From Parvularcula sp. BBD 1991-13 (lineage in GTDB: Bacteria; Pseudomonadota; Alphaproteobacteria; Caulobacterales; Parvularculaceae), in assembly GCA_001657385.1 (NCBI GenBank), contig LYSZ01000006.1, positions 124,001-188,000 of the forward strand: 64,000 bases of DNA, read 5' to 3'. A model generated the notes under the pieces. That model did no database searches, was not told the DNA's origin, and worked only from the letters and a program-made list of their open reading frames with translations. Below, piece by piece: positions 1 to 64,000 of this stretch. Each line of letters begins with the position of its first letter. Positions within the stretch are counted from its first letter, which is position 1. The position numbers were made by a program, and so were the translations under genes.

Positions 1-344
1 AGAAAGGCGTTGGGCTGCACCGGCATCACGTGGCATGGCGCAAGATGCGCCGCGACCTGGTCGAGGAGCGCGCGCTGCGCGTCCGAGCCGCCCACATAGC
101 GAGAGGCGTCCGTCCGGCTGCCGCAGGCGAAGAACGTCCGCTGCAACATCATCGCCCCGGTGGTGTCGAGCCGGTCGAGCGCCGTCAGGTCGATCACCAG
201 TTCGCGCCCGACGGAATCGTCGGAAAAATCCCGCAGTTCCTCATCGACCTTGCCAAGATAGCGGGCGCGCCAGTCCCCCTTGGCGAACAGGCGCAGAACG
301 CCGTCCTTGATGCCGATGTCAAAAAACGCCGCCGTCTCCGCCAT
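1..344 (-). CDS. MlaE-family lipid ABC transporter permease, N-terminal part (cut by window edge)
   Basis: The gene runs off the left edge; only about 114 N-terminal residues are visible. They form a STAS-like domain with a VIDLTALDRLDTTGA stretch, the usual signature of the N-terminal STAS extension carried by many alphaproteobacterial MlaE (YrbE) permeases, which work with an MlaF ATPase and an MlaD protein to move phospholipids between the membranes. The membrane part lies outside the window, so the family call rests on this domain only; a free STAS protein is the alternative. The ATG at 344 is used. A near-CtrA motif (CTAA-N7-TTAAC, 351-366) lies just upstream. It is transcribed divergently from the CHASE2 gene. 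Confidence 0.6.
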   Translation of the reverse strand, partial: MAETAAFFDIGIKDGVLRLFAKGDWRARYLGKVDEELRDFSDDSVGRELVIDLTALDRLDTTGAMMLQRTFFACGSRTDASRYVGGSDAQRALLDQVAAHLAPCHVMPVQPNAF

Positions 345-457
345 GGCTTCCTAACGCTTTCTTAACGGCCGCGCCGGCGCGACCTTTGCAATGACCCTGC
401 GTCATATGGTGTTTTAACGCCTGATGTTAAAATCATCCTGAATTCCCGGCGGCGGCT

Positions 458-2788
458 ATGCTAAGACACCCGCGCGGGATTGGAAAACCGCTGAATACGC
501 CTCTCGGGAGATCGGCAGCCTTGGCTAAACGCGTCATCACCAACCAGTTTCAATGGCTTTCAGCGCTCCCGCTCCTCCTGCTCACCGGCCTCCTGGCGAT
601 TGTCGCCCTCGGGGCGGTCGCCGGCGCCCATTCCCCGGACGCGCGCGCCCGCGAGGCCCTGTTCGATTACTTCCAGCGGATCGCCCCGGCGCCGGACGCG
701 GTCGCGGCGGCGGCGGACGTCTTCCACGTCGTCGAGATCGACCAGGCCGCCATCGACGCCGTCGGCCCCTGGCCGTGGCCGCGCACCCTGCTCGCCGATC
801 TCGTCAACAGCGCCTATGACGCCGGCGCGACGGCGGTGATCCTCGCCGAGCCGGTCGATTCCCCGGACCCCCTGTCGCCGGAAACCATCGGCGCATTCTG
901 GCTCTCCGGCGCGGGCGACGAAGCCCTGGCGCAGCAACTGGCGCGCCTGCCGCGCACGGACATCCGCCTCGCCGCCGCCTTCGCGCGCGCGCCGGGGGCG
1001 ATCGCGGTGGCGGCCGACGCCCCCGGCGACCCGCACAGCCCGGATTCTTTCCAACGCACGGACGCGCGCGGGGCGGCCTGGCTCGACGCCGGCGGCGCGC
1101 GCTATCTCGCGCTGCCGGGCGCGCGCTATGTCTATGCGTTGACGCCCGCTCTCGGCGCGGCGGCGCGGCCCGCCGTCGCGGCGCTGGAGCCGGACGGCGA
1201 CGGGACCTTGCGCCGCGCGCCGCTCCTGTGGTCGCTCGACGGCGCGCCCGCCCCGTCGATCGCCCTTGAGGCCGCGCGCCTCGCCGCCGCCCGTAACGGC
1301 GCGCAAAGCGTGGTCGCCCTGGAAATCGATCAGTCCACGGCGCACTCCCAGGGCGAAGGGATCAAGAGCCTGACCGTCGGCGGCGTGCGCCACGCCCTGT
1401 CGGAAACCGGCGCGATCCGTCTGTACCCGCCGCGGCGCCTGCGCGCGCCGACGACCTCGGCCGCGCGCATCCTCGACGGCGCCAGCTCCAACAGCCAGCT
1501 CCGGGACCGCGTCGTGGTGATCGGACGCAGCGCGGACCTGGCCGGCGCGGTCGTCACCGCGCGCGGGCCGCTCGCGCCGGCGGAAGCCCATGCGCTCGCC
1601 GCCGCCCAGCTTTATGCGGGCGCGAGCCCGAAGCGGCCGATCTGGACAGGCTATGTCGAGGCGCTGGCGGTAATGATGTTCGGCGCCGGCGCCATCATGA
1701 TCGGTCAGCGCATGGCGTTCTGGCCGGTCGTCGCTCTCGCCGGCCTCGCCGCCGCAGCGCTCCTGGCCGGCGCCTTCGCGGCGTTTTCGCTCGCGACGGT
1801 CCTCGTCAATCCGCTGCCGCCGGTTGTCGCGCTTTTCATCGGCGCCCTGTCGGTGGCGGGGGGCAAATCCATCGGCGGCGCCCTGCGCGACGATTCCGTA
1901 CGCGGCGCTTTCCACGACGCCCTGCCCGAGCCGGTGATGCAGCGCCTGCGCGAGGACCGGACCGGCGCGCTTCTGAACGGGGTGAAGCGCGACATCACCG
2001 TGCTCGCCTGCGAGCTGCGCCTCGCAGACGACGACCTGCGGCAACTGGAGAACCTGCCCGAGGACGTCGCCATGGTGCTCGCCGCGGCGTCGAACGAGCT
2101 GCGCCACACCATTCTCGACACCGGCGGCGCGGCGGACCAGGCCGACGGGGGCCGCGTGTTCGCCTATTACAACGCGCCGATGGAGCATGCCGATCACATC
2201 CAGACCGGCTGCGCCGCGGCGCTGCGCCTGATCGAAAGCATGGACAAGATCAACGAAGATCTCGACGCCGCGAGCCGCACCCGCGGCGTCCAGGTTCACC
2301 TCGCCATCGGCGTCGCTGTCGGGCCCTGCTTCGCCGGCCCCATGGGCCAGGGGCGCAACAACCGCTATTCGGCCGTCGGCGACGCCGTGGACCGCGCGGC
2401 GTTCCTGCGTAACCAGTCGGCGTATTACGGCCCCGCCATGATCTGCGACGAGGCGGTCTACCGCGCGACGCACCATCATTTCGCCTTCCTGGAACTGGAT
2501 AAGATCCGCACCCGGAACGCTGAGCGGCCGTTCAGCATTTACGCGCTGATCGGCAATCCGTTCATCAAGTCGTCGAAAGGGTTCCGCGCCCTTGACGACG
2601 CGCACCGCGCGTTCCTGAAATCCTATCGCGCCGGCGACCTCGCCGCCGCCCGCGCGCTGCTGGACAAGACGCAAGCAACGCCGGGCGCCGCGATCGCCCT
2701 GTTCGACATTTACCGCCAGCGCCTCGATGACCTGGCGAAGACCGGCGTGCCGGAGAACTGGGACGGCGCGCAAACCGCCGAAGCGTAG
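458..2788 (+). CDS. CHASE2-domain membrane protein with a degenerate class III nucleotide cyclase domain
   Basis: 776 residues. The order is an N-terminal membrane anchor (about 33-52), a long extracytoplasmic CHASE2-type sensor (about 60-380), two or three hydrophobic segments (about 395-470), then a class III adenylate/guanylate cyclase homology domain (about 505-690) and a short helical tail. CHASE2 cyclases normally sense an external cue and make cAMP or cGMP. Here the catalytic set looks lost by eye alignment: first metal Asp is Glu519, second is Gly565, transition-state Asn is Asp645 and Arg is Phe649. The fold motifs VGDAV and a GPCFAGPMG segment remain. It may be a regulatory pseudo-cyclase. 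No good ribosome site precedes the ATG at 458; an in-frame TTG at 521 has GGGAG upstream and is an alternative start. Confidence 0.8.
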   Translation: MLRHPRGIGKPLNTPLGRSAALAKRVITNQFQWLSALPLLLLTGLLAIVALGAVAGAHSPDARAREALFDYFQRIAPAPDAVAAAADVFHVVEIDQAAIDAVGPWPWPRTLLADLVNSAYDAGATAVILAEPVDSPDPLSPETIGAFWLSGAGDEALAQQLARLPRTDIRLAAAFARAPGAIAVAADAPGDPHSPDSFQRTDARGAAWLDAGGARYLALPGARYVYALTPALGAAARPAVAALEPDGDGTLRRAPLLWSLDGAPAPSIALEAARLAAARNGAQSVVALEIDQSTAHSQGEGIKSLTVGGVRHALSETGAIRLYPPRRLRAPTTSAARILDGASSNSQLRDRVVVIGRSADLAGAVVTARGPLAPAEAHALAAAQLYAGASPKRPIWTGYVEALAVMMFGAGAIMIGQRMAFWPVVALAGLAAAALLAGAFAAFSLATVLVNPLPPVVALFIGALSVAGGKSIGGALRDDSVRGAFHDALPEPVMQRLREDRTGALLNGVKRDITVLACELRLADDDLRQLENLPEDVAMVLAAASNELRHTILDTGGAADQADGGRVFAYYNAPMEHADHIQTGCAAALRLIESMDKINEDLDAASRTRGVQVHLAIGVAVGPCFAGPMGQGRNNRYSAVGDAVDRAAFLRNQSAYYGPAMICDEAVYRATHHHFAFLELDKIRTRNAERPFSIYALIGNPFIKSSKGFRALDDAHRAFLKSYRAGDLAAARALLDKTQATPGAAIALFDIYRQRLDDLAKTGVPENWDGAQTAEA

Positions 2789-2819
2789 CCGCGGCCAAAA
2801 CGACGCCGCAAGGCGCGCC

Positions 2820-4016
2820 CTAATCGAACAACCGCCCCCCGTCCCAGGCCCTGCCCGCCGCCAGCGCCGCGACGAGGGCGCCCGCCCCCATCGCCGCCAT
2901 CATCAGATAGGCCGCAGCGGCGCCGCGCGCATCCCAGGCGAGCCCGGCGAGCACGGTGGCGAGGCCCGTGATCGCGCCGACGCCGGTGGTCGACATCAGC
3001 GTCATGCCGGTGTTGATAAGCCGCAGGGGCGCGGCGCGGTCGAGAAATTCGATCGCGCCGAGATAGGCGCAGGCGAAGGTCAGGGCGTGCATCGTCTGTA
3101 CCAGGAACAATATCGCGAGCGGGGGTTCCGCCGCCGTCGCCGCCCAGCGCAGGGCGGCGCCGCCGGCCCCGACGGCGAGCAGCGCCTTGGCGCCGAACCG
3201 GCGCGCCAGCCCCCGCGCGCGGGCGAGCAGCACGATCTCCGCGGCGACGCCCGTCGCCCACAGCAATCCGATGGTCAGCTCGGAATATCCCAGCTCGGCC
3301 CAGCGCAGATAGGAAAAGGCGTAGTAAACCGCATGGGCGCCCTGCGTCAGCCCGGCGGCCAGCAGGACGCCGACGAACACCGGATTGGCCATCAGCCGCG
3401 GCGCCTCGCGCCAGGAGACCGGCCGCGCGCCGCCGCGCGCCCCGGCGCCTTCGGGCAGGGCGAGCGACATCAGGAACGCGAACACCGCCGCCAGCGCCAT
3501 GGCCCAGGCCGCCGCCTCGACGCCGAGCCGGGACAGCGCCGCGCCGCCGACAATCGTGGTCGCAAGGAAAAACCCCGACCCCGCGGCGCGGGTCTGGCCG
3601 TAATGCAGCCAGCCATTGCGGTCCGCGCGCAACACGGCGGAATCGCTGAGCGGCGTCAGCACGCCGAACGCCCAGATCACCATCGCCGCCGCCGCGCCGA
3701 CCGTCGCTTTTCCAGGCGCGAGGAGAAGCCCCGTCGCCGCCGCAGCAAACACGAACGAAACGAGACGCAGCGCAATGCGCTCATCATGCTGATGATCCGC
3801 CCAGAAAGCAATGAGAGGGGCGAACGCCAGCCTTGCGATCAAGGCCGCGCCGGTGATGAAGCCGATCTCCTGCGCGACGAAGCCGCGGCTGTCGAGCCAG
3901 CCGGCGAAGAACGGCAACTGCACGCCGAGCAGCACGTACTGCCCGGCGTAAAACAGGCTGTAACGCAGGCCGACATGATGTTTCGACCAGGAAAACGGCA
4001 ACCGGGGCGGCCTCAT
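2820..4016 (-). CDS. MFS transporter, MFS_1_like / phenylpropionate-permease-like
   Basis: 398 residues with about 12 hydrophobic segments and almost no hydrophilic termini, typical of the compact major facilitator subfamily related to HcaT-type and LacY-like permeases. The first segment (LRYSLFYAGQYVLLGVQLPF) and the following WLDSRGF loop match that subfamily; the loop FWADHQHDERIAL after the third segment resembles the MFS loop 2-3 signature. The substrate cannot be read from sequence. It converges on the CHASE2 gene with 31 bases between the stop codons and is followed upstream by the lipoprotein gene on the same strand (123-base gap), so it may share that promoter. Confidence 0.8.
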   Translation of the reverse strand: MRPPRLPFSWSKHHVGLRYSLFYAGQYVLLGVQLPFFAGWLDSRGFVAQEIGFITGAALIARLAFAPLIAFWADHQHDERIALRLVSFVFAAAATGLLLAPGKATVGAAAAMVIWAFGVLTPLSDSAVLRADRNGWLHYGQTRAAGSGFFLATTIVGGAALSRLGVEAAAWAMALAAVFAFLMSLALPEGAGARGGARPVSWREAPRLMANPVFVGVLLAAGLTQGAHAVYYAFSYLRWAELGYSELTIGLLWATGVAAEIVLLARARGLARRFGAKALLAVGAGGAALRWAATAAEPPLAILFLVQTMHALTFACAYLGAIEFLDRAAPLRLINTGMTLMSTTGVGAITGLATVLAGLAWDARGAAAAYLMMAAMGAGALVAALAAGRAWDGGRLFD

Positions 4017-4139
4017 CCGCCCGGCTTATCGCAATCGCCCGTAACGGTCCAACCGCCTTTACGAACCGGAGAAGCGTTGACGGAAAGCGGCAGGCGTCGG
4101 TTCGCCGGCGGCAAGCGAAAACCGCTGGGCGCCCGGAAC

Positions 4140-4802
4140 CTAGATGCCGGAGAAATTGTTGCCGGCCTTGCGGTCTGGCGCGGCGTAGGTGCGCGAACGG
4201 TCGTTCTCGATCCGCTCGGCGAGGCGGTCGGCCGACTCGCCAAGGGTGCGGATGGCCTGCGCATATTGATCGGCGATCGCCTCCATGGCGATAGGATCGA
4301 CCTCGTCGCCGCGCTCGCGCAGCGCCTTCGCCGCCGCTTCATAGACGCGGCGGTTTTCCCGCAGGGCGCCGATCGCCGTTTCCAGGAGGATGACGTCGTT
4401 CATGGACAGGCGGGGCGCGTAAACGGCCGCGTTCGCGGCCTGATTGAGGGCCGCCGCCTTTTCGAGATTGGCGCCGGCGTCGCTCAGAAGCGCCTTCGAG
4501 CGGTTGTCATAGGCCGACAGCGCGTCCACGTAAATCGCCACGACGTCGGAGAACGACACCCGCTCGCCGCCGCCGGTGATGCGCGACAGGAGCGAGACCG
4601 GCTCCGGCTTGGGCCAGGGGGTCGCCTCGACCGCCGCCACCGCCTGCGCGAGGTGATCGCGCTCGGCGACGACCCCGTCGGGCCTCAGATCCGCCTGGGA
4701 TTTCGCCGGCAGAACGGCGCACCCGCCGCTGAAGATAAGGAAAAACGCCGCGACGGCGCTATTGTGGAGATAAAGCCGTTTGGCCGCGCCTCGACTCCGC
4801 AC
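4140..4802 (-). CDS. Predicted lipoprotein of unknown function
   Basis: About 220 residues. The N-terminus has two positive residues, a hydrophobic stretch (AVAAFFLIF) and a lipobox-like SGGC, so Cys27 or nearby is probably lipidated and the protein anchored in the periplasm. The rest is alanine-rich and strongly helical with no domain I recognise. Two GTG starts are possible: 4817, and 4802 which has GGAG seven bases upstream; the second is used. It is divergent from the prolyl iminopeptidase gene, with a TTAACCAT CtrA-type half-site (4888-4895) between them. Confidence 0.65.
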   Translation of the reverse strand: MRSRGAAKRLYLHNSAVAAFFLIFSGGCAVLPAKSQADLRPDGVVAERDHLAQAVAAVEATPWPKPEPVSLLSRITGGGERVSFSDVVAIYVDALSAYDNRSKALLSDAGANLEKAAALNQAANAAVYAPRLSMNDVILLETAIGALRENRRVYEAAAKALRERGDEVDPIAMEAIADQYAQAIRTLGESADRLAERIENDRSRTYAAPDRKAGNNFSGI

Positions 4803-4887
4803 TAAATCACTCCGCACAAATTACCCCACGCCCGGACGCGCTGCGTATAGTGTTGTAGCGCGCCTCATCGCCCGCTATCTCCATACC

Positions 4888-4895
4888 TTAACCAT
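4888..4895 (+). promoter_or_regulatory. Possible CtrA half-site TTAACCAT
   Basis: TTAACCAT lies between the divergent lipoprotein and prolyl iminopeptidase genes, 20 bases before the iminopeptidase start. In Caulobacter this octamer is a known CtrA half-site. An 8-mer can occur by chance, so this is only suggestive. Confidence 0.3.
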
Positions 4896-4915
4896 AAGCA
4901 AAAGTCAGCCGCCGA

Positions 4916-5917
4916 ATGCCGCAACGATACACCTTATTCCCGCCGATTGAACCGTTCGAGAGCGGGAGGCTCCGCGTATCGGAAATTCATGAACTATATT
5001 ATGAAATTTCCGGCGCAATTGACGGAAAACCGGTGGTGGTCTGCCACGGCGGACCCGGCGGCGGCTCGACGCCGTCCATGCGGCGCTACTTCGACCCCAA
5101 AAAGTACAAGATCATCATTTTCGACCAGCGCGGCTGCGGCCGGTCCACGCCGCACGCGGAATTGCGCGACAATACGACCTGGGCCCTGGTCGAGGACATG
5201 GAGGCCCTGCGCCGGCATGTGGGAGCCGAACGCTGGCAGGTGTTCGGCGGCTCCTGGGGCTCGACCCTCGCCCTTGCATACGCCGAAACGCATCCGGACC
5301 GGGTGACGGAACTGGTGCTGCGCGGCATTTTCACCCTGCGCCGCTCAGAATTGTTATGGTTCTACCAGGAAGGGGCGAGCTGGATTTACCCCGACGCCTG
5401 GGAGGATTTCCTCGCCCCGATCCCGCCGGAGGAGCGCGGCGACATGATCGCCGCCTATTATCGGCGCCTGACCGGCGACGACGCGGCGGAAAAACTGCGC
5501 GCCGCCAAGGCATGGAGCGTCTGGGAAGGCGGCGCGGTGAGCCTCATCCCCTCGGAGGAGCGCATGCAGAGCTTCTCCTCCGACGCCTTCGCCATCGCGT
5601 TCGCGCGCATCGAGAGCCACTTTTTCGCCAATGGCGGGTTTTTCGACCGCGACGACCAGATCCTCGCCAATCTCGACAGGGTGCGCCACATTCCGGCGGT
5701 GATCGCCCAGGGCCGCTACGACGTGGTGACGCCGATGCAGACCGCCTGGGAAATGCACCGGCGCTGGCCGGAGGCGGATTTGCGGATCGTCGCCGACGCC
5801 GGCCACGCCGCCAGCGAGCCCGGCATCGTCGACGTGCTGATCGAGGCGACCAACCGTTTCGCGGACCGGCAGGCCCCCCGCGGTTTCCGCGTCAGTTCAG
5901 GAAAAACGGCGCGATGA
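4916..5917 (+). CDS. pip: Prolyl iminopeptidase (alpha/beta hydrolase, peptidase family S33)
   Basis: 333 residues, the usual length for the bacterial enzyme that removes N-terminal proline from peptides in the cytoplasm. The HGGPGGG oxyanion-hole motif is at about 44-50, the nucleophile Ser113 in GGSWGS, and the acid and base appear in GRYDVVTP and DAGHAASEPG near the C-terminus. The region after the nucleophile (SELLWFYQEGASWIYPDAWE) is the cap domain typical of this family. The gene overlaps the 3' end of the convergent transporter gene by 26 bases. There is no signal peptide. Confidence 0.93.
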   Translation: MPQRYTLFPPIEPFESGRLRVSEIHELYYEISGAIDGKPVVVCHGGPGGGSTPSMRRYFDPKKYKIIIFDQRGCGRSTPHAELRDNTTWALVEDMEALRRHVGAERWQVFGGSWGSTLALAYAETHPDRVTELVLRGIFTLRRSELLWFYQEGASWIYPDAWEDFLAPIPPEERGDMIAAYYRRLTGDDAAEKLRAAKAWSVWEGGAVSLIPSEERMQSFSSDAFAIAFARIESHFFANGGFFDRDDQILANLDRVRHIPAVIAQGRYDVVTPMQTAWEMHRRWPEADLRIVADAGHAASEPGIVDVLIEATNRFADRQAPRGFRVSSGKTAR

Positions 5918-7385
5918 TCGTCGAATAGACGATGACGACGAATATCCCCGTCGTGCACACATACCGCACCAGGAACCGCCAGCGCTGGAACCAGGCTTCC
6001 GACTTGAAGCCGATGGCTTCGCGCGCGGAAGAGGTGGAAACGACCCAGCCGGCGAAAACGGCGGTGATGAAGCCGGCCACCGGCAGAATGATGTCGGTCG
6101 CGGCGCTGAGGAAGTCGAGCAGCACCATGTCCCTGAAAAGCGACATGAAGCCGAGCGGCTGCCAGGTGTTCCAGAAGGTCGCCTGATCCTCGCCGTTCGG
6201 CCCCACCGCAGGCACCTGCGACAGGGCGTTGAGAACGCCGATGCCGAACGCGACAAGGCCGATCGTCGTCGCGGAAATCAGCCGGCGGTCCTCCCGGGTC
6301 TGCTCGTCCACCCACTTGGTCGAGGTCTCAAGAAGCGCGATGGACGAAGTCACCGCCGCGAAAAAGGCGAGGACGAAAAAGGCGAGGCCGAAGACGCCGC
6401 CCACGGGCATCCCCTGAAAGGCCAGCGGCAGGGTCTTGAACATCAGCGTCGGGCCGGCCTCGGCCGCAAGCCCCATGGCGAAAACGATCGGAAAGATGGC
6501 GAGCCCCGCGACGACGCCGACGGCGGTGTCGGCGATCGCCACCGTACGCGCCGCCCGCGGCAGGTCCTGTTCGCTCTTCATGTAAGCGCCGTAGGTCATC
6601 ATCAGCGCCGAGCCGAGGCCGATGGAAAAGAACGCCTGCCCGAGGGCCGCGGAGACGACGGAGCCGTCGGCGGCCCCGCGCAGCAGATCGTCGACCCGGA
6701 CGCCGAGGAGGAAATCCCCGCCGCGCGCGGCGTCGCCCTCGATCAGGGCGAATCCGAGCAGCACCAGCAGGAGGACGAAAAAAGCGGGCATCAGGATGGT
6801 GACGGCGGTCTCGATGCCGCCCTTGACGCCGCGAACGACGATGGCGACGGTGATGATCATGAACAGCGCGTGATAGAAAATCATCCGCGCCGGATCGTTC
6901 AGGAGCGCGCCGAGTTCGGCCGCGACCTCCTCCTGGGACTCGCCGGCGAAGGCGCCGGCGGCAAGGCCGGCAAGCCCGTCGCGCCCGATCGCGGCGAAGA
7001 GGTCGCCGGCGATCATCACCACATAGGCCAGCACCCAGCCCGCGATCACCGAATAGAACGTCAGGATGATAAAAGCGCCGATGATCCCCAGCCAGGATTG
7101 CAGCGCCCACCATGGCGAGCGCCCCTCGGCCCTGGCGATCTTCACCACGCTGCCCACCGCCGACATGCCGCCGCGGCGGCCGATGAACAACTCGGAAACG
7201 AGCACCGGCAGGCCGATCAGCAGGACGCACAGGAGGTAGAACACGACGAACGCGCCGCCGCCGTTTTCCCCCGCGACATACGGAAAACGCCACAGATTGC
7301 CGAGCCCGACCGAGGAGCCGATCGCCGCCAATATAAACGCGGCCTTTGACGACCACTTGTCACCCTCGCGCGCCGTGCCTTGCAT
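5892..7385 (-). CDS. Sodium-dependent transporter, NSS (SNF) family
   Basis: 497 residues, 11-12 membrane helices. The first helix carries the NSS hallmark: SSVGLGNLWRFPYVAGENGG, with the unwound GLGN that binds substrate and sodium. These bacterial LeuT/TnaT/MhsT-like proteins import amino acids or related solutes with Na+. The substrate cannot be assigned. The ATG at 7385 has GGAGGG eight bases upstream. A good promoter (7420-7448) lies 35 bases before it with an inverted repeat in its spacer, so it is probably a single regulated gene. Its 3' end overlaps pip by 26 bases. Confidence 0.93.
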   Translation of the reverse strand: MQGTAREGDKWSSKAAFILAAIGSSVGLGNLWRFPYVAGENGGGAFVVFYLLCVLLIGLPVLVSELFIGRRGGMSAVGSVVKIARAEGRSPWWALQSWLGIIGAFIILTFYSVIAGWVLAYVVMIAGDLFAAIGRDGLAGLAAGAFAGESQEEVAAELGALLNDPARMIFYHALFMIITVAIVVRGVKGGIETAVTILMPAFFVLLLVLLGFALIEGDAARGGDFLLGVRVDDLLRGAADGSVVSAALGQAFFSIGLGSALMMTYGAYMKSEQDLPRAARTVAIADTAVGVVAGLAIFPIVFAMGLAAEAGPTLMFKTLPLAFQGMPVGGVFGLAFFVLAFFAAVTSSIALLETSTKWVDEQTREDRRLISATTIGLVAFGIGVLNALSQVPAVGPNGEDQATFWNTWQPLGFMSLFRDMVLLDFLSAATDIILPVAGFITAVFAGWVVSTSSAREAIGFKSEAWFQRWRFLVRYVCTTGIFVVIVYSTIIAPFFLN

Positions 7386-7419
7386 CTATTTGTCCCTCCC
7401 TCGTGCGCCGTTCCGCCGG

Positions 7420-7448
7420 ACATAACCTAAAAGCGTATTTTTAGACAA
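7420..7448 (-). promoter_or_regulatory. Promoter with internal operator for the NSS transporter gene
   Basis: On the minus strand TTGTCT (7443-7448) and TTATGT (7420-7425) are 17 bases apart. An inverted repeat CTAAAA-6-TTTTAG (7427-7444) fills the spacer and the edge of the -35 box, the position expected of a repressor site. The surrounding 70 bases are much more AT-rich than the genes. The binding protein is unknown. Confidence 0.5.
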
Positions 7449-7550
7449 TTTTTTACGTTTCCTAGCAAATTTATATTTCCGGCAAGGCGCGAATATCGCC
7501 ATGGTGACGTCGGAAGACGATTTCCTCGATCTTCAGGACAGGAGAACGCC

Positions 7551-7919
7551 TTGAAAGAGCCTTTGCACAATCGGGACTTGCATCTCGCCATCGAACAGGT
7601 GGACGGACTTGTGGACGCCGCGGGCGCGGACGGCGCGCGGGAGATCGTCGATGCGTTCCAGCGCTCCACGACGGAGCTTCTGGCCGCCCTGCGCGATCGC
7701 GTCGGCGCGGGCGACCTCGCCGCGGTCGCGACCCACGCCCATGCGGTCAAGGGCTCCGCGGCCAATGTCGGCGCAAAGCGTCTTGCGGAAACCGCCGCCC
7801 GCATCGAACAGGCGAGTCGCGCGGGCGACGCCGCCGCCGTCAGCGCCGCCGTCAACGACGCCGCGGAAGACTTCGACCTGTTCACCATCTGCTTCCATGA
7901 ACATCTGAGCCGGCGGTAA
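7551..7919 (+). CDS. Hpt (histidine phosphotransfer) domain protein
   Basis: 122 residues, a single four-helix Hpt domain. The phosphoacceptor is His64 in THAHAVKGSAANVG, matching the HxxKGSAxxxG motif. Such proteins shuttle phosphoryl groups between hybrid sensor kinases and response regulators in the cytoplasm. The start is TTG at 7551 with AGGAG nine bases upstream (acaggagaacgcc); no ATG fits. No kinase or receiver gene is adjacent, so it is an orphan whose partners lie elsewhere. It resembles ChpT-like relays only in function, not in sequence. It converges on rodA. Confidence 0.85.
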   Translation: MKEPLHNRDLHLAIEQVDGLVDAAGADGAREIVDAFQRSTTELLAALRDRVGAGDLAAVATHAHAVKGSAANVGAKRLAETAARIEQASRAGDAAAVSAAVNDAAEDFDLFTICFHEHLSRR

Positions 7920-7939
7920 AGCCCCGCGCGCTTGCGCCG

Positions 7940-9088
7940 CTACAGCCAGTCCGAGGAGCGATAGGCGTCCTGGTCCCGGCTGACATGGGCGCTCATGACG
8001 ATGCCGAAGCCGGCCATGATGGTCAGCATCACCGTACCGCCATAGGAAACCAGCGGCAGCGGCACGCCGACCACCGGCGCGAGGCCCATGACCATGCCGG
8101 TGTTGATCAGGACGTACAGCGCGAAGGTGGAGGTAACGCCGATCACGGCGAGCCGGGCGAAGTGAAGCTTCGAGCCCATGGCGATGGACAGGCCGACCAG
8201 GACGACGGCGAAGTAAAGCGCCAGCAGGAACATCGCGCCGACAAAGCCGAATTCCTCGCCGAAAATAGTAAAGATGAAGTCCGTCTGCATCTCCGGCAGG
8301 AATTGCAGCTGGCTCTGGCTGCCGAGCATGTAGCCCTTGCCGTCGAGACCGCCCGAGCCGAGGGCGATCTTCGACTGCAGCAGGTGATAGCCCTGCCCCA
8401 GGGGGTCGCGGTCGGGGTTGAGAAAGGTCAGGATGCGTTCGAGCTGATAGGGTTTGAGGAGTTCGAAGCGATAGGCCGCATAGGCCGCGATCACCCCGCC
8501 GCCGACGCCGATCAGGCCGATGCGCCAGCTCAGCCCCGCCACGAACACCGTGATCGCCCCCGTCGCCGCGAGCAACAGCGACGTGCCGAGATCCGGCTGG
8601 ATGAAAACGAGGCCGACCGGCGCGGCGATCATCAGGAAAGGCGGGATGAGATAAAGGATGTGCGAGACCTGCTCCGCCCGCAGCCCGTGATAGTACCGCG
8701 CCAGGGCCATGACGAGGCCGATCTTCATCGCTTCCGACGGCTGGAACTGAAACCCGCCCAGCTCGATCCAGCGGCGCGCGCCCATGTTCACCTCGCCGAT
8801 GAAAGGCACCGCCGCCAAGGCCGCCAGCGCCGCGAAGTAGGTCGGATAAGCGAGCGCCATCCAGTACCGGATGGGAATGAGGCCCACGGCGACCAGGACC
8901 GCGAGCGCCGCCGCGAAGCGCAGCCCGTGCTGCATCGCCCAGGGCTGCCACGAGCCTTCGGCGACGGAATAGAGGGTGACGACGCCGGCGCCCGCAATCA
9001 TGGTCAGGAGAATGATCAGCGGCCAGTGCAGGGCCAGAAGCCGGTCGCGAAAGCCGCGCTGTCGCCCGGGCAGGATGAGCGAATTCAT
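7940..9088 (-). CDS. rodA: Rod-shape-determining peptidoglycan glycosyltransferase RodA
   Basis: 382 residues, about ten membrane helices, SEDS family. The conserved loop GSGGLDGKGYMLGSQSQL followed by LPEMQTDFIFTIFGEEFGF contains the Asp that is essential in RodA and FtsW (in QTDF). RodA polymerises lipid II during lateral wall growth, working with the transpeptidase PBP2 encoded immediately upstream, four bases away. It is the last gene of the mreB-mreC-mreD-mrdA-rodA run, which gives the RodA rather than FtsW assignment. Confidence 0.96.
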   Translation of the reverse strand: MNSLILPGRQRGFRDRLLALHWPLIILLTMIAGAGVVTLYSVAEGSWQPWAMQHGLRFAAALAVLVAVGLIPIRYWMALAYPTYFAALAALAAVPFIGEVNMGARRWIELGGFQFQPSEAMKIGLVMALARYYHGLRAEQVSHILYLIPPFLMIAAPVGLVFIQPDLGTSLLLAATGAITVFVAGLSWRIGLIGVGGGVIAAYAAYRFELLKPYQLERILTFLNPDRDPLGQGYHLLQSKIALGSGGLDGKGYMLGSQSQLQFLPEMQTDFIFTIFGEEFGFVGAMFLLALYFAVVLVGLSIAMGSKLHFARLAVIGVTSTFALYVLINTGMVMGLAPVVGVPLPLVSYGGTVMLTIMAGFGIVMSAHVSRDQDAYRSSDWL

Positions 9089-9092
9089 GGCG

Positions 9093-11018
9093 TCACCCCG
9101 TCCGGGTCGACCCGCGGCGGCGCCGTTCGGCGAGGCTGCGCGGATCGATGGCGGGACGCGCCGCGGGATTTTTCGCCGCCACCGCCGTCATGATGTCGCG
9201 CGCCCGCGGCCCCGCCGCGCGCGAGCCGCCGATCCCGTGCTCGACGATCACCGCGCAGGCGTAGCGCGGATTGTCGAACGGCATGAACGAGACGAACAGC
9301 GCGTGATCGCGCCGCTCCCACGGCAGGTCCTCCTGATCGGTCAGGCCCCGGGCCCGCTCCTCCTTGGTGATCCGGAACACCTGGCTGGTCCCGGTCTTGC
9401 CGGCCATGCGCCAGGCGGGATCTTCAAGGCGCGAGCGCGCCGCCGTGCCCCATTCGTTGACCACCGCGTCCATGCCGGAACGCACAAGCTCAAGATGGTC
9501 CGGATCGACCTTGACCGGCGGCGGCGTCGGCGCCGGCGGGGCGAGATCGCCGACCGCGCGCACCAGGCGCGGGCGCACCTCGCGGCCGCTGGCGATCCGC
9601 GCCGCCATGACCGCAAGCTGGAGCGGCGTCGCCGTCACATATCCCTGCCCGACGATGCAGGAGAGGGTTTCGCCCTGGAACCAGGGCTGGTTTTCCGGCG
9701 AGCCCGCGAAGCGCAGCTTTTTCCATTCGCGGTCGGGAACGACGCCCCGGCGCTGTCCGGAAATGCCCAGCTCGTATGTCTCTCCAAGGCCGAAGCGCCG
9801 GGCGACGTCCGCCAGCAGGTCGATGTCGAGGGTCTTGGCGATTTCGTAGAAATAGACGTTGCACGAATTCTTGATCGCCCCGCGCATGTCGAGCGTTCCA
9901 TGCCCGCCCCGTTTCCAGCAGTGGAAGAAACGGTTGCCGTACCATGTCCGCCCGTTGCAGAAGGTCCGCTGACTCGGCGACACGCCGGATTCCATCGCCG
10001 CGATGGCGCTGATCATCTTCAGGGTCGAGCCGGGCGCATAAACGCCGGCGAGCGGCTTGTTCAACAGCGGCTTGTACGGACTTTCGTTCAGCTCCCGCCA
10101 CAGCGCGGGATCGATGCCGACATTGAAATCGTTGGGATTGAAGCCCGGGGTCGAGGCCATCACCAGGATATCGCCGGTCACGACGTCGAGGACGACGGCG
10201 GACGCGCTCTCGCCGGCGAGGACTTCCATCGCTTTTTGCTGCAACTCCGCGTCGATGGTGAGCGCCAGCGTCTTGCCCTGCGCCGGCGGAATCGCGGTGT
10301 CGTCAAGCTCCTCCATGACGCGGCCATGGGCGTTGATGCGCACCTTCATTTCCCCGGCGGCGCCGCGCAGTTCCCGGTCATAGGTGCGCTCCAGCCCGTC
10401 GCGCCCGACCTTGAAACCTGGCTGGCGCAGGAGATTGCGCTCCGCATCGCTGTCCTGCTGGGCGAGATCACGCTCGGTCACCGCGCCGACATAGCCGATG
10501 ACGAAGGCCGACGCGGCCCCCAGCGGATAGTCGCGGGTCTCGCCCACATCCGGCAGGACGCCGGGAATATGCGGCAAGCGGAAATTGATCTTCGAGAAAT
10601 CGTCCCAGGTGAGATTGTCCTCGATCTCCACCGGGGTGAAGGCGCCGCCGCGCCGGATCTGGCGCTTGATGCGCGCCCGGCGTTCGTCGCTGACGGGCAC
10701 GATCTCGGAGATCTTGTCCAGCGCCGCCTCGACGTCGCGGGCCTGTTCCGGCACCAGCAGTACACGGAAGTTCTGCCGGTTGGAGGCGAGCACATTGCCG
10801 AAACGGTCGACGATCTCGCCGCGCAGGGGCGTCAGCACGCGGCGCTTGAACTGGTTTTCCTCCGCGAGATCGAGATATTTCTGGTGGTCCTTGACCTGGA
10901 GCTGGTAAAGCCGGCCGCCGATCACCGCAAAGAGGGCGCTGACCCCGCCGCCAAGCATCAGCGTGCGCCGCGAGACGACTTCCTGGCGCTCCGGGTCGTG
11001 GCTGTTGATGCGCACCAT
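9093..11018 (-). CDS. mrdA: Penicillin-binding protein 2, elongation transpeptidase
   Basis: 641 residues. One N-terminal membrane anchor (about 17-40), a dimerisation/pedestal domain with GEIVDRFGNVLASN (about 70-85), then a transpeptidase domain. Active-site motifs are complete: STLK in YAPGSTLKMISA, SCN in AIKNSCNVYFYE, and KTG in RMAGKTGTSQVF. It cross-links new wall in the RodA-PBP2 complex and is the target of mecillinam-type beta-lactams. It sits between mreD (12 bases) and rodA (4 bases), so it is co-transcribed. The C-terminal tail after the last motif is short and basic. Confidence 0.96.
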   Translation of the reverse strand: MVRINSHDPERQEVVSRRTLMLGGGVSALFAVIGGRLYQLQVKDHQKYLDLAEENQFKRRVLTPLRGEIVDRFGNVLASNRQNFRVLLVPEQARDVEAALDKISEIVPVSDERRARIKRQIRRGGAFTPVEIEDNLTWDDFSKINFRLPHIPGVLPDVGETRDYPLGAASAFVIGYVGAVTERDLAQQDSDAERNLLRQPGFKVGRDGLERTYDRELRGAAGEMKVRINAHGRVMEELDDTAIPPAQGKTLALTIDAELQQKAMEVLAGESASAVVLDVVTGDILVMASTPGFNPNDFNVGIDPALWRELNESPYKPLLNKPLAGVYAPGSTLKMISAIAAMESGVSPSQRTFCNGRTWYGNRFFHCWKRGGHGTLDMRGAIKNSCNVYFYEIAKTLDIDLLADVARRFGLGETYELGISGQRRGVVPDREWKKLRFAGSPENQPWFQGETLSCIVGQGYVTATPLQLAVMAARIASGREVRPRLVRAVGDLAPPAPTPPPVKVDPDHLELVRSGMDAVVNEWGTAARSRLEDPAWRMAGKTGTSQVFRITKEERARGLTDQEDLPWERRDHALFVSFMPFDNPRYACAVIVEHGIGGSRAAGPRARDIMTAVAAKNPAARPAIDPRSLAERRRRGSTRTG

Positions 11019-11030
11019 GCCGCCCGCCCC

Positions 11031-11543
11031 CTACGCCTCGACCAGCACGCGGCGGTGCAACTCGCTGAAGACCGCCGCGAACAAGGGATAGATCGCCACC
11101 GTCGCCGCCATCTGGAAGATCAGCGGCCACACCGGCAGCAGCGCGCCGGACATCAGGCTCATCACCAGCCACAGCATGAGGCTGGCGCTCGCCGCCGCCA
11201 GGGCGAACCCGAGCAGGACGACCATCTGCTCGCGGCCGTTGAAATAGGACCGCTGGGACAGAACGATGTACTGAACGACGAGATAAACGACCGCCCACAG
11301 GCCGAACGGCCCGCCCATCAGCAGGTCCTGCAGAATGCCGATGAAAAAGACGCCCACGGACGGCAACAGGTCGGGGCCGTAGATCGACCAGAAGAATATC
11401 ACCACCAGCGGGATGATCGGCGTCGGCGCCCATCCCTCGAACAGCCGCAGCGGCAGGGCGAGGAGAATGACGCCGAGAAAGCCGAGAAACGTCGGCGCCA
11501 GGGATTTGGCGAGCCGCATCAGGTTTTCCGCGCGGTATCCCAT
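11031..11543 (-). CDS. mreD: Rod-shape-determining protein MreD
   Basis: 170 residues with five or six hydrophobic helices, the normal size for MreD, the poorly conserved inner-membrane member of the elongasome. The segment PDLLPSVGVFFIGILQDLLMGGPFGLWA is the most conserved MreD region. Assignment is helped by its place between mreC (3 bases upstream) and mrdA. It probably links MreC to the membrane complex. Confidence 0.92.
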   Translation of the reverse strand: MGYRAENLMRLAKSLAPTFLGFLGVILLALPLRLFEGWAPTPIIPLVVIFFWSIYGPDLLPSVGVFFIGILQDLLMGGPFGLWAVVYLVVQYIVLSQRSYFNGREQMVVLLGFALAAASASLMLWLVMSLMSGALLPVWPLIFQMAATVAIYPLFAAVFSELHRRVLVEA

Positions 11544-11546
11544 GGC

Positions 11547-12515
11547 CTATCCCTCCGACGGCAGGACTGCAGAGGCCGGCGTGACCGGCGCAACGCCCCG
11601 CGCGGCCACCGTTCCCTCGCCGCCGCGCCGCGCCGGCGCGGCGTCGGCGGCCGACAGGGAGGCGCCGTCGTCCGGGCTCGGAAATTCGTAGTTGATGATG
11701 CGCACCATCCGGGTGCGAACGTAATCGGCGTAAAGGCCGATGACGATGTCCTTGCCGCTGACGCGGTCGACGACCCCCACCGGCAGGCCGCGGGGAAGCG
11801 CGCCCCCGGCGCCGGAGGTGACGACCCGCTGGCCCGGCGCCGGCGCGCTGACGTCGCCGTCGACCGTGACGTCGATCACGGGTTTCTTGCGCGTGTTGCC
11901 GACGAGGATGCCTTCGACGTCGGCGCCCTCGATATAGACCGGCACGCGGCTTTGAATATCGGTGAGGAGAAGAATGCGCGAGGCCGCCGCGCCGGTGTGG
12001 ACGACGCGCCCGACAAGGCCGTTCTCGTCGACCACGGCCATGCCCGCCTCGACATTGCGGGCGCGCCCGGCGTTGACGATCATCGAGCGGGAAAAGGCGT
12101 CGTTCGCCTCGCCGATGACGAAGGCGTCGACCGGCTGGGCCTGCGGCGGCGCCTGGTAGGTCTGGAGGCCCTCATAGGAGGCGACGATGGCGCGCAACTC
12201 CAGCGCGTCCTGCATCCACTGGCGCAGTTCGGCGTTTTCCTCGCGCAGGGCCTCGTTCTGCTCCAGGATGCGGAAATAGTCGCCGACATAGCCGATGAGG
12301 TCGTTCACATAGGCGATCGGACCGGCGAACACCTCCAGCACCGGGGCGGCGGCGTCGATCACCCCCTCGCGGGCCTTCTGGAAAACGGAAGCCTGAGCGG
12401 AATAAAGACTGGAGAGCAGGAGCAGCACGGACACCATGATCAACAGGACAAGAGTGAACCGCGGGGCTGACCTGCGCCCCAGCCCTTCCCGTCTGTCCTG
12501 ACCTAGATAATCCAT
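11547..12515 (-). CDS. mreC: Rod-shape-determining protein MreC
   Basis: 322 residues. A short cytoplasmic start, one transmembrane helix (about 23-45), a coiled coil (about 80-115, with EQNEALREENAELRQWM) and a periplasmic beta-barrel domain containing the conserved GLVGRVVHTG and RSRVPVYIEG-like strands. MreC activates PBP2 in the periplasm. The last 50 residues are Ala/Pro-rich and probably disordered. It follows mreB after a 105-base gap and is 3 bases from mreD. Confidence 0.95.
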   Translation of the reverse strand: MDYLGQDRREGLGRRSAPRFTLVLLIMVSVLLLLSSLYSAQASVFQKAREGVIDAAAPVLEVFAGPIAYVNDLIGYVGDYFRILEQNEALREENAELRQWMQDALELRAIVASYEGLQTYQAPPQAQPVDAFVIGEANDAFSRSMIVNAGRARNVEAGMAVVDENGLVGRVVHTGAAASRILLLTDIQSRVPVYIEGADVEGILVGNTRKKPVIDVTVDGDVSAPAPGQRVVTSGAGGALPRGLPVGVVDRVSGKDIVIGLYADYVRTRMVRIINYEFPSPDDGASLSAADAAPARRGGEGTVAARGVAPVTPASAVLPSEG

Positions 12516-12620
12516 ACCGCGATGTTATACCCCGTTGCGAACCGCCGTTCTATCCGCATTTGAGCTAAATTGCCGGGCCCCGCGCCGTTGCGGACGCCGG
12601 CGCCTGTCCGCCCGCGCGCC

Positions 12621-13731
<1,111 letters not shown>

Positions 13732-13953
13732 CGCCGCAAGGAAACTTATGCGCAGCGTCGGCGGGTCCCCATCCGGCGCCGGATCGGCGCCTGTTCGGTG
13801 CGGCTTCGGGACGAGCCCGGTGCGAAAAGCGGACGGCCCGGCCCCGGCGCTTCACGGCGCAACAACGATAATCCGGCCCGCGATCCAGTCATCTCCTTGA
13901 GTTGAACGTTAACAGGATTCTCGCCGCCGGAAGCAATCACGAACCGGCGATTG

Positions 13954-14730
13954 TTAAAGCGCTCCTTCGTCGCGGCGCATGCGGCGGTAAACCCACCTGG
14001 CGAACAGCAAAAACCCGAGCCAAGCGGCGATGATCAAAACGATCAGCGCGACATTCCTCGGCTCCCGGCTGGTGAAAAAGTCGACGACGCCGGAAACGCC
14101 CTCCTTCAGCGCCTCGGCGGTCGGCACGACCGTACTGATGACGGCGACGACGAGGATTTTCGGCACGATCCCGACCCCGGTGCCGAGCCAGAATTTCCAC
14201 ATCGGAATATGCGCCGCGCCCGCCGTGGCGTTGACGACGATGAACGGCGCGGACGGAACGACCCGCACCAGCCCGCTGGCGAGCACGCCATGGCGGCCGA
14301 TGAAGCCGATCGTCTTCTGCACGCGGTCGCCGCCGAGCTTCAACACCCAGCGTCCGCCGAGAAAGTGGCCGAGGCCGAAGGTCAGGGTCGCGCTCGCCAT
14401 GGTCGCGAGCCAGGAATAAACCGCGCCGTTCTGCGGTCCGAAGGCGATCACCGTCGCCGTGATCAGAAGGATTTGCGGGAACCCGGTCAGGGCGAGCAGC
14501 GAAAACACCGAGATGACGCCGATCAGCGCCCAGGGCGAATTGGCCGCCCGCGCCATCAGCTCGGTCAGTTTCTCTTCCGCGTTCTCGTTTTCAAGCTGCA
14601 GCCATTGCTGGCCGAACACGAACATCGCCACCACGAAGACAAGAAGGACGGCGGAGACGGCGAACGACGTCATCGCCTTGGCGTCCATCTCATTGAGAAA
14701 GCGTCCGAGATGACGCAAGAACTCAACCAT
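13954..14730 (-). CDS. TVP38/TMEM64 (DedA-like, SNARE-associated fold) membrane protein
   Basis: About 258 residues. An N-terminal helix, then a VTT/SNARE-assoc domain with several membrane helices; GHFLGGRWVLKLGG followed by IGFIGRHGVLASGLVRVVPSAPFIVVNATAGA is the family signature, with the reentrant loop Arg. Relatives are lipid scramblases or DedA-type undecaprenyl/phospholipid flippases; the substrate here is unknown. The frame stays open to an ATG at 14790, but that adds a polar stretch of 20 residues; the ATG at 14730 gives the usual start. It is followed downstream by a gap facing mreB. Confidence 0.8.
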   Translation of the reverse strand: MVEFLRHLGRFLNEMDAKAMTSFAVSAVLLVFVVAMFVFGQQWLQLENENAEEKLTELMARAANSPWALIGVISVFSLLALTGFPQILLITATVIAFGPQNGAVYSWLATMASATLTFGLGHFLGGRWVLKLGGDRVQKTIGFIGRHGVLASGLVRVVPSAPFIVVNATAGAAHIPMWKFWLGTGVGIVPKILVVAVISTVVPTAEALKEGVSGVVDFFTSREPRNVALIVLIIAAWLGFLLFARWVYRRMRRDEGAL

Positions 14731-15096
14731 ACCAAACGGTTCCCGGCTTTCGGACCCGCCCGGAACAGTCCGATCGCCAATCATAGTCATCGGGGGCGGA
14801 CGCCCGGCGCGACGCCGGTCCGAAAGCCATCCGCGGCGCCCCGGAAAGCGCCCTCGGAAAAACCCGTTTCAGCAGGCTCGCCATCACAATTGCAGGCGCC
14901 GCCGCACGGCGGCGGGTCGGCTGCGCGTCCGTCAGGCAACCGGAGCGCATAACCCCTCCCCCAGTCCCAAGCACAGGCGTCTTGATTACCCCCGCCAGCG
15001 GGCGAAAGCAACGCCCGCACTGCGCCGGATACTGCATAAACCGCGGCGCGATCCGGCGCGGGAGGTCAGCCGGGGGCCGCGCGACGCGACGCCGGA
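14731..15096. other. Intergenic region without a recognised gene
   Basis: 366 bases between the valS stop and the TVP38 start. GC-rich, with overlapping short frames that have no family resemblance. An 8-base inverted repeat ATCCGGCG...CGCCGGAT (15051-15058 and 15090-15097) sits just past the valS stop but lacks a T-tract, so it is at best a factor-dependent terminator or mRNA end stabiliser. Confidence 0.5.
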
Positions 15097-18027
15097 TTAC
15101 AAATTATCAAGGCGCGACAGGGCGGCGCCCAGCTTTTCAAGCTCGGCCTCGTAACCGGCGCGGCGCTGATGCTGCTCCTCGACAACCTCCCGGGGCGCGC
15201 GTTCGACGAACTTCCGGTTGGCGAGCTTCTTGTCGATGGCGGCGATTTCCTTCGCCGCCTTCGCCTGCTCTTTTTCAAGGCGGACTTTCTCCGCCGCGAT
15301 GTCGATGAAGTCCGCGACCGGCAGGGCGGCGACGGCGTCGCCATGGACGATCTGCACCGCGCCCTTCGGCGCCGTGTCGGCGAGAGAAATGTCGGACAGG
15401 CGCGCGAGCCGTCCGATCACGTCCTTGTTCGCCTCAAGCCGCGCGCGCGCCGACGCCTCGCCGCCGATGAACGCCAGCGGGATTTTTGCCGCAGCGGGCA
15501 CGTTCATCTCCTGACGGACAGACCGGATCGACGTGATCAGCTCGATCACCCAGTTGATCTCCGCCGCGGCCCCGGCGCTTGCAAGGCGCGGCTCATGGCG
15601 CGGCCATTCGGAGACGATCAGGCGTTTGTCCGACATCGCCAGCGCGCCCCACAATTCCTCGGTGACGAAGGGCATGAACGGATGCAGGAGGCCGAGAATG
15701 CGGCCCAGCGCCCAGGCCGCCGTCGCGCGGGTCTCGTCTTTCTCCGCGCCGTCCGCCCCCTGCAACGCCGGCTTGGCGAGTTCGAGATACCAGTCGCAGA
15801 AGACGTTCCAGGTGAATTTGTAGATCGCGCCCGCCGCGTCGTTGAAGCGGTAAGCCTCCAGCTCGCGCGTCACGGCCGCGGCGCATTCATTCGCTTCGTG
15901 CACGATCCATTTGTTGACGCCCAGCGTCGCCGCGGCGGGATCGAAATCCGCCCGCCGCGCGCAGCCGTTCATCTCGCAGAACCGCGCCGCGTTCCACAGC
16001 TTCGTGCCGAAATTGCGGTAGCCCTCGAAGCGCTGCTCCGACAGGCGGATATTGCGGCCCTGGGCGGCCTGCGAGGCCATGGTGAACCGCAGCGCGTCCG
16101 CGCCGTACGCGTCGATCAGCTTCAGGGGGTCGATGACGTTGCCCTTCGACTTCGACATCTTCTGACCCTTCTCGTCGAGGACGAGGGCGTGAATGTAAAC
16201 GTCTTTGAACGGAACGCATTTCTGAAAGTGAAGCCCCATCATCATCATCCGGGCGACCCAGAAAAAGATGATGTCATGCGCCGTGCTCAGGACGGTGGTG
16301 GGGTAGTGGCGTTGCAGAAGGGCGCCCTCGGCCTCCGGCCCGTCCGGCCAGCCCAGGGTGGAGAACGGCCACAGGGCGGAGGAGAACCAGGTGTCGAGGA
16401 CGTCGGGGTCGCGCGCCAGAACGGCTTTGGTCAGTTCGTTCGTTTCAACATCGATGTCGCTTGCAACGCTTTCGCCCAAAGACACTTCAACCGCGTCTCC
16501 ATAAAACTCTTTCGCTTTTTCGAGCGCTTCCGCGTCCGTATGGGCGACAAACACCTGGTCGTCTCCGGGCATCAGGCGCCCTTCCGTGGACTTCACAGGT
16601 CCGTACCAGGCCGGGATGCGGTGCCCCCACCAGAGCTGGCGGGAGATGCACCACGGCTCGATATTGCGCATCCACTGGAAATAGGTCTTGGTCCAGTGTT
16701 CCGGCACGAAACGGGTCTCGCCCGCCTCCACCGCCTCGATGGCGGGCCTGGCCAGCGCCTCGGCGTTGGCGAACCACTGGTCGGTCAGCATCGGCTCGAC
16801 GACGACGCCGGAGCGGTCGCCGAAGGGCTGCATGATCTTCTTGTCCTCGACCTTGATCAGATTGCCGTCTTTCTCGATGTCAGCGACGATTTTTTCACGC
16901 GCCTCGAAACGGTCGAGGCCGCGATAAGCGTCCGGCACCAGGTTGAGCCCGTCCACATAGGCCGCGTCCGGCGCGCCCGCCACCCCCAACAGCCGTTTCG
17001 CCTTCGCCGCCGCAGCAGCATAATGATCGCCGTCGGCGCGCATGGCGCCTTTCGCGTCCATCAGCCGGTACATGGGAATGCCGGCGCGGCGGGCGACCTG
17101 GTAATCGTTGAAATCATGGGCGCCGGTGATCTTCACCGCGCCGGAGCCGAAATCCGGGTCCGGATAATCGTCGACGATGATCGGGATCAGGCGGCGATGC
17201 TCTTTCGGGCCGACCGGGATCTCGCACAGCTTGCCGACGATCGGCGCGTAGCGCGCGTCGGACGGATGCACCGCGACGGAGCCGTCGCCGAGCATGGTTT
17301 CCGGCCTTGTCGTGGCGATGGAGATGTAATCGCGCGTCTCGCTCAAGGTCACGTTCCCGTCCGCGTCCTTTTCCACATACTCGTAGGTCTCGCCGCCCGC
17401 GAGGGGATATCTGAAATGCCAGAAATGGCCGTCGACCTCGCGGTTCTCGACCTCGAGGTCGGAGATCGCCGTCTCGAAATGCGGGTCCCAGTTCACGAGG
17501 CGCTTGTCGCGATAGATGAGGCCCTCGTTGTAAAGCTCGACAAAGACCTTCATCACCGCCCGGACCATCTGGTCGTCGGGCGCGCCGTCCGCGCCCATGG
17601 TGAAGCGCTCGCGGCTCCAGTCGCAGGATGCGCCGAGGCGCTTCAGCTGGTTGATGATCCGCCCGCCGCTTTCATGGCGCCATCGCCAGACCCGCTCGAC
17701 GAACGCCTCGCGGCCCATGGAGCGGCGATCCTCGTTGCCCGCCTCGGCGAGTTGGCGCTCGACCACCATCTGCGTCGCGATCCCGGCGTGATCCGTGCCC
17801 GGCTGCCACAGGACCGAGCGGCCGCGCATGCGCTCGAACCGCGACAGCACGTCCTGCAACGTGTTGTTGAGCGCGTGCCCCATATGCAGGCTGCCGGTCA
17901 CGTTCGGCGGCGGGATGACGATGGTGAAGGGCTCGCCCTCGCCCGACGGCTTGAAGGCGCCGGACTGCTCCCACGCCTCGTAGATCCGGGGCTCGGCTTC
18001 GGCGAAATCGAAATTCTTGTCCAGCAT
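15097..18027 (-). CDS. valS: Valyl-tRNA synthetase
   Basis: 976 residues, normal for class Ia ValRS. HIGH motif variant in PPPNVTGSLHMGHALN (about 38-53), the CP1 editing domain around 200-400, KMSKS in EKGQKMSKSKGNVIDP, the anticodon-binding domain after it, and a C-terminal coiled-coil (EKVRLEKEQAKAAKEIAAID) that contacts tRNA. It charges tRNA-Val and clears threonine by editing. It has no close partner gene; gaps of 366 and 133 bases separate it from its neighbours. Confidence 0.98.
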   Translation of the reverse strand: MLDKNFDFAEAEPRIYEAWEQSGAFKPSGEGEPFTIVIPPPNVTGSLHMGHALNNTLQDVLSRFERMRGRSVLWQPGTDHAGIATQMVVERQLAEAGNEDRRSMGREAFVERVWRWRHESGGRIINQLKRLGASCDWSRERFTMGADGAPDDQMVRAVMKVFVELYNEGLIYRDKRLVNWDPHFETAISDLEVENREVDGHFWHFRYPLAGGETYEYVEKDADGNVTLSETRDYISIATTRPETMLGDGSVAVHPSDARYAPIVGKLCEIPVGPKEHRRLIPIIVDDYPDPDFGSGAVKITGAHDFNDYQVARRAGIPMYRLMDAKGAMRADGDHYAAAAAKAKRLLGVAGAPDAAYVDGLNLVPDAYRGLDRFEAREKIVADIEKDGNLIKVEDKKIMQPFGDRSGVVVEPMLTDQWFANAEALARPAIEAVEAGETRFVPEHWTKTYFQWMRNIEPWCISRQLWWGHRIPAWYGPVKSTEGRLMPGDDQVFVAHTDAEALEKAKEFYGDAVEVSLGESVASDIDVETNELTKAVLARDPDVLDTWFSSALWPFSTLGWPDGPEAEGALLQRHYPTTVLSTAHDIIFFWVARMMMMGLHFQKCVPFKDVYIHALVLDEKGQKMSKSKGNVIDPLKLIDAYGADALRFTMASQAAQGRNIRLSEQRFEGYRNFGTKLWNAARFCEMNGCARRADFDPAAATLGVNKWIVHEANECAAAVTRELEAYRFNDAAGAIYKFTWNVFCDWYLELAKPALQGADGAEKDETRATAAWALGRILGLLHPFMPFVTEELWGALAMSDKRLIVSEWPRHEPRLASAGAAAEINWVIELITSIRSVRQEMNVPAAAKIPLAFIGGEASARARLEANKDVIGRLARLSDISLADTAPKGAVQIVHGDAVAALPVADFIDIAAEKVRLEKEQAKAAKEIAAIDKKLANRKFVERAPREVVEEQHQRRAGYEAELEKLGAALSRLDNL

Positions 18028-18160
18028 GGCGGCGTCTTCTCACATCACGGCGGTCGAAATCAAAGGCGAGCCGGCGGTGTAGCGCCGCCGACCGCCCGGA
18101 GCAACGATATAGGGGTCTTATCGCACGATTTCGGCCGGGCGCGGGCCCGGGAAGCGGGGA

Positions 18161-20392
18161 TTACTCCCGGGCCGGGGCCAGGCCGGTGTGTTCGGCGAGG
18201 AACGCCCACATGTCGGCGTATTCCTCGATGATCTTGTCGGTCGGCTTGCCCGCGCCGTGGCCGGCCCGGGTCTCGACCCGGATCAGATGGGGAGCGTCGC
18301 CGATATCCGCCGCCTGAAGCGCCGCGGCGTATTTGAAGCTGTGGCCCGGCGCGACGCGGTCGTCAGTGTCGGCCGTCGTCACCAGGATCGCCGGGTAGTC
18401 CGCGCCGTCGCGGATATTGTGATAGGGCGAATAAGCGTAGAGGTTTTCGAAATCCTCCTCGTTTGCCGGATCGCCGTAATCGTCGACCCAGAACCGGCCG
18501 GCGGTGAACTGGTTGAAGCGCAGCATGTCCATCACGCCGACGGCGGGCAGGCCCGCTGCGAAAAGATCCGGACGCTGATTGATCACCGCGCCGACCAGGA
18601 GCCCGCCGTTCGAGCCGCCCTGAACCGCCAGCTTGCCGGGGGCCGTTACTCCCTCCGCGATCAGGTGTTCGCCCGCCGCGATGAAATCGTCGAACACATT
18701 CTGCTTGTTGAGGAGCCGGCCGGCGTCATGCCACGCCTTGCCGTACTCCCCGCCGCCGCGGATATTGGCCAGCGCGAAGACGCCGCCCATCTCCATCCAG
18801 GCGAGGCGCGTGGTGCTGTAGCTCGGCGCGATCGAGACGTTGAAGCCGCCATAGCCGTAAAGCAGCGTCGGCGCGCCCGCGGAGAGATCGGTGTCCTTGT
18901 GGCGGCTGAGGAACATGGGCACGCGCGTTCCGTCCTTCGATTCGTAAAACGTCTGCTCGACGACGAAGTCGTCCGGGTCGAAGGGCGCGTCGGCTTCCTT
19001 GAAGACGCTCTGTTCGCCGGTCTCGACATCGACGCGGAAGATCGTACCCGGACGGTTGAAGCTGGAGAACGAGTAGAACGTTTCCATATCGCCGGGCTCG
19101 CCGGAAAAGGCGCTCGCCGAGCCGACGCCCGGCAGCGCCAGGGCGCCGAGGTCGCGACCGTCCAGGGCGACCATGCGGATGACGGATTTGACGTCTTCCA
19201 GATATTCCACGAACAGCCGGTCGCCGGCGAGCGTCGCGGCGGTCAGAACGCTCGGCGCCTCGCCCGCGACCTCGGTCCATTCCGAACCGGCCCTGTCGAG
19301 CGCCGCCGGCGTGGAGACGATGCGGTTGTTCGGCGCCCCGTCATTGGTGCGGAAGAAATGCCGCCCGGCCGCGGTCGCGATGTAGCTGTAATCATGCTCG
19401 AAGCCGGAGATGAGGTCGACCGGCTCGGCCGCTTCGTCGGCAAGGTCGATCAGCGCCACCTCGTAGCGGTCGTCGGTGCCTTTCCAGACCGTCACCACAA
19501 GCTGTGCGCCGTCGCTCGACACCTCCGCGATGAAATTGTGTTCGGGCGCGTCGGGGTGGGCGTAGACGAGGCGGTCGGCGGCGCTGTCGTCGCCGAGGCG
19601 GTGAAAGTAGACCGCCTGATTGAGGTTAATGCCCTGAAACGCCTCGCCCTCTTCCGGCGCCGGGTAGCGCGAATAGAAAAAGCCCGACCCGTCCTTGGCC
19701 CAGCTCACGCCGGAGAATTTCACCCAGTCGATCGCGTCGGCGAGCGTTTCCCCGGTCTCGACGTCGACAACGCGGATGGTGCGCCAGTCCGAGCCGCCGT
19801 CCTGCACCAGATAGGCGACAAGGCCGCCGTCCGGGCTCGGCTCATAGCTGGCGAGCGCCGTCGCGCCGTCCTCGGACCAGCCGTTCGGGTCCAGAAGGAC
19901 GCGCGGCGCGCCCTCCAGCCCGTCCTGAACGTAGAGAACATACTGGTTCTGAAGCCCGTCATTGCGGCGGAAGAAATAGCGCTCGCCGCGTTTGACGGGG
20001 AGCAGATACTTTTCATAGTCCCACAAGGCGCGCAGCCGCGCCTCGATGGCTTCGCGCTGCGGGAGCGTTTCCAGATAGGCGAACGTCGTCTCGTTCTGGG
20101 CGGCGACCCAGTCCGCCACGGCGTCGTTCTCGCGAATGTCGTCCTCCAGCCAGCGGTAGGGATCGCGCACCTCGACGCCGTGATAGAGGTCGACCTGATC
20201 GACCCGCCTTGTTTCCGGATAAGTCAGGGACATGCTTTCTTCCATGGACGCGCCTTCGGCCGTTGCCGGCCCGGCGACGGCCGCCCTATCGCCTTGCGCC
20301 GCATCATCGCCAGGGGCGCACGCCGACATGAGGCAGACGCCGGCTGCGACAATCGCCGCCCGCGGGGAAAAGGCAAGGATTTGTTCTCTCAT
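18161..20392 (-). CDS. Prolyl oligopeptidase (S9A) with lipoprotein signal
   Basis: 743 residues. The N-terminus has a signal sequence ending in LMSAC, a lipobox, so the enzyme is probably lipid-anchored in the periplasm or outer membrane. A beta-propeller (about 60-430) is followed by the alpha/beta hydrolase domain with nucleophile Ser in GGSNGG, acid in DTDDRVAP and base His in RAGHGAG. It cleaves after proline in short peptides. The frame stays open to 20452, but the ATG at 20392 gives a proper signal peptide, so it is used. It stands alone between valS and popZ. Confidence 0.93.
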   Translation of the reverse strand: MREQILAFSPRAAIVAAGVCLMSACAPGDDAAQGDRAAVAGPATAEGASMEESMSLTYPETRRVDQVDLYHGVEVRDPYRWLEDDIRENDAVADWVAAQNETTFAYLETLPQREAIEARLRALWDYEKYLLPVKRGERYFFRRNDGLQNQYVLYVQDGLEGAPRVLLDPNGWSEDGATALASYEPSPDGGLVAYLVQDGGSDWRTIRVVDVETGETLADAIDWVKFSGVSWAKDGSGFFYSRYPAPEEGEAFQGINLNQAVYFHRLGDDSAADRLVYAHPDAPEHNFIAEVSSDGAQLVVTVWKGTDDRYEVALIDLADEAAEPVDLISGFEHDYSYIATAAGRHFFRTNDGAPNNRIVSTPAALDRAGSEWTEVAGEAPSVLTAATLAGDRLFVEYLEDVKSVIRMVALDGRDLGALALPGVGSASAFSGEPGDMETFYSFSSFNRPGTIFRVDVETGEQSVFKEADAPFDPDDFVVEQTFYESKDGTRVPMFLSRHKDTDLSAGAPTLLYGYGGFNVSIAPSYSTTRLAWMEMGGVFALANIRGGGEYGKAWHDAGRLLNKQNVFDDFIAAGEHLIAEGVTAPGKLAVQGGSNGGLLVGAVINQRPDLFAAGLPAVGVMDMLRFNQFTAGRFWVDDYGDPANEEDFENLYAYSPYHNIRDGADYPAILVTTADTDDRVAPGHSFKYAAALQAADIGDAPHLIRVETRAGHGAGKPTDKIIEEYADMWAFLAEHTGLAPARE

Positions 20393-20608
20393 CACCACAC
20401 CGAATATTGCTAGCTGACGCCGGCACGGTAGGCGACTTTCACAAAACTGCAACTCTCGTTCAATAAGGCGGCGACGGATTTACAGTATTCGCCGGATGAT
20501 GTTCCCGGTTTTATTAGCGCGCCGACCGTCGACGCCCCCTGCAAAAAACCGCAAGAACGAGCCGCGCGAAGAACGGCGCGGCGCTTGAAGGCCGGGAAGG
20601 CGCAAGGG

Positions 20609-21301
20609 TCAGCCGCGGCGGCGGGAGACCCGCTGCACTTCCTGTTCGACCTTTTCCTCGACAATCGCCGGCAGGTTCGCGTCGAGCCAGTCCTTGATCA
20701 TCGGCTTCAGCATGGCGACAACAATATCTTCAAGCGTGCGGCTGTCCTTGTCGGCGACCCGCACCGACTGCGACAGGTTCTCGAACGCCTGCGAAGCCGC
20801 TGCTGCGGCCGTCTGATCCAGGATCAAGGCTTCCTCCGTTTCCGAGGCTCCCGCTTCGACATTCTTCTTCAACATCTCAAGGCTTTCCGTTTGCGAGGGC
20901 GCCTCATCCGGCGCCGCGGCGGCATGGCCGGCGGATGGGGCCGATACAGATGGGGCCGAAGCGGATGAAGACGTCGCGGATGAAGCCGGCGTATCAGCGG
21001 CGGACGGCTCGCCCGCCTGCTGCGGCCGGTCCTCGGCGACGGGCGCGGGATCCTCGGTCATGACGACTTCGGGCCGGCGCGCCTCGGGCGCGGGCCGTTC
21101 CCGCGCTGGCTCGCGCGGGCGCTCCTGCGCCGCCGGCTCCTGGCGCATGGCGGCGGTCCGGCCCGTCTCGTTGCGGCCCGTCTCGCTTCGGGATGCGGCG
21201 CCCGGCGCGTCTCCGTCGTCTTCGTCCTCGGATATAATCCTGCGGATCGACGCCAGGATTTCTTCCATGCTCTGCTCGGGCTGTGCGTTTTCCATGGACA
21301 T
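20609..21301 (-). CDS. popZ: PopZ-like polar organiser protein (DUF2497)
   Basis: 230 residues. The N-terminal helix QSMEEILASIRRIISEDED and the C-terminal block VVAMLKPMIKDWLDANLPAIVEEKVEQEVQRVSRR are the conserved ends of PopZ; the middle (about 35-150) is Pro/Glu/Ala/Ser-rich and low complexity, as in PopZ. In Caulobacter PopZ forms a polymeric matrix at the cell poles that anchors ParB-parS and cell-cycle kinases. Here it lies between the oligopeptidase and the tolC-like gene on the same strand. The start at 21301 follows AAGG. Confidence 0.9.
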   Translation of the reverse strand: MSMENAQPEQSMEEILASIRRIISEDEDDGDAPGAASRSETGRNETGRTAAMRQEPAAQERPREPARERPAPEARRPEVVMTEDPAPVAEDRPQQAGEPSAADTPASSATSSSASAPSVSAPSAGHAAAAPDEAPSQTESLEMLKKNVEAGASETEEALILDQTAAAAASQAFENLSQSVRVADKDSRTLEDIVVAMLKPMIKDWLDANLPAIVEEKVEQEVQRVSRRRG

Positions 21302-21392
21302 GCGTCCTTTAAAGCCGGTGACTTCGATTGAGGGTCCAAACCTTATCTTTCAGGCGCTTCGGACGAGTTATCAAGCATTTCCTGCGTTAAGA

Positions 21393-22784
21393 TTAACGCT
21401 CGTAAAGCTCCAGCGCGGCGTCCTGCGCCGCCGTCGCGTCGACGCCGAGGCTCGCCGGCGTCAACAGCCCCGCCGCCGCCAGCAGCGAGAACGCCGCGGC
21501 CTGCTCGTCCCGGCGCGCGTTCACCAGCGAGACCTCCGCATTGAGAAGTTCCTGTTCCGCATCGAGAACGTCGAGGGTCGTTCGAGTGCCGACCATCGCC
21601 TCGCGGCGGACGCCTTCAAGGGCGAGCTGGTTGGCGTCGACGGAGGCTTGCGCCGAGCGGATGATGACGCGCGCGGCGACAAGGTTCTGCCACGAGGCGT
21701 TGACCTGCGCCTCCACCTGGCGCTCGGCCTCGATCACGCTGGCGCGGTCGCTGGCGTGCAGCGCCCTGGCCTCGCGGATGCGCGAATAGTTGAGGCCGCC
21801 CTGGAACAGCGGCACGCTGGCGCGCACGCCATAGGCGAACTGTTCGCTGTCGAGGGTGAAGGGGGACGGGTCCTCGGCGTACTGATAACTTGTCGTCAGC
21901 GAGACCGACGGCAGGAGCGCGCCGCGGGCGATGGCGATCTGGCGGCGCGACACCTCCGCCTGCTCGCGGGCGCCGACGGCGGCCGGCGCGAACTCGCGCG
22001 CCAGCGCCTGCGCGTTCTCAAGCGTTTCCGGCAGATCCGGCAGGGTCTCGACGGTCTCAAGATCGCCGGGCGCGCGGCCGACAAGCTGGGCGTAATTGGC
22101 GCGGGACACCGCAAGGTTGCCCTGCGCCTGGGAAAGCTGGGCGCGGGCGTCGGCGAGCCGCGCCTCGGACTGGGCGACGTCGGTGCGGGTGATTTCGCCG
22201 ACCTCGAAGCGAACCTGCGCCATCTCGTTCTGGCGGCGCAGCACCTCGACGTTTTTGAGGTTCAGCTCGTAGATCGCCATGGTCAGCTGAACGTCGAAAT
22301 AGGCGGTGGCGACGTCGCGCAGCACCTGCTGCTCGGTGGCGACGAGCTGGGCGCCGCCGGCGCGGATGCGCGCGCGCGCCTGTTTGATGGTGTTGAAGTT
22401 GCGAAACCCCGTGAAAACCGGCTGCGAGGCCTCCAGGCCGCCCGCAATGGCGGTGAAATCGACATTGCCGCCGCTCGGCGGCGCCTGTTCGCCGCCCGCG
22501 CCGGTGGGGAACTGAACCGTCTGCGTCAGGTCCGTCTGGTCGATGCTGCCGCTGGCGGTCACCTGCGGCAGCGCCCCGGCCCAGGCCTGCGCGCCGGCTT
22601 CGCGCGTGGCGCGCAGGCGCGCGCGTTCGGCGCGGATGGTGGGATTGGTCTCATAGGCAAGCGCCAGCGCGTCGCGGAGAGTTTCCGCATTGGCGGGCGC
22701 GGCGGGGAAAATCAGGGACCCGATGACGAGCGGCGCGCCCGCGGCGGCGCTTAGCAGTGTTCGGCGCAAGACGGCCTCCTTCAT
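21393..22784 (-). CDS. TolC-family outer-membrane channel of type I secretion/efflux
   Basis: 463 residues with a signal peptide and two copies of the outer membrane efflux protein repeat. The start of the mature part, LRDALALAYETNPTIRAERARLRATRE, and the GYSRIREA-type helices are typical of TolC used with type I secretion systems rather than RND channels. The export partner is not adjacent. It follows the Pcm-like gene on the same strand by about 150 bases. A perfect palindrome GCGTTAA-GA-TTAACGC (21383-21398) covers its stop codon; its two-base loop makes a hairpin unlikely. Confidence 0.92.
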   Translation of the reverse strand: MKEAVLRRTLLSAAAGAPLVIGSLIFPAAPANAETLRDALALAYETNPTIRAERARLRATREAGAQAWAGALPQVTASGSIDQTDLTQTVQFPTGAGGEQAPPSGGNVDFTAIAGGLEASQPVFTGFRNFNTIKQARARIRAGGAQLVATEQQVLRDVATAYFDVQLTMAIYELNLKNVEVLRRQNEMAQVRFEVGEITRTDVAQSEARLADARAQLSQAQGNLAVSRANYAQLVGRAPGDLETVETLPDLPETLENAQALAREFAPAAVGAREQAEVSRRQIAIARGALLPSVSLTTSYQYAEDPSPFTLDSEQFAYGVRASVPLFQGGLNYSRIREARALHASDRASVIEAERQVEAQVNASWQNLVAARVIIRSAQASVDANQLALEGVRREAMVGTRTTLDVLDAEQELLNAEVSLVNARRDEQAAAFSLLAAAGLLTPASLGVDATAAQDAALELYER

Positions 22785-22934
22785 ACGGCGCGATACATGT
22801 CTGCCTGGTCGCGCTTCCCGGACGGCATATATGCGGCGTTGCAGCGTGTTTTAACGATCAATGTCAAAACAGTGTTAAATTTTTAATGCTGAACGGCGGC
22901 CAAAGACGCGATTTTGCAAGCTGAAGGCGGTTTT

Positions 22935-23588
22935 CTAAAAAACGAAACCCTTTTCAGCCTCGAAGCCGGGCAGCACGGTCCGCGCCGCCGCGTCGAAAAC
23001 CTCCGTACAGCCGAAGGCGTCGCCGCTGCGTCGGTAGACGACCCCGCGCGAGACGCCGTCGCGGCGCAAGATGGCGCCCAGGCGGCCCCCGTCCTTCAAT
23101 TGCCGCATCAGCTCTTCGGGTTCGCGCTCGATCACGCCGTCAATAAATACAATGTCATAGGGTCCCTGGTCGGCGGCGCCGCGCCGCGGCTCGCCGACAA
23201 TGACCGCCGCGTTGCTGCACCCGACCTTGTCGAGGGTTTCCTGCGCCTTGGCGCACAGGCGTTCGTCGCTTTCCAGGGCCACCACCATCTCGGTCAGGCG
23301 GGCGAGGATCGCCGTCGAGTACCCGCTGCCGCAGACCGCGTTGAGCACCAGATCATCGGGCTCGGGCTCAACCGCTGCGACCAGCTTGGCGAAATCGCGC
23401 ACGGTGAGAAGGCGCCGGCCCGGCGCGTATTCCAGCTCGCGCTCCACATAGGCCTGGGCGCGCAGCTCAGACGGCAGGAACGACTCGCGCGGAACGGTTT
23501 CCAGCGCCGCCTGGATCCTGAGATCGGTGACGTCGTTCGGCCGAACCTGACTGTCGACCATATGGCGGCGCGCGGTGGTGAAATCCAT
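22935..23588 (-). CDS. Protein-L-isoaspartate O-methyltransferase-like protein
   Basis: About 217 residues. The N-terminal MVDSQVRPNDVTD and FLPSELRAQAYVERELEY and the SAM-binding NAVCGSGYSTAILARL fit the divergent Pcm-like family found next to tolC in alphaproteobacteria. The canonical Pcm motif is VLEIGTGSGY; here it is VLNAVCGSGY, so the acidic residue after motif I has changed and repair activity is uncertain. The frame opens earlier (23675), but ATG 23588 has GGAG seven bases upstream and matches the family start. Probably transcribed with the tolC-like gene. Confidence 0.8.
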   Translation of the reverse strand: MDFTTARRHMVDSQVRPNDVTDLRIQAALETVPRESFLPSELRAQAYVERELEYAPGRRLLTVRDFAKLVAAVEPEPDDLVLNAVCGSGYSTAILARLTEMVVALESDERLCAKAQETLDKVGCSNAAVIVGEPRRGAADQGPYDIVFIDGVIEREPEELMRQLKDGGRLGAILRRDGVSRGVVYRRSGDAFGCTEVFDAAARTVLPGFEAEKGFVF

Positions 23589-23907
23589 GACTGTCTCCGG
23601 GGCGTCCCTGGGCGTTGTTTCAATATGTTGTTTTAAGGAGCGGTCATCCGATGGGTGACGCTGAGCGGCATACATCCGTCAGCGCGCCGGCGCAACGGGC
23701 CAGAGAGCGCAGCCGGCGACGCGGCGCGCCGCAACAAGAACCAGCGCGCCCCAAAGCGCAACCCGGAGCGCGCCTTGACTGCGGCCGGGAAAATCCGCGT
23801 CCGGCGGCGCGATTGTCATGCAATTGTTTTGACCCGGGCGCGCCCGCGCGCTAAGAGGGCGGCTCGTCAAATCCGCCGACGCCGCCCTGCAGCGGTTTTT
23901 CTTCCGA
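23589..23907. other. Intergenic region upstream of tRNA-Cys
   Basis: 319 bases between the methyltransferase start and tRNA-Cys. Only the tRNA promoter (23829-23857) is recognisable; the open frames across it look like GC-rich noise. Confidence 0.5.
23829..23857 (+). promoter_or_regulatory. Putative promoter of tRNA-Cys
   Basis: TTGACC (23829-23834) and TAAGAG (23852-23857) are separated by 17 bases, placing the start of transcription near 23864, about 44 bases before the tRNA. Confidence 0.5.
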
Positions 23908-23981
23908 GGCCACGTGGCGGAGTGGTGACGCAGCGGCCTGCAAAGCCGTGTACGCCGGTTCGATTCCGGCCGTGGCCTCCA
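23908..23981 (+). tRNA. tRNA-Cys (anticodon GCA)
   Basis: A 74-base cloverleaf. The acceptor stem GGCCACG pairs with CGTGGCC (23971-23977), followed by U73 and an encoded CCA end. The anticodon stem GCGGC/GCCGT holds the loop CTGCAAA with anticodon GCA, and the T arm GCCGG-TTCGATT-CCGGC is perfect. The gene sits immediately before the giant gene pair, with which it converges. Confidence 0.95.
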
Positions 23982-24151
23982 TTACGCCCGCGCGCCCCGC
24001 GCGTCTGCCGCCCGCCGCAAAGAACGGCGAATCCGGTCGACCGCCTTGGTCGCCGCCCACCGCGCGCCGTCCTTTTCGGGCGCCGAGCCTGTCTCATCCG
24101 ATGAAAGCCCGCCAGCCCCGTTGCGGGAAGCGGGCGCGAACCGGGTCCGGG

Positions 24152-27100
24152 TCACGCGGTGACGCAGCAATCCTGCGCCACGTCGGCCAGCGGCGAGGTG
24201 CGCAGGATACGCACCTGCCCCAGGTCGCCGCCGATCGGATCGACGAAGCCGCCATTCGGCTCCGGCAGCGTCTCGACGGCGAGAACCGTCAGCGGCGTGT
24301 CCGGATCAAGGCCGGCGCGCGCAAGCGCGTCGACCACCTCAGCGTCGCTCCACCATCCCTCGGCGACCGGGGCCATGGCCGCGCTCTCCCCGCCGCGGAC
24401 CTTGCGAGACGGATGATGATCGATCTGGATGTTGCGCCAGGTCGCCCCGTCCGCCTGACGCAATCGCGCATAAAGCACGAACCAGATCTCGGTGTTGGGC
24501 CGCACCGGCGTAACCTGCTTCAGACCGAGATAGGGCGTCGCATAGGGCGCCTGGACCCGGATCGAACGATCCGTCCCCGGCGTAACCGAGCAGACCAGTT
24601 CCGGCGGCGGGTGCTGCACGCCTTCAAGGGTGAGAGCCTCGCCGAACCGCGCCTGGGCGGTTGACCAGAACGGGTCGTCCGGCGCGCCGGGCCCGTGGCC
24701 GACCCGGATCTCGTAGGTGAAGAATGAAAACAACTCCGGCGAGCCCGGATCGGTGTTGGGCGGCGGCGGAACGAGGAAATGCCGGTCGGAATTGCCGGCG
24801 GGCTCGAGCCGCTGCATGGCGTTGAGACCGGAAAGATCCTGCGCCTGCCCAGGCGTGATCACCCGCGCGAATTCCGGGTCCAGCGGAACCGGATCCAGCA
24901 CGTCGGCATCGCGCACGGGCTCCCAGTCAGGCAGGAGCATCGGGTCGGGCGTGCGGTAGAGCGCGCGCACGTAATATCCGTCGCGCGGATCCGCCAGAGG
25001 CTCCTCGAATTCGAGCCACAGCATCTTTACCCGCGAGGACGTGGACGAATAATCCTCATTGGGCTGATAGCCGGTCAGGGCGACGCCCGCGGCGACGACC
25101 TTGGGAACCTGAGCGGGCCGCGTCGCGACCGGCAGCAGCGTCGACGCCGGCTGCGCCGCGCTCGTCCCCCCCTCGAAAGCCAGCTTCATTTCGTAATCGA
25201 CCGCCGCTTCGTATGGCAGGCCGTCCTTGCCGAGGGGCGGGGTGAAAGCGTCGATGAAGATCAGCCGCATATATCCGCGTTCGGAACGGTTGCGCGCCTG
25301 CACATTGAGCGCGTTCATCAACTGGATGTCGCCGATATCCGCCCATGCCGGAGCGTCGCCCGGCGCGCCCGGCAACGCAATGCGCCGCCGCACGCGCACC
25401 GTCGGCGCCGCCTGGCCGCGCCAGGTCCAGTCGCGGTCGAGCACGAGTTGAACCACGTTCAGCCACTGGCCCGCCAGTTCCCCCGGTTCGGCGAACTCAA
25501 GACTGCTCGCATCGGGCGCGGAGTGATGGGCGAGGCCGACGCAGCCGAAGGCGACGCGCTCGCCCTCGCGTCCCGTCAGCAGCGCGCCGCTGGCCGCCAG
25601 GTCGGCGGCGATGGCCAGCCGCTCGACCAGGGCCGCGTCGGGGTCGTTCTGGGCCACCGTGGCGGAAAGCGCCGCCCGCTCGCCCCGGGGATCGTTGCGC
25701 AGGAAAATCGAGCGCAGCTTGTCGCCGTCGGCGAGGGGCGCGATCGGATCCGCCTCCGCCGCGGCGACGGCGTGAAGATCGATGAACGCGGGATCTCCGA
25801 GCCGCGCCTTCTGAGTTGCGAAATAGGAAAGGTCGTTGCGGCCGAGCGCGGCGATTTCAAGCCTGACGTCGCGCGAGCGCACCAGGGGCAGCGGGCCGGT
25901 CACCGCGCCGTCGGCGCCGAGCTGTGCCGAAACGTCGACATCGCGGTAATCGGCGGCGGACAGCCATGAAAAAGACAGGGCCAGGGCGTTTGCCGGGTCG
26001 GACGGGTACGGACGGGTGGTGACGTACCACTCGATCCAGCCCTTGTCGTCCGCCAGCGGGTCGTAGGCGGGCGCCCGCAGGAGGACGCGGATGCGCAGGA
26101 ACGCCGTATCGGGATCGGGGATCGACGGGGCCGGCGCATTGGCCGGGTCGGCGTCATTGGCCGCGATCTGCGCCAACAGCGCCGCCCTTGCCGGCGCGCC
26201 GGACGCGAAGGCCGCCGCCGGATAGCCGAGCGGCGGCCGCGAGACGGCGACGGACGGCGTCGCCCCGTCCGCCGGCGCCGCAGCCGTGGCGAAAACGGGC
26301 TGGCGCGGCGCCAGGTGACGCTTCATGTGGAACAGCGCGATCGGCGCCTCGCCCTCGCGCACGCTGTCGTCGGCGAGCGCGGGCCCGCCGCCCGTCGGGT
26401 CCGCCATGCGCACGCGGAACTCGTACCGGCGACCGTATCGCAGTTCCAGCGAGCCGAGATCGACCGGCGCGTCGGTTTCCGGCGGGTCGCCCGCACCCGG
26501 CGGCGGGGCGTTCATCAGGCGCTGTTCCTCGGGGGTTTCCATCACCAGCGAGCCGCCGCGCCAGAGCGAAAACCACGGCGGCAGCCAGAGCTGATCGTCC
26601 ACTTCGGTCGGATGGACCTCGACCCAGCGCTCCTCCACCGCCTCGCCGAGATCGACGCCGAGATCGAAGGGAGACGTCACCCGCGACAGCGACACCCAGG
26701 GCGACGGCGCCGCCCCGCCGGACGGAAGCGGGCGTACGTCGACCCGGTAGCCAAGCACCCCGCGCGGCGCGACCACGTTGTTCTGCCCGTCCGGCGGCGC
26801 GCCGAGGCTGCGGTTCTGCCCTTCAAGAATGTCCTCGTCGTCCCAGGCGAGCTGCACGCCCTCGTCGCGCGGGGCGCCGGCGCTGGACCCGTCTTCATCG
26901 AGCATGTCGACCCCGAGCGGCTGGCGCGCATGGACGATTTTGGAAAAGCCGTCGTCGAACCGGATCGCTTCGGCGAAGACGCGGTCGACATCGCCGAGGG
27001 CCGCGGCGTCCGCCGCATTGTCCGACACAGGAAAAACGACAGGCGTAAAAACCGGCCGTGTTTCGCCCGCCGGCAAGGGCGGCACGCGGGTCGCGAAGGC

Positions 27101-27784
27101 GCGCTGGAAGTTCGCCGTCGCCGCCTGCGCCGCATAATCGCTTCCGGGAGCGAGCTCGATCCAGATCCAGCCGCCTTCCTCAAGGCGCGGCGCGGCGTCG
27201 ATCTGGATGTCGACGGGCGTGACCAGCCCCAGGGCCTCGGCGAGACGCGGCCGGCGCAGGGCGAAGGCGAACGCCTCACCCCAGCCGATCGGCGTCGGCG
27301 CCAGCGGCGCGACCGTTTCATCAGGACACTGCATAAGGCAGCGATAGGTGTCGTCGATCACCGCGAGCGAGGTGCGCGGCTGCACGAAATCGAAGGCGCC
27401 GCGATAGCTGAACGGCAGATATTTGCGCAACTGCCGCGTCGCCTCCGGCGCCTGATCGGCGAAGGTGTCGCCGCCGGCGCCGTCGGGGATGGCGAGCGCG
27501 GTCTTGATGGCGGAGAAGATCGCCCTCGCGTCAGGCGCGGCTTTCAGCGGCGTGTCGACCGTCTGGTCCACATTCGTCCGCTGCGGCAGGGCGTCGACCG
27601 CGTCGGAAACAAAGACGCGAAACGACAGCGAGGCGTCGGCGAAAGCGGGAACCCCGGGCGGAGCCGGCAGGAGCGGCGCCAGCGGGTCCGTCGTCGGGGC
27701 AGCCAGGACGCGCAGCGACAGAACGCGCGTCGCCGGCTCCCACGCTTGAAGATAAGGCGCGAAGGTGAATTTCGGGGGGGCCAT
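24152..27784 (-). CDS. Giant protein of unknown function (second gene of the pair)
   Basis: 1210 residues that I do not recognise. No signal peptide, no transmembrane helix and no catalytic motif are visible. The sequence alternates Pro/Ala/Asp-rich loops with short beta-strand-like segments; GRRYEFRVRMADPTGGGP (about 448) and FFTYEIRVGHGPG (about 1020) read like strands of fibronectin-type or other beta-sandwich modules, but the match is too weak to name. The start ATG has AGGAGACC right behind the stop of the upstream giant gene (11 bases apart), so the two are translationally coupled. Its composition is as GC-rich as the core genes. It ends about 170 bases from tRNA-Cys. Confidence 0.75.
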   Translation of the reverse strand: MAPPKFTFAPYLQAWEPATRVLSLRVLAAPTTDPLAPLLPAPPGVPAFADASLSFRVFVSDAVDALPQRTNVDQTVDTPLKAAPDARAIFSAIKTALAIPDGAGGDTFADQAPEATRQLRKYLPFSYRGAFDFVQPRTSLAVIDDTYRCLMQCPDETVAPLAPTPIGWGEAFAFALRRPRLAEALGLVTPVDIQIDAAPRLEEGGWIWIELAPGSDYAAQAATANFQRAFATRVPPLPAGETRPVFTPVVFPVSDNAADAAALGDVDRVFAEAIRFDDGFSKIVHARQPLGVDMLDEDGSSAGAPRDEGVQLAWDDEDILEGQNRSLGAPPDGQNNVVAPRGVLGYRVDVRPLPSGGAAPSPWVSLSRVTSPFDLGVDLGEAVEERWVEVHPTEVDDQLWLPPWFSLWRGGSLVMETPEEQRLMNAPPPGAGDPPETDAPVDLGSLELRYGRRYEFRVRMADPTGGGPALADDSVREGEAPIALFHMKRHLAPRQPVFATAAAPADGATPSVAVSRPPLGYPAAAFASGAPARAALLAQIAANDADPANAPAPSIPDPDTAFLRIRVLLRAPAYDPLADDKGWIEWYVTTRPYPSDPANALALSFSWLSAADYRDVDVSAQLGADGAVTGPLPLVRSRDVRLEIAALGRNDLSYFATQKARLGDPAFIDLHAVAAAEADPIAPLADGDKLRSIFLRNDPRGERAALSATVAQNDPDAALVERLAIAADLAASGALLTGREGERVAFGCVGLAHHSAPDASSLEFAEPGELAGQWLNVVQLVLDRDWTWRGQAAPTVRVRRRIALPGAPGDAPAWADIGDIQLMNALNVQARNRSERGYMRLIFIDAFTPPLGKDGLPYEAAVDYEMKLAFEGGTSAAQPASTLLPVATRPAQVPKVVAAGVALTGYQPNEDYSSTSSRVKMLWLEFEEPLADPRDGYYVRALYRTPDPMLLPDWEPVRDADVLDPVPLDPEFARVITPGQAQDLSGLNAMQRLEPAGNSDRHFLVPPPPNTDPGSPELFSFFTYEIRVGHGPGAPDDPFWSTAQARFGEALTLEGVQHPPPELVCSVTPGTDRSIRVQAPYATPYLGLKQVTPVRPNTEIWFVLYARLRQADGATWRNIQIDHHPSRKVRGGESAAMAPVAEGWWSDAEVVDALARAGLDPDTPLTVLAVETLPEPNGGFVDPIGGDLGQVRILRTSPLADVAQDCCVTA

Positions 27785-27795
27785 GGGCTGGTCTC

Positions 27796-30700
27796 CTACT
27801 CAAGTTCCTTGGTGTCGCTGACCGTGTATGTGGCGCTGATGGAAATGATCATAAAAATGTCGACCTGCAGCTTCACCTTGCCGGCGTAGTCGCAATAGGT
27901 TTTTTCCGTGGTCCCCGTTTCGGGGGGCGGCAGCGCCTCGGTTTTCTTGTAGACGACGCCTTTCAGCTCGGCGAGGAGCTTGACCTTGACCACTTTCAGG
28001 TCGATCCCGGCCTCGAACCGGACGAGACCGCCGAATTTCGGCGTGCCCGACGTAATGTCGTAGACGAAGACGAAACCGACGCCGAGATAGGCGTAGGCCT
28101 TGAACGGGCCGATGGATCCCTTCACGCCGATCCCGACGAAGGCGACAAGCTCCAGCTTTTCTTCGGTGACGACGCCGACGACGCTGACGATGGTGAACTT
28201 GACGTCGAGCTGGACAATGATGAACACGCTCGCCACGCCGACGCTGAGAATGGGAAACTCGCCCTTGACGCCGGCCATCAGTTCGCCCGACGCCTTGACC
28301 CCGCCGGTGGCGAGGTCGAAGCCGGTCGAGCCGCCGGCGCCGAGCAGCAGCTTGATCTCGACGCCGCCGATGTCGAACCCTTCCCGGGGAACCTCCTGGA
28401 TGGTTTCGATGACGATCTTCAATTCGTGATTGGCGTTGGCCGCGCCGAGATCGACCGGCCCCAGCGGCTCGCGCGCGCCGAATACCGGCAGATAGGTGAG
28501 GATCTTTTCGATCGGCTCATAGACGATGGTGTCGATCTCGGAGACCTGCGGGCGCTGATCCGTGGACCCCACGATCCGCAGCCTGGCGCCGGTGGCCCGC
28601 TCAAGCCCGGCAATGTCCGACCACAAGGTCATGCCGTTGAATTCCGCCCGCCAGCGGTCGGCGCCGAGTTCAAGCTCCATCGTGGCGTCGCTGTAGGAAA
28701 GATCGGAGCCGTGTCCCGTCGCGCCGGCGAGACGCAACGGGGTCGGATGATTGACCACCGTGACGATGTCGGAAAGCGTCAGGGAGCCGTCCGCCCCGAC
28801 GTCGAAATGCATCGGCGCGTTGAGCGGGATGGCGTTCTCCGGCGGCGGAAACGCGCCCTTGGAGGTCGACCGGGCGAGCACGTCGGCGAGTTCCGGCCTG
28901 ACGTCGCCGTCGATGCGCGCGGCCCCCGCATTGGCCGAGAACGGCCGCGCAAACAGGAAACCGTGGGTCGGCGCGCTTTGCAGGAGCGCATATTCGTGCC
29001 GCGGCGCGAACCGGTCGAGCAGGTCCGCCGGGTCCGCGATCCGCCAGTCGCCTGCGGGAACGCCGGGATCGCGCGGCGGCTCGGCGAAACTGCGCGTATC
29101 GCCCGCCTGGTATTTTACCGCATACCGACGAATCACCGGTGCGCCCTTGGCGTCGGAAATCGGCGTCGCCGCCCCCTCCCCCGGCGCGAGGCCCGCGACC
29201 GGCCGGCGCACGACGGACCACGCGCCCGTCTTGGGCAGTTTCGGCGCCCCGCGCACGGCGGCGACGAATATGGGGTCCCCGGCGGCGTCGTCGACGGCGT
29301 CGATTTCCACCCGGCGGGCGCGGAAAGGCAGCTTGCTGGCGCCGAACGCGACCCAGGCGTCTATGGGACCGCCGACCGCGCCCTGGGCTTTGATCAGGGC
29401 ACGGAGCGACTCGCGGCTCGCCGGGTCGCCGTTGGGGCGCGTTTGCAGCCAGCCGAGCAGTCCGACCGCCGGCGTGCGGCCGGCATGCCCGTCAAGGGCG
29501 AGATCCGCGTCGAAGTAATACGGCGCGAAGGTCGCGCCGCCGCTCGAAAATTCGAGACCCGGCGCGGGACGAATAGAGCGCACGCCGAACAGCCCCTTGA
29601 AGATTCCGGCGTCGAAAGCGTAATCGGCCACCTTCGCGGCCGGCGGAGACGCCGACGCGTCGAGATACCGGTAGTCGAAGAGGCCCGGCGACGTCGCCTG
29701 CCAGCCGGTGTCGCGCCGGATCACGCCGCCGCCGGAGCGGCGCTCGACGATCACCGAGCGGGTCACCCTGATCCCCCAGGGATGGAGCACGCTCGCGACC
29801 TTGATGATTTCAAGCGCCGTGCGTCCGACGGTCATCTGGAACTGCGTTTTGGCGGTTTCCGCGAACAGCGCGAACGGATTTTCCCATTTGCTGAAATTGG
29901 ACCCGCCATAGCCTGACAAATCGAAGCGCGTCACCGGCGATTTCGGGTTCGCGGCCATGTCGTTGTTGAAAATCGTCTCCACGTCGCCCGCGGGATCGCC
30001 GGTGCTGGACAGGACCGACAGGCCAAGCGGCGCCCCGGTCTGCAAATCGATCCCGTTGATGAGCTGGCGGGTCGCGCCGTCGAAATAAGGCGAGACGGCG
30101 CCTTCGCTGTCGCGTCCGCCCTCCGCCTTGGCGGTGATCTGCAACCCGCCCACGGCCGCCTCGGCGGCGAACTCAGGCTGCGTGATCTCAAGCGTATCCG
30201 CACGGCGGCCTGGCGCCGCAGTCGGATTGACGTCGACGACGGTGACGAGGCCGAAAGGCAGCGTGGTCTTGAACACCACGTTCGTTCCCTGATCAAATTC
30301 CTGCTTGGCAAGGTTCAGGAACGGCTCGGGGATCGCCGGCGCGAGCTTTTGCGTGCGCGCGCCGAGCACCGTCGGACCGCCGTCCGTCGCCGAGGCGAGC
30401 GGGGTCGGGAACCAGCCGAGGGTGAAGATATCCTGGTCCTCGTCGAGGGTGCGCACCGGCTCCCACTGGACCTGCGGCAGCGCGACGAGCCGCATCGTCT
30501 CCGCCGGGGAGGCGACGTCAAGCGCCGCGACGGAAAAACGCAAAGCCCCCGAGACCGCGGGGGAAGCGGCGAGCGCCGCCAGCGTCTCGCGCTGGCGGGA
30601 GACGCCCCAGAGCGCCACGCCCAACAGGTCCTGGTTGGTCGACACGTCAAGCAGGAACAGCGGCGGCGTGCGCCCCAGCCGTTCGGCGAGGCCTCCCTCG

Positions 30701-32682
30701 ATCGCGGAGAGCGACGCCTGGTTCCGCTTCGCCGCCTCGCGCACCCGCGCCGCGCGCAGCTTACGCTCCCGCGCGAGGGCCTGGCTAACATTCTGGATTT
30801 CTTCCTCGTCCGGATAAATGCGCCCCTGCGCGGACTGGGTCAGGCCCACATCCGGGTTGAGCTTCGACTTCGGCGCCGCGCGCGGCTCGTCCGGCGACGG
30901 CGGGTGAGCGCAGACGACGGGCGGACCGATGTCGCCCAGAAACGATGTCGCCGGCGCGTCCGGCGACGCCCAGCGCACGAGCGCGCCCAGCAAGGCCCGC
31001 GGTCGATCCTGGGAGGGACGGCAGATATGGAAATTGCCCACATAAGGGTCCGGCAGCGCAGGCGTCCATCCGTAGACGCCGAATTGCAGCAACAGCGAAC
31101 CGTCGTCGATCCGCTCGCGGTCGGCAAGCGCGCCGTCGGCGAAGACCGCCGCCGCCTGCGTCGCCCACACCAGCGCGTTGCGCAGCACCAGCCGCGTGTC
31201 GTCGCTGTCCTCGACGCCGGCGGCCAGCGTGGCGCGCACGCCGGACGACGACGCCCGCAACAGCACCGCGCCGAAACCGGCGGGCGTCGCCACGGGAAGC
31301 CCGTTCGCCCGCACCGGGCGGTCCAGCGCCAGCCGCGCCCGCCCCGTGGCGACGAGCGTTTCCCCGCTCTTCACGTCGCACAGGTGATAGAAAATGAAAC
31401 GGCCGACATAGTCATGGCCCCAGGGCAGCCGCCGTTCGCCCGCCTGTCCGCCTGTTTGCTGTCCCGCTGGCTGTTGTCCGGCCGGCGGCAGCTCCCAGAG
31501 GCGATAGGCCGTTTTCACCGGCGCCGCCAGCGGCGCGGCGTCGAGATCGAGAAGGGCGACCGCGCGGTTGTTGAGCGCCATCCAGGGATCGAGCGAATGG
31601 AAGCGCGCGTCGCCCGCGTACCATCGCGCGCGGACGCCTTTCAGGGCGAGCCAGAATCCCGGCGACACGGCGGCCGGCCCGAGCGCCGCGGGGGCCGCCG
31701 ACACCACCGGCAGGGCGAGCGCGGCGCCGGCGACGTCGGCCTTGCCTTCGAACTCGCAAAGCTTCGAGACGATCTGCGCGGCGTCGAAGCGGTCCGGCTG
31801 GACCTTGTATTCCACCAGCAGCGTCCAGAGCTGGGGGACGAAGCTGGACGCGCCGGTCGTTTCGGAAAAAACGAACTCCTGGCCCCAGATCCCGGCGCCG
31901 CCCTTGCCGCCTTCGATCTCCACGCCGCCGTTCCGGAAAACAAGGGTCAGCAGCGGCAATTGCAGCGACGCCCCGGACGCGCAGCCGCCCTCGGCGGGGG
32001 CGACCTCCTCCGCGGCGAGCGCCAGCTCCAGCCGCGCCTCCAGCGGCGCGGCGATGTCGACGCTGCCTTCGCCGGCGCCGGTCACGTCGGGCAGCCGCAG
32101 CTTGCCGTCGCTCACCGTGGCGCCGACATAAGCGCCCGCCGGCAGGCCGGCGTTGAGGAGGTCTCCGCGAATCCAGACCGTGCCGGCCTGCAGATCCAGC
32201 GTCACCGCGCCGATCGCGGAAACGACCGGCCGGCGCGCGCTGCTGAGGACGAAGGCCGGCGCCGGCGCCCCGTCCTCGGTAATCTCGAAACGGCGCGCGG
32301 CGCGCCAGTACTGAAAGAAGATCGGCCGATCGTCGACGAAAAACGGCCCGAGACGCTCCGCGCCGCCAAGCGCGGTCAGGGGGCCGGCCAACCGCGCGGC
32401 GAGAAGGTCCTCGCGCTCGTCGCGGCGGAGAATATGGAGGGGCGGATCTTCGAGATCGGCCTCGTCCGCCTCGAAAGGTTCCGCCGCCGCGTCTTCGTCG
32501 TCGAGCGCCAGCCGCGCGAGCCTTTGCGGCGCCTGCGTCGCCGCCTCGTCAAGCTGACCCGACGAGGCCGCCAGCAGGAGCCCGCGCAGCTTTCGAAGGT
32601 CGCTGTCGAGTTCCGGCTTGAGGTCCGCGGTCAGCCGGAGGATCTCCGATCTGGTCGTCGCTTTTTTTGATTGACTGGCCAT
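27796..32682 (-). CDS. Giant protein of unknown function (first gene of the pair)
   Basis: 1628 residues, not recognised. It starts with a charged helix (ATTRSEILRLTADLKPELDS) and has no signal peptide. The body is beta-rich; a conspicuous stretch FDLSGYGGSNFSKWENP lies at about 918-934, followed by VGRTALEIIKVASVLHPWGIRVTRS. The last 200 residues (about 1430-1628) are regular alternating Val/Gly/Leu strands (GIGVKGSIGPFKAYAYLGVG and similar), like a beta-barrel or beta-solenoid. The frame stays open to 32775, but ATG 32682 has GGGGAG five bases upstream. A structural or surface/assembly role is possible but unproven. Confidence 0.75.
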   Translation of the reverse strand: MASQSKKATTRSEILRLTADLKPELDSDLRKLRGLLLAASSGQLDEAATQAPQRLARLALDDEDAAAEPFEADEADLEDPPLHILRRDEREDLLAARLAGPLTALGGAERLGPFFVDDRPIFFQYWRAARRFEITEDGAPAPAFVLSSARRPVVSAIGAVTLDLQAGTVWIRGDLLNAGLPAGAYVGATVSDGKLRLPDVTGAGEGSVDIAAPLEARLELALAAEEVAPAEGGCASGASLQLPLLTLVFRNGGVEIEGGKGGAGIWGQEFVFSETTGASSFVPQLWTLLVEYKVQPDRFDAAQIVSKLCEFEGKADVAGAALALPVVSAAPAALGPAAVSPGFWLALKGVRARWYAGDARFHSLDPWMALNNRAVALLDLDAAPLAAPVKTAYRLWELPPAGQQPAGQQTGGQAGERRLPWGHDYVGRFIFYHLCDVKSGETLVATGRARLALDRPVRANGLPVATPAGFGAVLLRASSSGVRATLAAGVEDSDDTRLVLRNALVWATQAAAVFADGALADRERIDDGSLLLQFGVYGWTPALPDPYVGNFHICRPSQDRPRALLGALVRWASPDAPATSFLGDIGPPVVCAHPPSPDEPRAAPKSKLNPDVGLTQSAQGRIYPDEEEIQNVSQALARERKLRAARVREAAKRNQASLSAIEGGLAERLGRTPPLFLLDVSTNQDLLGVALWGVSRQRETLAALAASPAVSGALRFSVAALDVASPAETMRLVALPQVQWEPVRTLDEDQDIFTLGWFPTPLASATDGGPTVLGARTQKLAPAIPEPFLNLAKQEFDQGTNVVFKTTLPFGLVTVVDVNPTAAPGRRADTLEITQPEFAAEAAVGGLQITAKAEGGRDSEGAVSPYFDGATRQLINGIDLQTGAPLGLSVLSSTGDPAGDVETIFNNDMAANPKSPVTRFDLSGYGGSNFSKWENPFALFAETAKTQFQMTVGRTALEIIKVASVLHPWGIRVTRSVIVERRSGGGVIRRDTGWQATSPGLFDYRYLDASASPPAAKVADYAFDAGIFKGLFGVRSIRPAPGLEFSSGGATFAPYYFDADLALDGHAGRTPAVGLLGWLQTRPNGDPASRESLRALIKAQGAVGGPIDAWVAFGASKLPFRARRVEIDAVDDAAGDPIFVAAVRGAPKLPKTGAWSVVRRPVAGLAPGEGAATPISDAKGAPVIRRYAVKYQAGDTRSFAEPPRDPGVPAGDWRIADPADLLDRFAPRHEYALLQSAPTHGFLFARPFSANAGAARIDGDVRPELADVLARSTSKGAFPPPENAIPLNAPMHFDVGADGSLTLSDIVTVVNHPTPLRLAGATGHGSDLSYSDATMELELGADRWRAEFNGMTLWSDIAGLERATGARLRIVGSTDQRPQVSEIDTIVYEPIEKILTYLPVFGAREPLGPVDLGAANANHELKIVIETIQEVPREGFDIGGVEIKLLLGAGGSTGFDLATGGVKASGELMAGVKGEFPILSVGVASVFIIVQLDVKFTIVSVVGVVTEEKLELVAFVGIGVKGSIGPFKAYAYLGVGFVFVYDITSGTPKFGGLVRFEAGIDLKVVKVKLLAELKGVVYKKTEALPPPETGTTEKTYCDYAGKVKLQVDIFMIISISATYTVSDTKELE

Positions 32683-33390
32683 GCAACTCCCCGCGCCGTT
32701 AAGGGTGTGGTTCGAATGGATGAGGTCCCAAAAAGGCGCGGCGGAGGAACGCCGCCGGAAAACCCCGTTCAGCAAATTCGATTCAGCAGGCTCAATTCAG
32801 ACAACCGGGCCCAACCAGACACAGCCCGGCTCGGAAAACCCGACCCTGCGGAGGCTATTCGGAGACGCTGAATCAGCAGCGCCTTTTCAGAAACGCCGGC
32901 GACAAAACCGAGCCGCAAAACCAAACGAAGACGACGCCTGAAGACAGGACGCGCCGCGGGCGAGCTGCGCCGAAGGCCATGCAATACGGCCATGCGCCAA
33001 GAACGGTTGCGATCGCCGTTTTACGAAAGCCTGCGTACGGAATATTGAAAGACGTAAACTTTAAACGCGCCAAGAAGAATTTGATGCGCAAATCTCTCCC
33101 CATCATCACTTTAGACAAAACCCTTTCTAAACATCAAGTATTATTTTTACACTCTACGGTTTTATTGCAATTTCTTTAAGAATTCACGGCGATCCTTACA
33201 CGCATCATCGCCGTTCCGGGACAGGACGATCCGGGTCGGACCAGCCGACGCGCGCCCTTGCGCTCCCCGAGGCGACGCGATCGGCGGGGCGGGGCGAACC
33301 GGTTTCGCCGGTTTCGATCAGGGGCGTGAAGCCGCGAGCTGATTTCTTTGTTTACCGGCGCGGGCCGCTCTTCATCGCCTTTGAAGCTTT

Positions 33391-33402
33391 TACGAACAGT
33401 TC
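33391..33402 (+). promoter_or_regulatory. Operator-like site 1 (TACGAACAGTTC)
   Basis: TACGAACAGTTC contains the palindrome GAAC-A-GTTC. The exact reverse complement recurs at 33476-33487, and a TATATT element (33432-33437) lies between the two. The pair flanks the probable promoter of the TonB-dependent receptor gene. Confidence 0.55.
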
Positions 33403-33475
33403 ACAAAGAGATTGCGGTTTGCGGCGAGTCCTATATTAGAGGACGCTTGGGCTGGATTAGTCTGGATCCTTGCAA

Positions 33476-33487
33476 GAACTGTTCGTA
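33476..33487 (+). promoter_or_regulatory. Operator-like site 2 (GAACTGTTCGTA)
   Basis: This is the 12-base reverse complement of the site at 33391-33402, 66 bases before the receptor ATG. Two identical palindromic sites 85 bases apart suggest a dimeric repressor that can bridge the promoter by looping. Regulator unknown. Confidence 0.55.
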
Positions 33488-33552
33488 CGCTAAACGACTT
33501 TGTATGCTCAAAGACCGTCGGCGAAACGCCGGCTCCATCCAGGGGAACCGTC

Positions 33553-35700
33553 ATGCGCAAACACCATCGCACGCACCATGTGAAACCTTTGCCGATGCGC
33601 TGCGGCGCGCGGCGCCGCGCGCGGAACGCGGGGATGCTGGCCGGCGCGGCGGCGGCGCTCGCGCCAGCCGTAACCGCGGCGCAGGACGCGACGCTGGCGG
33701 GCGATGAAATCATCGTCACCGCAGACCGCCTCAACCGCCCGGCCCAGGACACGCCCGTCTTTATCACCGCCTTCGACGCCGAGGAAATCGCGCTTCGCCG
33801 CATCGTCCGGACGGACGACATTTCCAACCTGGTTCCCAACTTCATCGTCGACGACCGGTTCACCACCCTGACCACGTCGGGAACGTTCCGCGGCCTGTCG
33901 CAGCTTGACAACGGCGATCCGCCCTACGCGGTCGTGGTCGACGGCATTCCCCTCGCCCTGCAGCGGGAATTCAACTTCGCGCTGTTCGACGTCGAACAGA
34001 TCGAGGTGGCTGCAGGGCCGCAGGGCGCGCTTTACGGCCGCAACGCCATCGCCGGGGCGGTGATCATCAACACCCGCGACGCCAGCGAGAAATGGACCGG
34101 CGGTTTCAACGCCAGCTACGGCGCCGGCAACCAGCTGCGCGGCGCGGCCAGCGTCAGCGGACCGCTGAACGACCGGGTCGCCATGCGCCTCGCCGCCGTC
34201 GGCCTCACCGATAACGGCCGGCTCGAAAATCCGTTTCTCGATTCCAACGTCGACTTCGTCGATCATGACTTCACCATTCGCGCCGGCCTCGACATCAAGG
34301 CGGCGGACTGGCTCGAATTCGACATCCGCGGCCAGTACCGGGATTTCGACGTCGGATCGCTGTTCAACACCCGCGTCCTGAGCAACGAGGCGAACGACAT
34401 CGCGCCGCCGACGTCGAACCGTCTCGGCGCCAGCGAGGGACACGTGGCCAACGTCACCTTCCGCGCCACGGCGGACCTGCCTTTCGGCGAACTGGTGAGC
34501 GTGACCGGGTTTTCTGATCAGACCGAGGTGTCCAGCGGCGATCTCGACTTCAGCAACGCCAACGAGGTGCCCTTCCAGCTGATCCAGTTCCTGCGCACCG
34601 AGGAGCGCACCTACAGTCAGGAAGTCCGGCTGTCGTCCGAGCTGAACGACCGGGTGACATGGTTCCTGGGCGGACGGTATCTGCGCACGCAGATCGACAA
34701 CCCGGTGCTGCTGCCGTTTTTCGACATCGCGGGGCCGCTGTCGGGTTTCGATCCGAGCGTGTGCACGCCGTTTTCCTGCTTCGAGCAGAACGCCCAGACA
34801 ACCACGAACAGTTTCGGCGTCTTCGGTCAGGCGCAGATCGCGCTGACCGAACGCCTGGGTCTCGGCCTCGCCCTGCGCTACGACGAGGACGACCGCGAAC
34901 AGGTCAATGTTCTCAACGATTTCAAACGGCAGGAAACGTTCAGCGGCTTCCAGCCCAGCGTCCGCCTCAGCTACGACATGGGCGATCAGCTTGTTTACGC
35001 GTCATGGGGCCGGGCTTTCCTGCCTGGCGGGTTCAACACGCCGGACCCGGATCCGACCGCGTCCCTCACGGACGGTTTCGACGAACAGGTGGTGGACACG
35101 CTCGAAGTCGGCGCCAAGACCCAGTGGCTCGACGGTCGCCTCACCCTGAACGGCGCGTTTTTCTACAGTTTCGTCGACGGCTACCAATATTTTATTCTGA
35201 ACGCCACGTCGCAGGTCATCGACAACATAGACCAGGTCGACATTTACGGCGTCGAGGTTCAGGGGCGCGCGCATCTTACAGAGGGATTGAGTTTCTACAC
35301 CTCTCTCGGCACGACGGCCACGGACATCAAGAGCAATCCGCTGGAGCCGACGACGGTCGGCAACGAGGCGCCGCGCGCCGTCGACTACACGCTGAATATG
35401 GGCTTCGACGTCAATCAGCCCCTTACCGACGACATGACCCTGGTCGGCACGATCGGATATGAGCGGCGCGGCGAGCGCACCTGGGACATCGGCAACGACT
35501 TCGTTCAGGATCCGGTCGATCTCCTCAACCTTCGGATCGGGGTCGACAGGGGACCTTACAACCTGTCCTTCTTCGGCAAGAACCTGACCGACGAAGAGTT
35601 CTACACCGACCTCCTGCCGCCGCGCGGGCTGTTCAACAACCCGATCGCGTTCCGCAACCGTCCGCGCGAATACGGCGTCGAATTCTCCGCTCGGTTTTAG
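33553..35700 (+). CDS. TonB-dependent outer-membrane receptor
   Basis: 715 residues. An unusually basic N-terminus precedes a signal peptide (MLAGAAAALAPAVTAAQ), then a TonB-box-like DEIIVTADR, the plug domain (about 50-165, with YAVVVDGIPLALQREFNFALFDVEQIEVAAGPQGALYGRNAIAGAV) and a 22-strand barrel ending in EFSARF with the C-terminal Phe needed for BAM insertion. Receptors of this Caulobacter-like group import sugars, vitamins or siderophores; the ligand is not evident. The ATG at 33553 has AGGGGAA upstream. The paired operators (33391, 33476) indicate specific regulation. It is followed by a dispersed repeat and no transporter partner. Confidence 0.9.
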   Translation: MRKHHRTHHVKPLPMRCGARRRARNAGMLAGAAAALAPAVTAAQDATLAGDEIIVTADRLNRPAQDTPVFITAFDAEEIALRRIVRTDDISNLVPNFIVDDRFTTLTTSGTFRGLSQLDNGDPPYAVVVDGIPLALQREFNFALFDVEQIEVAAGPQGALYGRNAIAGAVIINTRDASEKWTGGFNASYGAGNQLRGAASVSGPLNDRVAMRLAAVGLTDNGRLENPFLDSNVDFVDHDFTIRAGLDIKAADWLEFDIRGQYRDFDVGSLFNTRVLSNEANDIAPPTSNRLGASEGHVANVTFRATADLPFGELVSVTGFSDQTEVSSGDLDFSNANEVPFQLIQFLRTEERTYSQEVRLSSELNDRVTWFLGGRYLRTQIDNPVLLPFFDIAGPLSGFDPSVCTPFSCFEQNAQTTTNSFGVFGQAQIALTERLGLGLALRYDEDDREQVNVLNDFKRQETFSGFQPSVRLSYDMGDQLVYASWGRAFLPGGFNTPDPDPTASLTDGFDEQVVDTLEVGAKTQWLDGRLTLNGAFFYSFVDGYQYFILNATSQVIDNIDQVDIYGVEVQGRAHLTEGLSFYTSLGTTATDIKSNPLEPTTVGNEAPRAVDYTLNMGFDVNQPLTDDMTLVGTIGYERRGERTWDIGNDFVQDPVDLLNLRIGVDRGPYNLSFFGKNLTDEEFYTDLLPPRGLFNNPIAFRNRPREYGVEFSARF

Positions 35701-35803
35701 AGCGTGTCGCCGCAAAAGCGGACTGGCGGTTTTGCGGGTGCGCGGGCGCGCTCGACTTAAAATTCAGCGCCAATTGTAAATCGCGTCGAACGCAATTGGC
35801 TCT
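35701..35803. repeat. Dispersed intergenic repeat, copy A
   Basis: About 103 bases directly behind the receptor stop codon. The sequence matches copy B at 59640-59757 in several blocks: gcggttttgcgg, cgcgggcgcgctc, cgcgccaat and atcgcgt-gaacgcaat-ggctct. It contains a perfect 8-base hairpin GCCAATTG (35769-35776) / CAATTGGC (35793-35800), so it resembles REP/RIME-type alphaproteobacterial intergenic elements. Confidence 0.75.
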
Positions 35804-35839
35804 GGGGCGCGCCGCAACAGGCGGCGGGCGGCGCCGCGC

Positions 35840-36391
35840 CTACCGGTTTTTCAGCCGGATCGGCGCGACCCGCAGATTCAGCGTTTTCATGTAATCCGGA
35901 TCTTCGTCCTCCGGCACTTCGAGAAACCGCTCCTCGATCCAGATGACGGAATGATCGGTGATGTCGGCATGCCCGTGCGCGGCCTCGCCATTATCCAGCC
36001 ACGCGGTCATGATCGACCGTGTGGAAACGGTCTGGCCGTCCTCGCGCAGGGACAGATCCACATTGTGAATTTTTCGCCCCGTGGAAACGCCGCAATATTG
36101 CGGGCAACGCTCGGCCCTTGCCGGTCTGTCCTCCGGCTCGACAAGCGTCGCGAAGCAAAGCCCCAGTTGCGGCCACAACACCATGCATTCATGCTCGCCG
36201 GAGATCGCCTCGCCGCCGTCCGGCGCAGGCGCCACCCTGGCGACCACCCAGCTTGTCCATGACGCGCGCCCGCCGCCCTCGCGCTGCAACTCGTACTGGC
36301 TTTCGGTCAGCACTTCATACGTCCCGCACCCTTCGAACGCGTACCGGCGGCCGGGACGCAATTGCATGTCGGCTGGCGGGGTTTCCGGCAT
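35840..36391 (-). CDS. Conserved-looking protein of unknown function
   Basis: 183 residues, not recognised. It is soluble, with no signal or membrane segment, and rich in short beta strands: RPGRRYAFEGCGTYEVL, SWTSWVVARVAP, HECMVLWPQLGLCFATL, TVSTRSIMTAWLDN. It contains three Cys clusters (FEGCG, EHECM, ERCPQYCG) but no clear metal motif. The frame stays open to 36469; ATG 36391 has AAAGG eight bases upstream. It is divergent from the CodB-like permease gene and separated from the receptor by the repeat. Confidence 0.6.
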   Translation of the reverse strand: MPETPPADMQLRPGRRYAFEGCGTYEVLTESQYELQREGGGRASWTSWVVARVAPAPDGGEAISGEHECMVLWPQLGLCFATLVEPEDRPARAERCPQYCGVSTGRKIHNVDLSLREDGQTVSTRSIMTAWLDNGEAAHGHADITDHSVIWIEERFLEVPEDEDPDYMKTLNLRVAPIRLKNR

Positions 36392-36795
36392 GGGCGGGAC
36401 CTTTCTCGTCGCCGGCCTGTGGGACCGGCCTGTTACGCGCAACTGCAATGGCGCGGCGATGCAGTACATTTTTCAACGGGCTCGTCGCGACCTGCATCCG
36501 TTACATAATTTATCGGCGCGCGGCGCGCAACGACGCCGCGGCGTTTGCAATCGGCCGAGAGGGCTCATAGATCTACCGGCGGAAATAAATTCACGGCGCG
36601 TCGTTCGCGGCCATGGGACGGGTACCGGGCGTTTTCCCGGTGAAGCGGCATGGGCGCGCGCTCCTTTGAACAAGCGCCCGCATGCGCGGATCGAACGCGG
36701 CGGGTTGAATGCGGCGGTCGAATGCGGCGGGCAGCGCCATTCCCGAAACGATCCGGCTGGCGCCGGTGCGGCGCACGGCTATTGAAAGACAGGTT
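36392..36795. other. Divergent intergenic region
   Basis: 404 bases between the unknown gene and the permease gene. On the minus strand TTGCGC (36525-36530) and TATGTA (36502-36507), 17 bases apart, may be a promoter for the unknown gene. I see no gene or clear operator here. Confidence 0.4.
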
Positions 36796-38109
36796 ATGAA
36801 AGTCAGATCGGAGAGCAATTTTTCCAGAATCGCCGTGCCGGCGTCCGAGCGCAAGCCGGTCGCCGCGATGGTCGTCTTTCTGTCCGGCCTTTACAACACG
36901 CTGCCGGTCTACGCCCTTGCGAGCGCGATCGTCCTCGGCCTCGGCTTCGTCCAGGGCGCGCTGGCGATTGTCGCGGGCGCCGCGATCGCCGTCGTCATCG
37001 CATCCGCAACCGCCTATATCGGCGGCGCGACCGGCCTGACCACCTACAACATCAATATTCATACCTTCGGTCGGCGCGGCTCGGTTCTCGTCAACGCCAT
37101 TGTCAATATCGGCGCGATCGGCTGGTACGGACTGACCCTGGGCTTTTTCGCCCTGGCGCTCGATGCGGCGGTGCGGTTCGCCTTCGGCGTCGATATTCCG
37201 TTGCCGGTCTATACGGTCGGCGCCGGGGTCGCGACGACGGCCACCGTACTTTACGGCTTCAACGCAATGGACTGGCTGAACCGGCTTGCGATCCCCGTGC
37301 TCGCGGCCTTCCTGGTCTGGATCGGCTATGAAACCGTCAACACGGCCTCTCTCGGCGCGGTTGTCGATTTCGCCGGCGCGCCGGACGCGCAGATCTCCTC
37401 CTTCGCCATGGGCATGACGGCGATGATCGGCCTTGCCAGCGCCAGCGCCAGCGCCATGCCCGACGTCATGCGCTTCGCCCGGTCGGGCCGCGGGGCGATC
37501 GCCGCGGTCGTGTTGACGCTGCTCCTGACGGCGCCGGTCCTGATGAGCCTGTCGGCGATGCCGGTCGTGCTGACCGGCGGGCAGGATTTCGTCGCCAACG
37601 TGCTCAGCCTCGATCTTGGCCTCGCCGCCGTCGTCATCGTCATTCTGGCGACCTGGACGACCAACATCATCAACGTCTACGCCGGATCGCTGAGCATGGC
37701 GCGCCTCGCCCCCGGCCTGAAGGAGGTTCACGCGACGTTGATCTGCGGCGCCGCCGGCATTGCGATCGCGCTGATGAACATCACCGAGGACTTCATTGCG
37801 TTTTTCACTCTGCTGGGCGTGACGATGCCGCCGATCGCCGGCGTTTACATCGCCCACTACTTCCTTTCATGGCGCCGGGCCGGCGGCGCGTTCCACATGG
37901 ACGCGGTCGCGGCGGTCCGCCCGCTCGCCCTCGCCGCGTGGATCGCCGGGTCGGGCGTCGCCTACAGCACGCAATATGCCGGACAGTCGCTGACCGGCGT
38001 CGCCGCCGTCGACGGGGTGCTCGTCGCCGGCCTGGTCTTCACGATCCTGTGGGCGCTGAACGGGCTGGCTTCCCTGGCGCGGCGGCGCGAGCGCGCGCCG
38101 TCGGCGTGA
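36796..38109 (+). CDS. NCS1-type cytosine/purine permease, CodB-like
   Basis: 437 residues, 12 hydrophobic helices. The early helix with LSGLYNTLPVYALASAIVLGLGF and the second with TYIGGATGLTTYNINIHTFGRRGS-like text fit the nucleobase:cation symporter-1 family, closest in feel to CodB. The substrate (cytosine, hydroxymethylpyrimidine, purines) is unknown; no deaminase or thiamine gene is adjacent. ATG 36796 has GACAGG upstream; the earlier in-frame start at 36709 would add a non-homologous basic tail. Confidence 0.82.
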   Translation: MKVRSESNFSRIAVPASERKPVAAMVVFLSGLYNTLPVYALASAIVLGLGFVQGALAIVAGAAIAVVIASATAYIGGATGLTTYNINIHTFGRRGSVLVNAIVNIGAIGWYGLTLGFFALALDAAVRFAFGVDIPLPVYTVGAGVATTATVLYGFNAMDWLNRLAIPVLAAFLVWIGYETVNTASLGAVVDFAGAPDAQISSFAMGMTAMIGLASASASAMPDVMRFARSGRGAIAAVVLTLLLTAPVLMSLSAMPVVLTGGQDFVANVLSLDLGLAAVVIVILATWTTNIINVYAGSLSMARLAPGLKEVHATLICGAAGIAIALMNITEDFIAFFTLLGVTMPPIAGVYIAHYFLSWRRAGGAFHMDAVAAVRPLALAAWIAGSGVAYSTQYAGQSLTGVAAVDGVLVAGLVFTILWALNGLASLARRRERAPSA

Positions 38110-38514
38110 CGCGGCCGCATTGATCGGCTTACAGGCGCGGCAACGGCAAACGGCGCCCCGATCGGCCTGCAAATACAAAGGCGTAAGGGGCGCCGGCGAG
38201 GATCGCGGGCCGGCGCGGGAAAAGGCGGCGGCGCGCCCGCGGCGAACGCGTAAAATTCATTACAGAATTCAATAATCGATTTGCCCAGTTCCAGCGTATA
38301 CTCGGCCATGCCCGCCAGACAAGACCGGCAAACCATTTTCCATGTCTTAACCATAGGGTTATGATCGGCCATTAGCCTTATTTCAGACGATAAATTCGGC
38401 GTTCATCGCAGCGGGGCGTCAATCCGCCGATTGCGCCTTGCCGCATAGCGAAACGACCGACACAACAGTTTGACGGGCTGCAATGGGACGGCCCTCGCCA
38501 CAAGGAGTGAGACG
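38110..38514. promoter_or_regulatory. Intergenic region before the RND efflux operon, with CtrA-type half-site
   Basis: 405 bases. TTAACCAT (38347-38354) is a CtrA-type half-site and is also part of a small inverted repeat TAACC-ATAG-GGTTA (38348-38361) that could serve a pump regulator. The rest shows no gene; the first 170 bases are GC-rich and the last 130 more AT-rich, as expected of promoter DNA. Confidence 0.4.
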
Positions 38515-40125
38515 ATGCGTATCGGGGGCGCCGCCGTTATTGCACTGGTTACTGCGTCATGCGCCAGCGTTGACCAGGAGTTGCTCGATGCGCAGCTTCC
38601 CGACGCCCCCGCGGCGTGGTCCTCGGAAGACGCGGCGGGCTTCGCGCCCACCGGCGACTGGCTCGCCGCCTTCGACGACAACGCCCTGCGCGACCTTGTG
38701 GACGAGGCGCTGCTGCGCAACAACGACCTTCTCGCCGCCGTCTCGCGCCTCGACCAGGCGCGGGAGGACACCCGGATCGCCCGCGCGGACCAGTTGCCGT
38801 CGCTCGACGCCTTCGCCAGCACCCGCCGCAGCGCCATCGTCACCGATCCCGCCTCGGCGGCCCAGGCGGGCGGCGGCGGCGCGGCGCTGAGCGGGCTGCG
38901 CGCGCGCGACCTCGAAGACCAGTTCGGCATCGATGTCGACGGCGACGGGGAACTCGACGGGCTTGACCTCGTCGACGCGAACAATCTCGATCCGGTCACG
39001 GGCCAGCCGATCAGCGGCCAGGACGGCGTGATCGATTCCGACCTGCCGAACCGGCGTCTTTACATCAACAGCTTCCTGCTGAGCGCCGACATCCGTTGGG
39101 AGCTGGACGTGTGGGGCCGGCTGCGCGACCAGACGCGCGCCGCCTACCAGGACGCCGCCGCCGCCTACGCCGACCTCGCCGCGGCGGAGCTGTCGATCGC
39201 CGCCCGCGTAGCGCAGGCGTGGTTCTCCCTGATCGAGGCGCGCCAGCAGCGCGAGCTTGCCGAACGCGACATCCAGGCGCGCGAAAGCAACCTCCGCGTG
39301 ACCGAACGTCGATACGACCGCGGCGTCGCATCGAGCCTCGACGTGCGCCTGTCGCGCTCGGCGCTGGGATCCAGCCGCGCGACGCTGGCGACGCGCAAGC
39401 GCCAGGAGCAGGAAGCCTCGCGCACGCTCGAAGTCTTGCTGGGGCGCTATCCCGGCGCGGAGCTTGAGGCCGCCGACGCCCTGCCGACCCTGCCGCCGCT
39501 CGCCGGCGCCGGCGCGCCGGGCGACATTCTCGCGCGGCGCCCGGACCTGATCGCCGCGGAGGCGCGCATGCAATCGGCCGGCCTGCGCGCGCGGGCCGCG
39601 CGCAAGCAGTTGCTGCCCACGATCACCCTGAGCTCGTCGCTCAGCACGTCCGGCCCGGAGATCAGCGATCTGATCGACCCGGAGCGTCTCGCCGGCAACA
39701 TCGCCTCCGGGCTGGCGCAGCCCCTGTTCCAGGGCGGACGGGTGCGCGCCAATGCGCGGCGCGCCCGCGCGGTCGCCGAAACGGCGGCCTATGATTACGT
39801 GCAGACGGTGCTGACGGCCTACCAGGAGGCGGAGAACGCCCTCGCCGCCGAAAGCCTGCTGGTGGAGCAGGAAGAGGCGCTGTTGATCGCCCTGGAAGAG
39901 GCCGAGGCCGCCGAAACCCTGACCGAACGGCGCTACGCCAGCGGGGCGGCGACGATTTTCGACCTGCTCGACGCGCAGACGCGCCGCATTTCTGCGGAAA
40001 GCCAGTTCATTCAGGTCAAGCGCGAGCGCCTGTCCAACCGGGTGCAGCTCTATCTGGCGATCGGAGGGGACTTTCTAACGGAAACCAAACTGCTCGCCCT
40101 GGCGGCGACCACCGAGGACAGTTAG
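38515..40125 (+). CDS. RND efflux outer-membrane lipoprotein channel (NodT/OprM type) with a calcium-loop insert
   Basis: 536 residues. Signal sequence with lipobox LVTASC, then two OEP repeats as in OprM-like channels (helix blocks LLAAVSRLDQAREDTRIARADQLPS, SFLLSADIRWELDVWGRLRDQTR). Between the first helix pair and the strand SFLLSADI lies an insert of about 60 residues (about 105-180) containing DVDGDGELDGLD at 140-151: Asp at positions 1, 3, 5, 9 and 12, Gly at 6, a dockerin/EF-hand-like Ca2+ loop, and a second acidic patch QDGVIDSD. Standard channels lack it. AAGGAG precedes ATG 38515. First gene of the operon, four bases before the adaptor. Confidence 0.9.
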   Translation: MRIGGAAVIALVTASCASVDQELLDAQLPDAPAAWSSEDAAGFAPTGDWLAAFDDNALRDLVDEALLRNNDLLAAVSRLDQAREDTRIARADQLPSLDAFASTRRSAIVTDPASAAQAGGGGAALSGLRARDLEDQFGIDVDGDGELDGLDLVDANNLDPVTGQPISGQDGVIDSDLPNRRLYINSFLLSADIRWELDVWGRLRDQTRAAYQDAAAAYADLAAAELSIAARVAQAWFSLIEARQQRELAERDIQARESNLRVTERRYDRGVASSLDVRLSRSALGSSRATLATRKRQEQEASRTLEVLLGRYPGAELEAADALPTLPPLAGAGAPGDILARRPDLIAAEARMQSAGLRARAARKQLLPTITLSSSLSTSGPEISDLIDPERLAGNIASGLAQPLFQGGRVRANARRARAVAETAAYDYVQTVLTAYQEAENALAAESLLVEQEEALLIALEEAEAAETLTERRYASGAATIFDLLDAQTRRISAESQFIQVKRERLSNRVQLYLAIGGDFLTETKLLALAATTEDS

Positions 40126-40129
40126 GCGT

Positions 40130-41422
40130 ATGCTCAGAAAACTCGCAACCATCGCCGGCACTCTCGGCGCGATCGCCATCGTGATCGTCGGCGCGGCGGG
40201 CATTGTCCTGATGGGCCAGTTGCGGTCGGATCTCGAACGCGAGGAGCCTGAGGTCATCGCGCCGACCGTATTCTACACCATAGCGAGGGCGGAGCCGGTG
40301 ACGCTCGACGTCAGCTCGCAGGGAGAGGTTCGTCCCCGCACGGACATTTCCCTGACGGCGCAGGTGGCCGGGCGCGTCGTCGCCGTCTCGGACAAGTTCG
40401 TCAATGGCGGCGCCTTCGAGAAAGGCGACATCCTGGTGCGGATCGAGGATACCGATTACCGCGCCGCCGCCGCCACCGCCAGGGCGCGCGTCGCCCAGAC
40501 CGAGCAGGCCCTGCGCCGCGAGGAGGCCGAGGCGGCGCTCGCCCGCGAGGACTTCGAGGATCTCGGGCTCGACGACGACCCCACCGAACTGACCCTGCGC
40601 ATCCCGCAACTCGCCCAGGCGCGCGCGGACTACGAAGCCGCGCAGGCCGAGCGCCGCGCCGCGGAAATCAACCTTCAGCGCACCGTCATCCGCGCGCCGT
40701 TCAAGGGCCGGGTGCGCGAGCGCCTGGCGGGGGTCGGCCAGTTCGCCGGCGCCGGCGCGGAGTTGGGCCGGATCTTTTCGACCGACATCGCGGAAATCCG
40801 CCTGCCCCTCAACGACAACGACCTCGCAAAGCTCGGCATACCGATCGATTTCAGCGAAAGCAAGGACAATCCGGGGCCGAAGGTCGAGCTTTCGGCGGTC
40901 ATCGCCGGCGAGTTTCACCGCTGGGAAGGGCGCATCGCCCGGTCGCAGGGCGCGATCGACGCCGCCACCCGGCAGGTCTTCGTGATCGCCGTCGTGGAAG
41001 ATCCTTACGGCGCCGGCGCTTCGCGCGGCCCGGATGGCGCGTCGGACAGTCCCTCGAACGGCGGGGCTCCGCTCGCCATGGGCCTTTTCGTCGATGCGAG
41101 CATCAGGGGCCGGCCGTATGAAAACGCCGTGATCCTGCCGCGCGCGGCGCTGCACGGCAGCGACCAGGTCTATGTCATCGACGAGGCCGACACCCTGCGG
41201 GCGCGCACGGTGACCATCGTGTCGAGCGATCGCGACACCATCACCGTTTCCGCCGGGGTCAGCGACGGCGAACGCATCGCCGCCTCGCCCCTGCGCGGCG
41301 CCCGCGACGGCAGCCCCGTGACGCCGATCGATCCCGACGCGCCGCCCGCGTCCTCGTCCAGCGTCGCCGATCTCGGCGCCGAAAGCGAGCGCGGCGGCGA
41401 CAGCAGCGGAGGCGTGCAGTGA
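40130..41422 (+). CDS. RND efflux periplasmic adaptor (membrane fusion protein)
   Basis: 430 residues. One N-terminal membrane helix (about 5-28), then beta-strands and a lipoyl/hairpin region: SQGEVRPRTDISLTAQVAGRVVAVSDKFVNGGAFEKGDILVRIEDTDY is the biotinyl-lipoyl-like half, followed by the alpha-hairpin, LQRTVIRAPFKGRVRERL and the beta-barrel domain. It bridges inner-membrane pump and outer channel. The C-terminal 50 residues are acidic/Ser-rich. Its stop overlaps the permease GTG start by four bases, so the two are translationally coupled. Confidence 0.95.
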   Translation: MLRKLATIAGTLGAIAIVIVGAAGIVLMGQLRSDLEREEPEVIAPTVFYTIARAEPVTLDVSSQGEVRPRTDISLTAQVAGRVVAVSDKFVNGGAFEKGDILVRIEDTDYRAAAATARARVAQTEQALRREEAEAALAREDFEDLGLDDDPTELTLRIPQLAQARADYEAAQAERRAAEINLQRTVIRAPFKGRVRERLAGVGQFAGAGAELGRIFSTDIAEIRLPLNDNDLAKLGIPIDFSESKDNPGPKVELSAVIAGEFHRWEGRIARSQGAIDAATRQVFVIAVVEDPYGAGASRGPDGASDSPSNGGAPLAMGLFVDASIRGRPYENAVILPRAALHGSDQVYVIDEADTLRARTVTIVSSDRDTITVSAGVSDGERIAASPLRGARDGSPVTPIDPDAPPASSSSVADLGAESERGGDSSGGVQ

Positions 41423-44400
41423 ACGGATTGATCGAATGGTGGACGCGCAATTCGGTCGCCGCCAACCTTCTCATGGTCACCTGTTTCGTTGCGGGCACCC
41501 TCGCCTTCTTCCAACTTGAGCGCGAGCTGAACCCGTCCGCGACCTTTAACGGCGCCAACATCAATGTCGGCTGGCCCGGCGCTTCGCCGGTGGAAATCGA
41601 GGAGCAGATCATTCTGCGCATCGAGGAAGCGCTCGCCGATGTCGACGGGATCGAGCACATTACCGCCACGGCCCGCGAGGGCAGCGCCTCGATCAACGTG
41701 GAAGGCGACGACGACATCGACGTAACGCGCTTCCTGAACGAGTTGAAAAACCGGCTCGACGGGGTGGCGACCCTGCCGAGCGACGTCGAACCGCCGACCG
41801 TCTCGCAGTGGCGCAACGAGGACCCGGGCATGTTCATGTCGCTGTACGGCGACATGGACGAGCGCGAACTCAGCCGTCTGGCGCGGACCATGCGCGACGA
41901 GCTCGCGCAACTGCCGGGGGGCTCGCCGCTGGTCGAGGTCTGGGGCGACCGCCAGGAGGAAGTCTCGATCGAGGTTTCCGAGGAATCCCTGCAACGCTAC
42001 GGGCTGACATTCGACGACGTGACGAACGCGATCCAGGGCGCCTCCGTCAACATCGCCGGCGGCCAGGTGCGCACCGAAACGGGCAATGTGCAGCTCGCGG
42101 CGCGGTCCCTTGCCGACACCCGCGAGGAGTTCGAGCGGATTATCGTCCGCCAGACCCCCGAGGGGGGCGTGATCCGGGTCGCCGACGTGGCGACCGTCGT
42201 CGACGGGTTCGAGGAAACGCGCCAGATCCGGACCACCAACGGCAAGCGCTCGATCACCCTCGCCGTGCGCTCGCCGGAGACCTCGGACATCACCACCCTG
42301 TCCCGGGTGGTGAACGAGTGGGTCGAGGCGAAGAATAAGGAACTGGACGGGCGGGCGGAGATCCTGATCTGGTTCGACGGGGCCGAACCGTTCAACGGCC
42401 AGCTCGGACTGGTCGCGTCGAACGCCTTTGTCGGCCTGATCCTGGTCTTGATCATCCTGATGCTGTTCCTGCGGCCCGCCGTCGCCTTCTGGGTGGCGAT
42501 CGGGATCGCCATCGCCTTTACCGGCGCGTTCATCCTCATGCCGGCGACGGGCGTGTCGCTGAACTTCCTGTCGATCTTCGGATTTTTGCTGGTGATCGGG
42601 GTCGTGGTGGACGACGCGATCATCGTCGGCGAGAGCATCCACAACCAGGTCGAGGACGGCAACAAGGGCGTAGACGGCGCCATTCTCGGCACGCAGCTCG
42701 TCCTGAAGCCGGTTTTCTTCGCCGTGCTGACCACCATGATCGCCTTTTCGCCGTGGCTTTTCATCGGCGGCGGCGCGGCGCAGTTCACCCGCCAGATCAG
42801 CCTGACGGTGATCTATGCGCTCACCTTCTCGCTGGTCGAGGCGTTCCTTATCCTGCCGGCGCACCTGTCGCATATGAAGCCGCAGAACAAGCACGGCGTC
42901 TACTACCGGCTGCAACGGGTGTTCGCCGAGGGCATCCTGACCTTCGCCGACCGGTTCTACCGCCCGGTGATCAAGACCGCGCTGCGCCTGCGCTACATGA
43001 CGGTGGCGGGCTTTTTCGTCGCCCTCGCCTTTTCGGTCGCACTGATCGCGCAGGGGTGGATTTCCTTCAAGTTCATGCCCGAAATTCAGGGTACGTTCAT
43101 TTCCGTGAATGTCCGCCTGCCGGAAGGCGCCGCTTTCAGCCGCACCGAACAGGTCTATGACGACGTTTCGCGCGCGGCGAACAGCCTCAAGCGGCGGCTT
43201 GGCGACGCTGAAAACGGCGAGCCGTATGTCAGCACGATCTATGTGAGCGCGGAAGAGACCAGCGTCACCTCCTACGTCACCATTGTCGAGGCGACGCACC
43301 GTTCGGAATCGACCAAGGACGTCGCGGACATGTTCCGCGAAGAACTCGGTGAAATTCCCGATGCGGAGGAAATCACCGTCGGCTTCACCCAGAATGAGGG
43401 CGGGCCCGGCCTCGTCTTCGGTGTCGAGGCGAACGACCTGGAGGAGTTGCGCCTGGCGACGGTGGATCTGCAGAACTATCTGAAAACCATTCCCAACGCC
43501 TATGACGTGCGCAACAACCTGCAATCGGCGACGCCTGAAATCAGGCTGGCGCTCAAGCCGGGCGCGGAACGGTTCGGACTGACGCTCGGCGAGGTGTCGC
43601 GCCAGGTGCGTCAGGCTTTCTACGGCCAGGAAGTGCAGCGCCTGCCCCGCGACGGCGAGGACGTGCGCGTGATGGTCCGCTATCCCCGCTCGGCGCGCGA
43701 ATCCCTCACCACCATCGAGGAGATGCGCATCCGCACGCCGGACGGGCGCGAAGTGCCGCTCACCGCCGTCGCCGAGGCGTCCTTCGCGCCGAGCTTCAAC
43801 CGGATCGAGCGGCGCGACCGCATGCGCTCGGCCCGCATCACCGCGGAGCTGCGCGAGGGCGCCGACCGCGCCCAGATCATGAAGGACTACAACGAAGCTT
43901 TCCTGCCGGAATTCCGCAGCCGGCACCCCGGCGTCAATCTCGGCCAGCGCGGCGACGCGGAGGAGCAGGCGGACTTTCTCGGCGAGTTTCTCTCGCTTTA
44001 CGCGGTCGCGCTTTTCCTCATGTACATGCTGCTCGCCATCGCTTTCAGTTCCTACTGGCAACCGGCGCTGATCATGACCGCGATTCCCTTCGGCTATATG
44101 GGCGCGGCGTTCGGCCACTTTCTCCTCGGCCTCGACTTCGCCCTGTTCTCGTTCTTCGGGGTCGGCGCGGCGGCGGGCGTGGTCGTCAACGACAACCTCG
44201 TCCTGATCGATTACGTGAACCGCCTGCGCCGCGAGGGGGAAGGCGCCTTCGCCGCCCTGGTCAAGGCCGGCGTCGGCCGCTTCCGACCGATCATGCTGAC
44301 GTCGGTGACGACCTTTATCGGCCTGTTGCCGATCATGTTCGAACAGTCCACGGACGCGCAGTTCCTGAAGCCGACCATCGTGGCGCTGGCGTTCGGCGTG

Positions 44401-44628
44401 TTCTTCGCGACCTTCGTAACGCTGATCTTCGTGCCGGCGATGTACGCGGTCGGCGCGGATATCGCGCGCTTTTACCGCTGGGCCTGGACGGGCGAGAAAC
44501 AACCTTCGCTGGGCCACGGCGAATCGGAAAAAAGCGATTTCTGGGGCTCGCCAGAAAACCGCGAATCGGGCGATTCGACCGTCGACAAGCAGAAAAGCGG
44601 CAATCCGCTCTGGCGGCCCGCCGAATAG
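41419..44628 (+). CDS. RND efflux inner-membrane permease (AcrB/HAE1-like)
   Basis: 1069 residues, 12 helices with two large periplasmic loops. The helix-4 acidic pair is in LLVIGVVVDDAIIVGESI. The helix-10 motif reads GVVVNDNLVLID, where AcrB has a Lys; an Asp in place of the Lys is usual in one RND subfamily, so proton coupling may differ in detail. Start is GTG at 41419, overlapping the adaptor stop by four bases. Drug or metabolite efflux with the adaptor and lipoprotein channel is expected; the substrate is unknown. The acidic C-terminal tail beyond the last helix is about 50 residues. Confidence 0.95.
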   Translation: MNGLIEWWTRNSVAANLLMVTCFVAGTLAFFQLERELNPSATFNGANINVGWPGASPVEIEEQIILRIEEALADVDGIEHITATAREGSASINVEGDDDIDVTRFLNELKNRLDGVATLPSDVEPPTVSQWRNEDPGMFMSLYGDMDERELSRLARTMRDELAQLPGGSPLVEVWGDRQEEVSIEVSEESLQRYGLTFDDVTNAIQGASVNIAGGQVRTETGNVQLAARSLADTREEFERIIVRQTPEGGVIRVADVATVVDGFEETRQIRTTNGKRSITLAVRSPETSDITTLSRVVNEWVEAKNKELDGRAEILIWFDGAEPFNGQLGLVASNAFVGLILVLIILMLFLRPAVAFWVAIGIAIAFTGAFILMPATGVSLNFLSIFGFLLVIGVVVDDAIIVGESIHNQVEDGNKGVDGAILGTQLVLKPVFFAVLTTMIAFSPWLFIGGGAAQFTRQISLTVIYALTFSLVEAFLILPAHLSHMKPQNKHGVYYRLQRVFAEGILTFADRFYRPVIKTALRLRYMTVAGFFVALAFSVALIAQGWISFKFMPEIQGTFISVNVRLPEGAAFSRTEQVYDDVSRAANSLKRRLGDAENGEPYVSTIYVSAEETSVTSYVTIVEATHRSESTKDVADMFREELGEIPDAEEITVGFTQNEGGPGLVFGVEANDLEELRLATVDLQNYLKTIPNAYDVRNNLQSATPEIRLALKPGAERFGLTLGEVSRQVRQAFYGQEVQRLPRDGEDVRVMVRYPRSARESLTTIEEMRIRTPDGREVPLTAVAEASFAPSFNRIERRDRMRSARITAELREGADRAQIMKDYNEAFLPEFRSRHPGVNLGQRGDAEEQADFLGEFLSLYAVALFLMYMLLAIAFSSYWQPALIMTAIPFGYMGAAFGHFLLGLDFALFSFFGVGAAAGVVVNDNLVLIDYVNRLRREGEGAFAALVKAGVGRFRPIMLTSVTTFIGLLPIMFEQSTDAQFLKPTIVALAFGVFFATFVTLIFVPAMYAVGADIARFYRWAWTGEKQPSLGHGESEKSDFWGSPENRESGDSTVDKQKSGNPLWRPAE

Positions 44629-44660
44629 GCGAAGTCTCTTTTTGCCGACAACCAGCGGTT

Positions 44661-44675
44661 TTAACGAAATGTTAA
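44661..44675 (+). promoter_or_regulatory. CtrA box TTAA-N7-TTAA
   Basis: TTAACGAAATGTTAA, an exact match to the CtrA box consensus known from Caulobacter and relatives. It lies between two genes whose 3' ends face each other (RND permease and hisG), where no coding gene would use it, but directly before a candidate small RNA ending in a terminator. Confidence 0.6.
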
Positions 44676-44695
44676 GACTTTGCCGTCATCGTGAA

Positions 44696-44790
44696 AGCGT
44701 CTTCTCCCGAGAAGATACCCCACCATACCCCACGACAGTGAGTACCGGCCCCGCTTCCCCCAAGGCGGGGCCGTCTCGCTTTTAGGCGCG
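44696..44790 (+). ncRNA. Candidate CtrA-linked small RNA
   Basis: About 85-95 bases. A 5' inverted repeat TCTTCTC-CC-GAGAAGA (44700-44715) is followed by a C-rich single-stranded stretch with two copies of ATACCCCAC (44715-44723 and 44725-44733), then the strong terminator hairpin. C-rich repeats that can pair with G-rich ribosome-binding sites, two hairpins and a U-rich end are the usual build of a trans-acting sRNA. The 5' end is inferred from the CtrA box position; no -10 box is obvious. Confidence 0.45.
44746..44785 (+). terminator. Rho-independent terminator
   Basis: CGGCCCCGC (44746-44754) pairs perfectly with GCGGGGCCG (44765-44773) across a 10-base loop, followed by tctcgctttt. A tandem copy of the tail (CTCGCTTTTAGGCGCG at 44775 and 44793, period 18) follows. 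It would end the RND operon and the candidate small RNA. Confidence 0.75.
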
Positions 44791-44827
44791 CGCTCGCTTT
44801 TAGGCGCGAGGCGGGGCGGCCTTTGCG

Positions 44828-45715
44828 TCAGGCCATCATTTTCTCGATCGGCAGGACGAGGATGGCGCTGGCGCCGAGTTTTTTCAGGTCCTCAAGCGTG
44901 TCCCAGAAAACGCTCTCGCGGCAGACGGCGTGGATCGCCACCTTGTCGGAGGACCCCGCCAGTTCGAGCACCGTCGGCGCGTCCGCGCCGGGAAGGTATT
45001 CCGTAATCGCCGCAACCGCGTCGCGGGGCGCGTTCATCATCACATATTTTGCATCGCGCGAGGTCAAAACGCCGTTGATCCGCTTCATCAGGGCGTCGAA
45101 CACGGCCTGCTTGCCCGGCGTGAAATCGGCGGCGTTCCGTATCAGGAGCGCCTGTGAATCGAACACCTCCGCCACGGGTTTCAGGCCGTTGGCGTCCAGC
45201 GTCGCGCCGGTGGAAACGATGTCGCAGACGGCGTCGGCGATTTTCAGGCGCGGCGCCACTTCGACCGACCCCTTCATCATCACCGCGCGGGCGTTGACCC
45301 CTTCGCGGGCGAGCCAGGCCCTCGTCAGTTCCGGATAGGACGTCGCCACGCGGCGTCCCTCCAGCATGTCCGCCCCGTCGAACGACCATTCCTTGGGCGC
45401 GGCGAGCATCAGCTTGCAGCGGGCGAAACCGAGCGGCATCACCTCAACCGCCGGCGCATCATGCTCGCCCGCGAGGCGCTCCTCCTCGAACACGTTCTGG
45501 CCGACAATGCCGATGTCGCAGGCGTTGTCGGCGACGAAGGAGGGAATGTCGTCGTCGCGCAGCAGCAACACGTCGATCGGCAATTCGCGCACGCGGCCGT
45601 ATAGCTTATCCTTGCCGCGGGAAACCTTCAGCCCGCAGCTTTTGAGAAGGTCGAAACTGCCTTCCGAGAGGCGGCCCGATTTCTGGATGGCGATCCGCAG
45701 TCGTTCTTCGCTCAT
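44828..45715 (-). CDS. hisG: ATP phosphoribosyltransferase, long form
   Basis: 295 residues, first enzyme of histidine synthesis (ATP + PRPP). RIAIQKSGRLSEGSFDLLKSCGL at the N-terminus, DIGIVGQNVFEE and the PRPP loop DIVSTGATLDANGLKPV are diagnostic. The length shows the C-terminal ACT-like regulatory domain, so HisZ is not required. Its start overlaps the stop of the TrpR-like regulator gene by four bases (ATGA), a translational coupling. No other his genes are in the window. Confidence 0.96.
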   Translation of the reverse strand: MSEERLRIAIQKSGRLSEGSFDLLKSCGLKVSRGKDKLYGRVRELPIDVLLLRDDDIPSFVADNACDIGIVGQNVFEEERLAGEHDAPAVEVMPLGFARCKLMLAAPKEWSFDGADMLEGRRVATSYPELTRAWLAREGVNARAVMMKGSVEVAPRLKIADAVCDIVSTGATLDANGLKPVAEVFDSQALLIRNAADFTPGKQAVFDALMKRINGVLTSRDAKYVMMNAPRDAVAAITEYLPGADAPTVLELAGSSDKVAIHAVCRESVFWDTLEDLKKLGASAILVLPIEKMMA

Positions 45716-46101
45716 GAGTTCCCTGTCCTCTTGCCCTGTTCCGTTCCCAGACGATCCAGCATCATCCGGTATCCCTGATGCGGCTCCTCGCGCAGAAAAC
45801 GCGCGACCCGGCCCACCGTCGTCGTGGAGGCGCCCGTCGCCGCGGCGATCTCGCGATAGGAATGCGCGCCCGCATCCAGCATCCGCGCGATGCGCCAGCG
45901 CTCGGCGAAAGCCGCGAGTTCGCCCCGCGTCGTCAGGTCGCGCAGGAAGCGCGCCGCCTCGGACGCATCGGCGCAGGCCGCGACCGCGCCGAACAGGGCC
46001 GCCTCGTCGGCTTCCCGTTCTCCCTCGGCGCCCGCGGCAGGCGGACCGCTCGCGCCCGCCGGCGCTGCAAGGGTGGATATCGCGGCGCGGTTTCGCGTCA
46101 T
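45712..46101 (-). CDS. TrpR/YerC-YecD family DNA-binding regulator
   Basis: About 129 residues. A disordered Ala/Gly-rich start precedes the compact helical TrpR-like domain: FLRDLTTRGELAAFAERWRIARMLDAGAHSYREIAAATGASTTTVGRVARFL, with the helix-turn-helix in SYREIAAATGASTTTVGRV. YerC/YecD proteins are commonly encoded beside his genes and are thought to control them. The ATG at 46101 is used; a GTG at 46119 is also possible and neither has a good ribosome site. The palindrome at 46174-46183 may be its own operator. Confidence 0.85.
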   Translation of the reverse strand: MTRNRAAISTLAAPAGASGPPAAGAEGEREADEAALFGAVAACADASEAARFLRDLTTRGELAAFAERWRIARMLDAGAHSYREIAAATGASTTTVGRVARFLREEPHQGYRMMLDRLGTEQGKRTGNS

Positions 46102-46173
46102 GGCGCTGTCACGGGGCACGGGAGTTTACAAGCATGGCGGTTTTGGGGCATGGAAGTTTGCGGGCGTAATACT

Positions 46174-46183
46174 GTGTTAACAC
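46174..46183. promoter_or_regulatory. Palindrome GTGTTAACAC upstream of the TrpR-like gene
   Basis: A perfect 10-base palindrome 73 bases before the regulator ATG, next to a TATTAC element on the minus strand. It lies in the divergent region shared with the hydrolase gene and is a plausible autoregulatory site of the TrpR-like protein. Confidence 0.4.
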
Positions 46184-46364
46184 GCTGATACATGCGCGGC
46201 CGCCATTGTCAACATTGGCCGCTCTTTAAGTCGGACTTCGTCACTATCCTGTCGGACCGGGCGAACGCGGAAATCTTCAAAAATCCGGCGGATATCGGCC
46301 AACCGTCCGGCGGGCGCCCAGCTAGGGTGAGCGCATCGACAGCAAGCAAGGGAGCCCCCCGAAC

Positions 46365-47387
46365 ATGACCCGACCGCCGATCGCGACCGCCCGCCCCAGC
46401 CGCCGCAAGGTGCTCGCCGGCGCCGCCGCCCTCGTTCCCGTCCTCGCCGCGCCGGCGCGCGCCCGCGCCGCGGCCCCGGCGACGACGCCCCCCGCCAAAG
46501 GAGCCCGCCCCATGGAAAAAGCAACCTTCGCCGTCGCCGACACGCCACTGGTCGGCGATCTTTACAAACCCGCCGAAACCGGGCCCCGGCCCGCCGTCGC
46601 GATCATCGGCCCGATGACCTATCAGAAGGAACAGGCGCCAACCCAGTACGCCCGCCGTCTCGCCGATATGGGCTTCGTCGCGCTCGCCTATGACAGCCGT
46701 TATCGCGGCGAGAGCGGCGGCGAACCGCGCGCCTGGGAGAACCCGTTCCACAAGGTCGAGGACCTGAAAGCCGCCGTCGCCTATCTGAAATCCCGCCCCG
46801 ACGTCGACCCGGACCAGGTGTCGATCCTCGCCATCTGCCAGGGATCGTCCATCGCTTTTCGCGCCGCCGGCGAACTTGAGGGCGTGCGCGCCCTCGCCAC
46901 CGTCGCCGGCCATTACCGCGATCGCGAAGGCGACATCGAATGGCTCGGCGAGGACGGATACGCCGCCCGCAAGGCGCAAGGCGCGCGCGCCAGGGCGAAG
47001 TACGAGGCGACCGGCGAGGTCGACTATGTCAAGGCCGTGGACCGGACGGACATGAATGTCGGCATGCCGGGCGAGTTCGTCTGGGTCTGGTACCAGCCAT
47101 GGGCCGACCGCGGTCAGTGGGAGAACCGCTACGCGGTGATGAGCGACGCCGACCTCCTCGCCTACGACTCCATCGGCGCGGCGAAGACCCTGACCGCGCC
47201 CTGGCTGATGATCCACGGCGACAACTGCTTCCTGCCCAACGCCGCCCGGCGCCACATGGCGGCCGTGCCGGAGACGACCCGAACCAAGACGATCTGGGAC
47301 GACACCGCGCACCTTGCCTATTACGACCAGCCCGAGACCGTCGACCGCGCAACGCGGGAGATCGCGGACTGGTTCCGCAACGCTTGA
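46365..47387 (+). CDS. Tat-exported alpha/beta hydrolase, dienelactone-hydrolase-like
   Basis: 340 residues. The start SRRKVLAGAAALVPVLAAPARARA is a Tat-like signal, implying a periplasmic enzyme folded before export. The hydrolase core has ALAYDSRYRGESGGEPR, and at the nucleophile elbow AICQGSS, so the nucleophile is probably a Cys as in dienelactone hydrolases and YcjY-like proteins; the other triad residues are likely in IHGDNCFLP and DTAHLAYYD. The substrate is unknown. GGGAG precedes the ATG at 46365. It is divergent from the TrpR-like gene. Confidence 0.82.
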   Translation: MTRPPIATARPSRRKVLAGAAALVPVLAAPARARAAAPATTPPAKGARPMEKATFAVADTPLVGDLYKPAETGPRPAVAIIGPMTYQKEQAPTQYARRLADMGFVALAYDSRYRGESGGEPRAWENPFHKVEDLKAAVAYLKSRPDVDPDQVSILAICQGSSIAFRAAGELEGVRALATVAGHYRDREGDIEWLGEDGYAARKAQGARARAKYEATGEVDYVKAVDRTDMNVGMPGEFVWVWYQPWADRGQWENRYAVMSDADLLAYDSIGAAKTLTAPWLMIHGDNCFLPNAARRHMAAVPETTRTKTIWDDTAHLAYYDQPETVDRATREIADWFRNA

Positions 47388-47515
47388 GGCGGGCCGGCGC
47401 TTCCGGGCCGTCGACCGCCCGGAAGCCGCCGCCGGAAGAGTTGCGGTCGTAAGCAAACGTGTCGCACCTGCGAAAGGCCGGCGTTCATTGCCGCTGCGGA
47501 TTTTCCGGTTATATG

Positions 47516-47537
47516 AATTTCAGGAATTTTTGAAATT
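47516..47537. promoter_or_regulatory. Operator-like inverted repeat before the GbsR-type gene
   Basis: AATTTCA (47516-47522) and TGAAATT (47531-47537) with an 8-base spacer, ending 16 bases before the regulator ATG at 47554. The position over the leader suggests autoregulation of the regulator and the cydAB genes behind it. Confidence 0.5.
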
Positions 47538-47553
47538 TGTGACGGAAGCGATC

Positions 47554-48153
47554 ATGAAACTCTCCCCGCTGCACCAGGAATTCGTCCTGCATTTCGGCGA
47601 AATGGGCTCGCGATGGGGCATCAACCGGACCGTGGGCCAGATCTACGCCGTGCTGTTCCTGTGCGAACGGCCGCTGAACGCCGAGGACATCGTCGAGAAG
47701 CTCGGCTTTTCCCGCTCCAACGTCTCCATGGGCCTGAAAGAGTTGCAGGCGTGGAACCTTGTGCGCCTCAAGCACATTCCCGGCGACCGGCGCGATTATT
47801 TCACGACGCCGGACGATTTGTGGGAAATCGTGCGCACGCTCGTCAACGAGCGCAAAAAACGCGAGATCGACCCCACCCTGACCAAACTGCGGGAGTTGCA
47901 GTTGCAGGAGCCGGCGAGCCTTGAGGACGCGCACGCCCATGCCCGCATCGAGGAACTCGCCGGACTGATCGAATTGCTCACCGGCTGGTACGACGACATG
48001 AACAGGCTTGAAACCGAGCGGCTCGTCCAACTCCTTCAACTCGGCGCGTCGGTCCAGAAATTCCTGAAAGGCGCGGGCAAGGTCGCCCCCTTCGTCCGGC
48101 CGAAAGCCGCTGCGGCCCAGGATAATCGGTCCACAGAAAAAGGAGGCGCGTAA
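47554..48153 (+). CDS. GbsR/MarR-type transcriptional regulator linked to cydAB
   Basis: 199 residues. A winged helix-turn-helix (about 25-95: GINRTVGQIYAVLFLCERPLNAEDIVEKLGFSRSNVSMGLKEL) is followed by a long helical tail. The GbsR family call rests on the early LHFGEMGSRWGINRTVGQIYA. The frame extends far upstream, but ATG 47554 has GGAAG five bases ahead; GTG 47539 is a weaker option. Only four bases separate its stop from cydA, so it surely is co-transcribed and may repress or activate the bd oxidase. Confidence 0.88.
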   Translation: MKLSPLHQEFVLHFGEMGSRWGINRTVGQIYAVLFLCERPLNAEDIVEKLGFSRSNVSMGLKELQAWNLVRLKHIPGDRRDYFTTPDDLWEIVRTLVNERKKREIDPTLTKLRELQLQEPASLEDAHAHARIEELAGLIELLTGWYDDMNRLETERLVQLLQLGASVQKFLKGAGKVAPFVRPKAAAAQDNRSTEKGGA

Positions 48154-48157
48154 AGCC

Positions 48158-49549
48158 ATGGACGCCCTGCTCTTGTCCCGCATTCAGTTCGGCGCGAATA
48201 TCTCGTTTCACATCCTGTTCCCGACCATCACCATCGCGCTCGGCTGGATGCTGCTCTACTTCAAGCTGCGCTACAACGCCGGCGGCGCCGAGAAATGGAT
48301 GGACGCCTACCGCTTCTGGGTGAAGGTGTTCGCGCTTTCCTTCGCCATGGGCGTCGTCTCCGGCATCACCATGAGTTTCCAGTTCGGCACCAACTGGCCC
48401 GGCTTCATGGAAACCGTCGGCAACATCGCCGGCCCCTTGCTCGCCTATGAGGTGCTGACCGCGTTCTTCCTCGAAGCGGTGTTCCTCGGCATCATGCTGT
48501 TCGGCGCCTCGCGCGCGCCGGGCTGGCTGCATACGCTGGCGACGTTCCTCGTCGCCTTCGGCACCACCATGAGCGCGTTCTGGATCCTGGTCCTGAACTC
48601 CTGGATGCACACCCCCGCCGGGTTCGAAATGCGCGACGGCGTCGCCCATGCGACCGACTGGCTGGCGATCGTCTTCAACCCGTCCATGCCCTATCGCATG
48701 GCGCATATGCTGCTCGCCAGCGGGCTGACCGTGTCGTTCCTGATCGCCGGGCTGTCGGCGTTTCGCTATCTTCTGGGCGACCGCTCGGGCAGCGTGCGCG
48801 TCGCGCTCAAAACCGGCGTCGCGACCGCCGCGATCCTGATCCCGGTACAGATCTTCGCCGGCGACATGCACGGCCTTAACACGCTGGAGCATCAGCCCGC
48901 CAAGGTCGCCGCCATGGAGGGCAACTGGGAGACCGGCCCCAACAAACCGCTTCTTCTGTTCGCCCTGCCCGACGAGGAGACGCGCGAGAACCGCTTCGAA
49001 CTCGGCGTGCCGAACGGCGCCTCGATCATCCTCAAGCACCATGCGGACGGCGTGGTGCCCGGCCTCAACGACTATGTCCTTGAGGACGGAACCGTGAAGC
49101 ACCCGCCGGTCTCGCCCGTCTTCTGGTCATTCCGCATCATGGTCGGCGTGGGGCTCGCCATGCTCGCGGCGTCCTGGGGCGCGGCTTATGTGCTCTGGCG
49201 GCGCAAGGCGGGCCTTGACGGCGCGGCCGGCCGCTGGACCCTGCGCGTGCTCGTCGCCATGAGCTTTTCCGGCTGGGCGGCGACGCTGGCCGGGTGGTAC
49301 ACAACGGAAATCGGCCGTCAGCCCTGGCTGGTGCAGGGCGTCCTGACCACGAAGCAGGCGGTCGCCGACGTGCCGGCGGCCATGGTGGGCTCAACGCTCG
49401 CCATGTACCTGACGGCCTATGCCGCACTTATCGCCGCCTATGTCTTCGTCCTGTTTTACCTCGCCCGCCGCGGCGCCCATGGCGATGCGCCGCCGCTGCT
49501 GCACCGGACCGGCGAGGCCGCCGCCGCCGTGCTCGCGCCGGCCGAATGA
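48158..49549 (+). CDS. cydA: Cytochrome bd-type quinol oxidase subunit I, CIO-like
   Basis: 463 residues, nine membrane helices. FGANISFHILFPTITIALGW holds the haem-ligand His near the start, and GRQPWLVQGVL near the end is the conserved GRQPW block. It is about 60 residues shorter than E. coli CydA and has a short Q-loop, as in cyanide-insensitive oxidases (CioA). It oxidises quinol and reduces O2 in the inner membrane. AAGGAGG precedes the ATG. Its stop overlaps a possible early cydB start. Confidence 0.96.
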   Translation: MDALLLSRIQFGANISFHILFPTITIALGWMLLYFKLRYNAGGAEKWMDAYRFWVKVFALSFAMGVVSGITMSFQFGTNWPGFMETVGNIAGPLLAYEVLTAFFLEAVFLGIMLFGASRAPGWLHTLATFLVAFGTTMSAFWILVLNSWMHTPAGFEMRDGVAHATDWLAIVFNPSMPYRMAHMLLASGLTVSFLIAGLSAFRYLLGDRSGSVRVALKTGVATAAILIPVQIFAGDMHGLNTLEHQPAKVAAMEGNWETGPNKPLLLFALPDEETRENRFELGVPNGASIILKHHADGVVPGLNDYVLEDGTVKHPPVSPVFWSFRIMVGVGLAMLAASWGAAYVLWRRKAGLDGAAGRWTLRVLVAMSFSGWAATLAGWYTTEIGRQPWLVQGVLTTKQAVADVPAAMVGSTLAMYLTAYAALIAAYVFVLFYLARRGAHGDAPPLLHRTGEAAAAVLAPAE

Positions 49550-49566
49550 CAGGAGAGGCGAGCCCC

Positions 49567-50577
<1,011 letters not shown>

Positions 50578-50618
50578 GATCCGTGCGCGAAAGCCGGTCG
50601 GCGACGGCGCCGAGGCGC

Positions 50619-50647
50619 TTGCGCACGCGGCTTCTTTCCTCTATAGA
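50619..50647 (+). promoter_or_regulatory. Promoter of the rplY-pth-ychF genes
   Basis: TTGCGC (50619-50624) and TATAGA (50642-50647) are exactly 17 bases apart, putting the transcript start near 50654. Confidence 0.6.
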
Positions 50648-50674
50648 CCCGCGCTCACTAAGACGATTCCAGGC

Positions 50675-50716
50675 CGCCGCGCGGGGCGATGCGCCCCTGC
50701 CGCCGCGGCGTTTTTT
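50675..50716 (+). terminator. Terminator-like hairpin in the rplY leader (possible attenuator)
   Basis: CGCCGCG (50675-50681) pairs with CGCGGCG (50704-50710), enclosing an inner stem GGGGCG/CGCCCC (50683-50688 with 50692-50697), followed by six T (50711-50716). It lies downstream of the promoter at 50619-50647 and 23 bases before the rplY ATG. It may also end cydAB transcription. Confidence 0.55.
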
Positions 50717-50738
50717 GCGTGAAGGACGCGAGCAGGCC

Positions 50739-51395
50739 ATGGCTGAAACCGATGTATTTTACTGCGAACCGCGCGCCCGCACCGGCACCGGCGGCGCCCG
50801 CGCCGAGCGGCGCGACGGCTGGGTTCCCGGCGTTCTGTACGGCGGCGACCGGGACCCCGTGGCGGTCAACCTCAAGAAAAACGAGGTCCTGAAAGCTTAC
50901 AAGGCCGGGCGCATGCGGGCCAACCTCGTGAAGATCGACGTGCCGGGCGAAGACGGCCAGCAGACCGTGATCGCACGGGACGTGCAGATCGACCCGGTGA
51001 AAGGCCAGCCGGTTCATGTCGACCTGATGCGCGTCGACGACAAGACCCGCATCAAGGTGGAGATCCCGGTCCGCTTCCTGAACGAGGAACAGTCCCCGGG
51101 CCTCAAGAAAGGCGGCGTGTTGAACATCGTGCGACACGCGGTCGAGGTTTTCGCCCCCGCCGTGGCCATGCCGGAAGTGTTCGAGATCGACGTCGCCGGC
51201 CTTGACGTCGGCGCCACCATCCACGCATCGGCCGTGACCCTGCCCAAGGGCGTTTCGCTGGTCGTCACCGACCGCGATTTCACCATCGCTACTGTCGCCG
51301 CCCCGTCCGCCCTGCGGTCGTCGGACGACGGCGACGCCGGCGGCGCGGAAGACGGCGGCGAGGCGTCCGGAGAAGACGGCGCGAAGGAAGACTGA
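50739..51395 (+). CDS. rplY: 50S ribosomal protein L25/general stress protein Ctc
   Basis: 218 residues, the long TL5/Ctc form: an N-terminal 5S rRNA-binding L25 domain (about 1-95, with GWVPGVLYGG and ARDVQIDPVKGQPVHVDLMRV) and a C-terminal beta domain (about 100-190) ending in an acidic Gly/Asp/Glu-rich tail. The frame stays open upstream to 50574, but homology begins at ATG 50739. It is followed by pth 121 bases downstream, the usual bacterial order. Confidence 0.95.
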   Translation: MAETDVFYCEPRARTGTGGARAERRDGWVPGVLYGGDRDPVAVNLKKNEVLKAYKAGRMRANLVKIDVPGEDGQQTVIARDVQIDPVKGQPVHVDLMRVDDKTRIKVEIPVRFLNEEQSPGLKKGGVLNIVRHAVEVFAPAVAMPEVFEIDVAGLDVGATIHASAVTLPKGVSLVVTDRDFTIATVAAPSALRSSDDGDAGGAEDGGEASGEDGAKED

Positions 51396-51516
51396 CCTTC
51401 CGCGCGTTCGCCCTGTTCCGGCGGCGTTCGTTATCGCGGCCGTTTCGCCCTGAGGCCTAAACGCGAGAGGCTTGTAAGCAAAAGGCCCGGAACGGAAAGG
51501 CTTGGGAGCGCCTGTG

Positions 51517-52254
51517 ATGCTTCTTCTTGTCGGCCTTGGAAATCCAGGCGCGAAGTACGCCCGCCATCGTCACAATGTCGGCTTCATGGCGGTGGACGCC
51601 ATCGCCGAAGCGCACGGGTTCGGGCCGGAGCGGCGAAAATTCGGCGGGCTCCTGCGCGAGGGCGCCCTTGACGGCCCCGGCGGACGCGAAAAGGCGCTGA
51701 TCCTGAAGCCCCAGACCTATATGAACGAATCCGGACAATCCGTGGGCGAGGCGGCGCGCTTCTACAAGCTCGGGCTTGAGGACGTGGTCGTTTTCTACGA
51801 CGAGCTCGACCTCGCCCCCGGCAAGCTGCGCATGAAGACCGGCGGCGGCGCGGCAGGCCATAACGGCGTCCGCTCCATCGACGCCCATCTCGGCAACGGC
51901 TTTCGCCGCGCGCGCATCGGCATCGGCCATCCCGGCGACAAGGCCAAGGTGACGGGTCACGTTCTGGGAGATTTCTCAAGCGCCGATCAGGACTGGCTGG
52001 TCCCGCTCCTGAACGCGGTGGCCGCGTCGGCGCCGTTCCTCGCCGCGGACGACCAGCGCTTCGCCGCCGACGTCGCCCAGCGCCTTTCCGGCTCCCGCAA
52101 AACAAAGGACGCGAAGGCGCCGAAGCCTTCCGAGGCCGGGACCGCCCCATCGCCGCAGCCGGGGCCGCAGCCGGGGCCGCGCCAGGCTCCCCCGTCCCAT
52201 CAAGGCAACGCCTTCGCCGATGCGCTGCGCGGTCTTTTGGGCAAGAAAGAATAG
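51517..52254 (+). CDS. pth: Peptidyl-tRNA hydrolase
   Basis: 245 residues. [22 protein letters not shown] contains the catalytic His (RHNVGF), and [38 protein letters not shown] and RARIGIGHP are all in place. It recycles tRNA from dropped peptidyl-tRNA. The last 55 residues are a Pro/Gly/Lys-rich extension beyond the usual enzyme. ATG 51517 has GGGAG eight bases upstream; the TTG at 51502 is a less likely start. ychF follows after 12 bases. Confidence 0.97.
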
Positions 52255-52266
52255 GAAGATCGCGCC

Positions 52267-53364
<1,098 letters not shown>

Positions 53365-53368
53365 GCCT

Positions 53369-53400
53369 GGGACCTGGCCTCCGGCCGGTCCCGTTTCATT
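53369..53400 (+). terminator. Rho-independent terminator after ychF
   Basis: GGGACC (53369-53374), a bulged T and GGCC pair with GGCC and GGTCCC (53383-53392) across a 3-base loop, followed by gtttcatt. It closes the rplY-pth-ychF group. Confidence 0.6.
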
Positions 53401-53649
53401 CGTCGCAACGCAGCACTGTCTCCCGTCCCCGCGCGCGGCTGCGACGACGGCATCCGCGCGGCGAAAGACCGGCGGGGCGGGAACGCAACGCCGCGAAAAG
53501 CGCCGGCGTTAAAAAGGCTTATCCTCCCAAGCCCCTGCAAGCCCTGCCCCCCTGCACCGATGCGCCCCCCCCACCGAGGCGGGACGCGAAACGCGGGGGA
53601 CAAGGGGCGCTTTACCGAAGTTTAATAATTGCAACCCAAGGTTGCTATC

Positions 53650-54480
53650 ATGAGCTTTTTGTCGCTTCATAATCGACGCAACGCCTACCGCCTGCAGGTT
53701 TATCTCCCCGCGGCTTTCTCCCTCAACGGCGGGCCGGCGACAAACGGCCATATCATCGACCTCGCCCATCGCAGCGTCGCGCTGCACGGGCCGGCCTGCG
53801 CCCGCGCGGGGGATGCGGCGGAAGTCAAGATCGACGCCCTGCCCCCATTGAAAGGACGCGTGGTGCGCAGCTTCAAGGGCGGGTTCGCGGTGCGCCTGGA
53901 GCGGATTTCCCTCGCCCTCATCGCCTACGCCAAAACCCGGCCGCAGAACCTGAACGCCGCGCCCCTCGCCTACAGCGTCAACCGGCTGATCAGCGCGCCG
54001 TTTAATGTGGACGCCGAGTTTCCCGCGTGGGCGCGCATCGCCTCCTCCTGCCGCAGCGTCGGCAGGTCGGAACGGCATTATCTTTCCGTCGTCTATATCC
54101 GCGGCCCGTCCGTGGAAGAGCTTGCCTCCGCATGCATCATATCCGGCGAGATGTGCTGGCGCGCGCGCCTTTCCCTGGCCCGGCGGCGCGGCGAGGAAAC
54201 CGTCGCCGTCTTTATACTGAACGGATGGCAGCTTCAGAACGCCGTCGCCGAGGGACTTGCGGTGGCGTTCCCCGGCGCCGGCGGCGCCGGCCCCGCATGC
54301 AAGGCCGGCGAAGACGCCGTGCGCATCATGCGCATGCCGGTCAATGCGCTGGGCGAGCACCTGATGAGCTTCCAGCCGCGCAAGATGCACAATCAGCTTT
54401 TGAGCAAACGCCCGGCGACCGCAGACAGTTTGTCGACCATGGACGGATCGCGCGATTCCGGCGGCGTGATCACGGCATAG
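53650..54480 (+). CDS. PilZ-like domain protein with divergent ligand motif
   Basis: 276 residues. The N-terminal 90 residues look like a PilZ domain: RNAYR gives the RxxxR motif, and IIDLAHRSVALHG stands where c-di-GMP-binding PilZ has DxSxxG, so Ser and Gly have changed to Ala and Ser and ligand binding is doubtful. The rest (about 95-276) has a second PilZ-like or unknown beta fold. ATG 53650 is used; an upstream ATG at 53629 adds seven residues. Its 3' end overlaps the convergent mtnP gene by 88 bases. Confidence 0.6.
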   Translation: MSFLSLHNRRNAYRLQVYLPAAFSLNGGPATNGHIIDLAHRSVALHGPACARAGDAAEVKIDALPPLKGRVVRSFKGGFAVRLERISLALIAYAKTRPQNLNAAPLAYSVNRLISAPFNVDAEFPAWARIASSCRSVGRSERHYLSVVYIRGPSVEELASACIISGEMCWRARLSLARRRGEETVAVFILNGWQLQNAVAEGLAVAFPGAGGAGPACKAGEDAVRIMRMPVNALGEHLMSFQPRKMHNQLLSKRPATADSLSTMDGSRDSGGVITA

Positions 54481-55274
54481 TCGAGCACCGTCTCGACGCC
54501 GAGGGGCGAGGGCTCGCGCGCCGGCCCGAGACGGCCGGCGACATCGACGACGAGGCGCGCCGCATTGGCGCTGTTGGCGGCCATCACCTCCAGCACCCTG
54601 GAGACCTCCACCGGCCCCTCTTCTTCATGCCAGCAATCGTAATCCGTCACCATCGCCGCCGTGGCGTAGGGAAGCTCGGCCTCGCGCGCCAGCTTGGCCT
54701 CCGGCATATTGGTCATGCCGATCACGTCGCAGCCCCATGACCGGTAGAGATTGGATTCGGCGAGGGACGAAAACTGGGGCCCGTCGATGGCGATATAGGT
54801 CCCGCCGCGATGACAGGGAATGGCGAGGTCCCGGCAACTCGCCTCCAGCGCGTCGCCGAGGGCGGGGCAGACCGGGTGCGCCATGGAAACATGGGCGACG
54901 AGCCCCCTGCCGAAGAAACTTTTCTCCCGGGTGGTCGTACGGTCGATGAACTGGTCGACGAGGACGAACATGCCCGGCGGCAGCGCTTCGCGAAACGATC
55001 CGCAGGCGGACAGGGAAATGATGTCGGTGACGCCGGACCGTTTCAGCGCGTCGATATTGGCGCGGTAGTTGATGTCCCCCGGGGCGATTGCATGGCCGGC
55101 GCCGTGCCGGGCGAGGAAAACAACGTCGACGCCGGCGATCCGCCCTTGCAGGAGGCTGTCCGACGGGCGCCCCCAGGGCGTTTCGACCTCGACGCGCCGG
55201 GCGTCCTGAAGGGCGTCGATCCTGTAAACGCCGGAGCCGCCGATGACCCCAAGCTTACGCGGCGTTCGGGTCAT
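54393..55274 (-). CDS. mtnP: S-methyl-5'-thioadenosine phosphorylase
   Basis: 293 residues, nucleoside phosphorylase family 2. GVIGGSGVY and a phosphate-binding ARHGAGHAIAPGDINYRANIDAL are near the start; GMTNMPEAKLAREAELPYATAAMVTDYDCWHEE near 190-220 is the MTAP rather than PNP signature (Asp of TDYDCW reads the 6-amino group). It splits methylthioadenosine from polyamine synthesis into adenine and methylthioribose-1-phosphate. It follows petC by 28 bases in the bc1 operon, a common alphaproteobacterial arrangement. Its 3' end overlaps the PilZ-like gene by 88 bases. Confidence 0.95.
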   Translation of the reverse strand: MTRTPRKLGVIGGSGVYRIDALQDARRVEVETPWGRPSDSLLQGRIAGVDVVFLARHGAGHAIAPGDINYRANIDALKRSGVTDIISLSACGSFREALPPGMFVLVDQFIDRTTTREKSFFGRGLVAHVSMAHPVCPALGDALEASCRDLAIPCHRGGTYIAIDGPQFSSLAESNLYRSWGCDVIGMTNMPEAKLAREAELPYATAAMVTDYDCWHEEEGPVEVSRVLEVMAANSANAARLVVDVAGRLGPAREPSPLGVETVLDYAVITPPESRDPSMVDKLSAVAGRLLKS

Positions 55275-55302
55275 GGCGTCCTCCTTGCGGCGCCAGATGG
55301 CG

Positions 55303-56151
55303 CTATTTTTTAACGTTCGACCAGACCTTGCGATACGACCAGTAAAGGATGCCGGCCAGAATCACGAGGTAAATCATCGTCATCACGCCGAGGGACTTGC
55401 GAGCCTCCATTTTCGGCTCCGCCGCCCACATCAGGAACTCCGTGACGTCCTTGGAGTATTGCTCGACCGTCTGCGGGGAGCCGTCTTCATAGGCGACGAC
55501 GTCGTCATAGAGGGGCTGGGCCATGGCGAGAACGCCGCCGGGATAATAAGGATTGTAATACTGCCCCGGCGCAACCGTCACGTCCTCCGGCGGCTCCTGG
55601 TAGCTGGTCAGGAGCGCATGGATGTAGTCCGGACCGTGGTGACGCGCCTTGGTGATCAGCGACAGATCCGGCGGATAGGCGTTGTTGTTGGCCAGCCTGG
55701 CGATCTGTTCGTTCGCGAACGGTCCGGGAATGCGATCCGACGGCAGGGGCTCGCGCTGGAACATCTCGCCGAAATCGTCGGGGCCGTCCGTCACCTTGAA
55801 CTTGTAGTTCTCCGCGATCGCCTTGACGATCGGGTTCTGGGTCGGATTGGAACAGTCGATCGTATCCGGAACGCCTTCCGGGCAGCTATCCAGGTAGAAC
55901 GGCCCGCCCTTCTGACCGAGATTGCGGAACGACAGAAGCTCCATGCCATGACAGTTGGAGCAGACGGTCTCGTATACCTGGAAGCCGCGTTGCAGCGCGT
56001 CCTTGTCGAACGTGCCGAAGGGGCCGGAAAAATGCCAGTGCTGATGCTCGGGAACCTTGCCCTTGCTCGCGGCGAGCGCTCCGGTGACGGGGCCGGCCGC
56101 CGCGACCAGCGCGGCGACCATAAGGGTGCGGACAATGGTGAAGCGTTTCAT
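55303..56151 (-). CDS. petC: Cytochrome c1 of the bc1 complex
   Basis: 282 residues. Signal peptide (MKRFTIVRTLMVAALVAAAGPVTG), haem c site CSNCH in VYETVCSNCHGMELLSFRN, and a C-terminal membrane anchor (LGVMTMIYLVILAGILYWS). It passes electrons from the Rieske protein to soluble cytochrome c in the periplasm. It follows petB by 11 bases. Confidence 0.97.
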   Translation of the reverse strand: MKRFTIVRTLMVAALVAAAGPVTGALAASKGKVPEHQHWHFSGPFGTFDKDALQRGFQVYETVCSNCHGMELLSFRNLGQKGGPFYLDSCPEGVPDTIDCSNPTQNPIVKAIAENYKFKVTDGPDDFGEMFQREPLPSDRIPGPFANEQIARLANNNAYPPDLSLITKARHHGPDYIHALLTSYQEPPEDVTVAPGQYYNPYYPGGVLAMAQPLYDDVVAYEDGSPQTVEQYSKDVTEFLMWAAEPKMEARKSLGVMTMIYLVILAGILYWSYRKVWSNVKK

Positions 56152-56162
56152 CGGCGTTCCCC

Positions 56163-57470
56163 TTATTCGGCCGGCGCCGGCTGCGCGCCGCCAATGCCCG
56201 GCGCGGGACTGGTTTCAACGGTTTTGGTTTTCTTCAGCACCGCTTCCGAAATCGATTTCGGCAGGGGCTTGGGCGTTTCCATCACCCCGAGCAGGGGCAG
56301 GATGATAAGGAAGAAGGCGAAGTAGTAGGCGGTGCAGATCTGCGCCAGCGTCACGTAGACGCCCTCCGCCGCCTGGCCGCCGAGCCAGCCCAGCATGAGG
56401 CAGACGATGACGAACAGGAAGAACCACATGCGCGCGACGGGACGGTAGCGCATGGAACGCACTTTCGACGTGTCGAGCCACGGCAGGGCGAACAGCACCA
56501 GGATGGAGGAGAACATGGCGATGACGCCGCCGAGTTTCGCGTCAATGAAAAGGAAGTCGAAGGTGATGGCGCGCAGGATGGCGTAGAACGGCAGGAAGTA
56601 CCATTCCGGCACGATCGAGGCGGGCGTCACCAGCGGGTCCGCCGGAACGTAGTTGTCCGCATGGCCGAGGGCGTTCGGATTGAAGAACACGAACGCGGCG
56701 AACAGGATCAGGAACACCACGATCGCGAAGCCGTCCTTCACCGTATAATAAGGGTGAAACGGCACCGTGTCCTTCTTAACGTCTTTCACGTCGACGCCGC
56801 TCGGATTGTTGTTGCCCGGCACATGCAGCGCCCACACGTGCAAGATCACCACGCCGAAGATCGCGAACGGCAGGAGATAGTGCAGCGAGAAGAAACGGTT
56901 CAGCGTCGGATTGTCGACCGAAAACCCGCCCCACAGGAGCGTGACGATCTGGTCGCCGACAAACGGCACCGCGGAGAACAGGTTGGTGATCACCGTCGCG
57001 CCCCAGTAGGACATCTGGCCCCAGGGCAGGACGTAGCCCATGAACGCCGTCGCCATCATCAGCAGGAAGATGACGACGCCCAGCATCCACAGGACCTCGC
57101 GCGGCTCCTTGTAGGAACCGTAATACAGTCCGCGGAACATGTGCAGGTAGACGGCGATGAAGAACATCGAGGCGCCGTTGGCGTGCACATAGCGCATCAG
57201 CCAGCCGTAATTCACGTCGCGCATGATGTGCTCGACGCTCTCGAAAGCGTAATCGGTATGCGGCGTATAATGCATCGCCAGGATGACGCCGGTGATGATC
57301 TGGATGACGAGGCAGACCGTCAGGATGCCGCCGAAGGTGTACCAGTAGTTGAGGTTTTTCGGCGTCGGGAAATCCACGAAGCTGTCATGGGCGAGGCGCA
57401 CGATGGGCATGCGCTTGTCCAGCCATTGTTCGAAGCCGGTGGACGGGTTGTAGGTCGAGGGATGGCTCAT
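56163..57470 (-). CDS. petB: Cytochrome b of the bc1 complex
   Basis: 435 residues, eight helices. Haem-ligand His pairs lie in the second and fourth helices ([27 protein letters not shown], and the [14 protein letters not shown] / HVWALHVPG region), and [14 protein letters not shown] is the PEWY quinol-site motif. It oxidises quinol and reduces haem c1 through the Rieske centre. The frame stays open to 57596; the ATG at 57470 gives the usual N-terminus. It follows petA by 11 bases. Confidence 0.98.
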
Positions 57471-57481
57471 GAGAAGATCTC

Positions 57482-58078
57482 CTAGCCGATGCGGATCAGA
57501 GTGTCGGACACGAACTGGTAAGGCGGCACGTCCAGATTCGCCGGCGCCGGCCCTTTGCGGATGCGCCCGGCGATGTCGTAGTGGGAGCCGTGGCACGGGC
57601 AGAACCAGCCATTGTACTCGCCGCGATTATCGCCGGAGTCGGTGCCCAGCGGGATGCAGCCGAGATGGGTGCACACGCCGACGACGACCATCCATTCCGG
57701 CCGCGCTTCGCCGTCGGACGCCGTGGCGCGGGCCGCGTCGGTGGCCTCCGCGCCGCCCGCCAGGTTCTCGTTGCGCGCGTCGGGGTCCGGCAGCGCCGAA
57801 AGCGGCGTCGCTTCGGCCTCGGCGATTTCCTCGGCCGTGCGACGACGGATGAAAACCGGCTTGCCCTGCCACATCACCCGGATCGCCTGTCCGACGTCGA
57901 TCGCCGAGAGGTCGACTTCCTTGGTGGACAGGGCCAGGACGGAAGCGTCGGGGTTCATCTGGTGGATCATCGGCCAGGCGACGGCGCCGGCGCCGACGGC
58001 GGTCGCGGCAATGCCCATGATGTGGATGAAATCGCGGCGGGTCGGCTCGCCGTCTTCACTCATCTCGGTTGTGGTCAT
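57482..58078 (-). CDS. petA: Rieske iron-sulfur protein of the bc1 complex
   Basis: About 198 residues. N-terminal [19 protein letters not shown] is the Tat-type membrane anchor of bc1 Rieske proteins; the cluster ligands are in [10 protein letters not shown] and CPCHGSHYD, complete. It shuttles electrons from quinol to cytochrome c1. Two ATGs are close: 58087 has no ribosome site, while 58078 has GAGG nine bases upstream and is used. It leads petABC-mtnP. Confidence 0.97.
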
Positions 58079-58235
58079 GTCTTTCATCCTCGAAGATTTT
58101 GCGCATCCTGACGGACGTCTTCATAGTCGCGGCTGTGTTGCACGACATAGATACAAAGTCCAGCGCGAGATCGAATGCGTCCTAGCGTCGCGAGCGCCCT
58201 CTTGATTTACAAGAAAATGGTGTAAAAACAACTCC

Positions 58236-58736
58236 ATGCGTCTTGCCCTCTACCAGCCGGACATGGCCCCCAATGTGGGCGCGGCGATCCGCGCCGCCGC
58301 CTGTTTCGGGGTCGGGCTCGATATCATCGAACCTTGCGGCTTTCCCCTCGATTCGCGGGAGATCCGCCGCGTCGCCATGGATTACGCCGCGCTCGCCCCG
58401 CCGCGGCCCCATGCGGGCTGGCGCGCCTTCCTGGCGGCGAAGGGCGACGCGCGGCTCGTCCTGATGACGACCCGGTCGTCGCAGCCGATCTGGGAGTTTC
58501 GTTTCCGCGAGGACGACATCCTCTTGATGGGCCGGGAAAGCGCGGGCGCGCCGGACGAAGTCCACGCGGCGGCGGACGCGCGCATCGCCATCCCGTTGAC
58601 GCCGGGGGCGCGATCGCTAAACCTCGTCGTCGCCGCCGGCATCGGCCTCGCCGAAGCGAGCCGGCAGCTCGGCCCGCCGTCAGCGCCCCGTCCCGCCGCG
58701 CCTCACCGTCCAACAACACACGCCAACAACAGATAA
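58236..58736 (+). CDS. trmL: tRNA (cytidine/uridine-34 2'-O) methyltransferase
   Basis: 166 residues, SPOUT family. ALYQPDMAPNVGAAIRAAACFGVGLDIIEPCGFP at the start and LLMGRESAGAPDEVH, IPLTPGARSLNLVVAAGIGLAEA near the end are the TrmL blocks that form the knot and bind SAM. It methylates the wobble ribose of tRNA-Leu. It is divergent from petA and shares the 148-base gap, and lies 15 bases before hemF. Confidence 0.95.
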   Translation: MRLALYQPDMAPNVGAAIRAAACFGVGLDIIEPCGFPLDSREIRRVAMDYAALAPPRPHAGWRAFLAAKGDARLVLMTTRSSQPIWEFRFREDDILLMGRESAGAPDEVHAAADARIAIPLTPGARSLNLVVAAGIGLAEASRQLGPPSAPRPAAPHRPTTHANNR

Positions 58737-58751
58737 GCCGGATCATTATTC

Positions 58752-59624
58752 ATGAGCCTAGACGCCAGAAAACAAACCGCCAAAGACTGGTTCCTGTCGC
58801 TTCAGGACAAGCTGATCGCCGCCTTCGAGGCCGTGGAGGACGCGGCCGGGCCTTTATACGCGGACCGGCCCGCCGGGCGGTTCGAGCGCACGCCCTGGAC
58901 GCGCGGCGACGGCGTCGCCGACGAAGGAGGCGGCGTCATGGCGATGCTGAAAGGGCGTGTCTTCGAAAAGGCCGGCATTCACTTCTCGACCGTTTACGGA
59001 GAGTTCTCCGAGGAATTCCGGGGCCAGATCCCGGGCGCGTCGGAGGACCCGCGTTTCTGGGCGGCGGGGGTGTCGCTGATCGCCCACACGCGCAATCCGC
59101 ACGCCCCGGCGGCGCACATGAACACGCGCATGATCGTCACCACGAAAAGCTGGTTCGGCGGCGGCGGCGACCTCAATCCCATGCACCCGGCCTATCGCGA
59201 CGAGAGCCACGAGGACGCCGTCGCCTTTCACGCGGCCATGAAGGACGCCTGCGACGCCCACGACCCGACATACTTCACGAAATTCAAGCAATGGTGCGAC
59301 GAGTATTTCTTCCTGCCCCACCGCAACGAGCCGCGCGGGGTGGGGGGCATTTTCTACGACCGCCACGATTCCGGCGACTGGGACGCGGATTTCGCCTTCA
59401 CGCAGGATGTGGGCCGGGCGTTTCTCGACATCTATCCCAGGCTGGTGACAAAACGCATGGACCAGCCCTGGACGGACGACGACCGCGAGGCCCAGTTGAT
59501 CCAGCGCGGGCGGTATGCGGAATACAACCTTCTCTACGACCGCGGCACGACCTTCGGCCTCAAGACCGGGGGCAATGTCGCCTCGATCCTCTCCTCCCTG
59601 CCGCCGGAAGCGAAATGGCCGTGA
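58752..59624 (+). CDS. hemF: Oxygen-dependent coproporphyrinogen III oxidase
   Basis: 290 residues. [25 protein letters not shown] and [47 protein letters not shown] are the invariant HemF blocks. It makes protoporphyrinogen for haem with O2. The neighbouring petABC genes use haem. Start ATG 58752; 15 bases after trmL, so possibly co-transcribed. Confidence 0.98.
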
Positions 59625-59639
59625 GGGACGCGGGCTGGC

Positions 59640-59757
59640 GCGTGTTGCAGCAACAGCGGATTGCCGGTTTTGCGGTTCGCGGGCGCGCTCCATTCAAGAA
59701 TCCCGCGCCAATCGTAACCAGGACCAATTGCGGATCGCGTTGAACGCAATCGGCTCT
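59640..59757. repeat. Dispersed intergenic repeat, copy B
   Basis: About 118 bases between hemF and the DUF188 gene, overlapping the latter's stop by two bases. It matches copy A at 35701-35803 in the same orientation and block order, but holds about 17 extra bases (ccaggaccaattgcgg region) near the middle. Both copies sit behind a plus-strand gene. Confidence 0.75.
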
Positions 59758-60250
59758 AACGCCCCGCCCGCCGCACCGCCAGCTCCAGCGCCTCCAGGAA
59801 CCGCGAGCGGTCTTTCCTTGAGAATGACGGGCCGGCGCCGGAAATCTCGCCCATGTCGCGCAGATCGCGCGACAGCTCGCGCATCGCCATCCCCATGCCG
59901 ATATTGTCCGCGGTGAAGGGATTGCCCGACGGACCGATGACCTGCGCGCCGGCCCCGAGGCAGCGCTCCGCCAGCGGAATATCGCCGGTCACGACGATTG
60001 TCCCCGGCCCCGCCCGTTCGGCGATCCAGTCGTCGGCGGCGTCGAACCCGTCGCCGACCACGACCCGGCGCACGTCCAGCCCGACCGGCAAGCGCATGCG
60101 CGCGTTGGAGACGAAGTGGACCACCGCCCCGTGCCGGTCGGCGACGCGCACCACCTCCTCCTTCACCGGGCAGGCGTCGGCGTCGACATAGATCGCGAGG
60201 GGAATCTCGGGCGAGCTCTGGGGCGGAATCTGGGGGGGCGCGTCGGTCAT
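59756..60250 (-). CDS. YaiI/YqxD family protein (DUF188)
   Basis: 164 residues. IYVDADACPVKEEVVRVADRHG, FVSN, VGDGFDAADDWIAERAGPGTIVVTGDIPLAERCL and GNPFTADNIGMGMAMREL are the conserved DUF188 blocks (a PIN-like fold). The function is not established. The frame extends to 60346; ATG 60250 is used. It is divergent from the exonuclease gene. Confidence 0.92.
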   Translation of the reverse strand: MTDAPPQIPPQSSPEIPLAIYVDADACPVKEEVVRVADRHGAVVHFVSNARMRLPVGLDVRRVVVGDGFDAADDWIAERAGPGTIVVTGDIPLAERCLGAGAQVIGPSGNPFTADNIGMGMAMRELSRDLRDMGEISGAGPSFSRKDRSRFLEALELAVRRAGR

Positions 60251-60389
60251 GGGCGGGGCGCTCTCGCCGGTCGGAACGCGCGCCGCGCGAAGGCGGCAAG
60301 CCGATCCGCCGGGACGGTCTCCTTGTGTCGCGGGCGGGACGAACAATGCTCGCCTTTTTCGCCGCCGCCCGCAATGCTATCTCTTGGCG

Positions 60390-61439
60390 ATGGCGCCGCG
60401 CATGGCCTTTGAGGATCTTCTCCGCCCGACCCCGCAAGGGCTCTACTGCCCGCCGGGGGATTTCCATATCGACCCGGTGCGCCCCGTCGCCCGCGCCGTC
60501 GTCACCCATGGCCACGCCGACCACGCCCGCGCCGGTCACGAGACCGTGATGGCGACGCCCGAAACCCTCGCCATCATGGCGGCGCGTTACGGCGAGAACT
60601 TCGCCACGGACCGCCGCCCCGCCGCCTATGGCGAGCGCATAACGCTCAACGGCGTGACAGTCAGCTTCGCCCCGGCTGGACACGTGCTCGGCTCGGCCCA
60701 GGCGGTCGTCGAAAAGGACGGGGTGCGGATCGTCGCGTCGGGCGACTACAAGCGCCGGGCCGATCCCACCTGCGCGCCGTTCGAGGTCGTGCCGTGCGAC
60801 GTTTTCATTACCGAGGCGACATTCGCCCTGCCGGTGTTCGTTCATCCTGATACGAATGATGAAATCGCCAGGCTGCTCGCCTCGGTAGCGCAGTTCCCGG
60901 AGCGCACGCATATTGTCGGCGCCTACGCCCTCGGCAAGGCCCAGCGCATCATCCGTCTCCTGCGCGACGCCGGGTATGACGAACCGGTTTTCATTCACGG
61001 AGCGATGCAGAAGCTGTGCGACCTGTACCGGGAGCACGGCGTCGATCTCGGCCCGCTGGAACCGGCGACCATCAGTGAAAAGAAGAACGCGCGCGGTTCC
61101 GGAGCCGGCGCCAGGCGCGACTTCGCCGGCAAAATCGTGATCGCCCCGCCGTCCGCCATCCAGGACAAATGGGCGCGCCGCTTCGCCGACCCGTTGCCCG
61201 TCTTCGCTTCGGGCTGGATGCAGATCCGCCAGCGGGTGCGCCAGCGCGGGGTCGAACTGCCGTTGCAGATTTCCGACCACGCCGACTGGAACGAACTGAC
61301 CGACACCATCCGCGAGGTGGGCGCGCAGGAAGTCTGGATCACCCATGGCCGCGACGACGCGCTGATGCGCTGGGCGGCGCTGAACGGGATCAAGGCCCGC
61401 CCCCTGCGCCTCGTCGGCTATGACGACGAAGGCGAGTGA
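60390..61439 (+). CDS. Ligase-associated MBL-fold DNA exonuclease
   Basis: About 349 residues, metallo-beta-lactamase fold with THGHADHAR metal ligands, FAPAGHVLGSAQ and a C-terminal QISDHADW motif, as in SNM1-like exonucleases encoded beside ATP-dependent ligases. It probably trims DNA ends before ligation. ATG 60390 is used; 60402 is an alternative. It is followed by the ligase. Confidence 0.9.
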   Translation: MAPRMAFEDLLRPTPQGLYCPPGDFHIDPVRPVARAVVTHGHADHARAGHETVMATPETLAIMAARYGENFATDRRPAAYGERITLNGVTVSFAPAGHVLGSAQAVVEKDGVRIVASGDYKRRADPTCAPFEVVPCDVFITEATFALPVFVHPDTNDEIARLLASVAQFPERTHIVGAYALGKAQRIIRLLRDAGYDEPVFIHGAMQKLCDLYREHGVDLGPLEPATISEKKNARGSGAGARRDFAGKIVIAPPSAIQDKWARRFADPLPVFASGWMQIRQRVRQRGVELPLQISDHADWNELTDTIREVGAQEVWITHGRDDALMRWAALNGIKARPLRLVGYDDEGE

Positions 61440-61449
61440 GCGGCGCCGC

Positions 61450-63048
61450 ATGGAAAAGTTCGCCGCCCTTCTCGACCGGCTTGTCCTGACGCCGCAGCGC
61501 AACGGCAAGCTGAAGCTCATCGCCGATTACTGCCGCGACGCGCCGGACCCGGACCGCGGTTACGCCATCGCCGCGATCACCCGCGACCTCGACATCGCCT
61601 CGGTCAAGCCGGCGATGCTGCGTGAACTGACGACCGCGCGGGTCGACGAGGTGCTGTTCGGTCTTTCCTACGATTACATCGGCGACATGGCCGAGACGAT
61701 TTCGCTGATCTGGCCGGCGCGGCGCGGCGCCAACCGCGCGCCCGGCCTTGGCGAGATTGTCGAGACCCTGCAAGGGGCGAGCCGGCGGGAAGGCCCGCGC
61801 CTCGTCGAGGGCTGGCTCGACGCCCTTGACGCGCCGGGCCGCTGGGCGCTGATCAAGCTGGCGACGGGCGGGTTTCGCATCGGCGTTTCGGCGCGCCTCG
61901 CCAAGACCGCGCTGGCGCAGTTCGGGGAAAAGGACGTCGCCGAAATCGAGGAGCTGTGGCACGGCCTCGACCCGCCCTACACGGCGCTGTTCGCCTGGCT
62001 GGAGGGACGCGCGGCGAAGCCCGTCAACGCCGCCGCAGCGCCGTTCCGGCCGGTGATGCTCGCCCACCCGATCGACGAGGACAAGGACCTCGACGGCATA
62101 TCCCCGCACGCCTTCGCCGCGGAGTGGAAATGGGACGGCATCCGGGTGCAGGCCGCCGCCGAGGGCGATGCGCGCCGGCTCTACTCGCGCACCGGCGACG
62201 ACATCGGCCGGGCGTTTCCGGATATTCTGGAGGCGATGAACTTCGACGCCGCCATCGACGGCGAGCTTCTCGTCTATCGTCCGGATACGGTGCTTTACGC
62301 GGTCGCGCCCTTCGGCGAACTGCAACAGCGCCTCAACCGCAAGACGGTGACGAAGAAACTGCTCGCCTCCCATCCGGCGTTCGTCCGCGCCTACGACCTT
62401 CTGGCGCTGGAGGGCGAGGATCTGCGCGCCCTGCCCTTCGCCGAGCGGCGCCGCCGGCTGGAAGACTTCATCGCGGCGCGCGCGCCGGAGCGTTTCGATC
62501 TGTCGGCGCTGATCGAGTTCGCTTCCGTCGATCAGTTGAGGGCGCGCCGCAACGCGCCGCCGGACGCGGCCGTCGAGGGGCTGATGCTGAAGCGCCGCGC
62601 GGCGCCTTACGTGCCCGGCCGCCCGAAAGGCGAGTGGTGGAAATGGAAGCGCGACCCGTTCCTGGTCGACGCCGTGATGATGTACGCCCAGCGCGGCCAC
62701 GGCAAACGCTCCAGCTTCTATTCCGACTTCACCTTCGGCGTCTGGCGCGGGGAGGAGATCGTTCCCGTCGGCAAGGCCTATTTCGGCTTCACCGACGAGG
62801 AGCTGAAACAGCTCGACAAGTTCGTGCGCGACAACACGACGGAGCGCTTCGGCCCGGTGCGACAGGTCGCTTTCGGCAGGGAGGAAGGTCTTGTGCTCGA
62901 AATCGCGTTCGAAGGGCTGAACCGGTCGGCCCGGCACAAATCCGGCGTCGCCATGCGGTTTCCGCGCATTCACCGCATCCGCTGGGACAAGCCCCCGGCG
63001 GAAGCCGACCGGCTGGAAACGCTGGAGGCGATGCTGCCCGGACCATGA
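61450..63048 (+). CDS. ATP-dependent DNA ligase (exonuclease-linked, LigB/C-like)
   Basis: 532 residues. N-terminal helical DNA-binding domain with KFAALLDRLVLTPQRNGKLKLIADYCRD, then the adenylation domain whose motif I is EWKWDGIRV (adenylated Lys), ELLVYR as motif III, EGLMLKRR as motif IV and the KWKRDP motif V, then the OB domain. Related bacterial sets add a DEXH (Lhr) helicase and a phosphoesterase; here they are missing downstream, where gmk converges. ATG 61450 is used; an earlier ATG at 61420 overlaps the exonuclease gene. Confidence 0.93.
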   Translation: MEKFAALLDRLVLTPQRNGKLKLIADYCRDAPDPDRGYAIAAITRDLDIASVKPAMLRELTTARVDEVLFGLSYDYIGDMAETISLIWPARRGANRAPGLGEIVETLQGASRREGPRLVEGWLDALDAPGRWALIKLATGGFRIGVSARLAKTALAQFGEKDVAEIEELWHGLDPPYTALFAWLEGRAAKPVNAAAAPFRPVMLAHPIDEDKDLDGISPHAFAAEWKWDGIRVQAAAEGDARRLYSRTGDDIGRAFPDILEAMNFDAAIDGELLVYRPDTVLYAVAPFGELQQRLNRKTVTKKLLASHPAFVRAYDLLALEGEDLRALPFAERRRRLEDFIAARAPERFDLSALIEFASVDQLRARRNAPPDAAVEGLMLKRRAAPYVPGRPKGEWWKWKRDPFLVDAVMMYAQRGHGKRSSFYSDFTFGVWRGEEIVPVGKAYFGFTDEELKQLDKFVRDNTTERFGPVRQVAFGREEGLVLEIAFEGLNRSARHKSGVAMRFPRIHRIRWDKPPAEADRLETLEAMLPGP

Positions 63049-63159
63049 CCGTCCGGCGCATGCAGCGCCCGCGGACGGCCTTGCCGCGCCGCGCGCCGGC
63101 GCCGCTTTCCGAAAATGTCAGTACCCTGACCCGATTCCGGCGCGCCTGAAAAAGCGGGG

Positions 63160-63804
63160 CTAACCCTCGCCCATCATGTCCTTGACGATGCGCGACAGGC
63201 CGGTCTGGCGGCGGCGCTTCAACCGCTCCGCGAACAGAATGGAGCGCAACAGTTCCTCAGACTCCTCAAGGTCGTAATTCACGATGACGTAATCGTATTC
63301 GGCCCAGTGGGAGATTTCCGCGTCCGCCTTGGCCATGCGCGTCTGCACGACATCCTCGGTGTCCTGCGCGCGCTGGCGCAGGCGACGCTCAAGCTCGGCG
63401 CGCGACGGCGGCAGGATGAACACCTTGACCACGTCCTCGCCCGCCACTTCGTCAAGCTGCTGGGCGCCCTGCCAGTCGATGTCGAAGAGAACGTCGCGGC
63501 CCGCCCGCAGCGTGTCCTCGACAAGGCCGCGCGGTGTTCCGTAAAGATGGCCGAACACATTCGCCCACTCCAGAAGCTCGCCGTTATCGCGCATGCGGAG
63601 GAATTCGTCCTTGGACACGAAATAGTAATCCTGTCCGTGGACTTCGCCGGGCCGGCGCGGCCGGGTGGTGGCCGAGATCGACAGGGCCATCTCCCCGTCC
63701 TGCTTCAACAGGCGGTCGGCGAGCGTGGTCTTTCCGGCCCCGGACGGGCTGGAGAGAATGAACATGAGGCCCCTGCGGGCCACTTTCAGATCGCCGCCGA
63801 TCAT
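63160..63804 (-). CDS. gmk: Guanylate kinase
   Basis: 214 residues. P-loop SSPSGAGKTTLADRLL, the GMP-binding TTRPRRPGEVHGQDYYFVSKDEF block and DIDWQGAQQL are complete. It converts GMP to GDP. AGGA precedes the ATG. Ten bases after a yicC-type gene, with which it is probably co-transcribed, the common order in alphaproteobacteria. Confidence 0.98.
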   Translation of the reverse strand: MIGGDLKVARRGLMFILSSPSGAGKTTLADRLLKQDGEMALSISATTRPRRPGEVHGQDYYFVSKDEFLRMRDNGELLEWANVFGHLYGTPRGLVEDTLRAGRDVLFDIDWQGAQQLDEVAGEDVVKVFILPPSRAELERRLRQRAQDTEDVVQTRMAKADAEISHWAEYDYVIVNYDLEESEELLRSILFAERLKRRRQTGLSRIVKDMMGEG

Positions 63805-63814
63805 ACCAATTATC

Positions 63815-64000
63815 CTACTCGATATTCTGAACCTGTTCGCGCAGCTGATCGATCACTTTTTTCAGGTCGAGACCGATGCGTTTCAGGCCCATGTCGGCCG
63901 CCTTGGCGCATAGCGTGTTGGCTTCCCGATTGAACTCCTGGCTCAGAAAATCGAGCTGGCGCCCGGCCGGTCCCGCTTCGAGCAAGAGGGCGCGGCCCGC
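63815..64000 (-). CDS. YicC family protein, C-terminal end (cut by window edge)
   Basis: Only the last 60 or so residues are inside the window: QLDFLSQEFNREANTLCAKA followed by MGLKRIGLDLKKVIDQLREQVQNIE, the conserved C-terminus (DUF1732) of YicC-family endoribonucleases. It precedes gmk by 10 bases. The rest lies beyond the right edge. Confidence 0.85.
   Translation of the reverse strand, partial: AGRALLLEAGPAGRQLDFLSQEFNREANTLCAKAADMGLKRIGLDLKKVIDQLREQVQNIE

Follow-up and report, generated by a model that had tools for sequence, protein, structure and literature searches.

A predicted small RNA gene with a conserved CtrA box in Parvularcula, related to Caulobacter CC0196

Overview

In Parvularcula sp. 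BBD 1991-13, computational comparison reveals a conserved RNA gene of conserved structure that is preceded at a fixed distance by a CtrA box, is linked through intermediate sequences to the Caulobacter small RNA CC0196 and lies in a genome that encodes CtrA itself. It is likely that this locus is a free-standing gene of about 85 nt for a CtrA-activated regulatory RNA, a divergent homologue of CC0196 that carries an antisense C-rich strand. To our knowledge, few small RNAs under the control of CtrA have been characterised. The window that was analysed is a stretch of 64,000 nucleotides of contig LYSZ01000006.1, to whose first letter all coordinates refer. An earlier note on this DNA had proposed a CtrA box driving an unannotated, cell-cycle-controlled small RNA, an interpretation that is partly supported as a whole and whose core claim stands on comparison between genomes.

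The RNA gene and its surroundings

The features of the locus and of its immediate context are as follows.

44661–44675, forward strand: CtrA box TTAACGAAATGTTAA, a palindromic full site (read directly; predicted, its position kept across loci)
44676–44698, forward strand: promoter spacer (from the alignment; −10 region unrecognisable by consensus)
44699–44783, forward strand: predicted small RNA of about 85 nt (match of model R1 and conservation; ends predicted)
44699–44716, forward strand: 5′ hairpin GUCUUCU-CCCG-AGAAGAU (folding, covariation)
44717–44737, forward strand: unpaired C-rich stretch ACCCCACCAUACCCCACGACA, the presumed pairing region (predicted structure, alignment)
44738–44779, forward strand: terminator with the outer stem GUGAG/CUCGC (44738–44742 with 44775–44779) and the inner stem 44746–44773 (folding, compensatory changes)
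44780–44783, forward strand: short U-run (read directly)
41419–44628, forward strand: RND efflux permease gene, upstream context (open reading frame; Pfam ACR_tran)
44828–45715, reverse strand: hisG, converging, context (open reading frame; Pfam HisG)

The RND gene stops at 44628 and hisG has its 3′ end at 44828, which leaves a gap of 199 bases, as the earlier note had reported; the other local readings of that note also hold. The exact TTAA-N7-TTAA box is placed right to the base at 44661–44675, and the gap contains no other same-strand gene downstream that the box might serve, which agrees with the claim that it serves no coding gene. The inverted repeat TCTTCT-CCCG-AGAAGA occupies 44700–44715, and ATACCCCAC occurs twice with a period of 10, at 44715–44723 and 44725–44733. 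The terminator claimed behind these repeats was found as a hairpin at 44746–44773 with the tail TCTCGCTTTT, the U-run behind its stem (CGCTTTT) being short, and the predicted length of about 85–90 nt fits the size of about 90 bases that had been proposed.

The window's match to the covariance model R1 (described below), G000:C12:168699–168783, corresponds to 44699–44783. Folded as RNA, the stretch 44690–44785 reaches −38.2 kcal/mol against a shuffle mean of −22.25 (z −4.88), which is better than all 200 shuffles. At Rfam cut-offs, the sole match in the window is the tRNA at 23908, and in the gap (44600–44850, E ≤5) only two sub-threshold matches appeared, to Acido-1 on the other strand and to a microRNA family, both of which were taken as chance.

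Conservation of structure and core

A search with the DNA of the gap found matches at E ≤0.01 in 32 of 60 relatives, a count that includes the window's own genome and a few short and weak matches; the best-conserved part of the gap falls at about 44699–44783. Thirty aligned loci share a common layout, which consists of the box, about 23 nt, a hairpin opening with (A/G)TCTTCTCC, the C-rich stretch and the terminator; one of them, L030, which comes from a different family within the order, agrees in its 5′ part but not in its terminator. In 29 of the 30 loci the box is exact, L018 having TTTA-N7-TTAA, and its start lies 39–41 nt upstream of TCTTCTCC in all 30, which puts it 38–40 nt upstream of the predicted RNA start. 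Several members of the order likewise have TTTA as one half of the box.

The C-rich stretch is almost invariant over 28 loci of the window's family, in which compensatory changes affect 6 of 22 pairs, an example being a G–C to C–G change in the terminator stem of 6 of the 28. When 43 loci were aligned, 95.4 % of cells paired, compared with 49–57 % in slid versions, and changes on both sides were seen in 18 of 22 pairs, a level reached by none of 500 shuffles; these pairing figures are qualified by the fitting of the alignment to the model, which biases it in the model's favour. The box, the C-rich core and the hairpins, whose conservation in relatives the earlier note had singled out as a check, are features kept by the relatives. 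Its tandem C-rich seed requires a narrower statement: the core CCCACCAU is kept across the sampled class (as CCCACCAA in L108 and L109, and as CCCACCAA or a shifted form in L147 and L148), whereas the exact tandem of ATACCCCAC is a trait of the window's family, the second copy differing elsewhere.

A U-run follows the RNA terminator in most loci outside the window's family. Within the family, L014, L021, L026 and L028 have almost no U-run behind the terminator stem, and 3′ end formation may differ in these loci. A further observation concerns genome G267, which has two copies of the RNA (L066 and L067), the former with two consecutive TTAA-N7-TTAA boxes.

The CtrA box and its fixed distance from the RNA

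TTAA-N7-TTAA occurs once in the 64-kb window, where 0.01 is expected from shuffles, and at 34 sites in the 4.24-Mb genome, against 21 for a reversed-pattern control; at the whole-genome rate, about 0.0016 sites are expected per 199-base gap. The genome encodes CtrA, with 86 % identity to the query, as well as GcrA.

The association of the box with the RNA was assessed with covariance models from which the box was left out; for R1, the RNA portions of 28 window-family loci were used, and for R2 those of 43 loci. In the order, R1 had matches at E ≤0.05 in 107 of 299 genomes, including 48 of the 60 window-family genomes among those listed; the lack of a match in the other 12, some of them rated 99–100 % complete, indicates that the RNA can be lost or diverge. 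With R2, matches were obtained in 16 of 289 genomes of the class and in 50 of 75 in the genus of G190. A third model, R3, into which the box was built, gave matches in 18 of 385 class genomes, and at this sensitivity most of the class lacks the predicted RNA family. The matches outside the order fell in six families of the sample (f8, f9, f95, f120, f127 and f141).

A box with at most one mismatch lies 38–41 nt upstream of the RNA in 31 of 34 loci found with R1 in the order, in 14 of 14 found with R2 in the class and in 37 of 37 found with R2 in the G190 genus, and it is exact in 11, 12 and 18 of these, respectively. The first set was obtained from 40 fetched match places by dropping L071, L080, L090, L092, L093 and L098 as false, since they contain no ACCCCACCAT-like core; the second from 17 match rows by leaving out the row of the window itself, L113, which has no core, and L111, which lies at a contig end; and the third by counting 37 places among 58 match rows, L086 and L088 occurring in two of the three sets. 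Over the 83 distinct loci, the box is present with at most one mismatch in 80 and exact in 40, two mismatches being seen in L065, L068 and L073, although the loci share descent and 80 of 83 overstates the number of independent events. At control positions around the same loci, the corresponding counts were 1 of 13,600, 0 of 5,314 and 0 of 14,837, or 1 of 33,751 in total. In distant loci, the seven inner bases of the box and most of its flanks vary and the TTAA halves are constant. The proposal that a CtrA box drives the small RNA is well supported by this comparison, the distance between box and predicted RNA being constant across families.

A search pattern joining box and core, which contains the box and is hence no test of it, served to obtain names and returned at least 117 stretches in named genomes. 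Of the 80 titles among the matches listed, five go no further than Proteobacteria or Pseudomonadota; all others are of alphaproteobacteria and include Parvularculaceae (Marinicaulis among them), Maricaulis, Hyphomonas, Hirschia, Hellea, Robiginitomaculum, Woodsholea, Aquidulcibacter, Phenylobacterium, Caulobacter, Rhizomicrobium and unclassified ones.

The box starts 38 nt 5′ of the RNA start predicted from the model match. According to passages of PMC4287350, full CtrA motifs in activated promoters of C. crescentus begin near −35 (−39 at ctrA P2), full-motif CtrA promoters act in predivisional cells, and six non-coding RNAs have CtrA motifs together with ChIP signal. The window box resembles these sites in being a TTAA-N7-TTAA and would begin at about −35 to −39, a position that, unlike theirs, is counted from a predicted start; as far as sequence can tell, its placement agrees with the geometry of CtrA-activated promoters. 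A consensus scan of 44300–45100 found no sigma-70-like promoter. The spacer of many genus members (loci L002–L024) reads approximately CTTGATGAGACCTTAA or close forms, with another TTAA, and this CTTGATGAGACCTTAA-like element constitutes a further conserved promoter element, from which the window copy at 44676–44698 has diverged.

It is unlikely that CtrA represses or merely marks this promoter and that another factor makes the RNA when CtrA is absent. CtrA sites over the −10 region can repress, as described in part of PMC4287350, and extra TTAA motifs are present in the spacer of many genus members, such as CCTTAA just before the RNA start, but the conserved full site sits over the −35 region, which the same source gives as the activating position. 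This full site, placed relative to the predicted start as in activated promoters, is the basis for favouring activation by CtrA~P.

In the preferred reading, phosphorylated CtrA bound over the −35 region would activate transcription of a small-RNA gene that stands by itself, and the regulatory RNA of about 85 nt would be made in predivisional cells. The 5′ hairpin and the intrinsic terminator would keep the conserved C-rich single strand open, and this strand, with its core CCCACCAU, may pair antisense with G-rich stretches of mRNA, most simply near ribosome-binding sites. Activation rather than repression, the timing, the transcript ends and the antisense mode are in each case what we infer.

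Relation to CC0196

The Caulobacter loci found with the models used here are those of the Rfam family RF01519, ‘Caulobacter sRNA CC0196’. We take Landt et al. 2008 to be the source of CC0196, and four small RNAs in that work reportedly vary in the cell cycle, one of which is said to appear CtrA-controlled.

L145 is identical to the 58-base RF01519 consensus (95.2 bits), and L088 and L116 score 65.7 and 61.7 bits, respectively; the RF01519 model gave no match to the seven other copies tested (L099, L067, L082, L079, L108, L105 and L060). In the window, RF01519 has no match at the gathering cut-off of 35 bits, nor any in 44600–44850 up to E 5, and it exceeds the cut-off in two of 60 relatives, the window's genome not being among them. 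Conversely, R1, which was built without Caulobacter sequences, finds L088 with 28.1 bits (E 0.014 in its genome), a link between R1 and RF01519 that is weak in score, although the box stands at an unchanged distance in these loci. Since RF01519 does not match at its gathering cut-off, the window RNA is a homologue through intermediates and not a member by Rfam's criterion. On sequence comparison, the predicted RNA is a divergent, unrecognised homologue of the known, uncharacterised Caulobacter RNA CC0196. The small RNA had been put forward as unannotated, which is true of the window copy, with no Rfam match, but it is not an isolated or wholly new RNA, as the wider family includes RF01519.

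The order of box, 5′ hairpin, CCCACCAU core and terminator is common to the window RNA and RF01519/CC0196, and tRNA-Asn lies downstream in the Caulobacter loci, whereas the window copy reads ACCCCACCAU-ACCCCAC, has another terminator and is not followed by tRNA-Asn. The RF01519 consensus begins inside the 5′ hairpin and pairs the terminator alone.

By its position, CCNA_R0004 may be CC0196. The portion of PMC5988900 consulted gives CCNA_R0004 a TSS at 210993, the label ‘Cell cycle regulated’, one half CtrA site but no full one and, in Table 1, low reads and no assigned phase, the last two of which would weigh against the preferred reading if CCNA_R0004 is CC0196; CCNA_R0004 is absent from the Hfq-enriched list in Table 1 of PMC11005374, a statement confined to that table. 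CCNA_R0025, R0094 and R0171, to which the same portion of PMC5988900 assigns full CtrA sites, were considered as the C. crescentus counterpart and dropped once RF01519 had identified the family, and CCNA_R0138 was looked for in the literature and not found among the matches listed. Among the literature matches listed, none dealt with this RNA, PMC5988900 being the only Caulobacter paper among those listed for CC0196, CCNA_R0004 and RF01519, and PMC7200025 makes no mention of sRNA.

Gene neighbourhood

Of 50 loci scanned, 49 have a tRNA-Asn(GTT) behind the RNA on its own strand, as do 23 of 28 further loci of the window's family; of the five family loci without it, three end at or soon after the RNA, and the others are the window (L001) and L011. 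L066, the second copy in G267, also has the box and the RNA with no tRNA-Asn nearby. Upstream, tRNA-Cys(GCA) is present in 21 of the 50 loci. The window's only tRNA is a tRNA-Cys(GCA) at 23908–23981, so the order with tRNA-Asn is absent there, and this gene is possibly a remnant of an ancestral order tRNA-Cys – small RNA – tRNA-Asn.

The frequent tRNA-Asn neighbour would suit a reading of box and hairpins as the CtrA-controlled promoter and the leader or attenuator of tRNA-Asn, with the short RNA as a by-product of tRNA transcription. This is quite unlikely, given that the window, L011 and L066 keep box and RNA without a nearby tRNA-Asn, that the distance between RNA and tRNA varies widely, that the RNA is closed by a terminator of its own, which has a U-run in most loci outside the family, and that the C-rich core is conserved beyond the needs of a leader. 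That box and RNA outlived their tRNA-Asn neighbour favours a function of the RNA itself.

Behind the terminator of the window copy, a 16-base direct repeat, CTCGCTTTTAGGCGCG, occupies 44775–44790 and 44793–44808. Relatives have tRNA-Asn further on at this place, and the repeat may be the mark of a rearrangement that removed the tRNA.

Targets and comparison with other small RNAs

The search for targets of the C-rich seed, which the earlier note had suggested, yielded nothing above control level. With at most two mismatches, the near-complement GGGGTATGGTGGGGT was found in five genus genomes at six other places, compared with five for a reversed-pattern control, besides the RNA gene itself, which was returned once per genome. 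Leaders of ctrA and gcrA, of which 20 of 23 and 13 of 23 loci, respectively, were placed by a start-motif search, paired with the C-rich stretch on average no better than shuffles (mean z −0.29 and −0.22), the window's stretch serving as the partner throughout; the extremes for single leaders were z −1.75 (ctrA, L291) and z −2.25 (gcrA, L295). At about position 1500 of L343 (genome G007), a near-complement GGGGTAAGGTGGGGA stands directly behind a GTTAACCAAGGTTAAC motif, which could possibly be a target or a chance occurrence.

These averages, together with the lack of a conserved GUGGGG in the leaders, make it very unlikely that the RNA acts like CcnA, that is, as a CtrA-activated RNA whose CCCC pairs with GGGG of the ctrA and gcrA leaders in a feedback on cell-cycle regulators, although the window's ctrA leader does have GGGG-type runs. 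As described in sections of PMC8959179, CcnA (CCNA_R0094 of C. crescentus) has a CtrA box in its promoter and CCCC in a single-stranded region, as the window RNA does; it is set apart by its description as a 182-nt RNA inside the replication origin, the window RNA being about 85 nt long and situated between the RND gene and hisG. The alphaR8 RNAs (SisA-D, MmgR), according to parts of PMC12559287, are similar in their weak hairpin, pyrimidine-rich single strand and intrinsic terminator. They differ in their core, UUUCCUCCCU, which is absent from 44699–44783 on direct reading, in that most copies adjoin an N-formylglutamate amidohydrolase gene and in that the four Caulobacter promoters have no common motif, whereas the window RNA shares its CtrA box with its relatives.

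Among 196 loci, which include several overlapping extracts of one and the same place, a PCMT methyltransferase gene was found near the RNA in 59, an RND permease gene in 45 and a gene for a TolC-like protein in 26. It is highly improbable that the element only ends and terminates the RND permease mRNA, perhaps yielding a processed 3′-UTR RNA, and that its TTAA box is incidental: the predicted RNA starts 70 nt past the RND stop on the same strand and an RND-like gene precedes it in those 45 loci, all of those listed belonging to the window's family, but other families have other neighbours (PCMT methyltransferase, TolC-like gene, tRNA-Cys) and box, spacing and RNA stay constant.

Conclusions

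It is reasonably likely that the locus represents an old, largely vertically inherited RNA gene of fixed promoter geometry, part of a wider CC0196 family, which belongs to the CtrA regulon in Caulobacterales as well as in at least six other alphaproteobacterial families, and that it ancestrally stood between tRNA-Cys and tRNA-Asn. That the window genome kept box and RNA without tRNA-Asn points to the RNA itself as the element being preserved.

If this is true, CtrA would have a conserved post-transcriptional arm that has been named only at its Caulobacter end, and the Parvularculaceae variant would carry a doubled pairing motif. The same promoter geometry and core in several families offer a testable link from the cell-cycle master regulator to post-transcriptional control, and the orphan CC0196 would become part of a family wide enough for comparative target prediction.
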